Source of the DNA: an uncultured Methylococcaceae bacterium
GTDB lineage: Bacteria > Pseudomonadota > Gammaproteobacteria > Methylococcales > Methylomonadaceae
Length of the DNA stretch: 36,377 nucleotides
Direction: 5' to 3'
Assembly (NCBI GenBank): GCA_903873165.1
Contig: CAIQNQ010000254.1
Location: 1-36,377 of the forward strand
Position numbers and translations under genes: made by a program. Positions within the stretch are counted from its first letter, which is position 1, and every line of letters starts with the position of its first letter. Of this stretch, positions 1 through 36,377 are shown in pieces. The notes below the pieces were generated by a model. The model was not told where the DNA came from. It ran no database searches and was given only the letters and a program-made list of their open reading frames with translations.

Positions 1-141
1 AAAAGCCATGTTTAATCTCCTAATATATCAGCCACCGTAGGGCGACTTCTTTTTTTTACAATAGCATTTTCTGTGTTTTCTTCAACAGTTTTTATTGATT
101 CTAATGCTGCGAGTCTTTTTTCCAGCGATGCAATAGTTGCG
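1..141. repeat. Left copy of exact 141-bp terminal repeat
   Basis: These bases are identical to the last 141 bases of the window. The repeat covers the start codon of the 117-aa virion gene and the 3' part of the 199-aa gene. Joining the ends makes both genes continuous, so the molecule is circular or circularly permuted. A length of 141 equals a common largest k-mer of short-read assemblers, so the repeat is more likely an assembly overlap than a biological terminal repeat; that explanation is inference. Confidence 0.95.
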
Positions 142-611
142 TCTCTTTTTGCAATTTCCGCACCGTGTTTTTCCAAGAAAGCAACCGCCTGATCCCTGCG
201 AGTTCTAGCTCCTAACCAAGACAATGAACTATCGGGGATTGAGGCTAAAGCTTCAACCGTAAATATATTCATCGCCCTAAATTCGGCGACTTCCGATTTA
301 GACAATAAAGTCCACTCAGATAAAGGAGTCCCGCTTAATTCAACAGCTTCTTCACGTTGGAAACCCTCCCACTGCTTACGAAATCTCATTTTATCATCTT
401 CATTCACTGGACGATCGACAACTTTTGTTTTATCTCCTGCAAACATAATACGAATAAACGGAATATCTTTAAAAATCGGACGACCTTCAGTCTCACTCTC
501 AAAAGGTTGGTGAACCGCTTCATTGCGAAACTCGATATACAAATTGCTATCGCTACCGTGTTCGACATATAAATTAGTTCCAGACTCTCTGATTTGTGCG
601 GGTGCAAACAT
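12..611 (-). CDS. Virion-module protein of unknown function, 199 aa
   Basis: The function is not recognised. It lies in the late operon between the decoration-like protein and a 117-aa protein, whose start codon is 2 bases beyond this stop. The N-terminal half is mixed alpha/beta. Residues about 150-175 are charged and helical (EIAKRDATIASLEKRLAALE), likely a short coiled coil, and a basic stretch VKKRSRP lies near the C-terminus. The start is ATG with an AAAAAGG ribosome-binding site. Position suggests a head-completion or connector-associated protein, but nothing in the sequence proves it. Confidence 0.75.
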   Translation of the reverse strand: MFAPAQIRESGTNLYVEHGSDSNLYIEFRNEAVHQPFESETEGRPIFKDIPFIRIMFAGDKTKVVDRPVNEDDKMRFRKQWEGFQREEAVELSGTPLSEWTLLSKSEVAEFRAMNIFTVEALASIPDSSLSWLGARTRRDQAVAFLEKHGAEIAKRDATIASLEKRLAALESIKTVEENTENAIVKKRSRPTVADILGD

Positions 612-633
612 ATAAAACCTTTTTAGTTGTTAA

Positions 634-663
634 AAGAAAGGGGTGAAGAAAGTCTCCACCCCC
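634..663 (-). terminator. Hairpin after the decoration-like gene
   Basis: Arms GGGGTG (640-645) and CACCCC (657-662) flank an 11-base loop. Read on the minus strand, the stem is followed by the T-rich tract TTTCTTTT. It lies just downstream of the coat and decoration-like genes. It may act as a partial terminator that keeps coat expression above that of downstream tail genes; that role is inferred. Confidence 0.5.
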
Positions 664-673
664 TGTAGAAAAA

Positions 674-1513
674 TCAAGTAATTTGCCCTTGAGCAAACGG
701 ACGATTCAAGAAAACAAGTGCTTGTTGTGCGTTAAGAGCAACAGCCGAGTTACCCGTTCCAATGGTTTGGCTAACTGCCGAAGCATAAGTAGCATTAACT
801 ATTTGAGCAGAAAGTACGGCAGTCGGAGTTGAAAATCCATTAACAGCACCGCCGTAAATACGGTTACCTGCAGCAGGAGTTTGTCCCGAAATAACCCCGG
901 TAATTGCAAAGCCTTCAACCTGAAACCAGCCCCACTGATTAAGAAGCAACGGAGTCACTGCAACTGCAAGTGACTTGCCTTGCAAAGTTGTCGAAGTCCA
1001 AGGAGTTGCAACCAAGTTAGCTTGTCCCGAACTCAAGCTGTAAGTAAACTCACAAACGTGTCCCGGCTGAATAAAGCTATTGGTATAAGTACCGACGGTA
1101 GTAATCGATCCCGAAGGAACGCTTGCGGGAACATAAGTAAAAGTAGTGGTTGAAGGCACGGTTGCGACCGTATAAGTACCGACATAAGCAGATGGAACTT
1201 GTCCAACTAAAATTACGGTAGCACCAGGCAACATACCGTGAGCCGAGCCGGTTGTAATGGTTGCTAAACCCGTAGCGGCTGCATAAGTACCACTTGAGAT
1301 AGTTTGACCGGTTACGTTTGCAGTAGTGTTTTTAGCATAAATAAACTCACCACCCGAACGCAAGTTAGCGTCATAACCACGGATAGTTAGCCCAGGAAAC
1401 ACCATGCGTCCTGATCCTGTACCCGCAACCAAATTAACATAACCCGGATCAACGGCATCGGCAACCGAAAGGTCGACAGCACCGATGATGTCATCATAAG
1501 AAATAAAAGTCAT
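674..1513 (-). CDS. Decoration-like or coat-associated virion protein
   Basis: This 279-aa protein lies directly downstream of the coat gene. I place the start at the ATG at 1513 (MTFISYDD) because AAGGA lies a few bases upstream; a longer reading would begin inside the coat gene. Residues about 75-140 form a Thr/Gly/Val-rich beta module with an AHGMLPG turn and the pattern VGTYTV-VPSTTTFTY, resembling a small beta domain common in phage virion proteins. Aromatic-rich beta sequence follows. A head-decoration or accessory capsid role is inferred from position and composition. Confidence 0.6.
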   Translation of the reverse strand: MTFISYDDIIGAVDLSVADAVDPGYVNLVAGTGSGRMVFPGLTIRGYDANLRSGGEFIYAKNTTANVTGQTISSGTYAAATGLATITTGSAHGMLPGATVILVGQVPSAYVGTYTVATVPSTTTFTYVPASVPSGSITTVGTYTNSFIQPGHVCEFTYSLSSGQANLVATPWTSTTLQGKSLAVAVTPLLLNQWGWFQVEGFAITGVISGQTPAAGNRIYGGAVNGFSTPTAVLSAQIVNATYASAVSQTIGTGNSAVALNAQQALVFLNRPFAQGQIT

Positions 1514-1535
1514 AAAATTATCCTTTTTAAATAAA

Positions 1536-2540
1536 TTAAGCCGACAAAACGCCCTGCAAACGACCATTTGAGAGAGTCATATTACCTGCAAAACCGATTA
1601 GTTTTACCATTGCATCTTGATTTACTGCAAAACGATCATCACCGATCGGCACAAAATAACGTTCGGAATGCGGACGGAAGTAGATATAATCGGTATTAAG
1701 GAAATACATCGAGTTTGTCGGAGCACCGCCACCGAAACCACCGTCGAGAACAACGTCAGCTTGTTTACCTGCACCGAAGTAAGCCAAAGAAGTAAATCCT
1801 GAGCCTGCCATTTCAGATTCATTATTGATACGCTGGATTGCTTGAAGCGATTGCAAATACAAGTTGTAATAATTATTATCCGCAACGATTAAATCGGCAC
1901 TATCCATTCCGCGAACTAACTGCAAAGCAACGGAGTTCATATAAGATTGGATATTAGCAGAAGAAACCGCACTGCCGCCGTTTGTAACGCCGCTAAATGC
2001 GATATTACGATAGAATGAACCAACGGTTGTTGAGCGATCAATACCGCCAACAGTACCGGTTGTAGGAGTTTTGCTTACGAGAAGTTGCAAACCGCCGATT
2101 TGACGACCACCGTCCGCAGTACCGTCTGAATAAATATCGATTGCGATATTATTGGTAAGAGTACGTTCAGCGTTGGCGATACGTGATTCAAGCAAATCGA
2201 TAATTGCATTTTCACCGCTATTTTGTAGCATTTCCAATCCGGAGATTGAAACAGCCACGGCAGCTTGGGCAATATTAAATTCCGCGCCGGTGAATACATC
2301 GGAAGGGGCAATATTAAGAGCCTCATAACCGCTGTAGCGTTTATAAGTTCCATTCTCTGCATATTCTAGTTCTTGTACGATTGTACGACCGCCCGAAAAG
2401 GTTTTTACTTTACCTTTTTTGCGAAGTCGAGCCAATAAAGCGTTGTTTTTAGATACGTTGTCCGCTAGTTTCCCGGTGCGATTACGCAAAGTGGTGGTTA
2501 CTATCTCGGTCAATGTACTTGAAGGGTTTATTAAAGCCAT
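1536..2540 (-). CDS. Major capsid (coat) protein
   Basis: This 334-aa protein probably assembles the capsid shell. It begins MALINPSSTL and has a helical N-terminal segment (TTTLRNRTGKLADNVSKNN), an acidic glycine-bearing region, then a central domain with LLESRIANAERTLTNNIA and a C-terminal beta-rich part (DYIYFRPHSERYFVPIGDDR). This pattern fits HK97-fold coat proteins of podovirus-like phages. It follows a scaffold-like gene, as usual for coat genes. The ATG has a strong AAAGGA site. The fold was not verified structurally; the call rests on size, order and sequence style. Confidence 0.85.
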   Translation of the reverse strand: MALINPSSTLTEIVTTTLRNRTGKLADNVSKNNALLARLRKKGKVKTFSGGRTIVQELEYAENGTYKRYSGYEALNIAPSDVFTGAEFNIAQAAVAVSISGLEMLQNSGENAIIDLLESRIANAERTLTNNIAIDIYSDGTADGGRQIGGLQLLVSKTPTTGTVGGIDRSTTVGSFYRNIAFSGVTNGGSAVSSANIQSYMNSVALQLVRGMDSADLIVADNNYYNLYLQSLQAIQRINNESEMAGSGFTSLAYFGAGKQADVVLDGGFGGGAPTNSMYFLNTDYIYFRPHSERYFVPIGDDRFAVNQDAMVKLIGFAGNMTLSNGRLQGVLSA

Positions 2541-2565
2541 AAAAGTATCCTTTGATTAAATTTGA

Positions 2566-3603
2566 TTAACTCACAAACTCTCTAAAGTTTGCCGTGATTT
2601 CGTCACGCAATGAGCGGTTAGTGTTGGAATTGGCGGGAATATGAATACCCGGATTACCGACAATAGAGCCTGCTGCACGCCGTGCGTTATCTGATTTAGC
2701 TTTTATCTCCGCAACTCGTTTCGCTTCAGCATCAGCTGATTGCTGTGCTAGTAGTGTTGAACGAATATCAGGTCTTGCCCATACAGCCATATCATATGCT
2801 TCTTGCAAATCCTTAGCACGCCCACCTTGTAGTAATGCAGCCATTTCGGCTTTTACTGATTCAAAATGTACATTTTCGGGATTAGCAGCGAAAGTCTGTA
2901 TTGTACTCTGTATAGATTCCTGTTGTTGTTGCTGTTTTATCGATTCTTGCTGTTGCAAGTATTGCTTCATTTGCTGTAACTCTTGTTGAGTTTGATACAA
3001 TTGAGGGTCAATTTGTTGTTGTGGCTGCATAGCCGCTGATAAATCCGCACCGTATTGACGAGCCAAATCAAGGAGCATCTGCCCTTTAGCTTGCGGTGTG
3101 CCGGTGCGAAGTAAATATGCTGAATTAAGCAAAGACTGAATTGCAATTTGTGGAGTGCCGCCTTCTGCCGCAATCATCGGCATATATGGAGTTACAATAT
3201 CTTTAATTGATTTACCGTATTGTCGTTCTTCATCAAACCTTGTAAAACCTTTTTCAACTTCCGCCTCTCGCTTTGCAACTTCCGCTTGTATTTCGGCAGG
3301 TAATTCAGCCCATTTCGCTTTTGCAGCGGCAGTCCATGAATTAGGAGCGGTAATAGATTTAGTTTCCGTAGGTTTTTCTTCTACTTTCTCAACTTTATCC
3401 GATTTTTCAATCTTTTCGACTTTTTCGACCTTATCAACTTTTGGTGTTTTTTCTTTAATTTCTGCTTTAGTTAATTCACGTTTTTCATTAACTTCTTTAG
3501 ATGCAGATTCTATCTGGTCACGCAGTGAAGGCTCTTTCAATTCCACATTATTTTCTTGTGAAATATCAGATTTTACATCTTCATTTTGTGAAATATCAGT
3601 CAT
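2566..3603 (-). CDS. Scaffold-like protein
   Basis: This 345-aa protein is highly charged and low in complexity. Residues about 40-80 carry repeated K-V-E/D units (KVDKVEKVEKIEKSDKVEKV), followed by an alanine/glutamate-rich helical region and a Gln-rich stretch (about 200-235) typical of coiled coils. The C-terminus is a basic, helix-prone segment (NRSLRDEITANFREFVS), as in scaffolding proteins that bind coat subunits by their tails. It sits immediately upstream of the coat gene, the usual scaffold position. Scaffolding proteins share little sequence, so the call rests on context and composition. Confidence 0.7.
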   Translation of the reverse strand: MTDISQNEDVKSDISQENNVELKEPSLRDQIESASKEVNEKRELTKAEIKEKTPKVDKVEKVEKIEKSDKVEKVEEKPTETKSITAPNSWTAAAKAKWAELPAEIQAEVAKREAEVEKGFTRFDEERQYGKSIKDIVTPYMPMIAAEGGTPQIAIQSLLNSAYLLRTGTPQAKGQMLLDLARQYGADLSAAMQPQQQIDPQLYQTQQELQQMKQYLQQQESIKQQQQQESIQSTIQTFAANPENVHFESVKAEMAALLQGGRAKDLQEAYDMAVWARPDIRSTLLAQQSADAEAKRVAEIKAKSDNARRAAGSIVGNPGIHIPANSNTNRSLRDEITANFREFVS

Positions 3604-3606
3604 AAA

Positions 3607-4038
3607 TTACCCTAAATGTTGTTGAATTGCCTGGTGTAGTTCTTTTTTTACGTTAAAATCACCACGAATCTCGGTATTTGCTTTATTTGGAGCTTGGTCA
3701 CCCATTTCAATATAACCTCTCGCACGTAATGAGGCTGAATAATCTCGACGGCTTGTATATCGCTTTCCGTCTGCCATTGATTTGATCCCGTCACCCATAA
3801 TAGCATCGGCATCATAAACATAAGCCGATTTACCCGGTTTAAATTCAATCAAGGGAACTGCTTTTAACTCTCGATATACTTTTATTGAATCAATTGCGTG
3901 CTCACTATTTTTAGGCATAAACTCAATTAACTGATTCGGTTCATAATTATCATCTTTGCGAATCCAAAGAGTTCCTGATATAACAACGTTATGCTTTTCG
4001 CATAATTTACATAATTTTTCTGTGAAATCTGTATACAT
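3607..4038 (-). CDS. Conserved-looking virion-module protein, 143 aa
   Basis: No family was recognised. The protein begins MYTDFTEKLCKLCEKHNVVI and has a predicted alpha-beta N-terminus, then RELKAVPLIEFKPGKSAYVYD and a basic region around GKRYTSRRDYSASLRARGY. The stop is 3 bases before the scaffold-like start, so the two are translationally close. It is the first gene after a 67-base gap that may hold an internal promoter. A role in head assembly is possible from position only. Confidence 0.7.
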   Translation of the reverse strand: MYTDFTEKLCKLCEKHNVVISGTLWIRKDDNYEPNQLIEFMPKNSEHAIDSIKVYRELKAVPLIEFKPGKSAYVYDADAIMGDGIKSMADGKRYTSRRDYSASLRARGYIEMGDQAPNKANTEIRGDFNVKKELHQAIQQHLG

Positions 4039-4045
4039 AAAACCT

Positions 4046-4098
4046 AAATTACAGTTTATTTCTGTAATTATATTATATCTACAATTTTAATTTGTAAA
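4046..4098 (-). promoter_or_regulatory. Possible internal promoter with palindrome before the coat cluster
   Basis: Read on the minus strand, TTTACA (4093-4098) precedes two overlapping TATAAT boxes (4072-4077 and 4067-4072). Spacers are 15 and 20 bases, neither ideal. Just downstream is a palindrome with arms AATTACAG and CTGTAATT (4047-4054 and 4062-4069). An extra promoter here would raise scaffold and coat expression above portal and terminase; the palindrome could be an operator or an mRNA hairpin. All functional reading is inference. Confidence 0.35.
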
Positions 4099-4105
4099 TA
4101 GTTAT

Positions 4106-6208
4106 TTATATAATAGTCGGCTGCATCTGTATTTTTTGACGTTCAATATCCAGTCTACCAAGCATTTCTTCACGCTGTAGCTGTAATCTACCAAGCATTT
4201 CTTCACGCTCTAATTGAATCCGCTGCTGTGATTCCTGTTGTGAAATTTGCAATTTAGCTTGTTCAATTTGCATAACTGATTGCTGCCGTGCTTGTTCAAT
4301 TTGAATATCGGCTTGCATTCTTGCTTGCTGCGCTTGTTGGTCTGCCTGTGATTTGGCTTGAGCAATCTGCATATCTGCTTGAATCTTTTGCTGTGCAGGA
4401 TCAAGTTGCGGCGGTGCATTTTCTTTTGATTCGGCAAGTTTAATCAATTTCTGTTGCGTCATCTCAAAAGTGGTTTCAAGCTGTTTGCCCGTTGGAAAAC
4501 CACGAACACCAAACATTAACATATCCATAAGCAAAGGAGTCATTTGCGGAGTCGCTTGTGCAATCGGCATTGCTTTTTCCATAAATGTTGAAACTGCGGT
4601 TAGAAACTCAACCCGTGAAGCTTTTTCCGCTTCTTGGTCGGCTTTCATTGTCGAATCGGTTTCAATGTCAATTCTAAAACAACGCATAGCATTGTCTTTT
4701 AACAACGCATATACTTCTTCCCAAGACGGTTGTGCCATTAACTCTTGCAACTCCTCAGGTATTGGTTGCAGCGGAGCAGGTGGTTGTCCGGGCATTTGCG
4801 GAGGCGGTGCAAATTGCATTTGTACCTGTTGTTTTTCCGCATTTGTTAGTAACTTAATACCGCTAATTGCTTTAATAGTATCAAGTTGAAAATGGTTTGC
4901 GATGATTTGTGCAAATATGCGTGTTAATTCTCGGCAGAATCTTTGAACCCCGTTTTGTCCGTCATCAAGTCGAAGTGCGGCATATTTGCCTTTAAGGCTT
5001 TGAGCGGTTGCCGTTTCGCTGGCTTTAGTCGCACCTCTAATAATATCGGCAATCCCCGTAATTTCATACAAATCTTGCTTAACTTTATCCCGTGCCTCAT
5101 ATAATCCAAGCAATGTTTGTAATATCTCTTGCATCGGCATCAAGTCGATAACGCCTTTTAAGCCGCCTTTATCACCAAATACAGCCCACTGTTGAACCGG
5201 GATTAGTTGATTTTCCACGCCTTCACTAAGTAAATTAGCAACACCGCTTGCCGAGGCATCATAAACACCCGCAACTTTAATCGCCTTGGTAATTGCAAAT
5301 ATTCGCCCCGTTAAATCGTCAAGCTCTTTAGCCTGATCTTGATATTGTGTATAATCAGGAATCGGAACTAGGCTATCGTTTGTCATTGTCGGAAATAAAG
5401 GGCGTGGACAAGGATAGAAATCATCTAATCCTAACGGATCATCTCTTTCGTCTAGTATCTCTTCAAAATCCTTATGAATCCATACTGCCTTTTTCTCTTT
5501 CTTATTCCACATTTCATAAATAATAGCTTTTTTGCTATTATCTTCAATCTTGGCATCAGATAGATTTTTAGGAGAATAATCAAGCGGAACTTCATTAAAT
5601 ATCTCACCAAAACGTTCAATACCTTCATCTTTGGTTAGATAAACAATACGCCAAACAACAAAAACCTCGTCCCAACTGCGGGCTACATTATGTCCGAAAT
5701 CTTCCCAATAAACATAATCAGGAATAACCTCTTCATATGCGATATCTTGCAAAGGTTCTGATTCGTCGGTATCTTCGGTTATTTCAACACCATCGTCTTG
5801 AACTTCCTGATTACCGACTACTTGAACGTCTTTAAAATGCGGAACATAACGAACCCAAACAACGCCTCGACCCGGTAACAATCTATCTAAAACAGCCTGC
5901 TTAACATTGTGGCGAAATTTATCTTGCGTAATAAAATAATTAACTGAACGCTCCCAAATTTCAGCCGCTAATCTACCGACATCATCTTTGTCTTTAAACC
6001 GACGCTCAATATCGGGATTTGGTGAGCGACTGAAATAAGCAGGAAGTAAAGTCTGCACGTTAGAATATAAAATATTATATTTTCTACCGCTTTCGCTACT
6101 GCCTCGAATGTCTTTATAACGCTTGACAATCTTACGACCTCGACCTTTCCAGGGTTCAAACTCTTGATCATAAGCAGTAATCTCCGCTACATATTCCGAA
6201 TGTTTCAT
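4106..6208 (-). CDS. Portal protein
   Basis: This 700-aa protein would form the dodecameric ring at the packaging vertex. It follows large terminase with a 4-base ATGA overlap and matches P22-like portals in size. The N-terminal region includes YKDIRGSSESGRKYNILYSN and VQTLLPAYFSRSPNPDIERR, typical of podovirus portals, followed by a helical core (ARDKVKQDLYEITGIADIIRGATKASETATAQSLKGKYAALRL). The last about 110 residues are a Gln-rich helix with near-repeated units QREEMLGRL, consistent with the helical barrel of long portals. The DNA shows the same near-duplication around 4155-4210. Confidence 0.9.
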   Translation of the reverse strand: MKHSEYVAEITAYDQEFEPWKGRGRKIVKRYKDIRGSSESGRKYNILYSNVQTLLPAYFSRSPNPDIERRFKDKDDVGRLAAEIWERSVNYFITQDKFRHNVKQAVLDRLLPGRGVVWVRYVPHFKDVQVVGNQEVQDDGVEITEDTDESEPLQDIAYEEVIPDYVYWEDFGHNVARSWDEVFVVWRIVYLTKDEGIERFGEIFNEVPLDYSPKNLSDAKIEDNSKKAIIYEMWNKKEKKAVWIHKDFEEILDERDDPLGLDDFYPCPRPLFPTMTNDSLVPIPDYTQYQDQAKELDDLTGRIFAITKAIKVAGVYDASASGVANLLSEGVENQLIPVQQWAVFGDKGGLKGVIDLMPMQEILQTLLGLYEARDKVKQDLYEITGIADIIRGATKASETATAQSLKGKYAALRLDDGQNGVQRFCRELTRIFAQIIANHFQLDTIKAISGIKLLTNAEKQQVQMQFAPPPQMPGQPPAPLQPIPEELQELMAQPSWEEVYALLKDNAMRCFRIDIETDSTMKADQEAEKASRVEFLTAVSTFMEKAMPIAQATPQMTPLLMDMLMFGVRGFPTGKQLETTFEMTQQKLIKLAESKENAPPQLDPAQQKIQADMQIAQAKSQADQQAQQARMQADIQIEQARQQSVMQIEQAKLQISQQESQQRIQLEREEMLGRLQLQREEMLGRLDIERQKIQMQPTII

Positions 6209-7527
6209 ATTCTCGTTTCCCTTTTAACTTCATTTCCCCAAAATAACTCGTCGGCAGTCATGTCATTTAAAAATCTAGGTTTATTAAAAATTTCAGGTGA
6301 TTCAGGTTGTTTAATCACCCTAGCAATCATCTCTAAAGCATCACAACCATGCGAAGCCCAGTCATGATAAGGTTTTTCTTTGTAACGCTTGCGATCATTG
6401 TCAAATATATAACGATAATTTTTAATTGCTCGAAGTCCGTCTTTACAGTTTGTTTTATGAAAATGCAGGCGTGGGAATACTTTGCTTAAAGCATTGATAG
6501 CGTTTTGTTGTGTTGTCGCCTGTACTAAATTCATTCTAACGCCTAATTCATGAGCCTGACTTATTATCGAGCGACCACCGCCTTGCAATGTCTTGTTTGC
6601 CGCATCATGAGGGACGTAATGATTGCCGTAATGATAAGGCTTTGAAGCGACTATACTACAGTAATGCTCTATTTTTTCAAGGCTATTTTCATAATAATCA
6701 ATTAAATGAATTTCATTGCCTGACTGTTGATAAAACCAAATAGCGGTTGCATCATCAAAACCCAAATCCCAAACAGTATTAACCGCAACATTTGCTTGAT
6801 ACTCAAAATCTAAAATCCGCCCTTCAAGCTCTGATTGTGCTATTTCAGCACCATAAACCAACCCCGTGACCAATGCGTTGAAATCGCACTCGAACTCTTG
6901 AGCATATTCATTATCCGACATAAGCTTTTTAAGCCTAAGCAATTCGTCAGGGTCAATAATATTAGTTTCGCTTGCCTTTAATACCTGCCAAAACCAATCT
7001 TGAGGCGTTGCTTGTGCATCAACCAGAAAATCATATAGTAAGTTCTCAGTGCCTCGAACCGTTCCCGAAACATCGAGCCAGCCTTGCCGGTCAGATAATG
7101 CGGGCATAATAACTTGATTGATTACACCTCGGCTTATATCCTGTGCCTCGTCGATAACAATCCCATCAAAATACAAGCCACGCATACGATCGGCATTTTC
7201 AGCCCCGTAAAGCTTAATAATTGCACCATTGTGAGGCATTGTTATTGAAAGCTCGCTCTCATTGCATTTTGCACCCAACTCAATCAAAGGCAAACAAAAC
7301 CGCTTAAAATACAACCATGCAATATCTTTTGCCTGCACATAATAAGGAGCTAAATAACCAAATCTAGGTTGCTCTTTCTTGCAAAGCACCGCTTCTTTTA
7401 TGATCCGATTAACTCGAGCAACTGTTTTACCTGCCCTTCGATGTGCAATAGTTATGGAAAATCGTTTATCGTTTTGATGATAAGGCTTAAAAACATCTCT
7501 CGGTTTATAGTCTATTATTAAACTCAT
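6205..7527 (-). CDS. terL: Terminase large subunit
   Basis: This 440-aa protein is the ATP-driven packaging motor and nuclease. An N-terminal ATPase carries a Walker A-like HRRAGKT (about 29-35) and Walker B IVIDEAQD (about 123-130). The C-terminal nuclease domain begins with VWDLGFDDAT (about 252-260), giving a metal-binding Asp, and includes HYVPHDA (about 303-309). Length is normal for P22/Sf6-type terminases. It overlaps the small terminase stop by 4 bases and the portal start by 4 bases, so the three genes are translationally coupled. Confidence 0.95.
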   Translation of the reverse strand: MSLIIDYKPRDVFKPYHQNDKRFSITIAHRRAGKTVARVNRIIKEAVLCKKEQPRFGYLAPYYVQAKDIAWLYFKRFCLPLIELGAKCNESELSITMPHNGAIIKLYGAENADRMRGLYFDGIVIDEAQDISRGVINQVIMPALSDRQGWLDVSGTVRGTENLLYDFLVDAQATPQDWFWQVLKASETNIIDPDELLRLKKLMSDNEYAQEFECDFNALVTGLVYGAEIAQSELEGRILDFEYQANVAVNTVWDLGFDDATAIWFYQQSGNEIHLIDYYENSLEKIEHYCSIVASKPYHYGNHYVPHDAANKTLQGGGRSIISQAHELGVRMNLVQATTQQNAINALSKVFPRLHFHKTNCKDGLRAIKNYRYIFDNDRKRYKEKPYHDWASHGCDALEMIARVIKQPESPEIFNKPRFLNDMTADELFWGNEVKRETRI

Positions 7528-7796
7528 TCCTTCCAGCCTATTTCTATTTTGGCTTGAACTTCCGATTTAACCTCGGTTCTTGCAAGCTTCGGAATATGAT
7601 ATTCGACAACCGACATAATACAATCAAAAGCCTTTGCGGGATCTTTTGCCTCTATCTTATCTAGCAATCGCTCTAGTCTATTTGTATTACCTTCTACAAA
7701 CGCAGCAATAGCCCCCCTAGCATTTATAGTTGTCTGATTAGGGATTCCCTTTGGTCTACCGTTTGGATTTTGAACTTTGCCTTTAGGTGCAGCCAT
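7524..7796 (-). CDS. terS: Terminase small subunit-like protein (DUF5681-like N-terminus)
   Basis: This 90-aa protein sits directly upstream of large terminase and overlaps it by 4 bases. It begins MAAPKGKVQNPNGRPKGIPN; the NGRPKG motif is the basic DNA-contacting signature of DUF5681-type proteins and resembles an AT-hook. The remainder is helical (TNRLERLLDKIEAKDPAKA). I start at the ATG at 7796; a TTG 12 bases upstream is in frame but less likely. No good ribosome-binding site is visible before either start. It would recognise phage DNA and load the motor. It is the first gene of the late operon. Confidence 0.75.
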   Translation of the reverse strand: MAAPKGKVQNPNGRPKGIPNQTTINARGAIAAFVEGNTNRLERLLDKIEAKDPAKAFDCIMSVVEYHIPKLARTEVKSEVQAKIEIGWKE

Positions 7797-7835
7797 ATTA
7801 AAAACCAAAATATTTTTTTATAATTTATATAACCA

Positions 7836-7914
7836 ATACAACCACATAAAATTTATTTTGTCAACATGTATTATTTTACTTGATTATATCACTGTATTAC
7901 TGTATTACTACAGT
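7836..7914. promoter_or_regulatory. Divergent promoter region between late and left plus-strand operons
   Basis: This 160-base gap separates small terminase (minus) from the 7957 gene (plus). Minus strand: TTGACA (7859-7864) and a weak -10 TGTATT (7835-7840). Plus strand: TTGATT (7880-7885), 17 bases, then TATTAC (7903-7908). Between the two -35 boxes lies the inverted core ATCAAGTAAAATAAT (7870-7884), also found near 17.88 and 20.56 kb. A perfect palindrome, ACTGTA-TTAC-TACAGT (7899-7914), overlaps the plus promoter and could be an operator. Promoter strengths are guesses from consensus. Confidence 0.5.
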
Positions 7915-7956
7915 TATCAAGACAACATTAACAACAACTTAAGAAGGATTAAGACA

Positions 7957-8103
7957 ATGAGCTGGGTAATTATAGACAAAAATACCGGGGTGGCGGTTTT
8001 AGAAACATTTAACAAAAAAATTGCCGATGCAATCAATGTTAAAAAATATAAAGCAATTCCGATTATGGAATATTTACAAAATTTAAACAAAAAGAAGGAT
8101 TAA
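7957..8103 (+). CDS. Small protein of unknown function, 48 aa
   Basis: This is the first gene of the left plus-strand operon. The start is the ATG at 7957, preceded by AAGAAGGATT; the frame opens further upstream but only into the promoter. The product (MSWVIIDKNTGVAVLETFNK...) has a short beta hairpin then a lysine-rich helix (ADAINVKKYKAIPIMEYLQ). The pattern resembles small phage host-interaction proteins but no family is recognised. The next gene follows after 4 bases. Confidence 0.65.
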   Translation: MSWVIIDKNTGVAVLETFNKKIADAINVKKYKAIPIMEYLQNLNKKKD

Positions 8104-8107
8104 GAAA

Positions 8108-8200
8108 ATGGACAAACAAATATTAACCTATGCAGCGGTTACCGCCGCAGCCTTTATAGGCTTTTGGGGTTTTGTTTACGCCCTTTTCGCAGCATTTTAA
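8108..8200 (+). CDS. Small single-span membrane peptide, 30 aa
   Basis: An ATG with AAGAAGGATTAAG upstream encodes MDKQILTYAAVTAAAFIGFW and ends GFVYALFAAF. Nearly the whole peptide after residue 6 is one hydrophobic segment. It lies between two coding genes of the same operon with good spacing. The function is unknown. Confidence 0.55.
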   Translation: MDKQILTYAAVTAAAFIGFWGFVYALFAAF

Positions 8201-8219
8201 CCAACAGAAAGAACAACCA

Positions 8220-8591
8220 ATGACCAATGAAAAAACCGCCCTTATAGATATTTTTGAAACAATATCAAAAATTGATTCTAATTTAGAAATTCATCAAATA
8301 ACCGAAATATATATAAAACTAATTAAGCGAATTCAACCTATTTTTCTGTTTAGTGATGAAATGAGAAACATTTTATTCATGGCAAAATTTATTGTAGATG
8401 CTAACGGAGATTTAGAGGATTGGCTAGATATACAAACATATAACACTTTTGCCGCTGCACAAATGGAGGCATTGTTTCGGGCATTTCAATTATTTGAGAA
8501 AATAAATGAAATAAAATTTATCAACGATGCCAACCTATTTTTTGAAGATGAAGAATTTGAAGAGACACTAATATCAATTATAAAGGATTAA
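8220..8591 (+). CDS. Acidic protein of unknown function, 123 aa
   Basis: The start is taken at the ATG at 8220 (MTNEKTALIDIF); an upstream in-frame ATG overlaps the membrane peptide gene and lacks a ribosome-binding site. The product is helical and acidic, with IETISKIDSNLEIHQ-type segments, QMEALFRAFQLFEKINEIKF and a C-terminal FFEDEEFEETLISIIKD. The charge pattern could suit a DNA-mimic or protein-binding inhibitor, but that is speculation. The next gene begins 3 bases after the stop. Confidence 0.65.
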   Translation: MTNEKTALIDIFETISKIDSNLEIHQITEIYIKLIKRIQPIFLFSDEMRNILFMAKFIVDANGDLEDWLDIQTYNTFAAAQMEALFRAFQLFEKINEIKFINDANLFFEDEEFEETLISIIKD

Positions 8592-8594
8592 CCA

Positions 8595-8771
8595 ATGAAA
8601 CACGCAATAATTTACACGACGCTATCCTGGCTTCTCATTGCGAGCTTAAGTCTCAACTACCTAACCTTTCATGATTATAAAATTTTGCCACCTGATAAAC
8701 GCAGTGAGCAAGTGCAGCTCATGAAAGACATATTTGAAAACGCTGATATTGATAAAGGAAAACACAAATGA
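8595..8771 (+). CDS. Small membrane-anchored protein, 58 aa
   Basis: The product begins MKHAIIYTTLSWLLIASLSL, a single hydrophobic segment at residues about 4-22, followed by a polar tail (HDYKILPPDKRSEQVQLMKD). The start follows AAAGGATTAACC. The stop overlaps the next start by 4 bases (ATGA), showing translational coupling. The hydrophobic segment could be a signal anchor; there is no lipobox cysteine. The function is unknown. Confidence 0.6.
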   Translation: MKHAIIYTTLSWLLIASLSLNYLTFHDYKILPPDKRSEQVQLMKDIFENADIDKGKHK

Positions 8772-8899
8772 AACTAAAAACAATCCAGATAGAAGAATCC
8801 CTACACAAAGAACTCAAAACTTTTTGTGCAAAAAAGGGCTTTCTCATAAAAGACATTATTGAGGAGCTTATCAAACATTATATCACCGATAAACAATAA
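8768..8899 (+). CDS. Ribbon-helix-helix (Arc/CopG-like) regulator
   Basis: This 43-aa protein reads MKLKTIQIEESLHKELKTFC and then AKKGFLIKDIIEELIKHYIT. A short beta strand (KTIQI) is followed by two helices separated by a glycine turn, the layout of Arc/CopG/MetJ repressors, with the usual LHKELKTFCAKKG pattern. Such proteins bind DNA as dimers through the strand. It is the last gene of the operon, directly before a terminator. It is a candidate for binding the palindromes in the nearby promoter region, but the target is not known. Confidence 0.7.
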   Translation: MKLKTIQIEESLHKELKTFCAKKGFLIKDIIEELIKHYITDKQ

Positions 8900-8919
8900 T
8901 CCCCTCTATTTCGCCCCTG

Positions 8920-8951
8920 AACCTGCTTTTTAAACAAGAAGCAGGTTTTTT
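8920..8951 (+). terminator. Rho-independent terminator of the left plus-strand operon
   Basis: AACCTGCTT (8920-8928) pairs with AAGCAGGTT (8939-8947) around a 10-base loop, and six T follow from 8946. It lies 20 bases after the stop of the ribbon-helix-helix gene. Confidence 0.9.
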
Positions 8952-9082
8952 GTGTACTGATAGCCAGAACCACTTTACACACCCTTAAGTCGCATTTATT
9001 TTGTTATTTGCTAATATATTAAATAAAAATATTTTATTCATTACTTGGCAAAGTGGATTTTTCATATCCCAAACATGACTTG

Positions 9083-9339
9083 CTTGAGTTGACTTGAGTT
9101 CTGCAAGAGTTCTACGGGTGAATTTATTATATATATCAATAATATATACTAACTCTTGTAATATATAGGGTATATATATACTTATTTCTTTTATAAGCAA
9201 AAAAAGAGGGGGTTATTATACCCCCTCCGATTTTTTGCAAGACTTGGATTAAGTTATTGATTTATAAGGGCTGAACGCCCGTAGAACTCTTGCAAACTCT
9301 TGCAAAGTCCCGTCAACTCTTGCAAGATAACAAGAGTTT
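9083..9339. other. Candidate replication origin: iteron-like repeats around an AT-rich stretch
   Basis: This gene-free region contains several copies of a short motif. Right cluster: AACTCTTGCAA at 9285-9295, 9295-9305 and 9315-9325, plus an inverted CAAGAGTT at 9331-9338. Left cluster, inverted: CTTGAGTT at 9083-9090 and 9093-9100, then TGCAAGAGTTC at 9102-9112. AACTCTTGTA occurs at 9151. A perfect 17-bp inverted repeat joins 9102-9118 with 9278-9294. The middle (about 9119-9200) is almost pure A/T. The primase-helicase gene is adjacent. Repeats plus a melting region plus a replicative helicase fit an origin; regulatory binding sites are the alternative. Confidence 0.5.
9206..9236. terminator. 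Bidirectional terminator
   Basis: GAGGGGGT (9206-9213) pairs with ACCCCCTC (9220-9227) around a 6-base loop. Six T follow on the plus strand (9231-9236). On the minus strand seven T follow (from the A run 9199-9205). It would end the minus-strand primase-helicase transcript and any plus-strand read-through. Confidence 0.85.
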
Positions 9340-9362
9340 AATTTCGATAAATTTATTATACA

Positions 9363-11306
9363 TCAATTAGTTGTTTTGTAAAACACTTTTTTGCCCTGCA
9401 ATTGTTCAGCAATTTTATTTGATTCTAAAAGTGTGTTTAATATATCTTTTCTCTCACTACCTTTTAAGTGGCGATGATTATCGGCTATTTCATTTAGTCC
9501 GACTAACTTACGCTTCTTAATAAAATTATAAACCTTATTAGAGTCGCTGTGTGTTTGATTATCTGATATATTGCCGACAAATAATAGTTGTTTCTCAAGT
9601 GTCTTTTTGTAAACCTCAATTGCAAGGCTAACATCTCTTTCTTTAATTTTTTCATTATCGCAAAATATTAAAGATAACTTCATAACAATTTCGCTTGATC
9701 GTGAATAGAGTGCGTCGAGAGGGTGTTTTGTCGACTGCAACTTATCTTCGTTGTCATTGTCGAAATTTATAAATATTTTATATGCTGCTGCGTCCATTCT
9801 TATTTTTTTACTTTCGGCTGAAATAACCGAGCTTATTTTATTTAATAATTGCACGGGTATTTGCTCTTGTTCCTCTCGAAATATTTTTCTAGGTCGTGTT
9901 TCTGCTTCAAAGATCAAAAAACGGTTAAGAAAACCGTCAATTGCATTCGCACTACTGCAGGCAGCGGCTACACTTTCCTTAATACTTGATCCGATAAAGC
10001 AAAAATGCGGTTTATCAATATTCTCCTGAGGATTTTCTTTGTCGTCTTTATATTGTTTAGTAACAAATTTGCTATTGGCTTTTGAGAATGTAGCGACAAT
10101 ATATCTAATTACTTCAGCCTGGTAACCTTGTGCTTTGGGTGTATTTACCACTTCTAAATAACGCCCGGCTTCATCGATAACAAACAGCGACCGCCCCTCA
10201 CCTTTTTTTAATCCGGTAATAAAAGCCGCCCCCGATGTCGGCTCTCCCATTAAATGCCTGTTTAACCCTAATTCACTTATAAGCCTAACAATGCAATTTT
10301 GAGGGTGTTCCTTGCCTGCCCCGGTAGGTGCTAAATTTAATATTAACATATTCGAGCAAAGCCCCGTTTGAGTTGTGAATTTCTGCCCCTTTATCAGTCC
10401 GACAAAAGCAATTGCAGCTCCTAAGGCTAGTTCGGGCTGCGGACGCACTGCGGTTTCTAAAATCCAATTTGCAATTTCACCGACTAAACCATGTGCTTTT
10501 ATTTCACCGGTATTTTGAGTAAACTCATTCTCAAAGAAATAATATTTTAAATCCTCTGCTTTATTCCAAGCGTCCCAAAAATCATCGCCTTTTGTTTTTG
10601 GCATAACATATTTGTAACCGCTTTCAATTGCGGCTTTTTCACCCGCATCACTGACATCATTATCGGCAGCAATAATAATATTGGTATAAGGTAGTGAATC
10701 ACAAACCGCCTTAATATTCCCTGCGTCCATAGCACAAATAATCGGCAACTTAGTTGCCTTATGTATGGCAGCCCCTGTAGCCACACCCTCACAAACAACA
10801 ATTAAATCATCATTATTTATAACTTCTCCGATAGGGAAAAAACATGCCTTTTTCTTGCCACCCGATAAAAATCTTTTTTGGTCACCCTTTATATATTGGT
10901 ATGTCCATATTTTACCGCTTGCGTCCTGCAAGGGAAAAACAACACTATTTCCCGAATATAATTCACCAAATCCGTTTAACTGCTTTTTCTGTAAATATTC
11001 ACTTATTCCTTGATTACTGCAATTTTTTACGGCTTTCAAAGCCGATGCTGCAATTCTTTCGTGTCTTTCGGCTTCTTGTTGTTTTGCTAAAGCAATAGAT
11101 TCTTGTATTTTTATTTTATCAATATAGGACTCGATATATCCGTCTTTACGCCATTTTTCCGTTATATGTTTTGACCAGTCGCCATACACGCCGTAATTGC
11201 TGAAGAAAACATACCAGCAAGCATTTTTCTTGCCGTAACGGTGTATTTTATCATCATGAATAGGAATCGTCGGCAATCCTGCAAAAGATTGAAAATCTTG
11301 TGACAT
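9363..11306 (-). CDS. Phage primase-helicase (Toprim plus DUF3987-like ATPase)
   Basis: This 647-aa protein probably primes and unwinds phage DNA. The N-terminal half holds a Toprim-like core: VVCEGVATG (Glu about 173) and IIIAADND (Asp about 215 and 217), followed by KGDDFWDAW. The C-terminal half is a helicase-type ATPase with Walker A APTGAGKEH (about 326-334), as in the DUF3987 group where Ser/Thr after GK is not kept, and Walker B FVIDEAGRYL (about 375-384). No zinc-finger cysteine set is seen at the N-terminus. It is the second gene after the repressor-like gene, 2 bases apart, and ends beside the origin candidate. Confidence 0.85.
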   Translation of the reverse strand: MSQDFQSFAGLPTIPIHDDKIHRYGKKNACWYVFFSNYGVYGDWSKHITEKWRKDGYIESYIDKIKIQESIALAKQQEAERHERIAASALKAVKNCSNQGISEYLQKKQLNGFGELYSGNSVVFPLQDASGKIWTYQYIKGDQKRFLSGGKKKACFFPIGEVINNDDLIVVCEGVATGAAIHKATKLPIICAMDAGNIKAVCDSLPYTNIIIAADNDVSDAGEKAAIESGYKYVMPKTKGDDFWDAWNKAEDLKYYFFENEFTQNTGEIKAHGLVGEIANWILETAVRPQPELALGAAIAFVGLIKGQKFTTQTGLCSNMLILNLAPTGAGKEHPQNCIVRLISELGLNRHLMGEPTSGAAFITGLKKGEGRSLFVIDEAGRYLEVVNTPKAQGYQAEVIRYIVATFSKANSKFVTKQYKDDKENPQENIDKPHFCFIGSSIKESVAAACSSANAIDGFLNRFLIFEAETRPRKIFREEQEQIPVQLLNKISSVISAESKKIRMDAAAYKIFINFDNDNEDKLQSTKHPLDALYSRSSEIVMKLSLIFCDNEKIKERDVSLAIEVYKKTLEKQLLFVGNISDNQTHSDSNKVYNFIKKRKLVGLNEIADNHRHLKGSERKDILNTLLESNKIAEQLQGKKVFYKTTN

Positions 11307-11308
11307 AA

Positions 11309-11824
11309 TTACTCCGCTGTTAAATTTGTTAATTCGATATTGCTGCTATATGAAATTGGACAAAAATAACTACTGTTGTTTTTTAGATAATTAGAAATTT
11401 TATTTATAATATCTTGTACTTTTTCTTTTTTGGAATAATAATTAACATCTACAGTAAAATTGCCCTCACTAATTCTTAATCTTTCAGGATAAAAATTATT
11501 CTGATGACATACAAACGCTACGTTTAATAAAAGTTCGATTCCCCATATTAGATTATCCCTATCATCTATAATAATGCCAAAAGAAACTATTTGATCACCT
11601 TCATAGTACGGGTTTAATTGCATTTTTTCCTTCTCCGTCTTAGCTTTCTCTAACTCCACAATTGCACTTTCAATCCTATCTAACAACTTGATTGTGGGAT
11701 TTCTAAGTTGTGCATAGCCACTATATGGAATGCCTGTTTTTTTACAAAACTCACTTCCATTTAAGCCTAAAACTTCTAATCTTTTTTTCCAGCCGGCACG
11801 AATCTCTTTTAATAATTTACTCAT
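11309..11824 (-). CDS. Putative HTH transcriptional repressor, 171 aa
   Basis: The N-terminal 60 residues look like a small helix-turn-helix domain: WKKRLEVLGLNGSEFCKKTG then IPYSGYAQLRNPTIKLLDRI. The remaining about 110 residues (FGIIIDDRDNLIWGIELLLN...) are alpha/beta and unrecognised; no LexA-type Ser-Lys protease motif is visible. The gene is divergent from the replication operon and its promoter overlaps that of the operon, which fits a switch repressor. It is cotranscribed with the primase-helicase, unusual for a repressor acting alone. Confidence 0.6.
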   Translation of the reverse strand: MSKLLKEIRAGWKKRLEVLGLNGSEFCKKTGIPYSGYAQLRNPTIKLLDRIESAIVELEKAKTEKEKMQLNPYYEGDQIVSFGIIIDDRDNLIWGIELLLNVAFVCHQNNFYPERLRISEGNFTVDVNYYSKKEKVQDIINKISNYLKNNSSYFCPISYSSNIELTNLTAE

Positions 11825-11850
11825 TTTTTTGCCTCATTTGTTGTTTTTTG

Positions 11851-11890
11851 CTTGCAAGGAAAAATATATATGATATAAATAGCCTGTCAA
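11851..11890. promoter_or_regulatory. Overlapping face-to-face promoters of repressor and replication operons
   Basis: Plus strand: TTGCAA (11852-11857), 16 bases, TATAAA (11874-11879). Minus strand: TTGACA (11885-11890), 16 bases, TATATT (11863-11868). The two core promoters overlap almost fully, so RNA polymerase could use only one at a time. CTTGCAAG (11851-11858) is a palindrome sharing TTGCAAG with the repeats of the origin candidate, and TTGCTTG/CAAGCAA arms (11848-11854 and 11888-11894) flank the pair. These could be operator sites. Confidence 0.6.
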
Positions 11891-11914
11891 GCAACAAAAA
11901 TGAAAGGATTTAAA

Positions 11915-12058
11915 ATGGAAGAACAACTGATACGGCTTCAGCAATCGCTTGACGAAATTGTTAAAGCTCCGCTTGATGACGAGCAAATAATCGAGTTGAT
12001 TACATATTTAAAAAACACAATTTTAGAATTAGAAACAAAATTAAAGGAGTTACCATAA
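11915..12058 (+). CDS. Small helical protein, 47 aa
   Basis: This is the first gene of the replication operon. The ATG at 11915 follows GAAAGGATTTAAA; an in-frame ATG at 11900 would add five residues but removes this ribosome-binding site. The product (MEEQLIRLQQSLDEIVKAPL...) is acidic and predicted all helical with leucine spacing suited to a coiled coil. The stop shares its A with the next start (TAATG). The function is unknown. Confidence 0.65.
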   Translation: MEEQLIRLQQSLDEIVKAPLDDEQIIELITYLKNTILELETKLKELP

Positions 12059-12465
12059 TGCCTATTAAAGAAAAATTTGAACAAATTAAAGTTTATGAAG
12101 GCGATATTAAAAATATCAAAAAGCAAATTGATTTATTAAATATCGACATAGCCAAACTTGACAAGCAAGCTTCCGATTTATGGCTTGAGATTAAAGAGGC
12201 GGTTGATGCCACGGATAACAAAGAAGTTGTTTTGCCCGGTGATTTTGGTGACCTGAAGATTCATTATAAAAAGGGCGTTGAGAAAATAGATATTGTCGAT
12301 GTTGAGGAATTACCGGAAGAATTTATAAAAGTCGAGCGGACTGCTAAAAAACGTGAGTTACTTGCATATTTTAAAACCCTGCGAGATGACAATTTGCCAT
12401 TTCCGAATTATGCCACCATTACCCAGGGTGAATCTGTTTTAACTTATTCTTTGATAAAGGAGTGA
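12058..12465 (+). CDS. Gp157-like phage protein
   Basis: This 135-aa protein has an N-terminal coiled coil (FEQIKVYEGDIKNIKKQIDL to about residue 50). It is followed by a beta region with KKGVEKIDIVDVEELPEEFI and a helix ending in AKKRELLAYFKT, then PFPNYATITQGESVLTY. This order matches siphovirus Gp157 family proteins, which show a similar V-PEEF and K-KK-IK pattern and lie beside recombination genes. Its biochemical role is not established. It precedes the Sak4-like ATPase by 3 bases. Confidence 0.65.
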   Translation: MPIKEKFEQIKVYEGDIKNIKKQIDLLNIDIAKLDKQASDLWLEIKEAVDATDNKEVVLPGDFGDLKIHYKKGVEKIDIVDVEELPEEFIKVERTAKKRELLAYFKTLRDDNLPFPNYATITQGESVLTYSLIKE

Positions 12466-12468
12466 TTT

Positions 12469-13350
12469 ATGAGTAAATTAAAAGCAAAACCACCTGAAAA
12501 TATAAAACGGGAAAAACCCAAAGTCATAGTTTTCGGCAAGGCGGGTGCAGGCAAAACTTGGGCATCGCTTGACTTTCCAAATGTTTATTATATTGATACG
12601 GAGGGCGGTGCAACCGAATCTCAATACGTTGCCAAGCTTAAAAAATCGGGTGGCGTATATCTCGGAAAAAAAGATGGATCGCAAGATTTTGAAACTATCA
12701 TCGAGCAGGTTAAAGCACTCGCTACCGAAAAGCACAATTATAAAACCTTAGTTATCGATAGTTTATCCAATGTTTTTGACATTGAAGTAACCAAAGAACT
12801 AGAACGCCTTACATTAGCCAAGACAAAGATTGAATTCTCTATTGAGAAAAAACCTGCAGTTAAATTCTCAAAAAGGCTTGTCGGTTGGCTAGAGCAGCTT
12901 GATATGAATGTAATTCTTATATGTCATTCAGCCGATGAATATGAAAGTGTAAACGGTAAAAATGAAAAGGTTGGCGAAACATATGACGGGTGGAAGAAAC
13001 TCGAATATCTTTTGCAGCTTTGTTTACACGTTACAAAACAAGGAGATTCTCGCAAAGCTCGGGTTCGCAAAACTCGAATTGCAGGCTTTAAAGACAATGA
13101 AGTTATCAATTGGTCATATGAAGAGTTTGCAAATCGTTTGGGTCGTGATTTATTGGAATCGGAAGCAAAGCCGGTTGTTTTGATTACACCCGAGCAAATT
13201 GCAGAAATTACAAGGTTACTATCAGTGGTAAAATTAGGTGATAGTGCAGCCGATAAAAGAATTGAGGACATAAGAGAAAATCTTGATGAAATCGATACAG
13301 AAAAAGCCCAAAACGTAATTACTTATTTAACAAAGAAACTAGGAGTTTAA
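12469..13350 (+). CDS. Sak4-like RecA-fold ATPase (AAA_24 nucleotide-binding protein)
   Basis: The 293-aa product has Walker A GKAGAGKT (about 23-30), then YYIDTEGGATES (about 40-51) and Walker B TLVIDSLS (about 93-100). This matches the phage AAA_24/Sak4 family, RecA-core ATPases that promote single-strand annealing with an SSB partner. The next gene encodes an SSB-like protein, the usual neighbour. The C-terminal 60 residues (VVLITPEQIAEITRLLSVVK...) form a helical domain. The start follows AAAGGAGTG. Confidence 0.85.
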   Translation: MSKLKAKPPENIKREKPKVIVFGKAGAGKTWASLDFPNVYYIDTEGGATESQYVAKLKKSGGVYLGKKDGSQDFETIIEQVKALATEKHNYKTLVIDSLSNVFDIEVTKELERLTLAKTKIEFSIEKKPAVKFSKRLVGWLEQLDMNVILICHSADEYESVNGKNEKVGETYDGWKKLEYLLQLCLHVTKQGDSRKARVRKTRIAGFKDNEVINWSYEEFANRLGRDLLESEAKPVVLITPEQIAEITRLLSVVKLGDSAADKRIEDIRENLDEIDTEKAQNVITYLTKKLGV

Positions 13351-13354
13351 AACT

Positions 13355-13777
13355 ATGGCTAAATTTATTGCAAAAACATACGATCAAATCAATGCAGAAA
13401 GCCTTATCCCTGCAAAAACCGAATGTGATGTTGAAATTATCGAGGCAACCGATGCGGTTTCATCAACCGGTAATGATATGATTGTTTTGACACTTAAAGC
13501 GTATCACGGTGAAGGGCATAAAATTATAAAAGATTATATTTTATTTAAATTTGAATATAAATTTAGAACTGCTTGCGATTCTTTTGGAATTCTTGATGCT
13601 TATAATTCCGAGAATGTAAGTGCGGAAGACTTCGGTACTCGTTCGGGTAAGGCTATTATTGGCATTCAAGCGGCAAGTGATAAATATGATGCTAAAAATG
13701 TTATATCTAGTTATGTTCCACGCCCTGCCGAACCTACAAAAGTTGATTTAGATGATGAAATTCCATTAGATTTTTAA
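13355..13777 (+). CDS. DUF669-like / single-stranded DNA-binding protein
   Basis: This 140-aa protein has a beta-rich core (AKTECDVEIIEATDAVSSTG, then MIVLTLKAYHGEGHKIIKDY) like DUF669 and phage SSB proteins. The C-terminus is acidic with a final aromatic residue (KVDLDDEIPLDF), the hallmark of bacterial and phage SSB tails that recruit partner proteins. It sits between the Sak4-like ATPase and a helicase. No experimental claim is made for this member. Confidence 0.75.
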   Translation: MAKFIAKTYDQINAESLIPAKTECDVEIIEATDAVSSTGNDMIVLTLKAYHGEGHKIIKDYILFKFEYKFRTACDSFGILDAYNSENVSAEDFGTRSGKAIIGIQAASDKYDAKNVISSYVPRPAEPTKVDLDDEIPLDF

Positions 13778-13778
13778 T

Positions 13779-14855
13779 ATGCCTCTTTATCCATTAAGAG
13801 ATTATCAGCAGGAAGCACACCGGGCGGTTATGAACTGGATAAAATACCGCCCCGGTCAAAATGCTTATGTAAAAGCTCCGGGCGGTGCAGGTAAATCGGT
13901 TTTAATCGCTGCATGTGCCGAGGCATGCTATGCACTTGGTGAAAGAGTGGCAATTCTTACCCGAAGTGAGAAATTGCTAACCCAAAACTTTGCACAGCTC
14001 GCTCCCGAATATCAACAATTTGCAGGAATCTATTGTGCAGGAATCGGGCGTTATGAATTAGACAAACCAATATTATTTGCATCGATTCAGTCAATTACAA
14101 ATAAAGGCAAAAACTTAAAGATAAATCGGGTTTTAATTGATGAAATTCAAAATCTTCACCCCGACGAAGAGAGTGACACTCAATACTGGAATTTTATTAG
14201 AGATTTAGGCAATCCACCGATTCAGGGTTGGACGGCAACCGACTTTAGAACAGGCAGCGGCAGCTTAAAGTTCGGTCGTAAAATCTATGATATTCCGATA
14301 AAGCCGCTTATTGATAAGGGTTTTTTAATTCCACCGATCAATAAGGCTGTTCATGATATTGACCTAAGCGATGTAACTATTGTGCGTGGCAAATATGACG
14401 ATAAACAATTAGAGGAAATTTATCTTGATGATAAATTACTAGATAAATCAATATCGATTTTAAAGCAATATACTAAATTGCGGCATAGCGTAGTTATATT
14501 TGCACAATCTCGTAAACATGGCAAAATATTGCAGCAGGCAATGGCAGATAATGGTATGCACGCTGCTTTTGTTGACGGTGACATGGATAAGGAAAAAGAA
14601 CTTAACCCTATTTTAGAAGATTTTCAAAATAGAAAAACTAAGTTTCTTATCAATGTTGCTTTACTTGTCGAGGGGTGGGACTGCCCTGCGGTTGATTGTG
14701 TGGCAGTTTTTACCAGCACAATGAGCAAAGGTAAATTTGAGCAAATGCTGTACAGAAGCACTCGTTTATACAATCCATTGGAAAAAAAATACAAAGAATA
14801 TATTGACAAAAGGCAAGAAAAGTCTTTAATCTTGAACAAACCCAATATTACATAA
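13779..14855 (+). CDS. SF2 helicase, N-terminal part (gene interrupted)
   Basis: The 358-aa product begins with a Q-like motif (PLRDYQQEAHRAV), then Walker A APGGAGKS (about 33-40), DEIQ motif II (121-124), motif III-like WTATDFR, and a second RecA domain with VEGWDCP and motif VI region QMLYRSTRLYN (about 322-332). Related helicases then continue into a DLGGNF segment and a zinc ribbon; here the frame instead runs into unrelated sequence (KKYKEYIDKRQEKS...) and stops. The missing continuation is present in the gene at 15463, beyond an HNH endonuclease gene. It is either a spliced exon or a truncated half. Confidence 0.8.
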   Translation: MPLYPLRDYQQEAHRAVMNWIKYRPGQNAYVKAPGGAGKSVLIAACAEACYALGERVAILTRSEKLLTQNFAQLAPEYQQFAGIYCAGIGRYELDKPILFASIQSITNKGKNLKINRVLIDEIQNLHPDEESDTQYWNFIRDLGNPPIQGWTATDFRTGSGSLKFGRKIYDIPIKPLIDKGFLIPPINKAVHDIDLSDVTIVRGKYDDKQLEEIYLDDKLLDKSISILKQYTKLRHSVVIFAQSRKHGKILQQAMADNGMHAAFVDGDMDKEKELNPILEDFQNRKTKFLINVALLVEGWDCPAVDCVAVFTSTMSKGKFEQMLYRSTRLYNPLEKKYKEYIDKRQEKSLILNKPNIT

Positions 14856-14867
14856 TTAAGGGGAAAT

Positions 14868-15470
14868 ATGTTCAGAGAAGTAATGAGATGGAAAAGCGAT
14901 GATATGCCGGAAAGCACCCCGGCTATTGTTGTTGTTTCAAGTGAAGGAATTGTTAAGAGACTAGAATACAAAAGATGGAATTGTAAAAATTTATCCTATT
15001 CAACAATAAAAGAAAAAATATATAAACTTACAAAAAACAGAGGGACAAACACAAATAGAAAGAAGTCTGATAACTGGTATTTGTCAGTAAAAATTGGTAG
15101 AAAATCTTACTCTATTCATAGATTGGTTGCTATGGCTTGGCTTCCAAATCCTTATAATAAAAAAGAAGTTAATCATATAAATGGCATAAAATATGATAAC
15201 AGGGTGGAAAATTTAGAATGGGCAACTCGCAATGAGAATATGCACCATGCAAAAATTAGTGGACTATATAATCGGGAAATAAAAATAAAAAATTCACAAG
15301 TTGAAGAAATGAAAAAAATGAGACTGGACGGAATGAAATTAAAAAACATTGGATTCTTTTTCGGAGTGACGGGAGAATGTGTTAGACATAGAACAAGCAA
15401 AACAATGACTTCTGATGAAATAAATTTATGCCGTCAATCTAATAATAGGTGGAAAAATAATCATGTTTAA
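14868..15470 (+). CDS. HNH homing endonuclease
   Basis: This 200-aa protein has a NUMOD4-like N-terminus (PAIVVVSSEGIVKRL) and an HNH_3 core: SIHRLVAMAWLPNPYNKKEV (about 82-101), then NHINGIKYDNRVENLEWATR and NENMHH (to about 127). His 84, His 103 and Asn 111 are the expected metal and catalytic positions. The C-terminal 60 residues look like a small helical DNA-binding domain (KMRLDGMKLKNIGFFFGVTG). It starts 12 bases after the helicase stop with AAGGGG upstream. It sits inside a split helicase gene, so it is probably a mobile element, free-standing or carried by an intron. Confidence 0.9.
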   Translation: MFREVMRWKSDDMPESTPAIVVVSSEGIVKRLEYKRWNCKNLSYSTIKEKIYKLTKNRGTNTNRKKSDNWYLSVKIGRKSYSIHRLVAMAWLPNPYNKKEVNHINGIKYDNRVENLEWATRNENMHHAKISGLYNREIKIKNSQVEEMKKMRLDGMKLKNIGFFFGVTGECVRHRTSKTMTSDEINLCRQSNNRWKNNHV

Positions 15471-16209
15471 TGTGGTTTTCGTTGCAAAGCATTCTTTTGA
15501 AAAGCCACTTATTTTTCATCAGTTGTCACAAATTCACTCAAATAGTGATAAGATTATAGTTATAGATAATACAGAATTTTTAGAAAAATATTATAACGAA
15601 GAGTATATTATAATAAAAGATGTTGAAGCAAACAAAACCGATTTTCTTGTTTTGGATTTAGGCGGTAATTTTGAAAGTCACGGTGCTTTAGGGTCGCCTT
15701 ATACCGAGCCAAGCAAAAAAGAGATAAAACAGAAAAAAGGTAAAATATGCCCGTCATGTGAAGAGTATGTAATGCCACCCTCGCTTATGGAATGCCCCGA
15801 TTGTGGATATATTTTTACACCTGCCGAGGCAAGACAAATCAGCCACGAATCAAACCCTGATTTCGATAGTGATGCCATTTATGACGGCGATAGTGATATT
15901 GAAAAGTTTCGAGTAATTGAGACACAATATAAAATACATCGATCATTAAAAGGAAGTATGAGTTTAAAAGTTGAATATTTAATCTCCGGGCATAAATATC
16001 CGATTAGTGAATGGTTAAGCCCATACGGCAGCAGATCAGCTTATGTAAAACAATGGTTTTTAGAGCGTGGTCATGATATTTACGGGGATATTAACCAATA
16101 TAGCCTTGACGATTTGTTATTTTTTACCAATAAATTAATTAGTCCGACCCACATTCAGGCAAAACGTAACGGAAAATATTATAACATAACAGGGTATTAT
16201 TTTGAATAA
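15463..16209 (+). CDS. SF2 helicase C-terminal part with zinc ribbon
   Basis: The first about 56 residues are unrecognised. From residue 57 the sequence NKTDFLVLDLGGNFESHGAL matches the segment that normally follows motif VI in phage SF2 helicases. A zinc ribbon with Cys 96, 99, 111 and 114 (CPSCE and CPDCG) follows, then a folded C-terminal domain (VEYLISGHKYPISEWLSPYG). The ATG overlaps the HNH stop and has AGGTGG upstream, so it can be translated separately. If an intron is removed, residues before about 57 would not exist. It overlaps the VRR-NUC gene by 8 bases. Confidence 0.75.
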   Translation: MFNVVFVAKHSFEKPLIFHQLSQIHSNSDKIIVIDNTEFLEKYYNEEYIIIKDVEANKTDFLVLDLGGNFESHGALGSPYTEPSKKEIKQKKGKICPSCEEYVMPPSLMECPDCGYIFTPAEARQISHESNPDFDSDAIYDGDSDIEKFRVIETQYKIHRSLKGSMSLKVEYLISGHKYPISEWLSPYGSRSAYVKQWFLERGHDIYGDINQYSLDDLLFFTNKLISPTHIQAKRNGKYYNITGYYFE

Positions 16210-16564
16210 AACCGAGCTTGCTATACAAAAAGCAGTTATCGAATTTGTGCATTTACAGTACAAGGACGTGATTATCACTGGCACAAATAATGAGGCAAAC
16301 CGCCACGACACACGGGCAATCGGTTGCAAAGGCATAACCGATTTAATTTTATTTCGTCGTAAAGATGATGTTCTTTATACATTGTTTTTAGAGCTTAAAA
16401 CTAATGGTAAGGGATTGACAAGGCGAGGCACGCTTCAGCCGTCACAAATAACATTTAATCGGGTTTTTGATACTTGTTTTGTCGCAACTAACGCCAAACG
16501 TACTTTATGTTATGGATTTGACGAAGCAATAACCGCAATAAAGGATTGGTATAATTTTACTTGA
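16202..16564 (+). CDS. VRR-NUC domain nuclease
   Basis: This 120-aa protein matches the stand-alone phage VRR-NUC family, a PD-(D/E)XK fold. Visible catalytic residues are Asp 47 (GITDLIL), Glu 64 and Lys 66 (LELK), followed by the QPSQ motif at about 79-82. Such nucleases cleave branched DNA and often occupy the Holliday-junction resolvase position in phage replication operons. It is the last gene of the operon and overlaps the helicase C-part by 8 bases. Confidence 0.85.
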   Translation: MNKTELAIQKAVIEFVHLQYKDVIITGTNNEANRHDTRAIGCKGITDLILFRRKDDVLYTLFLELKTNGKGLTRRGTLQPSQITFNRVFDTCFVATNAKRTLCYGFDEAITAIKDWYNFT

Positions 16565-16593
16565 CATTGATTTGTTAAATGTTTAAAAAGAAA

Positions 16594-16691
16594 GGGGCTT
16601 CCCGTATAAGCAGAAAACCCCTCCCTTGCAGACAAACCGTGCCGATCATAAAGACCCCGTCAAGCCTCTTTATATGCTCAAACCGACGGGG
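16594..16691. terminator. Structured convergence region between two operons
   Basis: Plus-strand genes end at 16564 and minus-strand genes at 16709. Between them, GGGG (16594-16597) can pair with CCCC (16618-16621), enclosing GCTT/AAGC. CCCCGTC (16655-16661) pairs with GACGGGG (16685-16691). No long T-run follows either stem, so termination may be weak or Rho-dependent. The rest of 16565-16708 shows no gene. Confidence 0.45.
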
Positions 16692-16708
16692 CGTTTATAG
16701 CAAAGTTA

Positions 16709-16969
16709 TCACGGTTTATCGGATTTTAATAATTCGGCAAAAGTTTCTGCGGCTTGTTTACCTTGAATTAAAATAACATTTTTATGTGCCGCTAATTGCT
16801 TTGTTACTCTATTTGTATGGGCGGCTTTGCATTCTATTTGAGTTCCATTTTCAAGCTCAAAATCCAAAGAGTCATAATAGCGATAATATTTAACCCCTGC
16901 ATTTATCAATGCGGATTCTATTATAGATTCTATTGGATCGGTGACTATATTTTTGTGTTGTTTTCTCAT
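16709..16969 (-). CDS. Small PD-(D/E)XK nuclease-like protein
   Basis: This 86-aa protein contains LDFELENGTQIECKAAHTNR: an Asp in a strand, then ECK 10-12 residues later, the minimal nuclease-fold active-site pattern, preceded by a helix (IESIIESALINAGVKYYRYY) with the usual conserved Glu. It ends with a Rossmann-like strand NVILIQGKQA. The function is inferred from this motif only. It overlaps the upstream gene by 4 bases and is the last gene of a five-gene minus-strand operon. Confidence 0.6.
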   Translation of the reverse strand: MRKQHKNIVTDPIESIIESALINAGVKYYRYYDSLDFELENGTQIECKAAHTNRVTKQLAAHKNVILIQGKQAAETFAELLKSDKP

Positions 16970-17163
16970 AAACTCTCAATCTCCATATGAAATCTATCGA
17001 TAATATTATCAATCTCGGATTCATGCTTATAGTTTTGACGTTCTAACGCCATTAAAAGCCCGTCGATTCTTATATCGGTTACACCTAAAGCGACAAGTTG
17101 ATTGCGTAAAATCGTCTCATCGCTTGATCGTTTAAATTCGTTAATTATTGCGGTGTATTTCAT
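16966..17163 (-). CDS. Small helical protein, 65 aa
   Basis: The sequence MKYTAIINEFKRSSDETILR is followed by NQLVALGVTDIRIDGLLMAL and a charged C-terminal helix. No family is recognised. It overlaps both neighbours by 4 bases (ATGA), so it is translated as part of the operon. The layout of three short helices could fit a small DNA- or protein-binding fold, which is speculative. Confidence 0.65.
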   Translation of the reverse strand: MKYTAIINEFKRSSDETILRNQLVALGVTDIRIDGLLMALERQNYKHESEIDNIIDRFHMEIESL

Positions 17164-17387
17164 TTAAATATACGTTTCCATAACGAAGGTTTTTTAGGCA
17201 AAAACCAGCGGGCATCTTTGCCGCATTCTAATTCGGTTTTTCTTCGACCTGATGCAAAACTTTTTCCAAAGGGAATAGCTAATTTTCCTGTAACTAAATC
17301 TAATTCGCAATCCTCCAAATAATTAAATTCGCAAATTCGGTCGCCATTATAAAACCTACAATCCTTGCAAAATTTAACTTCACTCAT
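17160..17387 (-). CDS. Cysteine-containing small phage protein, 75 aa
   Basis: It begins MSEVKFCKDCRFYNGDRICE and has Cys residues at about 7, 10, 19 and 27, then a further one near 55 (LECGKDARWFLPKK). The CKDCRFY pattern followed by a late ARWF is common in small phage proteins that probably bind one zinc ion. No function is known. It overlaps neighbours by 4 bases on each side. Confidence 0.7.
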   Translation of the reverse strand: MSEVKFCKDCRFYNGDRICEFNYLEDCELDLVTGKLAIPFGKSFASGRRKTELECGKDARWFLPKKPSLWKRIFK

Positions 17388-17677
17388 ATCATTTTTTCCT
17401 TGGCTTCTATCTCGGCTTTTTTAAATAAACTATTAAGAGCATCAGCGATATTGTCAATGTAATCGGTGGGTTTATCCTTTAAATTAAAAATAAGTGTGCG
17501 GTGGAAATGCTTAAGAACCTCTCTGCTTTTCATTAAATCAACATAATTTCCCACTAACTTTGATATTTCAAAATACGGGGCAATATATTCAATACCCTTA
17601 TTATGCTCGGCATCAGCCTTAAGCTTATTTACCACCATAGCCTTAACGGTATTGATTCTATCTAAAGTTTCATTCAT
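17384..17677 (-). CDS. Helical protein of unknown function, 97 aa
   Basis: The product (MNETLDRINTVKAMVVNKLK ... ALNSLFKKAEIEAKEKMI) is predicted nearly all helical, with a central ISKLVGNYVDLMKSREVLKH. No family is recognised. Its start overlaps the previous gene by 8 bases and its stop overlaps the next start by 4. Confidence 0.65.
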   Translation of the reverse strand: MNETLDRINTVKAMVVNKLKADAEHNKGIEYIAPYFEISKLVGNYVDLMKSREVLKHFHRTLIFNLKDKPTDYIDNIADALNSLFKKAEIEAKEKMI

Positions 17678-17828
17678 AATTGAATTCCTTGCTTATTTTT
17701 TGGCACAATTTAATTAAGAGCTGCTCATAAGCAAGCTCGGTTGGCTTTTCGTTAATTTGATTGTTTATTATTTTCTCATAAGCCTTCTTTAAATCCTTAT
17801 AGGCATTTTCTATTATACAATATTCCAT
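17670..17828 (-). CDS. Small helical protein, 52 aa; first gene of minus-strand operon
   Basis: The ATG at 17828 is preceded by GAAAGGATTTAAA, the same leader used by other first genes of operons in this genome. The product starts MEYCIIENAYKDLKKAYEKI and is lysine-rich and helical. It overlaps the following gene by 8 bases. The function is unknown. Confidence 0.6.
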   Translation of the reverse strand: MEYCIIENAYKDLKKAYEKIINNQINEKPTELAYEQLLIKLCQKISKEFNYE

Positions 17829-17859
17829 TTTAAATCCTTTCTGTTAGTTGCTGTAATTA

Positions 17860-17927
17860 TTTATACATTAAACAATCTATAAATCAAGTAAAATAATTAT
17901 TGACTTATACAATAATATCTATAAATT
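17860..17927. promoter_or_regulatory. Divergent promoters with shared core motif
   Basis: Minus strand: TTGATT (17882-17887), 16 bases, TATAAA (17860-17865), well placed for the operon starting at 17828. Plus strand: TTGACT (17900-17905), 16 bases, TAAATT (17922-17927), a weaker -10, for the 17973 operon. Between the -35 boxes is ATCAAGTAAAATAAT (17883-17897). Bases 17879-17906 match 20552-20579 exactly over 28 positions. The two -35 boxes are 12 bases apart, so one regulator bound there could control both directions. Confidence 0.6.
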
Positions 17928-17933
17928 GAAGTT

Positions 17934-17947
17934 ATAGCAATAATGCT
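17934..17947. promoter_or_regulatory. Palindromic operator-like site
   Basis: TAGCA-ATAA-TGCTA is a perfect inverted repeat, extended by near-matching A/T on both sides. It lies just downstream of the predicted plus-strand start region and about 25 bases before the ATG at 17973. It could bind a dimeric repressor such as one of the small HTH or ribbon-helix-helix proteins encoded here; no link is proven. Confidence 0.4.
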
Positions 17948-17972
17948 ATTAACCCTAACCGAAAGATATTTT

Positions 17973-18191
17973 ATGAATTATCAAACAATACGCCTAGCGG
18001 CAACCGAGGCTTTAAATAACGCTTTAAAAGACATTCCACAATCAAAACGCACTTTGTTGATTAAATTGTTCCAAGAAGATTTTGATGACGAATTTGAACA
18101 GGAAATGCGTGTTGAAAATCGTGAGCGTGATTTAGAAGATGACTGCTTGGACTCAAACGAAGAGCATTATAGATTAGAAATGCGGAGATAA
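17973..18191 (+). CDS. Acidic protein of unknown function, 72 aa
   Basis: I start at the ATG at 17973 (MNYQTIRLAATEALNNALKD); the frame opens 30 bases earlier but into the operator region. CGAAAGATA is a plausible ribosome-binding site. The N-terminal half is a neutral helix; the C-terminal half is rich in Asp, Glu and Arg (EDFDDEFEQEMRVENRERDL). No family is recognised. It is the first gene of an eight-gene plus-strand block. Confidence 0.6.
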   Translation: MNYQTIRLAATEALNNALKDIPQSKRTLLIKLFQEDFDDEFEQEMRVENRERDLEDDCLDSNEEHYRLEMRR

Positions 18192-18193
18192 TT

Positions 18194-18385
18194 ATGATTC
18201 CGCAATTAGCAATCGGCAAAAGTGTTGGCGGTAAACCCTTCCCTCCCCGTATTGTAAGGGAAAATGAAATAATAGAGCTTTTGCTTTGTAACTTAAAAAT
18301 GCTCACCGTTCGGAGTAGGGATCAATTAACACAAGATAACATAGATTTAGCAGAAAGGTTTTTAAATGAAAAAACTAGAATTTGA
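18194..18385 (+). CDS. Small protein, 63 aa
   Basis: The product reads MIPQLAIGKSVGGKPFPPRI and then a leucine-rich helix and a charged tail. It starts 2 bases after the previous stop and overlaps the next gene by 20 bases in another frame. No family is recognised; its compact position supports it being real. Confidence 0.6.
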   Translation: MIPQLAIGKSVGGKPFPPRIVRENEIIELLLCNLKMLTVRSRDQLTQDNIDLAERFLNEKTRI

Positions 18386-18653
18386 CCAAAAGATATTTGA
18401 GAGAGCATGGGGTGAAGGAATCGGAGTCGTGGGCGTAATCAGGCGTTATCTCGAGCTTGCACAAGAGCCGCCAAAGCCGGTGATTGAGTGTTGGATCAAT
18501 GTTTATCCTGATGGATTTGGCAGTACGTACTCATCATTTGAAGATGCCAATTCTAGTGGGATAGATGATTGTGTCGTATCATGTCGTCACCTTCTCTACA
18601 ATCATGAAACGGGCAAAATCGAAGACATAACAAGGACAGAAAATGACAAATAA
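18366..18653 (+). CDS. Protein of unknown function, 95 aa
   Basis: The ATG is preceded by AGAAAGGTTTTTAA. The product has an N-terminal helix (KKLEFDQKIFERAWGEGIGV) and a C-terminal beta region with two cysteines in DDCVVSCRHLLYNHETGK. VYPDGFGSTYSSFEDANS resembles small phage proteins with a D-G-turn beta fold. No function is assigned. It overlaps the next gene by 11 bases. Confidence 0.65.
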   Translation: MKKLEFDQKIFERAWGEGIGVVGVIRRYLELAQEPPKPVIECWINVYPDGFGSTYSSFEDANSSGIDDCVVSCRHLLYNHETGKIEDITRTENDK

Positions 18654-18975
18654 AATAGCATTAAAATTTTTGGCGATAGTAAAACCTGAATATGCGGACG
18701 CATTTTATGATTGTAACGGATATATACGTTCTGAAAACGCAGTCGATTGCTTCGGGCGTTATCTGCATATTTTTAACCCCACCAACACCGATGACGTTTT
18801 GAAATTGGCGATTGAGTGGTTGCCGAGTGATAGTTATGTATTTGTGGTTTATGCCGGTAAAATTTCAAATTCAGTTGAGTTGTGGGCTGGCTCGGAAACG
18901 CTAACCGAGACAACAAACAAAAGCCTTAACCAAGCAATCATGCAATGCGTAATCAAAGCAGCGGAGGCGATATGA
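18643..18975 (+). CDS. Protein of unknown function, 110 aa
   Basis: The product (MTNKIALKFLAIVKPEYADA...) is alpha/beta, with LKLAIEWLPSDSYVFVVYAG in the middle and a helical C-terminus. AGGACAG lies before the start. Its stop overlaps the following start by 4 bases. No family is recognised. Confidence 0.65.
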   Translation: MTNKIALKFLAIVKPEYADAFYDCNGYIRSENAVDCFGRYLHIFNPTNTDDVLKLAIEWLPSDSYVFVVYAGKISNSVELWAGSETLTETTNKSLNQAIMQCVIKAAEAI

Positions 18976-19331
18976 GAACAGCAAGTCAAATTATTAAAGA
19001 GTTGATTGATTATCAATGCAACCCCGAGAAATTTACGGTTTTGCAAGCATTGGATTTACTTAATGATGCAAAGACTTATCTCGCAACGGGCGGTTGGTTG
19101 CCGATCAAAGATGCCCCAAACGGTTATTATAAGGAGGTGCAAACACCAAAGGGAATAAGGCGGCAATTTATGCGTGAATGGTGTCATGTTTTGCTAGGTA
19201 ATAAAGTTTATTATACGCATAAACTCGAGTGCGGTCGCTGGAATGGCTTGTCTAAAGACAAGGATATGCCAACTAATTTTCAATATTTACCACAGCCACC
19301 GAAAGGGAAAGATGATGAATCTAAAAACTAG
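18972..19331 (+). CDS. Phage accessory protein, 119 aa
   Basis: The start is the ATG at 18972 in the ATGA overlap with the previous stop. The N-terminus is helical (MRTASQIIKELIDYQCNPEK). The middle, GGWLPIKDAPNGYYKEVQTP, resembles the W-PI-DAP phrase of small phage DUF551-like proteins, where W-P-I-E-A-P-P is typical. The remainder is beta with EWCHVLLGNKVYYTHKLECG. A relation to DUF551 is tentative; the function of that group is unknown. Confidence 0.6.
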   Translation: MRTASQIIKELIDYQCNPEKFTVLQALDLLNDAKTYLATGGWLPIKDAPNGYYKEVQTPKGIRRQFMREWCHVLLGNKVYYTHKLECGRWNGLSKDKDMPTNFQYLPQPPKGKDDESKN

Positions 19332-19524
19332 ATTTTGGGCGTGGTTTCTCAATGAAAATATTACGGAAGTTTATCGAGTAGATTCTTTAATACCGATTTT
19401 TGACAAAGAAGGGGTTTGGTTTCCGAGTCTCGATTGCGAAATGAACAGCGAAAGAGGCGGCAGGTGCTTTTTGTGGAACAAAGCTAGAATTTTTAACAGA
19501 TTTAAAGGAAAAGATGATGAATAA
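19315..19524 (+). CDS. Small protein, 69 aa
   Basis: Two adjacent ATG codons occur at 19312 and 19315; the second is better spaced from AAAGGGAAAG. The product starts MNLKTRFWAWFLNENITEVY and contains a cysteine-bearing segment FPSLDCEMNSERGGRCFLWN. It overlaps the previous gene by 17 bases. No family is recognised. Confidence 0.55.
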   Translation: MNLKTRFWAWFLNENITEVYRVDSLIPIFDKEGVWFPSLDCEMNSERGGRCFLWNKARIFNRFKGKDDE

Positions 19525-19759
19525 AGAAATTATAGAACTATTAAGATCGCTTAAAGACGGCTTGATTTATTTTGACAAAACATGCCAAATGCAAGAAATC
19601 CAAGACGAAGCCCGTGCAATGATTGAGAGGCTTCAAGCCGAGCCAACCGAAGCAGAAATTGAACGGGTGGCGGGGGCTATAGAGTCTGTTTGGGATAAGT
19701 GTGGGGCAAGTTCACATAGCGTTGCTAAAGCCGCAATAAAAGCAATGAGGGGGTTATGA
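19517..19759 (+). CDS. Small helical protein, 80 aa
   Basis: As with the previous gene, an ATGATG pair begins it and the second ATG has better spacing from AAAGGA. The product (MNKEIIELLRSLKDGLIYFD...) is helical, with PTEAEIERVAGAIESVWDKC and ending AAIKAMRGL. That ending is similar to many small phage proteins that finish in an Ala-rich IEAMRG helix. It overlaps the next start by 4 bases. The function is unknown. Confidence 0.6.
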   Translation: MNKEIIELLRSLKDGLIYFDKTCQMQEIQDEARAMIERLQAEPTEAEIERVAGAIESVWDKCGASSHSVAKAAIKAMRGL

Positions 19760-20199
19760 GTGATTTACAAATAGACGGATATGTTTTTAAAGATATTGGC
19801 GATGTAAATATCTTTATGGGGAGGCGGGTTTTTAAAGCAAAGGAGACGTTAATAAAAATATTAAAAGAATTTGACTCGTATGAAGGTATGGTCGGGACTA
19901 ATGAGTTGCGGGACGATTTAGATGACGCAAAGCATTATTCAGTTGTCCAATCCGAACTTGAAGTGGAAATTGAATATTTTCTTAAGCACAGAAAGCAAGA
20001 TGACAAGCTATTTTTTATTACTAATAATATTGATGCAATTAAACATGCACTTAAAATATGCCCTGAATTAGGCGTAAAACTTTCACTTTACCGATTTGAT
20101 ATTAGTGTTAGAGATACAAATAAAGGCGATACAATAATAACTTGCTTTACGCACGAACGTGCTTTTAATCTTATAGAGGCGGATATTGAAATAAGATAA
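19756..20199 (+). CDS. Protein of unknown function, 147 aa
   Basis: The protein is alpha/beta with a charged middle (ELRDDLDDAKHYSVVQSELE) and a C-terminal half resembling a response-like fold: KLFFITNNIDAIKHALKICP then LGVKLSLYRFDISVRDTNKG. No catalytic motif is evident. It is the last gene of its plus-strand block and is followed by hairpins near 20.21 and 20.29 kb. Confidence 0.65.
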   Translation: MSDLQIDGYVFKDIGDVNIFMGRRVFKAKETLIKILKEFDSYEGMVGTNELRDDLDDAKHYSVVQSELEVEIEYFLKHRKQDDKLFFITNNIDAIKHALKICPELGVKLSLYRFDISVRDTNKGDTIITCFTHERAFNLIEADIEIR

Positions 20200-20286
20200 C
20201 CACCCAGCCCAGCCGAGAGGTGGCATAAAACGCTCGGCAGCATAAGGGGAGGCAAATTCTAATTCTTTCACCGCCTTGATTATGTA

Positions 20287-20311
20287 GCCGCCCTTAAACA
20301 AGGCGGCTTTA
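20287..20311. terminator. Terminator between converging genes
   Basis: GCCGCC (20287-20292) pairs with GGCGGC (20302-20307), with two more A-T pairs inside and a short loop. TTTAA follows on the plus strand. It lies between the plus-strand block and the minus-strand Cro-like gene whose stop is at 20309. A second stem, GCCGAG (20212-20217) with CTCGGC (20233-20238), lies upstream; no gene is seen in 20200-20308. Confidence 0.6.
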
Positions 20312-20503
20312 ATATGGCTCGGTAACTTTACCGCCTGTAAATTCAACAACGATTTTCCAATATTTTAAATTCGGCTGCGTTTTTCCCGAACACCATTTAG
20401 AAACCGCACCCGTGGATATGCTATACCCGGTTTCTTTGTAAATATCCCGTGTAAGCCGTTCAAAGCTATATTCGTTCTCATTTAGCCAATCTCTTAATTT
20501 CAT
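20309..20503 (-). CDS. Cro/XRE-type small DNA-binding protein
   Basis: This 64-aa protein has a helix-turn-helix core typical of XRE/Cro proteins: FERLTRDIYKETGYSISTGA with VSKWCSGKTQPNLKYWKIVV. The pair TGAVSKWCSGKTQP is the recognition-helix region. The size is that of Cro. It is divergent from the 20632 operon and shares the conserved promoter module with the 17.88 kb region, so it may regulate both. AAAGGAAATTGAA precedes the ATG. Confidence 0.8.
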   Translation of the reverse strand: MKLRDWLNENEYSFERLTRDIYKETGYSISTGAVSKWCSGKTQPNLKYWKIVVEFTGGKVTEPY

Positions 20504-20532
20504 TTCAATTTCCTTTAATTGTTTGTAATTTC

Positions 20533-20600
20533 ATAATACACAGATTATTTCATAAATCAAGTAAAATAATTATTGACTTGTTTATAGGTTTTGTTAGAGT
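20533..20600. promoter_or_regulatory. Divergent promoters of Cro-like gene and right plus-strand operon
   Basis: Minus strand: TTGATT (20555-20560), 16 bases, TATTAT (20533-20538). Plus strand: TTGACT (20573-20578), 16 bases, TAGAGT (20595-20600). The core ATCAAGTAAAATAAT is at 20556-20570. The layout repeats the 17.88 kb region with the same 12-base gap between -35 boxes. The leader ATTAACAACAAC before the plus gene (from about 20607) also occurs before the 7957 gene. Confidence 0.6.
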
Positions 20601-20631
20601 GAGGTTATTAACAACAACGAAAGGATTTAAC

Positions 20632-20982
20632 ATGGAATTTGACGAAGAAACATTTAGAGTGGCAACATCGCACAAAATACCGACTCATACGTCTTCTTGT
20701 GATTATTTAAGTGATCATAGGTGTATAGTTCAACAATACATCAAGCTTGCCAATCAAAAACAGGCAAATTTGATAGACAAAGAGGTTTGCCTGTTAAAAA
20801 ATGATAACAAAGCCCGTCTTGAGCGAATCGCAAGAGGGTGCTTAGAGGCAATGTTAAAAAACACCCTTATTATCGAGGCTATTTGCGAAGCTTCGTCTGC
20901 AATCGGCAAACCAACTCCTGTATTACTTGCTGAAGATGCAGTACAACACGCCAAATCCTTAATTGCGGAGCTAGATAAATGA
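20632..20982 (+). CDS. Protein of unknown function, 116 aa
   Basis: The start is the ATG at 20632 after GAAAGGATTTAAC; the longer open frame reaches into the promoter. The product (MEFDEETFRVATSHKIPTHT...) has CDYLSDHRCIVQQYIKLANQ and a helical C-terminus with LEAMLKNTLIIEAICEASSA. The paired cysteines could bind a metal, but spacing is not diagnostic. It is the first gene of the long right plus-strand operon. Confidence 0.65.
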   Translation: MEFDEETFRVATSHKIPTHTSSCDYLSDHRCIVQQYIKLANQKQANLIDKEVCLLKNDNKARLERIARGCLEAMLKNTLIIEAICEASSAIGKPTPVLLAEDAVQHAKSLIAELDK

Positions 20983-21368
20983 TAACTTATATCGGCAAGC
21001 CTTGTAAATTATGCGGAACTAATGAAAAGATTTTAGGTACAAAGAGATGTGTTTATTGCCGTCGAAAATCACAAAAAGAATATCATGCAAGAGAAAAAGA
21101 AAAGAAGCAGCTCATAGAGAAAAACAAACAAGCTGCAATTGTTCAAAAAACAAGGATATATGAAGGTGCGGCGTGTTCTCGATGTCATAATGCACGTCGA
21201 TATATTAAAAGCAATAATTGCGTAACTTGTACAAGAAGTAATATAATTGCTTATTATGGAAACGTAACTAAACACAAAACACCGGAAGAGCGGTGGGCTG
21301 AATTAAGGCCAAGATTCTTTGATACAAAAACCGATGATGAATTTAGGGGAAGGGGATTTTGGGTATGA
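20979..21368 (+). CDS. Protein with two zinc-ribbon-like modules, 129 aa
   Basis: Two similar cysteine modules are visible: CKLCGTNEKILGTKRCVYCR (about 9-28) and CSRCHNARRYIKSNNCVTCT (about 67-86). Each has a CxxC pair, a short basic loop, and a second CxxC. They are separated by a highly charged helix (KEYHAREKEKKQLIEKNKQA). Such internal duplication suggests a nucleic-acid-binding zinc protein. The modules resemble small phage zinc proteins near endonuclease VII, but no catalytic HNH residues are visible. Confidence 0.7.
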   Translation: MITYIGKPCKLCGTNEKILGTKRCVYCRRKSQKEYHAREKEKKQLIEKNKQAAIVQKTRIYEGAACSRCHNARRYIKSNNCVTCTRSNIIAYYGNVTKHKTPEERWAELRPRFFDTKTDDEFRGRGFWV

Positions 21369-21673
21369 GCAACAAGGAGTTATTTTTAATAGAGGCATGC
21401 GTAGAAGCTTTAATTGCGGTTACTGATTTAAAAACGCTTTTGACCTCAAGAGGAATTATTATTGATAACACAAAGCATAAGGATATTAACTCTAAAATTA
21501 AGTCTCACCAAAAACAATCTTTTATGGCAAGCGTTGCAATTATGAATGATAACTTAAATGCGGAAAAAATTGATGCTCAAGCCCAAAAAGCACATAATAA
21601 ATTGCAAGAGGTTTTAAGAATGTGCAATGAAGATGATGTTAAAATGTATTTTGAAGAAAGAAGCAAATTATGA
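21365..21673 (+). CDS. Helical protein of unknown function, 102 aa
   Basis: The ATG at 21365 overlaps the previous stop (ATGA). The product (MSNKELFLIEACVEALIAVT...) is predicted mostly helical with a central HKDINSKIKSHQKQSFMASV. No family is recognised. It overlaps the next start by 4 bases. Confidence 0.6.
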   Translation: MSNKELFLIEACVEALIAVTDLKTLLTSRGIIIDNTKHKDINSKIKSHQKQSFMASVAIMNDNLNAEKIDAQAQKAHNKLQEVLRMCNEDDVKMYFEERSKL

Positions 21674-21822
21674 GATACGAAAACTATTTAACTGATTTTA
21701 CATTTCAAGCAAAGATTGATAAGATAATGAAAAATCTTAGAGATAGAAATGCTAAAATGGTTCAAAAATCTATTCAAGCCGAGAATAATCGTGATTGTAA
21801 CCGACACGGGCAAGAAGCATGA
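21670..21822 (+). CDS. Small helical protein, 50 aa (overlapped by next gene)
   Basis: The ATG lies in an ATGA overlap with the previous stop, a strong sign of translation. The product reads MRYENYLTDFTFQAKIDKIM and ends RDCNRHGQEA. Its last 25 codons overlap the next gene in another frame, so the C-terminus may be little constrained. The function is unknown. Confidence 0.5.
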   Translation: MRYENYLTDFTFQAKIDKIMKNLRDRNAKMVQKSIQAENNRDCNRHGQEA

Positions 21823-21973
21823 CTGCGTTTATTGCATGATGATAGGCGATGAAGAAAGATATAATAATTTTAGACGATATATTGAAAGGATTTTAGATGC
21901 AGATAATACTAATAATACTAAGCGGAATTTTAAGGCGTTTCGTTGGTATAGACACGGACGGAAAGTTCGATAA
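21749..21973 (+). CDS. Small protein, 74 aa, overlapping both neighbours
   Basis: The product begins MLKWFKNLFKPRIIVIVTDT, a typical short phage-protein opening, then has HDCVYCMMIGDEERYNNFRR. AGAGA lies before the start. It overlaps the upstream gene by 74 bases and the downstream gene by 77 bases, so three frames are in use across about 300 bases. Protein-like composition supports it, but one of the overlapping genes may be spurious. Confidence 0.5.
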   Translation: MLKWFKNLFKPRIIVIVTDTGKKHDCVYCMMIGDEERYNNFRRYIERILDADNTNNTKRNFKAFRWYRHGRKVR

Positions 21974-22355
21974 TACTGAAAAACGGTTTTACTGGGCATT
22001 CTTTAATGCAATTTGTGTAGGGTACATAACCAATAATGAATTGGCGTTTATTGCCTCTTTCGGGCTTTGCTGGGGCGGCCAAGCTATCGGGCATGGAAAA
22101 TGGTTGCCTGATACTTTTTACGATTCATTTATTATGGGTTTAATAAACATCGGTCGTCGTACTGCGACTTATCTTCCCGTTGCATTCTTTGATTTAGATG
22201 CGTTTTTAGCAGGGCAGGCGATTTGCTGCCTTATGGTGCTTGCATATTGGATTGGCTATCGCATTGCGGAGAAAATCGGCAATAGCAAGTATTTAGACGG
22301 TGGGACTTCTTATGGTGAATTATTAACAGGTATGATTTGGGGGGCTGCGATATGA
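21897..22355 (+). CDS. Membrane-associated protein of unknown function, 152 aa
   Basis: An AAAGGA site precedes the ATG. Hydrophobic stretches include MQIILIILSGILRR, AFFNAICVGYITNNELAFIA and AGQAICCLMVLAYWIGYRIA, with GGQAIGHGKWLPDTFYDSF between them. The C-terminus is SYGELLTGMIWGAAI. This arrangement is seen in phage membrane proteins with no known role. It overlaps the next gene by 4 bases. Confidence 0.7.
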   Translation: MQIILIILSGILRRFVGIDTDGKFDNTEKRFYWAFFNAICVGYITNNELAFIASFGLCWGGQAIGHGKWLPDTFYDSFIMGLINIGRRTATYLPVAFFDLDAFLAGQAICCLMVLAYWIGYRIAEKIGNSKYLDGGTSYGELLTGMIWGAAI

Positions 22356-22498
22356 GGGATTTTACAGACAAATTTTGGGATATTACAATGCTGGGTTTTA
22401 GCTGGGTGTTAATTTTTTTAAGCATAGTCGCTCTATCCTGCTGCGTGCTTGCATTAGCAAAGCTAACGATTAGCCTTTTTATAGGAGCTACGATATGA
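22352..22498 (+). CDS. Small membrane protein, 48 aa
   Basis: An ATGA overlap with the previous stop gives the start. The product has one long hydrophobic segment (LGFSWVLIFLSIVALSCCVL) after a short polar N-terminus. It lies in a run of small membrane protein genes. No family is recognised. Confidence 0.6.
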   Translation: MRDFTDKFWDITMLGFSWVLIFLSIVALSCCVLALAKLTISLFIGATI

Positions 22499-22671
22499 GC
22501 CACCCATATTTTGCATATAGCCATGCAGAAAATAACTACCATAAAAAGAATAATCAAAATCTAGAAACAAAATCGGTTGATGAGGCGGTAAATGAATATG
22601 TTAAACAAGTTAATGCAGTCATTGATTACACCAATGCAACCGCCGCTGAATTTGAGGAGATAAAAGAATGA
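22495..22671 (+). CDS. Small soluble protein, 58 aa
   Basis: The start lies in a 4-base overlap with the upstream stop, with AGGAGC nearby. The product (MSHPYFAYSHAENNYHKKNN...) is polar with a C-terminal acidic helix (NATAAEFEEIKE). The function is unknown. Confidence 0.6.
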   Translation: MSHPYFAYSHAENNYHKKNNQNLETKSVDEAVNEYVKQVNAVIDYTNATAAEFEEIKE

Positions 22672-22745
22672 AGTTTGTATTTTTATATTGCTTATTTCTA
22701 TTTGTTATTTTCTCACTTGTGTTTTTATGGAGGGCTGCGATATGA
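22668..22745 (+). CDS. Membrane peptide, 25 aa
   Basis: The ATG overlaps the previous stop and the TGA overlaps the next start. The peptide MKFVFLYCLFLFVIFSLVFL then WRAAI is one hydrophobic span. It may be a real micro-protein or only a coupling device for the next gene. Confidence 0.4.
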   Translation: MKFVFLYCLFLFVIFSLVFLWRAAI

Positions 22746-22918
22746 AGAAGCACGATATAATTGAAATTGAGGCTGAAAAATTACATGAGACTGAGAGGGC
22801 GATTTTAATCAGTGACGGAAAAACCAAAGCATGGATTTCTAAGGATCATATTCAAAACAATGAAGACGGGACATTTTCTATGCCTGAGTGGATAGCTTTA
22901 GATAAAGGTTTAATATGA
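22742..22918 (+). CDS. Small protein, 58 aa
   Basis: The start is at 22742 (MKKHDIIEIEAEKLHETERA) with GGAGG nearby upstream; a longer frame overlaps the membrane peptide. The product has a beta-like fold (ILISDGKTKAWISKDHIQNN then EDGTFSMPEWIALDKGLI), seen in small phage proteins that end with an MPEWLA-type helix. The function is unknown. Confidence 0.65.
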   Translation: MKKHDIIEIEAEKLHETERAILISDGKTKAWISKDHIQNNEDGTFSMPEWIALDKGLI

Positions 22919-22950
22919 AAATGAAGCGATTTTTATTTGGAGGAAAAATT

Positions 22951-23121
22951 ATGAAAGAATATAGATTTGACATAGGTATTTATTGCAAAATCTTTGCAGA
23001 AAATTTAACCGAGGCTAAAAATTGGGCAGAAGGATTTGCCGATACTTTTAAAGATGCGGTTAATGCAACCAAACATGGTGAGAGCATAGATTTGATTATT
23101 AAGCCTCGGGGGAAAATATGA
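22951..23121 (+). CDS. Small protein, 56 aa
   Basis: I choose the ATG at 22951 because GGAGG is ideally spaced; an upstream in-frame ATG at 22915, overlapping the previous stop, would add 12 residues. The product (MKEYRFDIGIYCKIFAENLT...) has strands around a helix EAKNWAEGFADTFKDAVNAT. No family is recognised. It overlaps the spanin start by 4 bases. Confidence 0.6.
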   Translation: MKEYRFDIGIYCKIFAENLTEAKNWAEGFADTFKDAVNATKHGESIDLIIKPRGKI

Positions 23122-23510
23122 CCTTTTTACTTCCATACTGGAAACAAATAGCGTCTTTTGCGGCAGTGTTTGCCGTACTATCCGCAATATGGTTTCACGG
23201 CTATATATCAGGAAGCGATGCGGTGAAAGCCGAAAACGCCAAGCAAATACAGGAAAACCAACAACAAGTAATCGAGAAGGAGAGAAAAAATGTACAAACA
23301 AGTAATAAAATCGGGTTTAGCCTTGATAGCGATCTTGCTATTCTTAACAGCATGTACGAAACCAATACCGAACCAATGCCCGCAACAGATGCCCGTGTCG
23401 TCAAGCCTCAAGGCTGCGATAATCGAGAACGAAAAAGACTACAAGGCATTATCAATAAAAAAACCGCAATAATTCATGCTTGTGGTGAACAATTAGGAGT
23501 TGTAGAATGA
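23118..23510 (+). CDS. Rz-like inner-membrane spanin (i-spanin)
   Basis: This 130-aa protein has an N-terminal membrane anchor (QIASFAAVFAVLSAIWFHGY, about 10-29). A coiled-coil stretch follows (AENAKQIQENQQQVIEKERK), then a periplasmic C-terminus with two cysteines (PQGCDNRERKRLQ and HACGEQLG). A second gene encoding a lipoprotein lies inside it in the +1 frame, the classic embedded Rz/Rz1 arrangement. The pair would bridge and fuse inner and outer membranes in the last step of lysis. It sits far from, and on the opposite strand to, the endolysin. Confidence 0.8.
   Translation: MTFLLPYWKQIASFAAVFAVLSAIWFHGYISGSDAVKAENAKQIQENQQQVIEKERKNVQTSNKIGFSLDSDLAILNSMYETNTEPMPATDARVVKPQGCDNRERKRLQGIINKKTAIIHACGEQLGVVE
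23290..23472 (+). CDS. Rz1-like outer-membrane lipoprotein spanin (o-spanin), embedded
   Basis: This 60-aa protein is encoded entirely within the Rz-like gene in another frame. It has a signal peptide (MYKQVIKSGLALIAILLFLT) and a lipobox LTAC with the lipidated cysteine at residue 22. The mature part starts CTKPIPNQCPQQMPV, proline-rich as in Rz1. An AAGGAGAG site precedes the ATG. The lipobox plus embedding makes the call strong. It implies a host with an outer membrane. Confidence 0.82.
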   Translation: MYKQVIKSGLALIAILLFLTACTKPIPNQCPQQMPVSSSLKAAIIENEKDYKALSIKKPQ

Positions 23511-23710
23511 AAATTGAAAAAGAAGCCAAAAGAGAAGCCATTGTTAAGATTGAATTTAGCGGAGATGAGGCGGCAAATATGCGAGATATTTTATTTGTAT
23601 TGCAAGCGGTTTACGCTCACGCTTCCGCCGGTTCAATTCCAAAATTTGCAATGAGCGATAATCAACTTAATTTATTGCAAGAGTTTGATCGAGGTCTTTA
23701 TGAACAATAA
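23507..23710 (+). CDS. Small protein, 67 aa
   Basis: The start overlaps the i-spanin stop by 4 bases. The product starts MKIEKEAKREAIVKIEFSGD and continues with a helix (EAANMRDILFVLQAVYAHAS). The style is that of small conserved phage proteins, but no family is named. It overlaps the next gene by 11 bases. Confidence 0.6.
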   Translation: MKIEKEAKREAIVKIEFSGDEAANMRDILFVLQAVYAHASAGSIPKFAMSDNQLNLLQEFDRGLYEQ

Positions 23711-24050
23711 GCCATATTATTTGCTTCACGAGGCACTTTATCAATCTAAAGAACATGGCATGAAATTTGATTTTCCAGATGATTATATAAGCGAACTTCG
23801 TGATTTGGATTTGATCACTTTTGTCAAGGCAAAAAAAGATATAACTCATTTGTTTGAGGTAAGATTTTGCCCTTCCGATCCTTCGGTTTTCGAGCCGAAA
23901 GAGGGTGACGAGTCCAGGGAAGGGTTTGTATTTAAAGACGGGGGCTGGATTGACGGTGAGCATTTTTTTGATCAATTAGAAGACCCGAAATTAACCGCAT
24001 TCCGCAACGGCAAGCCTTTCTTAAACCCTAGATATGAGGTGAAAAAATGA
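23700..24050 (+). CDS. Protein of unknown function, 116 aa
   Basis: I choose the ATG at 23700 (MNNKPYYLLHEALYQSKEHG) with GAGG upstream; a TTG at 23685 is in frame but less likely. The product has alternating helices and strands, with DYISELRDLDLITFVKAKKD and a Gly/Asp-rich KDGGWIDGEHFFDQLED. No motif is recognised. It overlaps the next start by 4 bases. Confidence 0.65.
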   Translation: MNNKPYYLLHEALYQSKEHGMKFDFPDDYISELRDLDLITFVKAKKDITHLFEVRFCPSDPSVFEPKEGDESREGFVFKDGGWIDGEHFFDQLEDPKLTAFRNGKPFLNPRYEVKK

Positions 24051-24220
24051 TAATTCTTATTGCCGCTATTATTCAAATGCTTTCGATTTTTACTTTCTTT
24101 GCCCGCTTGCATTATAGAAGGCTACGCAAAAAAGAAATCGATTCTATAATGTATTTGCTTGATATATCAGTTGCTTGTACGGTTTATATTATCATATTTG
24201 GCATAATACCAAAACTTTAA
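24047..24220 (+). CDS. Small membrane protein with two spans, 57 aa
   Basis: Two hydrophobic segments, MIILIAAIIQMLSIFTFFAR and YLLDISVACTVYIIIFGIIP, are joined by a basic loop (RRLRKKEIDS). This is the layout of some phage holins and antiholins. It lies about 0.5 kb after the spanins, so a lysis-control role is possible, but a separate holin-like gene lies beside the endolysin. Confidence 0.6.
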   Translation: MIILIAAIIQMLSIFTFFARLHYRRLRKKEIDSIMYLLDISVACTVYIIIFGIIPKL

Positions 24221-24232
24221 AAGGATAGAAAA

Positions 24233-24415
24233 ATGATTGATGACGCAATAAAACTTCTTAAGAATTACAATCAATGGCGACGTGGAGCTGACGGTATAGA
24301 TATGCCAAGCCCAAAAAAAATAGGCGAGGCTATAGACGAAATTATCGAATATTATGAGGGTAAACTCATAACTGAACAACTTAAACCCCGTAACGTACCG
24401 ATGATGTGCTTATGA
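24233..24415 (+). CDS. Small helical protein, 60 aa
   Basis: AAAGGATAG precedes the ATG. The product (MIDDAIKLLKNYNQWRRGAD...) has a helix, the turn GIDMPSPKKIGEAIDEIIEY, and a final helix. The phrase L-NYN-WRRG is common in small phage proteins of unknown function. It overlaps the next start by 4 bases. Confidence 0.65.
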   Translation: MIDDAIKLLKNYNQWRRGADGIDMPSPKKIGEAIDEIIEYYEGKLITEQLKPRNVPMMCL

Positions 24416-24570
24416 CCCTTCGCAAGTTTAATCTTTATCAAGTATGTTTAAAATGCAAAGCACAACTTGTCGGATTGCATATATTTGATAATGAAGGCAA
24501 ACCAGCCAAAAGAATTAGAGATTATTGTTATGAGTGCGAAAAAACCACTTGCAAAGAAAACAAGAGTTGA
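24412..24570 (+). CDS. Small zinc-ribbon-like protein, 52 aa
   Basis: The ATG overlaps the previous stop (ATGA). The product contains two CxxC pairs, VCLKC (12-15) and YCYEC (39-42), separated by a beta-prone loop, the minimal zinc-ribbon layout. A further cysteine lies at about 47. It is the last gene of the plus-strand operon, followed by the structured convergence region. The function is unknown. Confidence 0.6.
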   Translation: MTLRKFNLYQVCLKCKAQLVGLHIFDNEGKPAKRIRDYCYECEKTTCKENKS

Positions 24571-24603
24571 TATTATGAGGTTGCAAGATTTTATACTCCT
24601 TGT

Positions 24604-24820
24604 AAAAAACCTGTAGTACCGTCATTCCCCAAAAGGTTTGACATTAGTAGCCCACGGGAAACTAGGTGCTACAGGTAAAGAACACACATAACGCTGAAAT
24701 GGCTTCCTTATGAAGTGCTAGAGTCCCAAGCGGAAACTAGGTGTTGTGGTGAATGGGGTGGGCATAACATAAACAATAATCAAATATCTTGAAGGATTTA
24801 GATTTTTATCGTGTTATGCC
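24604..24820 (-). ncRNA. Structured convergence element with duplicated hairpin module
   Basis: No gene is seen in 24571-24830. CCTGTAGTACC (24610-24620) pairs with GGTGCTACAGG (24665-24675), 11 bp with one G-U. On the minus strand this stem is followed by six T (24604-24609), as in a terminator. GGCATAACA (24761-24769) pairs with TGTTATGCC (24812-24820). Two similar modules ending GGAAACTAGGTG occur at about 24644-24669 and 24717-24743. The element may be the end of the lysis mRNA, a separate small RNA, or both. Strand is assigned from the T-run. Confidence 0.4.
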
Positions 24821-24830
24821 TGCTGCCAAT

Positions 24831-25085
24831 TCAATCAGTGGAACGTTTTGGCATATTTTGCATTTTAGATTCAACAACTTTTACCGATACGTTTATATCA
24901 TTTAAGGCTTGCGACATATTATCTATTTTTGTCTCTAATCGTACAGCATCGGCTTTAGTTTGGTAGTGCTGCATTTTCTCTTCAATTCTTGATTGCCGAT
25001 TATGCAAATTTACCCCGAAATAACCAAGTAATGAGGTAAAACCTGCGGTGATGTAACTAAAAATAGTATTGTCGGGTATATCCAT
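24831..25085 (-). CDS. Membrane-anchored coiled-coil protein, 84 aa, lysis module
   Basis: The start is the ATG at 25085 (MDIPDNTIFSYITAGFTSLL) 1 base after the endolysin stop, with AGAGG upstream; the longer frame lies within endolysin. A hydrophobic segment at about 8-25 is followed by a charged coiled coil (RQSRIEEKMQHYQTKADAVR ... DNMSQALNDINVSVKVVESK). The layout resembles XhlA-like or accessory lysis membrane proteins. It is the last gene of the late operon. Confidence 0.6.
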   Translation of the reverse strand: MDIPDNTIFSYITAGFTSLLGYFGVNLHNRQSRIEEKMQHYQTKADAVRLETKIDNMSQALNDINVSVKVVESKMQNMPKRSTD

Positions 25086-25086
25086 T

Positions 25087-25461
25087 CTAAACCTCTTTAA
25101 TCTGATAATGCGGCATATCGACGAATTTACCAAAGCATTCACCGCCCCACTCAATGTTAATTCCAAGTTCTTCAGCTTTTTCTTTTACAATAACTGATAA
25201 CTTACGGAAAGACTCTAAATCGTTCCAATCAATCGGGTAGGGAGCTATATCAACAGCCATTGAAGGAAACGAATTGTGCTTGCTATACGGATAATGTAAT
25301 TTTGATTTACCGGTATTAAAAGCCGCTTCTTGCTCTTCCTCGCCACGGTGACCACAAAGAATTGTGATGTCGGTTTCCTTAATAACCTCGTGCATCAAAT
25401 CTTGCAATCTTTGGTCGCATGTTGCAAGTCGCTCAAGGGATTTATTGCTGAATTGTGGCAT
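25087..25461 (-). CDS. M15-family peptidase endolysin
   Basis: The 124-aa product matches phage L-alanyl-D-glutamate peptidases (VanY/M15 fold) that cut peptidoglycan cross-link peptides. Zinc ligands are visible: His 62 in YSKHN, Asp 71 in MAVDIAPYP and His 118 in DMPHYQ, with IEWGGE and FGKFVDMP as family phrases. There is no signal peptide, so it needs a holin. The start is the ATG at 25461 with AAAGGTG upstream rather than a GTG 9 bases earlier. It overlaps the upstream gene by 20 bases. Confidence 0.9.
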   Translation of the reverse strand: MPQFSNKSLERLATCDQRLQDLMHEVIKETDITILCGHRGEEEQEAAFNTGKSKLHYPYSKHNSFPSMAVDIAPYPIDWNDLESFRKLSVIVKEKAEELGINIEWGGECFGKFVDMPHYQIKEV

Positions 25462-25642
25462 TATCCGCACCTTTCTTTGCTATCGTTTCTACACCGTCAA
25501 CGACTTCTTCTACCAAATCTTCAACGCCTTGTACGAATTCAGAAATTTCTTCTTTGATTTTGTCAAGAATAGTCGGCTCTTGAGTATTTTCGTCAACTGA
25601 TTCTTGGATAACTTCAGCTAGCTCTGTATTTTCTTCAGTCAT
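25442..25642 (-). CDS. Very acidic small protein, 66 aa
   Basis: The ATG at 25642 is chosen because AAGGAG lies 6 bases upstream; an ATG at 25648 abuts the site. The product (MTEENTELAEVIQESVDENT...) is nearly all helical and strongly acidic, including IKEEISEFVQGVEDLVEEVV. It lies between holin-like and endolysin genes and overlaps both. It could regulate lysis timing, but there is no direct evidence. Confidence 0.6.
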   Translation of the reverse strand: MTEENTELAEVIQESVDENTQEPTILDKIKEEISEFVQGVEDLVEEVVDGVETIAKKGADNATIQQ

Positions 25643-25874
25643 GGTCATCTCCTTGTGTTGGGGGTTTTAAATATTTAGCAGTTTCATTGGTTTTAGCTAT
25701 TCCGTAATTCACAACAAGTGCGGTAAGCATTGTACTCGATAGTGTAACAATTTGCGTATCATCTTTCAATCTAAAAAGCTGTATGCTTGTTATAACAAAC
25801 ACACCGAAAACGAGCAGCCTTGCCATGCTTAACCGCCCATTATCATCTTCAAAGAATTGCCTAAGCTTGTTCAT
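25635..25874 (-). CDS. Holin-like protein
   Basis: This 79-aa protein has a polar N-terminus with the phrase FFEDDNGRLSMARL, common in phage holin-like proteins, two hydrophobic spans (LLVFGVFVITSIQLF and IVTLSSTMLTALVVNYGIA), and a polar tail. It lies two genes upstream of the endolysin, the usual holin position. It would permeabilise the inner membrane to release the endolysin. The call rests on topology and context. Confidence 0.7.
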   Translation of the reverse strand: MNKLRQFFEDDNGRLSMARLLVFGVFVITSIQLFRLKDDTQIVTLSSTMLTALVVNYGIAKTNETAKYLKPPTQGDDHD

Positions 25875-25879
25875 ATAAT

Positions 25880-26182
25880 TTAAAAACCTTGAAGAATTAT
25901 AAACCCTGTTGAGGTTGCCCCCGTAATTGTCATGCTAGTAGTAGTAAGGGCTGTAACCAAAGCGGCACCCAATCCGTTAGTTGATATAATTGCAGGGATA
26001 TTTACAAAAGGAGTCGGAAAGGTATATGATGCCGTTCCAAGCAACGCATTACAATATACAATTACGCTTTTTAAAGTCGGAGATTGAAGCGGTTGTGAAT
26101 ATGTCGCACTTCCCGAAGTTGAGCCTGCTACCACCGATAATACGCTGCTAACGGGACTTCCTGCAGTTGCTTTTAATGCCAT
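25880..26182 (-). CDS. Small beta-rich virion protein, 100 aa
   Basis: The product (MALKATAGSPVSSVLSVVAG...) is rich in Ser, Thr, Ala and Val with alternating hydrophobic residues and no charged core, typical of beta-sandwich virion proteins. TYSQPLQSPTLKSVIVYCNA and TALTTTSMTITGATSTGFII are the clearest strand regions. It follows the next gene by 1 base. It may be a tail-fibre-associated or decoration protein; the function is unknown. Confidence 0.65.
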   Translation of the reverse strand: MALKATAGSPVSSVLSVVAGSTSGSATYSQPLQSPTLKSVIVYCNALLGTASYTFPTPFVNIPAIISTNGLGAALVTALTTTSMTITGATSTGFIILQGF

Positions 26183-26183
26183 A

Positions 26184-26519
26184 CTAATTCCCTTTCCCTA
26201 AAGAGATTTCAAGAGTCGTTGCTGCAGTTGCCTGTATTGCCGCAACCGTATTATAATTTGGTGGATAATCAAGAATTTGGGTGGAGCCGGCTGATATATA
26301 CACAACATTAGTTGTCGACGGAGTAGAAGTCGTAGCGGCAGCTACAGCCGAATCAATCCCTACTACAATATATGCCCCGGCACTCCCCGTGTTGGTTATC
26401 ATGTATGTTGCCCCGATTAACGTCGGAAGTGTTGGAAATGATACTGAAGCCGATGCAGCACCTACAGCAAGCTGTACAGAAGAAATCGGCGAAAAATTAG
26501 TTGAAGTTACAATACTCAT
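26184..26519 (-). CDS. Small beta-rich virion protein, 111 aa
   Basis: The sequence (MSIVTSTNFSPISSVQLAVG...) is Ala/Thr/Ser-rich with predicted beta strands throughout and VVYISAGSTQILDYPPNYNT in the middle. It lies between the 49-aa tail-associated protein and the 100-aa protein. It shares composition, not clear homology, with the 117-aa protein at 35892. It is probably a virion surface component; this is inference from style and position. Confidence 0.65.
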   Translation of the reverse strand: MSIVTSTNFSPISSVQLAVGAASASVSFPTLPTLIGATYMITNTGSAGAYIVVGIDSAVAAATTSTPSTTNVVYISAGSTQILDYPPNYNTVAAIQATAATTLEISLGKGN

Positions 26520-26522
26520 ATA

Positions 26523-26672
26523 TTATTCCTTTGTATTTGCGGCAAGCGGAGTATTTCCCTCACTTATCCATTGTTGAATTATATCAGCAGCTACAAGATG
26601 ACTCTCCATTGAGCCGTCTTCATTAACCCGAAAAACCACTTCATTTTTATCGTCTACATATTGCCAAATCAT
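26523..26672 (-). CDS. Small tail-fibre-associated protein, 49 aa
   Basis: The product reads MIWQYVDDKNEVVFRVNEDG then SMESHLVAADIIQQWISEGN and ends TPLAANTKE. The pattern WQYVDD-VV-R-EDG-ES-L and W-EGNTPLAA is characteristic of a short protein that follows tail-fibre genes in many phages. Its ATG overlaps the fibre stop by 4 bases with GGAG just upstream. Its role is unknown, possibly fibre assembly. Confidence 0.75.
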   Translation of the reverse strand: MIWQYVDDKNEVVFRVNEDGSMESHLVAADIIQQWISEGNTPLAANTKE

Positions 26673-27904
26673 AACTCCGCTCCTGTAAATATCATCAATC
26701 CTGATGCGTTATTAAATTTCAAAGTTGCCCCCCTACCGATTGTAGTTCCGACTCCGCTTTGGGTAACCGCTATCAAAGCTTGCGTATTTGATAGCGAAGT
26801 TCCTATAACAACGGCACTCACTGCAAGTGAATAAACCACGCTATCAGTTGTATTAAGGTGAGAAGCCGCAGAAACAGTTACGCCCGTGACGGCAACCCTA
26901 GTGGGAACCGGAAAAGGTATTAAAATATTATTTATCGTAGCCGTGGCACTTGTTATTCCAATAGAGGGAATCGGAGAATCTGTCCCGGTTGAAGCGAATG
27001 CCGGCAAATACCTTGCACAACGCAATTTTTCAGCGGTTATATCGATAATTTCAACCGGAGACGGTGAATTGTTTAGCCCTGTCGTAATTCCAGGAGTAAC
27101 CCGCACATCAACATTTGAAACGCTCACCGATTTCGCAACTGAATTTAAAATAGCACCAAAATCTAATATAAATTGCAATCCAAAATATGAATTTGAGGCG
27201 GCAGTATATGTATATGCAACTTTAGCTGTTGCACCGTTTGCAATAGATTGTAGTGAAACGCTTAAGTCGGTAGTCGTTGCACCCCAGTTATCCGATGCGT
27301 TTGCATGTGAAACAATTAAAGTTGGGGTTATTGTCGCGCCGGTGTTATTTGTTATTGAGGCTTGGAATGTTATTTGTTGTCCGTCAACATATCCGGCAAC
27401 TATACTTTCAATCCGCTGATAAAGCTGAGTATTGGTAACCCCGGTGTTCCCGGTAATACTTAATGACTTCAAAGCAGGATACCCGAGCGTTCCGCTTTGT
27501 GACCAAGTTATGTTTGCACTCCCGGCAAATAACATCCAGCCGTCAAGCGTATAAGCAGGTGAACCTGCGGTTATTGTGCCGCTTGTGCCACGACTTGAAA
27601 CCAAAAAAGAATTGTTGCGGATTTTATTAGTAAATCCTCCGGGCGTTATGCTGTTTAAAAGCTGTCCATAACTTGCATATTGATTCGTTGCCGTTGCATT
27701 GCCTACTCCCGTATGGGTAAATCCGTTCATTGGAAGGTTTGCCGTAATCGTAGTTTGACCGTCTTTGCAAATACAATTTGACAAACCTGTGGCAAATCCG
27801 TTATCCTCCGTATCAACACGGCTTGCAGTAATCGGAATTGCCGAACCTGCATCGACCGTCCAATTATATACTCGAGTAAATAAACCGCTTCCGTTAAATG
27901 GCAT
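26669..27904 (-). CDS. Tail fibre / host-recognition protein
   Basis: The 411-aa product begins MPFNGSGLFTRVYNWTVDAG and ASRVDTEDNGFATGLSNCIC, an N-terminal virion-attachment module recurrent in podovirus tail fibres, followed by LPMNGFTHTGVGNATATNQY. The central part is a beta-sandwich-like region (about 100-270). The C-terminus is Thr/Ser/Val-rich and would carry receptor binding. AAGGAG is well spaced before the ATG at 27904. Attachment is inferred from the N-terminal pattern; the receptor is unknown. Confidence 0.85.
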   Translation of the reverse strand: MPFNGSGLFTRVYNWTVDAGSAIPITASRVDTEDNGFATGLSNCICKDGQTTITANLPMNGFTHTGVGNATATNQYASYGQLLNSITPGGFTNKIRNNSFLVSSRGTSGTITAGSPAYTLDGWMLFAGSANITWSQSGTLGYPALKSLSITGNTGVTNTQLYQRIESIVAGYVDGQQITFQASITNNTGATITPTLIVSHANASDNWGATTTDLSVSLQSIANGATAKVAYTYTAASNSYFGLQFILDFGAILNSVAKSVSVSNVDVRVTPGITTGLNNSPSPVEIIDITAEKLRCARYLPAFASTGTDSPIPSIGITSATATINNILIPFPVPTRVAVTGVTVSAASHLNTTDSVVYSLAVSAVVIGTSLSNTQALIAVTQSGVGTTIGRGATLKFNNASGLMIFTGAEL

Positions 27905-27918
27905 GATAGGAACTCCTT

Positions 27919-28026
27919 ATGATAGACTTAATAATAGGTTGGTTTGAATTTTGGTTTGCACTCAGCTTACTAATGCTTCCTATAATCTTAATTCTAGCTA
28001 TTCGTGACTTAATAAGAGGAAGATAA
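27919..28026 (+). CDS. Possible 35-aa membrane peptide on opposite strand
   Basis: An ATG with AGGA 8 bases upstream encodes MIDLIIGWFEFWFALSLLML and ends PIILILAIRDLIRGR. A hydrophobic span is followed by a basic tail, as expected for a one-span membrane peptide. It fills the gap between tail fibre and the 597-aa protein but lies on the plus strand inside the minus-strand late operon. AGGAACTCCTT is nearly palindromic and serves as ribosome-binding site in both directions. It may be real or chance. Confidence 0.4.
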   Translation: MIDLIIGWFEFWFALSLLMLPIILILAIRDLIRGR

Positions 28027-28032
28027 TTCATA

Positions 28033-29826
28033 TTAATAATTTCCACTTCTCTGCTTGGAAAGATTGGCTAAATAATCAGCATATGCTTTTGCTGCCTGCT
28101 CTTCATTATATTTATTTATAACTGAATATGGCGTTATTTCATTAACACCAATATACCCACGATGATTAGGCATTTGTGGAGGTTGCAGAACATCTCCATT
28201 AGGAGTTATTCTAGTAGGATTAAATTCCAATTGCAAAGGTTTTTGTCTTGTTAATTCAGCTGCTAATTGCTGTCTACCTTGTGCGGCATCAATAATATTG
28301 GGATTAGTTTTATCTATAGCTCCACGCATATTGGGATTAGGCATTGGAACGCCTTGCGAATTCACAGGAATTACCGCAGGATTATATGTTAATTTGGGCG
28401 TATTATCAAAAGGCATAATCTCTTGTTGCTTCTGTAATGCACCTAAAGCATCGCCATATTGAACGGCAGACGGACTAACTTCTTTCGTGGCGGAGATTAA
28501 AGCCTTAACGTCAGGAGAGTAAGTTTGCCCACGAATAGCATTAAAAACGTGCTTAATACTCCCAAGAGGGTCGCCTGCTATATTGCCAAATTGTTCTAAC
28601 CTATACATTCCTTTGCCAGCAGTTAATTGGCTTGCAAGGGCTTGTCTAGTTTGTGTAGCTAAATCTTCTGGCATAACACGAGTAACGGCATTTAACTGAA
28701 CTGGATTTTTGATATTGTTTAGCAAATTATAAGCTCTTTGCTGTGTTGCGTCAGGAATAATACTACCTATGCCATTTTGTGCGTGATAATCTTCTGGTTT
28801 CCAAAATTTATTTAGAACACTATTGTCAAATGGAGTTGCAACATTATCCACATATTGTTTATTAGCTAATTCCAAAGCTTTGCCAAAAATAGGATTAGAT
28901 TGAGACGCAGAGTTAAGCGTACTATCAAGCATTCTTCCTACTTGAAAAGTCGGGGTTTTTGCACCTTGAGATAGTTTATTGTCATTAAATCCAGAGTTTA
29001 TTTGCTGCTTCATATCCACAATATCAGATAAGGGAACGTTTGGATTTTGTGCTATCTGGTCAGAAAATGCTTGAAGTCTAGGTAAAACCGAGCGAGATTG
29101 ATGATAGGGGTCACTACCAATCTCACTAATCATACTTTGTAGATGAGGCTGTAAATTAGATAAATCTGCCGTTTGATTGCCAGCCGATTTCTCAACAAAA
29201 TCATAAAAAGGCTTAGTTTGTGCTAAAGCATCACCATAAGATTTACTAATAGAAGCCTGTGCTAAATTTTTATCAAAAGGCATTTTAGGAGCTAGACTAT
29301 CAGCAATAGAAGTCCCTAAATTATCCGCAAGTGATGCTCCAGCTTCTCCGGCTCCTTTTATAAGCGGAAAACCAGCTGTCATATTTCCAATGGCAGAAAT
29401 ATCACGCCCAAGCTCAGGGTGAGATTGAGTAAAATTATTATAAGAATTTGCATATTGTCTAGCAACATCACCAACAGCACTATCAGATATTTGATGCCCA
29501 GCTATAGCAGCTCCTGCTTTTGCTAAAAAGGCGGTGGCGGGTTGTGCTTCTGCTATTTTACTGCCTATATATCCTAAAGCGTCTCTGCCCAAATCATTCG
29601 CAGCTCCACCAATAGCCCCACCAAATTGTATAGCATTAGAAACTGGATTATCCTCTCCAGTTATAGCCTGTTTAGCTTGCAATAGCCTATCGCCAATTTG
29701 ATTGCTAACAGATTGCGGTTCTTGCTGAGATTGGGGCTGTGATAATACAAACCCCTCAGGAAGGGGGGGCGTATTATTTATAACAAATCCTTCAGGAAGC
29801 GGAGGGATTATTGCATTTTCTGCCAT
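28033..29826 (-). CDS. Putative DNA-ejection (internal virion) protein, 597 aa
   Basis: The protein starts with a tandem PPLPEGFVI/PPLPEGFVL repeat (about 8-28), seen at the N-terminus of phage internal virion proteins. It then has an Ala/Gly-rich hydrophobic region (GGAIGGAANDLGRDALGYIG, and LAKAGAAIAGHQ) and long helical segments with Gln/Asn-rich stretches. There is no peptidoglycan hydrolase motif. It is the last of three consecutive ejection-candidate genes between the S74-domain protein and the tail fibre, as in P22-like phages. It overlaps the upstream gene by 19 bases. Confidence 0.65.
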   Translation of the reverse strand: MAENAIIPPLPEGFVINNTPPLPEGFVLSQPQSQQEPQSVSNQIGDRLLQAKQAITGEDNPVSNAIQFGGAIGGAANDLGRDALGYIGSKIAEAQPATAFLAKAGAAIAGHQISDSAVGDVARQYANSYNNFTQSHPELGRDISAIGNMTAGFPLIKGAGEAGASLADNLGTSIADSLAPKMPFDKNLAQASISKSYGDALAQTKPFYDFVEKSAGNQTADLSNLQPHLQSMISEIGSDPYHQSRSVLPRLQAFSDQIAQNPNVPLSDIVDMKQQINSGFNDNKLSQGAKTPTFQVGRMLDSTLNSASQSNPIFGKALELANKQYVDNVATPFDNSVLNKFWKPEDYHAQNGIGSIIPDATQQRAYNLLNNIKNPVQLNAVTRVMPEDLATQTRQALASQLTAGKGMYRLEQFGNIAGDPLGSIKHVFNAIRGQTYSPDVKALISATKEVSPSAVQYGDALGALQKQQEIMPFDNTPKLTYNPAVIPVNSQGVPMPNPNMRGAIDKTNPNIIDAAQGRQQLAAELTRQKPLQLEFNPTRITPNGDVLQPPQMPNHRGYIGVNEITPYSVINKYNEEQAAKAYADYLANLSKQRSGNY

Positions 29827-31373
29827 TGCCCCCCCTGTAGTATTAATTTTTCACCTGTTTTAGGATTTATCGCAATCGTTTGTGAGCCATTAGCGGTATT
29901 GGTATTTTCCATGCCCGCAAAACTTCCAACATCAGATTGAACTTTCTTGGTATAATCGGCAATCTTATGATCTTGCATAAATTTATTAGTATAAACATCT
30001 GGAGTCATAGTATAGCCACCAGCCAAACGATTACCTAGCCCGCCGATTTTTTCCCAACCATTTGCCATATCTAAGTTGTGATCAACCAAGCCCTTTGCTT
30101 GGCTAATTACATTAAATAACGCTTGCGGCTGCATATTCGGATTTATACCGGTTTTTTCAAGGTTTTGATATTCAACCTGGTACATTCTTGATACTTTATC
30201 ATCGCCATTTGTATTGATATTTTTAAGCTGACTTATTATTTCTTGTGATGCGGTCGGCAATGCTGTTTGTATATTAGCCAATGTAGCTATATCTTTAGGA
30301 TTTTTTATAATTCCAAGGGAAACAAGTTTGTTTGCAATACCAGGGTCTTGCGACATTAAAGTATTACCCTTTGTCACCTTAAACACGTCAATCAAATTAT
30401 TTAAATTGTTTTGCTGCTTTGCCAAGCTTGACTGCATCGTTGATAATGAATTACTCCCCTTTAAAGCCTCCTGCCCCATATTTTCGGCAATAGAAACGCC
30501 TTGTTTTGTATTTTCAGTTGGTATCTTAGGCATACCGGTTGGATCGGGTGCAATCCAATTATCAACCGTAATAATAGGTTTACCATCTGATGCAAGCGGT
30601 GCTTTGGGCTTTTCTTGACTCCCTCTACCTACATTTTCAATGCCTATTTGGTTTGCGGCATTTTCAACAGGAGTTAATAGTTTATCTCCATTGAATGCCG
30701 CTTGAATATTATCAGCCTGCCCGGTGCCTTTTGCCGCATTTTCGGGATCAAAAACTGATAATAATTTATTGCCGGCATCACTATTGAATGCCGTCTGCGG
30801 TTGTGGAGTCTGCGGTTGTGGAGCGGCATTAGGGTAAGGCTGATAATTGCCTTGCGGATTGATATAACCCAATTTATCATTCATGTATCTTGAGGTAATA
30901 GGGTTTGAAGCATTTTTAAATTCAGGAGTATTTTCAAGATTTTTGCCAAATGCTTCACTTTGAGCTTTAAAATTATAAGGCTCGCCAAGCATTGATTTCT
31001 GGAGAATATCATTCATAGTCGGTTGCGGAGGCTGATACGTGCTTCCGTCAGGCATTTTAATCGGATCAGGTTTTGCTAAAGCAGACGCAAGAGCTTGTTG
31101 CTGTAAATCTGCACTTTGAGCATTGGCATTTTTAGCCAAATAAGCCCCGGCAATCATACTGCCAAGTTTTCCCAAGCCCTCACCTGCAGTATAAGGAATT
31201 GCCACTCCACCGGCAGCCGTGCGATTTATACCGCCTGCCATAGGTTCTTCACCTTGTTGCATCAATTGAGCTGCTAAAGCTTGTTGCTGTTGCAATTGCA
31301 TTGCTGCAGCAGGATTAGTTAGCTGTAGCATATTCATTTGCGGTGCGGTTGTTGCTATTAAAGGATTTGCCAT
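29808..31373 (-). CDS. Putative DNA-ejection protein, 521 aa
   Basis: The protein is Gln/Asn/Ala/Pro-rich with an N-terminal amphipathic region (NPAAAMQLQQQQALAAQLMQ) and glycine/alanine-rich stretch (YTAGEGLGKLGSMIAGAYLA). A helical middle follows (TMQSSLAKQQNNLNNLIDVF). The C-terminus ends IAINPKTGEKLILQGGQWQK, a phrase typical of phage internal or ejection proteins. The ATG has GGAGGTTG upstream. Function is inferred from composition and gene order. Confidence 0.65.
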   Translation of the reverse strand: MANPLIATTAPQMNMLQLTNPAAAMQLQQQQALAAQLMQQGEEPMAGGINRTAAGGVAIPYTAGEGLGKLGSMIAGAYLAKNANAQSADLQQQALASALAKPDPIKMPDGSTYQPPQPTMNDILQKSMLGEPYNFKAQSEAFGKNLENTPEFKNASNPITSRYMNDKLGYINPQGNYQPYPNAAPQPQTPQPQTAFNSDAGNKLLSVFDPENAAKGTGQADNIQAAFNGDKLLTPVENAANQIGIENVGRGSQEKPKAPLASDGKPIITVDNWIAPDPTGMPKIPTENTKQGVSIAENMGQEALKGSNSLSTMQSSLAKQQNNLNNLIDVFKVTKGNTLMSQDPGIANKLVSLGIIKNPKDIATLANIQTALPTASQEIISQLKNINTNGDDKVSRMYQVEYQNLEKTGINPNMQPQALFNVISQAKGLVDHNLDMANGWEKIGGLGNRLAGGYTMTPDVYTNKFMQDHKIADYTKKVQSDVGSFAGMENTNTANGSQTIAINPKTGEKLILQGGQWQKMQ

Positions 31374-31374
31374 A

Positions 31375-31707
31375 TCAACCTCCGTTCAACCAAGGTAAGG
31401 GTGCATTTGCGTTATTGCCATAGAATTTAGTCGACCAAGGTAGGCTTGAATCTGCATTTGCATTCATTAAACCCGAAAAGCCACCCTGATTGCTTCCCCG
31501 AATAAAATCATTGTCTGTTGCTTTTGATGCTCCCGCCATTGACGCTAGGGTTTGCGGATCAATAGAATGCGTTCCGCCGCCTGAGAAATTTGCAGGTTGT
31601 GCTTGAGTTATATCACCTTGATCCGCCATTAAAGCGTTAGCAAGTTGTTGCTGTTGCGATAATAAGCCTTGATTATTGTTTTGCATTAAGAAATTTGCCG
31701 TGTTCAT
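31375..31707 (-). CDS. Small Asn/Gln-rich virion-module protein, 110 aa
   Basis: The sequence (MNTANFLMQNNNQGLLSQQQ...) is rich in Asn, Gln, Gly and Ala, as in the neighbouring ejection candidates. It ends DSSLPWSTKFYGNNANAPLP and has no charged core. The start directly abuts the previous stop. It may be a small ejection or virion-internal protein; no family is recognised. Confidence 0.6.
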   Translation of the reverse strand: MNTANFLMQNNNQGLLSQQQQLANALMADQGDITQAQPANFSGGGTHSIDPQTLASMAGASKATDNDFIRGSNQGGFSGLMNANADSSLPWSTKFYGNNANAPLPWLNGG

Positions 31708-32919
31708 TTAAACTACCATTGCATAATTAACAGTTTTATATCCATTAGGCATAGTAATAACGGCATTTGGAATAATTTTCTCAATTTCCTGTGCCATAAC
31801 ACCGGTTTGCTTGCCACCGCCCGATTTATATTCAAATTCATAAACATTAAATCCACTGGGTGTTTTGCCGATCTTACGGATATTCTTTTTTAAGCGTCTA
31901 TCTGATGCCATAATAGCAGCCGCTCCTAAACTTCCACCTAATGACATCAAACCATTCATTGATGAGCTATTTTGACCGACCTGAGAATTATATAAACCAA
32001 GTTGATTTTGATATGCTTGATTAGCAATTCCGGCAGTATTAGTTCCTGCCATAGTTGTAGGTGTTTGCTGCGGCAATTGCGGCATTGTAACTTGTGAGCC
32101 TGAACGCAAAGCATTAAGTTCATTGAGAGGCTGTAATTGCTGTTGCGAGTTAAGTGCAAATAATGATTGAGCATATTGCGGAGCTTGCGTAATGGCATTA
32201 TTTTGAGCTTGTCCATAGGCATAATCACGTTGGCGACCAAGCTCAGATTGAGCGTTATTGTATGCCTCGCTACCTGCTGTTATACCCTGATTTGCTAATT
32301 GAGCATTTTGTTGGGCTTGCATTTTTTGATATTGAGGATCAAGCAATGCGGTTTGCTGTTTATAGTAAGCATCACGACCTTGTTGTGTAAGAGAATTTAT
32401 GTCTTGTGGCGTTGGTTGTTGACTTAAAATAGATTTTTGGACTTGTGATAATAACTGATTGCCGGTATCCGCTAAACCAAGGCTTTGTTTATTGTTAGCA
32501 TCAAGTAACGCTTGTTGTGCCGGGGCTAGGGTTACATTGGCGGTTACTTGTGGGTTGCCGGCATCCGAAAGCTTAAATTGATCAAGCGTGGGCATTGGCG
32601 TTGAGGCGGCTTGAGCGGATTGATTATATCCAGCCGGGAATATATATCCACCACGACCCCTTATTGGTTGACTTGCCGATTGCTGTGCCTGCTGTGCCTG
32701 CTGCCAAGTAGCTAAAGCCTTATCATATGCAGCCTGATCGTAAGTTGCACCCTTTTGGGTTTGATTGTAGGTTAAGTTTCCATAAGGAGTATTATAATTT
32801 GGATTATTTAAGCCAAAATTATACTGTGCAGTTTCTTTATTGGACTGCGTTTGAGCCTGTGCGGTAGTATTTGGATCAGGTGCCGCTGGTGCCGAGGGTG
32901 AAGATCCGCCTAATGACAT
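31708..32919 (-). CDS. Virion protein with C-terminal S74 chaperone domain
   Basis: The 403-aa product starts MSLGGSSPSAPAAPDPNTTA and has a long Gln/Ala-rich helical middle (about 60-310). The last 65 residues match the Peptidase_S74 intramolecular chaperone: SDRRLKKNI (Ser about 339), YEFEYKSGGG, TGVMAQEIEKIIPNAV and YKTVNY. In tail spikes this domain promotes trimer folding and then cuts itself off before the Ser. The start is the ATG at 32919 with AGGTGG upstream. It overlaps the GNAT-like gene by 10 bases. Confidence 0.85.
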   Translation of the reverse strand: MSLGGSSPSAPAAPDPNTTAQAQTQSNKETAQYNFGLNNPNYNTPYGNLTYNQTQKGATYDQAAYDKALATWQQAQQAQQSASQPIRGRGGYIFPAGYNQSAQAASTPMPTLDQFKLSDAGNPQVTANVTLAPAQQALLDANNKQSLGLADTGNQLLSQVQKSILSQQPTPQDINSLTQQGRDAYYKQQTALLDPQYQKMQAQQNAQLANQGITAGSEAYNNAQSELGRQRDYAYGQAQNNAITQAPQYAQSLFALNSQQQLQPLNELNALRSGSQVTMPQLPQQTPTTMAGTNTAGIANQAYQNQLGLYNSQVGQNSSSMNGLMSLGGSLGAAAIMASDRRLKKNIRKIGKTPSGFNVYEFEYKSGGGKQTGVMAQEIEKIIPNAVITMPNGYKTVNYAMVV

Positions 32920-33347
32920 TTTAACCACCTACATTCATGTTTAAGTATTGAGTAAATCATGCAATCCCCACCTGATACCCACCCTTGACGTTGACAACCC
33001 TCATATACAAATCCAAGGCGTTCAACAAAATTTCTAGCGTGTTTATTCTTTTTAGAGATGCTTGCCTGTACTCTTTTCACTTTTAACTGAATGAAGGGGT
33101 AAGCTGATAGTATTTTTAAATTATGCCTATTACACCATGATTTGTCAATACTAAATATTGATATTTCTAAGGAAACAGGCTCTTTATTAGTATGATTGGC
33201 ACGATAATTATTATAAAGCACTACGCAAATTAAAAATCCGTCTTTTCTAAAGCCAATTGACTGGCAGGGTTTAAATTCTATTCCGCCTGATTGATGATAA
33301 GCCCACTTAACCATTTCTTCTTGATTTTCAAAATCAACCTCAATCAC
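32910..33347 (-). CDS. GNAT-like acetyltransferase protein in tail module
   Basis: The C-terminal half shows the GNAT pattern: RVQASISKKNKHARNFVERL (about 92-111) and GFVYEGCQRQG, with the N-A-FVERLGF-YEG phrase of motif B. The N-terminal half (MIEVDFENQEEMVKWAYHQS...) matches small phage proteins placed near tail genes. The glycine-rich acetyl-CoA loop is weak, so it may be catalytically inactive or use a different substrate site. It overlaps the upstream tail protein by 4 bases and the S74 gene by 10. Confidence 0.7.
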   Translation of the reverse strand: MIEVDFENQEEMVKWAYHQSGGIEFKPCQSIGFRKDGFLICVVLYNNYRANHTNKEPVSLEISIFSIDKSWCNRHNLKILSAYPFIQLKVKRVQASISKKNKHARNFVERLGFVYEGCQRQGWVSGGDCMIYSILKHECRWLKCH

Positions 33348-34921
33348 AATAAGCCGCCTTTTTGGAAAGAATAATCAACCGATTGCATTGAAACCGGAGT
33401 ATTTGTCGATAACTTAGCCGTAATTGTTGCCGCAACACCTAACCCTGTTACGCTTTGCCATTGAGATGATACAAAGGCATTTTGTCCCCAAAACGAAGTA
33501 TTCCAAAGTGCAATATTCCACAAAGAAGCACCGCCACCAACCACAACTTTAACCACTGATTGCGGTTGCAAATCTTGAAAGTCAACATTTATGCCTAAAT
33601 TAGCAGAAACACTTGTATTTGCTGAAAAATACACTTTAATCATATTGAAGAATTTTTGGATAGCATGACTACCGAAATAACTAAATGCAGGTTTTACAGT
33701 TGATATGATATTGCTTCCATTGTCCGTACTTCCAATATCACACTGATAAACCGCATTATCACTACCAAAATATATGTTATCATTAAAAACCTCATAACAA
33801 TATGATTTCCATGCTGAATTTTGATTTACCTTGCCAAATGTACACCAAGCATTAGTAATCGTGTTCATGACATATTGATAAATAGAAAGCCGCTCGATTT
33901 GCGGCACGTTAATAATCAATTTATTTCCTATTGGATATAAAATAACTTGCCAGCCAAAATTATTAGGATAACTCTGGACATCGCTAGTTACCGAATTAAC
34001 AATTTTATTGCTTATCGCCTCTTGAATTGCACTTCTATCGCTTAATAATGCCTTGGAAAGCATCATAACCCCGTCGGCAGTTACCATAACTACATCAGAT
34101 CCCATTTTTGCATAGAAACGCCTGCCTTGAGGTCGTCCAATTCTAAAATGCCCTGCAAGAGAAAATGTAGATGCGTAGGAGGGGTCGTATCCTTGATAAA
34201 CTAATACTTCGCCTTCCGATGATACAAATGCGGCAAATTCTTGTGTTCCCGAAGTATCGTTAATTGTCCAATTAACCATACCCATTATATAACCACCAAG
34301 CCTTAACAAAGAACCAACGTCAAAGGAAGTTGCAGCACCGGCAATTGAATTTAAACCCAAATACCATAATTTAGTGCTATCTTTTTGGGTAAACCAAACC
34401 CGACTTTTAAAAGTATTAACATGAATAAGTGTAGCCGTATCAACACCAGTAATGTCATGCGTTCCGTCACCGTCTCGCCACCAATTAGTACCGTCAAAGC
34501 CGCATAATTTATCCGCACCGTTTACCGCTAATATAAAGCTTCCGCCCGGAGTTGACATATTAACATATTGGAATCTTCCGTTTGTCAATCCCGTAACCAA
34601 AGCAGCAGCACCCGTAACCGAAGTTGTCACCTCACGAATATTCCCGTTGCTATCCGCACTAAACAATTTCTTTGTCGAAGCCCCATTATATACCATTAAA
34701 GATTCAACATAACCGGTAGGGTTAGAATTTTGCAGAACATACCCGCTTCTAACTTCAATATTTGTCGTGCTAGGAAACCAGTTATCTAAAACAACCGCAT
34801 CAGTTTTAGGCATTGCCGCAATAGAATCACGATCATTTAATCCACCAATAGGAGAAGGAACGGACGCAACCGTTGTTTTTATCCCTCGGTTAAGCTGTTT
34901 TCTGCGGGGGAATATTGCCAT
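33344..34921 (-). CDS. Tail nozzle / packaged-DNA stabilisation-like protein, 525 aa
   Basis: I start at the ATG at 34921 (MAIFPRRKQLNRGIKTTVAS); an in-frame GTG 36 bases earlier lies in the adaptor gene. The sequence has SPIGGLNDRDSIAAMPKTDA-VVLDNWFPS near the N-terminus, a phrase typical of podovirus tail proteins of this type, then repeated blade-like segments (FILAVNGADKLCGFDGTNWW; FAAFVSSEGEVLVYQGYDPS; VMVTADGVMMLSKALL) suggesting a beta propeller. Position after the adaptor supports a P22 gp10-like role. The exact subtype is not certain. Confidence 0.75.
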   Translation of the reverse strand: MAIFPRRKQLNRGIKTTVASVPSPIGGLNDRDSIAAMPKTDAVVLDNWFPSTTNIEVRSGYVLQNSNPTGYVESLMVYNGASTKKLFSADSNGNIREVTTSVTGAAALVTGLTNGRFQYVNMSTPGGSFILAVNGADKLCGFDGTNWWRDGDGTHDITGVDTATLIHVNTFKSRVWFTQKDSTKLWYLGLNSIAGAATSFDVGSLLRLGGYIMGMVNWTINDTSGTQEFAAFVSSEGEVLVYQGYDPSYASTFSLAGHFRIGRPQGRRFYAKMGSDVVMVTADGVMMLSKALLSDRSAIQEAISNKIVNSVTSDVQSYPNNFGWQVILYPIGNKLIINVPQIERLSIYQYVMNTITNAWCTFGKVNQNSAWKSYCYEVFNDNIYFGSDNAVYQCDIGSTDNGSNIISTVKPAFSYFGSHAIQKFFNMIKVYFSANTSVSANLGINVDFQDLQPQSVVKVVVGGGASLWNIALWNTSFWGQNAFVSSQWQSVTGLGVAATITAKLSTNTPVSMQSVDYSFQKGGLL

Positions 34922-34922
34922 A

Positions 34923-35873
34923 TTATGAGCCAAAGCCAGTATCAGGTACATTCGCACTACTTAATAAATGCGTACCTCTTGCAGTTGCATTTAACGGCAA
35001 ATAACGAGTGCCGCCATTGCGTGCAGATACACGCTCCATAGCGGCTTGATAATCGGCAAACTCCTGTTGATAGTCGAGTTTTTTAGCTGCAAGAAAACGC
35101 CATTTAACACCCAAAATAAAACAATCATCATCAAGCGTATAAAAATCAGTATCAGCAATCCATTTTGATTGAGCCGCTCCCGAAACGCTTTGACACCAAG
35201 CATTGCTATAATATTCTAAACTTTCAACACCAAGAGAATCACTTGGAGGCGGATCAATGTAAAATAAATTACCCATAACACGATAACGACGACGCGGTCC
35301 GGTTGGCGATATGCCCGATTTTAATACTTGCCATTCTTGAGCAGATAGAGGACCGAGAAGTTGCCAGCGATATGTTCTATCCCAAGTAGTTTGCGGTATA
35401 AAATAATTAACATCGTTTGGAATTGGATAAGCATCTTGTGAAAACAATAAAGATACACCGCTTCCGCTTAATGTCGGAATTGAGTCAATAGTTACAGAAT
35501 TAGCACCGACGGCAATAACCCTTGTGTCGTATGGAATGCCATTACCGCTAACTAAAAATAATCCTGCGGTAATTCCTGCGGTTGAGCTTATGCCTGTAAT
35601 TGTTGTTGATCCTGCGGTTACAGTTCCCGTTAATCCGGTTACCGCATTAGTGCTGAATTTATATTGCACACGCAATTCTTCCCAACCGTCCGCACGCTTA
35701 TCATGTTGAGAAAAATCTTTGCCTTCACGATTAGCAATACTTAATAATTGCAAGGCTTGCGTATCGGTATTTGCGATAATAGAGGTGTATTGCGGTAATC
35801 CCAACTCTGCGGTTGCAGCATTGATTAAGCCGAGCAAATTAAGCTTGTTAGCCTGAACAATAGGAGCAACCAC
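34923..35873 (-). CDS. Head-to-tail adaptor-like protein
   Basis: The 316-aa protein has an N-terminal helical part (LLGLINAATAELGLPQYTSI and QALQLLSIANREGKDFSQHD) and a conserved-looking WEELRVQYKF. A Thr/Gly/Val-rich beta insert follows (GLTGTVTAGSTTITGISSTA and ALFLVSGNGIP-like residues, about 78-135). The C-terminal part is WDRTYRWQLLGPLSAQEWQV, ending in helix (FLAAKKLDYQQEFADYQAAM). This matches podovirus adaptor proteins. The start is GTG at 35873 with AGAGG 7 bases upstream. The next gene starts 1 base after its stop. Confidence 0.75.
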   Translation of the reverse strand: MVAPIVQANKLNLLGLINAATAELGLPQYTSIIANTDTQALQLLSIANREGKDFSQHDKRADGWEELRVQYKFSTNAVTGLTGTVTAGSTTITGISSTAGITAGLFLVSGNGIPYDTRVIAVGANSVTIDSIPTLSGSGVSLLFSQDAYPIPNDVNYFIPQTTWDRTYRWQLLGPLSAQEWQVLKSGISPTGPRRRYRVMGNLFYIDPPPSDSLGVESLEYYSNAWCQSVSGAAQSKWIADTDFYTLDDDCFILGVKWRFLAAKKLDYQQEFADYQAAMERVSARNGGTRYLPLNATARGTHLLSSANVPDTGFGS

Positions 35874-35891
35874 AACACACCTCTAAAATTA

Positions 35892-36245
35892 TTACTTGGT
35901 AGCCCAAGCGGTACTATTTCTTTTGGTAAAGATAGTCAAAGTATTAACAGCAATCGAAAAGCTGGTTGCACCGTTATTTACCGTATCAGTCCCGGGAGGA
36001 TACCATAAAATAGCATTACCGGTGTTACCGTTATAAACCCACTGTGAATCACCCGGATTTCCCGCCATACCTACAACGCCGGTTGAAGCGGCGGCAGTAG
36101 TTACTTCAGTTCCGATAGTAGTTACAACATAAGCGGTAGCTTGAGTCGTACCCAAAGCTGTTGCACCTTGAGTGACATCGCCGATAATATTGTTAGCAGC
36201 TTGGGCGGCAATCCCCGAGCCTAAAAGTCTTTGAGCAAAAGCCAT
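35892..36245 (-). CDS. Small beta-rich virion protein, 117 aa
   Basis: The product starts MAFAQRLLGSGIAAQAANNI and has a Thr/Ala/Val-rich beta region, with a GDSQWVYNGNTGNAILWYPP segment and strand-rich end (SFSIAVNTLTIFTKRNSTAW). AGGAG precedes the ATG. It lies between the 199-aa protein and the adaptor, so a minor virion role is likely. Its start codon is duplicated in the left terminal repeat at position 9. Confidence 0.7.
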   Translation of the reverse strand: MAFAQRLLGSGIAAQAANNIIGDVTQGATALGTTQATAYVVTTIGTEVTTAAASTGVVGMAGNPGDSQWVYNGNTGNAILWYPPGTDTVNNGATSFSIAVNTLTIFTKRNSTAWATK

Positions 36246-36377
36246 GTTTAATCTCCTAATATATCAGCCACCGTAGGGCGACTTCTTTTTTTTACAATAG
36301 CATTTTCTGTGTTTTCTTCAACAGTTTTTATTGATTCTAATGCTGCGAGTCTTTTTTCCAGCGATGCAATAGTTGCG
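36237..36377. repeat. Right copy of exact 141-bp terminal repeat
   Basis: These bases are identical to bases 1-141. The copy carries a second, 5'-truncated piece of the 199-aa gene (36248-36377, minus strand). One copy should be removed when the genome is circularised. Confidence 0.95.

What the first reader, a model, noticed from the sequence alone, without database searches (positions are those of the whole stretch)
13779..16209. SF2 helicase interrupted just after motif VI by an HNH endonuclease gene
The 13779 gene carries helicase motifs up to QMLYRSTRLYN and then leaves the expected sequence. The expected continuation (DFLVLDLGGNF, then a CPSC/CPDC zinc ribbon) resumes at residue 57 of the 15463 gene. 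Between about 14780 and 15630 lies an HNH_3 endonuclease gene. The about 850-base insertion has a size usual for a group I intron with a homing ORF and sits in a conserved site. A joint near 14780/15630 would give a natural-looking TRLYNP-NKTDFLVLDL. Alternatively the gene is split and the halves work in trans, since the second half has its own AGGTGG and ATG.
Basis: partly seen in the sequence, partly recalled or inferred. Interest (0 to 1): 0.85.

Follow-up and report, generated by a model that had tools for sequence, protein, structure and literature searches.

The report
Phage RadD-like gene split by endonuclease
In what looks like a complete phage genome, a selfish DNA-cutting gene sits inside a DNA-repair-type helicase gene and cuts it into two separately started halves; no splicing intron could be recognised, so it is most likely another "gene in pieces", of a kind already known from a few other phage enzymes.

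Summary
The interruption is real. The 13779 ORF matches RadD-like SF2 helicases through motif VI. The 15463 ORF carries the rest from residue about 57: the strand after motif VI, a zinc ribbon and a C-terminal domain. In 174 of 174 related loci examined both parts lie in one ORF. With the usual seven-residue loop the insert is about 856 bp. It holds an HNH_3 endonuclease gene at 14868-15470.

The intron reading is not supported. Rfam finds no intron in 14600-15800 at E<=10. At a similar setting it finds T4 td and Pf-WMP3 clearly and AR9 weakly. A P7-core descriptor scores 0-2 mismatches in 4 of 4 known introns, 5 here, as shuffles do. The insert's last ~160 bases look coding, in frame with the second half, with a start codon and an ordinary ribosome site.

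Best reading: a free-standing homing endonuclease split the gene. The halves are translated separately, with a ~28-aa tail and ~56-aa head from the insert, and probably assemble in trans, as for Aeh1 NrdA. Assembly is inferred. New member of a known kind.

The parts
13779..14855 (+). First half of a RadD-like SF2 helicase: two RecA-like domains through motif VI, lacking the strand that follows motif VI
14769..14852 (+). C-terminal tail of the first half (28 codons as counted here), GC 0.26; no Pfam match; modelled as a low-confidence helix (residues 333-352)
14860..14863 (+). GGGG ribosome-binding-like site of the HNH gene (duplex -7.1 kcal/mol; 4.0% of 494 ATGs are as strong)
14868..15470 (+). 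HNH_3 homing-type endonuclease gene (phrog_59 / phrog_959), open
15447..15452 (+). AGGTGG ribosome-binding-like site of the second half (-5.8 kcal/mol; median of 16 minus-strand gene starts -5.5; 10.7% of 494 ATGs are as strong)
15463..15624 (+). Head of the second half (54 codons), GC 0.24, coding-like in frame, no convincing homologue in the searches made
15463..16209 (+). Second half: strand after motif VI (from about residue 57), zinc ribbon, RadD-like C-terminal domain
15748..15804 (+). Zinc ribbon cysteines C96, C99, C111, C114, aligned with RadD ZF2
14766..15642 (+). Outer limits of the insert; about 856 bp if the ancestral loop had 7 residues
   Evidence: arithmetic on these

Best explanation
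A free-standing HNH homing endonuclease gene, not an intron, has inserted into the loop after motif VI of a phage RadD-like helicase gene. The gene is now read as two cistrons around the endonuclease gene. The first half ends in a tail of about 28 aa encoded by the insert. The second half starts at an ATG with its own ribosome site inside the insert and begins with a head of about 56 aa encoded by the insert. The split falls just before the strand that follows motif VI in RecA-like domain 2, so the second half must lend that strand back to the first half if the enzyme still works. The most likely state is two polypeptides that assemble in trans, while the endonuclease spreads the insert to uninterrupted alleles. 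Shown by computation: interruption, an open HNH gene, no recognisable intron, a coding-like head with start and ribosome site. Inferred: homing, assembly, activity.
For: Uninterrupted gene in 174 of 174 loci. No intron in 14600-15800 at E<=10, against controls T4 td 1.6e-8, Pf-WMP3 1.5e-5 and AR9 0.07 and 0.6. P7 descriptor 0-2 mismatches in 4 of 4 known introns, 5 here, reached by 146 of 200 shuffles. Flanks of the HNH ORF fold no better than shuffles, z -0.24 and 0.00. Head scores 0.294 per codon in its frame, against 0.316 and 0.304 for the two helicase parts and 0.215 for the HNH gene (all three in the training set); the head's other five frames give -0.10 to 0.05; chance of being open 0.0034. 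GC falls to 0.24-0.31 in the insert from 0.37-0.39. Walker A GKS, motif II DE, motif III TAT, motif VI Q and both Arg, and the four zinc Cys are kept. Precedents: Aeh1 nrdA/mobE, T4 gene 60 with mobA, phage 25 gene 43 (PMC2988022, passages).
Against: Residues fixed in all 63 sequences compared differ here: motif II H to Q (124) and motif VI G to Y (325); G327, fixed in 62 of 63, is S. The motif VI Gly is also present in 172 of 172 loci matched. This could mean decay or altered activity. The second half departs from 11 of 33 conserved columns, as much as only one of 59 others, which has 12. Rfam's group I model is weak on phage introns: at E<=0.01 in 15 kb it missed td and AR9, and at E<=10 AR9 gave only weak fragments. 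The ribosome site of the second half is ordinary, and the first half's own start shows none at all (0.0), so this measure decides little. The tail is only weakly coding-like: 0.275 in frame but 0.245 and 0.185 in the other two forward frames, chance of being open 0.076. No RNA or protein data; no close relative covering the site was found, so selection on the halves could not be measured.
Confidence: 0.7

Rival explanations
1. A self-splicing group I (or group II) intron with an HNH ORF, removed from the RNA to give one helicase.
For: Size and position suit it. HNH proteins of phrog_59 are common in Bastillevirinae introns (12 coding sequences in the part of Table 2 that I saw), whose non-coding part is 350 +/- 108 bases (PMC11878797, passages); here about 250.
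Against: (two sub-threshold RF00028 matches elsewhere in the genome, none in the window), with controls. The coding-like head would have no reason to stay open inside an intron.
Confidence: 0.08
2. The insertion destroyed the helicase. The halves are remnants and the phage does without the protein, or the first half alone keeps some ATPase role.
For: Unusual motif II and motif VI residues, the latter next to the insert. The first half lacks the strand after motif VI, and its tail is not modelled as a replacement strand. Conserved columns of the second half are also often changed (11 of 33).
Against: All three ORFs are open over 2.4 kb; catalytic and zinc-binding residues are kept on both sides; the head looks like selected coding sequence. 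Divergence of the first half, 28 of 81 conserved columns, exceeds all 55 profile-scan homologues (at most 11), but eight relatives not chosen by conserved patterns differ at 5-33.
Confidence: 0.2
3. An intein or another in-frame inserted domain.
For: Inteins may occur in this family: relative L004 shows an intein-like stretch at motif II (signature recalled).
Against: The frame of the first half stops at 14853-14855; no Pfam family matches head or tail; the end of the head has no Asn followed by Cys, Ser or Thr (sequence; intein rule recalled).
Confidence: 0.01

Closest known systems
Aeromonas phage Aeh1 nrdA split by the HNH gene mobE (PMC2988022, passages; the original papers are recalled, not read)
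   Same: HNH homing endonuclease gene splits a conserved phage enzyme gene into two coding regions; described as a fully functional enzyme made of two polypeptides
   Different: Host gene is a ribonucleotide reductase, not a RadD-like helicase; here assembly is untested
T4 topoisomerase gene 60 (mobA) and phage 25 gene 43 (seg) (PMC2988022, passages)
   Same: Enzyme gene in pieces next to a homing endonuclease gene
   Different: Other host genes; in phage 25 the order of events is unclear; the T4 seg genes are listed there as GIY-YIG
Group I introns with HNH ORFs (I-HmuI type, Pf-WMP3, AR9 RNA polymerase, Bastillevirinae)
   Same: Same broad HNH family, similar insert size
   Different: They carry a group I core; none found here
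ShiLan insertion in a phage methylase (PMC11855218, abstract and outline)
   Same: HNH insertion into a coding gene with no recognisable splicing element
   Different: ShiLan reads through in the host frame; here the host frame stops and restarts
E. coli RadD (PDB 6jde, 7r7j)
   Same: Both halves match RadD best in the PDB, by sequence or profile and by structure search (the second half weakly, TM 0.35)
   Different: RadD is one chain with two zinc fingers (PMC9049331, passages); here two chains, and only a ribbon like ZF2 is seen

Membership tests
RadD-like SF2 helicase | RecA-like domains with motifs I, II, III, VI | tested here: met
   GKS, DE, TAT, Q..xR..R kept; RadD 4e-30; motif II His and motif VI Gly replaced; NCBIfam RadD 163.5 bits, below the full-length cut-off of 720
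RadD-like SF2 helicase | zinc ribbon and C-terminal domain after domain 2 | tested here: met
   in the second ORF; one ribbon rather than two fingers
RadD-like SF2 helicase | single polypeptide | tested here: not met
   two ORFs; 174 of 174 relatives have one
HNH homing endonuclease | HNH_3 domain above cut-off in an open gene | tested here: met
HNH homing endonuclease | cuts the uninterrupted allele and spreads | not testable with these tools
   needs biochemistry or crosses
Group I intron | conserved core (P3-P9; P7 R and S segments) | tested here: not met
   with controls 43, 51, 92
Group I intron | spliced RNA | not testable with these tools
   no RNA data
Group II intron | domain V or D1-D4 match | tested here: not met
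   no such family at E<=10; no positive group II control was run
Gene split by a free-standing homing endonuclease | contiguous gene in relatives, endonuclease gene between two independently startable halves, no splicing element | tested here: met
   starts inferred from sequence only
Gene split by a free-standing homing endonuclease | halves assemble into an active enzyme | not testable with these tools
   no complex prediction or assay available

The most novel reading that the evidence does not exclude
The mobile insert carries its own repair kit at protein level. The ~28-aa helical tail and the ~56-aa beta-alpha head it adds to the two halves would be docking modules that let a gene it splits keep working, so that a homing endonuclease survives in an important gene without a splicing element.
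Probability: 0.22. Interest if true: 0.65.

Novelty: new member of a known kind. Interest (0 to 1): 0.42.

Why it matters
Few enzyme genes are described as split by intron-less homing endonucleases (three in the review I saw passages of). A RadD-like helicase divided inside RecA-like domain 2, with the strand after motif VI on the other polypeptide, would be a demanding test of how split enzymes reassemble. The coding-like head and the tail, with no convincing homologue in the searches made, make the idea of element-derived docking modules testable. It also warns that an HNH gene inside a phage gene is not by itself evidence of an intron.

Tried and rejected
Group I/II intron: rejected for with controls. 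The first td control (L185) turned out to be cut short at its 3' end and gave no RF00028 match; the longer td stretch (L188) gave 40.3 bits. The AR9 stretch (L186) was also clipped at the 3' edge of its match and gave only two weak fragments. In a 15-kb search at E<=0.01 only T4 nrdB was found and td and AR9 were missed, so Rfam alone would not have been enough.

The idea that the tail of the first half imitates the missing strand was tested by a model for which the homologues had been cut at motif VI. The tail came out as a low-confidence helix, not a strand, so the idea was dropped. The head is modelled beta-alpha-beta-alpha-beta at pLDDT about 44-55, too low to use.

Origin of the head: no match in phages beyond chance (61 records, best E 1), plasmids (2 records, E 7), PDB (4 matches, best E 0.77) or Pfam (none). 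Of 296 genomes, 77 (the window's own included) had something at E<=1, the best outside the window 0.005 and broken by stops, many over residues 16-49 in ORFs of about 600 aa. The two plasmid hits over the same residues are annotated as ABC transporters; I take all this as chance, but a remote link is not excluded. A duplication of the helicase was not supported (E 1.1).

A close relative with the empty site: two contigs about 83-86% identical to the window (L200, L201) stop short of the helicase. Single-protein scans with either half, the HNH or the primase gave no relative. A scan with the neighbouring AAA protein gave 15 loci, 8 of which reach past the site, all unbroken there; several of the 8 are near-identical.

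Full report
What is there. The window is the whole of contig C254, 36,377 bases, of a 3.46-Mb assembly. Its first and last 141 bases are identical, so it looks like a complete circular phage genome of about 36.2 kb, with terminase, portal, major head protein and primase genes. At 13779-16209 three ORFs run on the + strand: 358, 200 and 248 aa.

The helicase. The first ORF matches RadD by NCBIfam (6e-48; 163.5 bits, below the family's full-length cut-off of 720), by PDB sequence (6jde, 4e-30) and by structure search of its model (pLDDT 88, best match RadD 7e-23). The second half's best structural matches are also RadD chains, but weakly (E 6e-06, TM 0.35 on the query; its model has mean pLDDT 73.5). 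Its profile matches RadD residues 344-387 and 430-569 (whole-sequence E 4e-07, each stretch weak alone). RadD is described as two RecA-like domains, zinc fingers and a C-terminal domain, with Arg343 of motif VI at the ATP site (PMC9049331, passages). That Arg aligns with R329, the last motif-VI Arg of the first half. The residues after motif VI, with the strand that the alignments place next (KTDFLVLD here, GKTDCLILD in RadD), are at the start of the conserved part of the second ORF, residues 57-65.

The interruption. Both halves map to neighbouring parts of one gene in two Roseobacter phages and a Synechococcus phage and to one ORF in 12 of 12 relative-genome loci (in L013 the two alignments overlap). 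Of 180 loci then held, six were left out beforehand (two of the window itself, two HNH loci, two sub-threshold intron loci); in all 174 others both halves lie in one ORF. These loci were chosen for the first or the second half and some are near-duplicates. A further scan with the neighbouring AAA gene gave 15 loci, 8 of which cover the site, none interrupted there; one of the 8, L280, has a frame break elsewhere in the helicase. The loop after motif VI is 7 residues in 160 of 170 loci measured, which sets the insert at about 856 bp.

Is it an intron? Rfam gives nothing for introns in the window at gathering scores or in 14600-15800 at E<=10. Because Rfam's model can miss introns that carry long ORFs, I ran controls. 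In 15 kb at E<=0.01 it found T4 nrdB only and missed td and AR9. In stretches of about 1.2 kb at E<=10 it found Pf-WMP3 (1.5e-5), AR9 as two weak fragments (0.07 and 0.6; its stretch was clipped at the 3' edge) and T4 td (1.6e-8); a td stretch that I had cut too short was missed. A second test looked for the paired R and S segments of P7 (consensus recalled): total mismatches were 1 in td, 2 in nrdB, 1 in Pf-WMP3 and 0 in AR9, and 5 in the window insert, a score that 146 of 200 shuffles reach. The non-HNH parts of the insert fold no better than shuffles. A new kind of self-splicing RNA is not excluded, but nothing points to it.

Is the second half started on its own? The 162 bases from 15463 are open (chance 0.0034 in mononucleotide shuffles) and score 0.294 bits per codon in that frame. 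The conserved parts of the two helicase halves score 0.316 and 0.304 and the HNH gene 0.215. The head's other five frames lie between -0.10 and 0.05. The score was trained on nine stretches of this phage, among them those three, but not on the head or tail. AGGTGG at 15447-15452 gives -5.8 kcal/mol with the anti-Shine-Dalgarno end, near the median of 16 minus-strand gene starts (-5.5); 10.7% of all 494 ATGs do as well, and the first half's own start shows no site at all. The GC content of tail, HNH gene and head is 0.26, 0.31 and 0.24, against 0.39 and 0.37 in the flanks, so head and tail look like part of the inserted DNA. The tail alone is unclear (0.275 in frame, 0.245 and 0.185 in the other forward frames; chance of being open 0.076).

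Does it still work? Residues for ATP binding and hydrolysis and all four zinc Cys are kept. Against this, motif II reads DEIQ where all 63 sequences compared have His at the fourth place, and motif VI has Y where all 63 have Gly. Divergence is high: 28 of 81 conserved columns of the first half, against at most 11 in the 55 homologues of the alignment, and 11 of 33 in the second half, against at most 12 in 59. Eight relatives not chosen by conserved patterns differ at 5-33 of the 81. I give about 0.6 to a working two-piece protein.

Comparison. PMC2988022 (passages) describes Aeh1 nrdA/mobE, T4 gene 60/mobA and phage 25 gene 43 as genes split in connection with endonuclease insertions, the first fully functional as two polypeptides. 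PMC10448857 (passages) says that a split working gene is known in at least one instance, and reports HEG-interrupted genes of phage ICP1 that are spliced. PMC4246154 and PMC10580990 (passages) report split phage terminase and polymerase genes and propose or consider introns. My paper searches (listings) showed no title or abstract start on a RadD-like helicase split in this way. The library holds open-licence papers only, so this is no proof of absence. I therefore call it a new member of a known kind.

Noticed in passing
window 16656-16691 (+): A lone abiF antitoxin-type RNA (RF03085, 40.8 bits, gathering 37) with no Abi_2 gene found in the phage. It is the only RF03085 match in the assembly, while contig C113:3180-3821 of the same assembly encodes an Abi_2/AbiF protein (E 2.9e-56) with no such RNA found beside it. 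PMC12373285 (passages) reports an abiF-motif RNA that neutralises AbiF by direct binding in cis and in trans, so a phage-borne orphan copy could be an anti-defence decoy. That both contigs share one cell rests on binning.
   Followed up: partly
window 1-141 and 36237-36377: Identical 141-base ends of a contig that is exactly the window: probably a complete circular phage genome, held in a bacterial assembly.
   Followed up: partly
L200 and L201 (IMG/VR 3300004805_000207, 3300025476_000014): Close relatives of this phage, portal protein 94% identical and longest DNA matches 83-86%, in two other data sets; neither contig reaches the helicase.
   Followed up: partly
L017, L018, L027, L031, L035, L041, L051, L064: A different HNH gene sits directly upstream of the uninterrupted helicase gene in 8 of 174 loci, overlapping it in the annotated L017 and L018; this neighbourhood may attract endonuclease genes.
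   Followed up: partly
L004 (1483-3555, - strand): An intein-like sequence (signature recalled) interrupts motif II, after the DE, of a relative's RadD-like helicase.
   Followed up: no
window 17879-17906 and 20552-20579: An exact 28-base repeat ending in TTGACTT upstream of small genes; possibly a repeated phage promoter.
   Followed up: no
window 14139-14150 and 14742-14765: Motif II is DEIQ and motif VI is QMLYRSTR; the His (motif II) and Gly (motif VI) replaced here are fixed in all 63 relatives compared. Cause unknown.
   Followed up: partly
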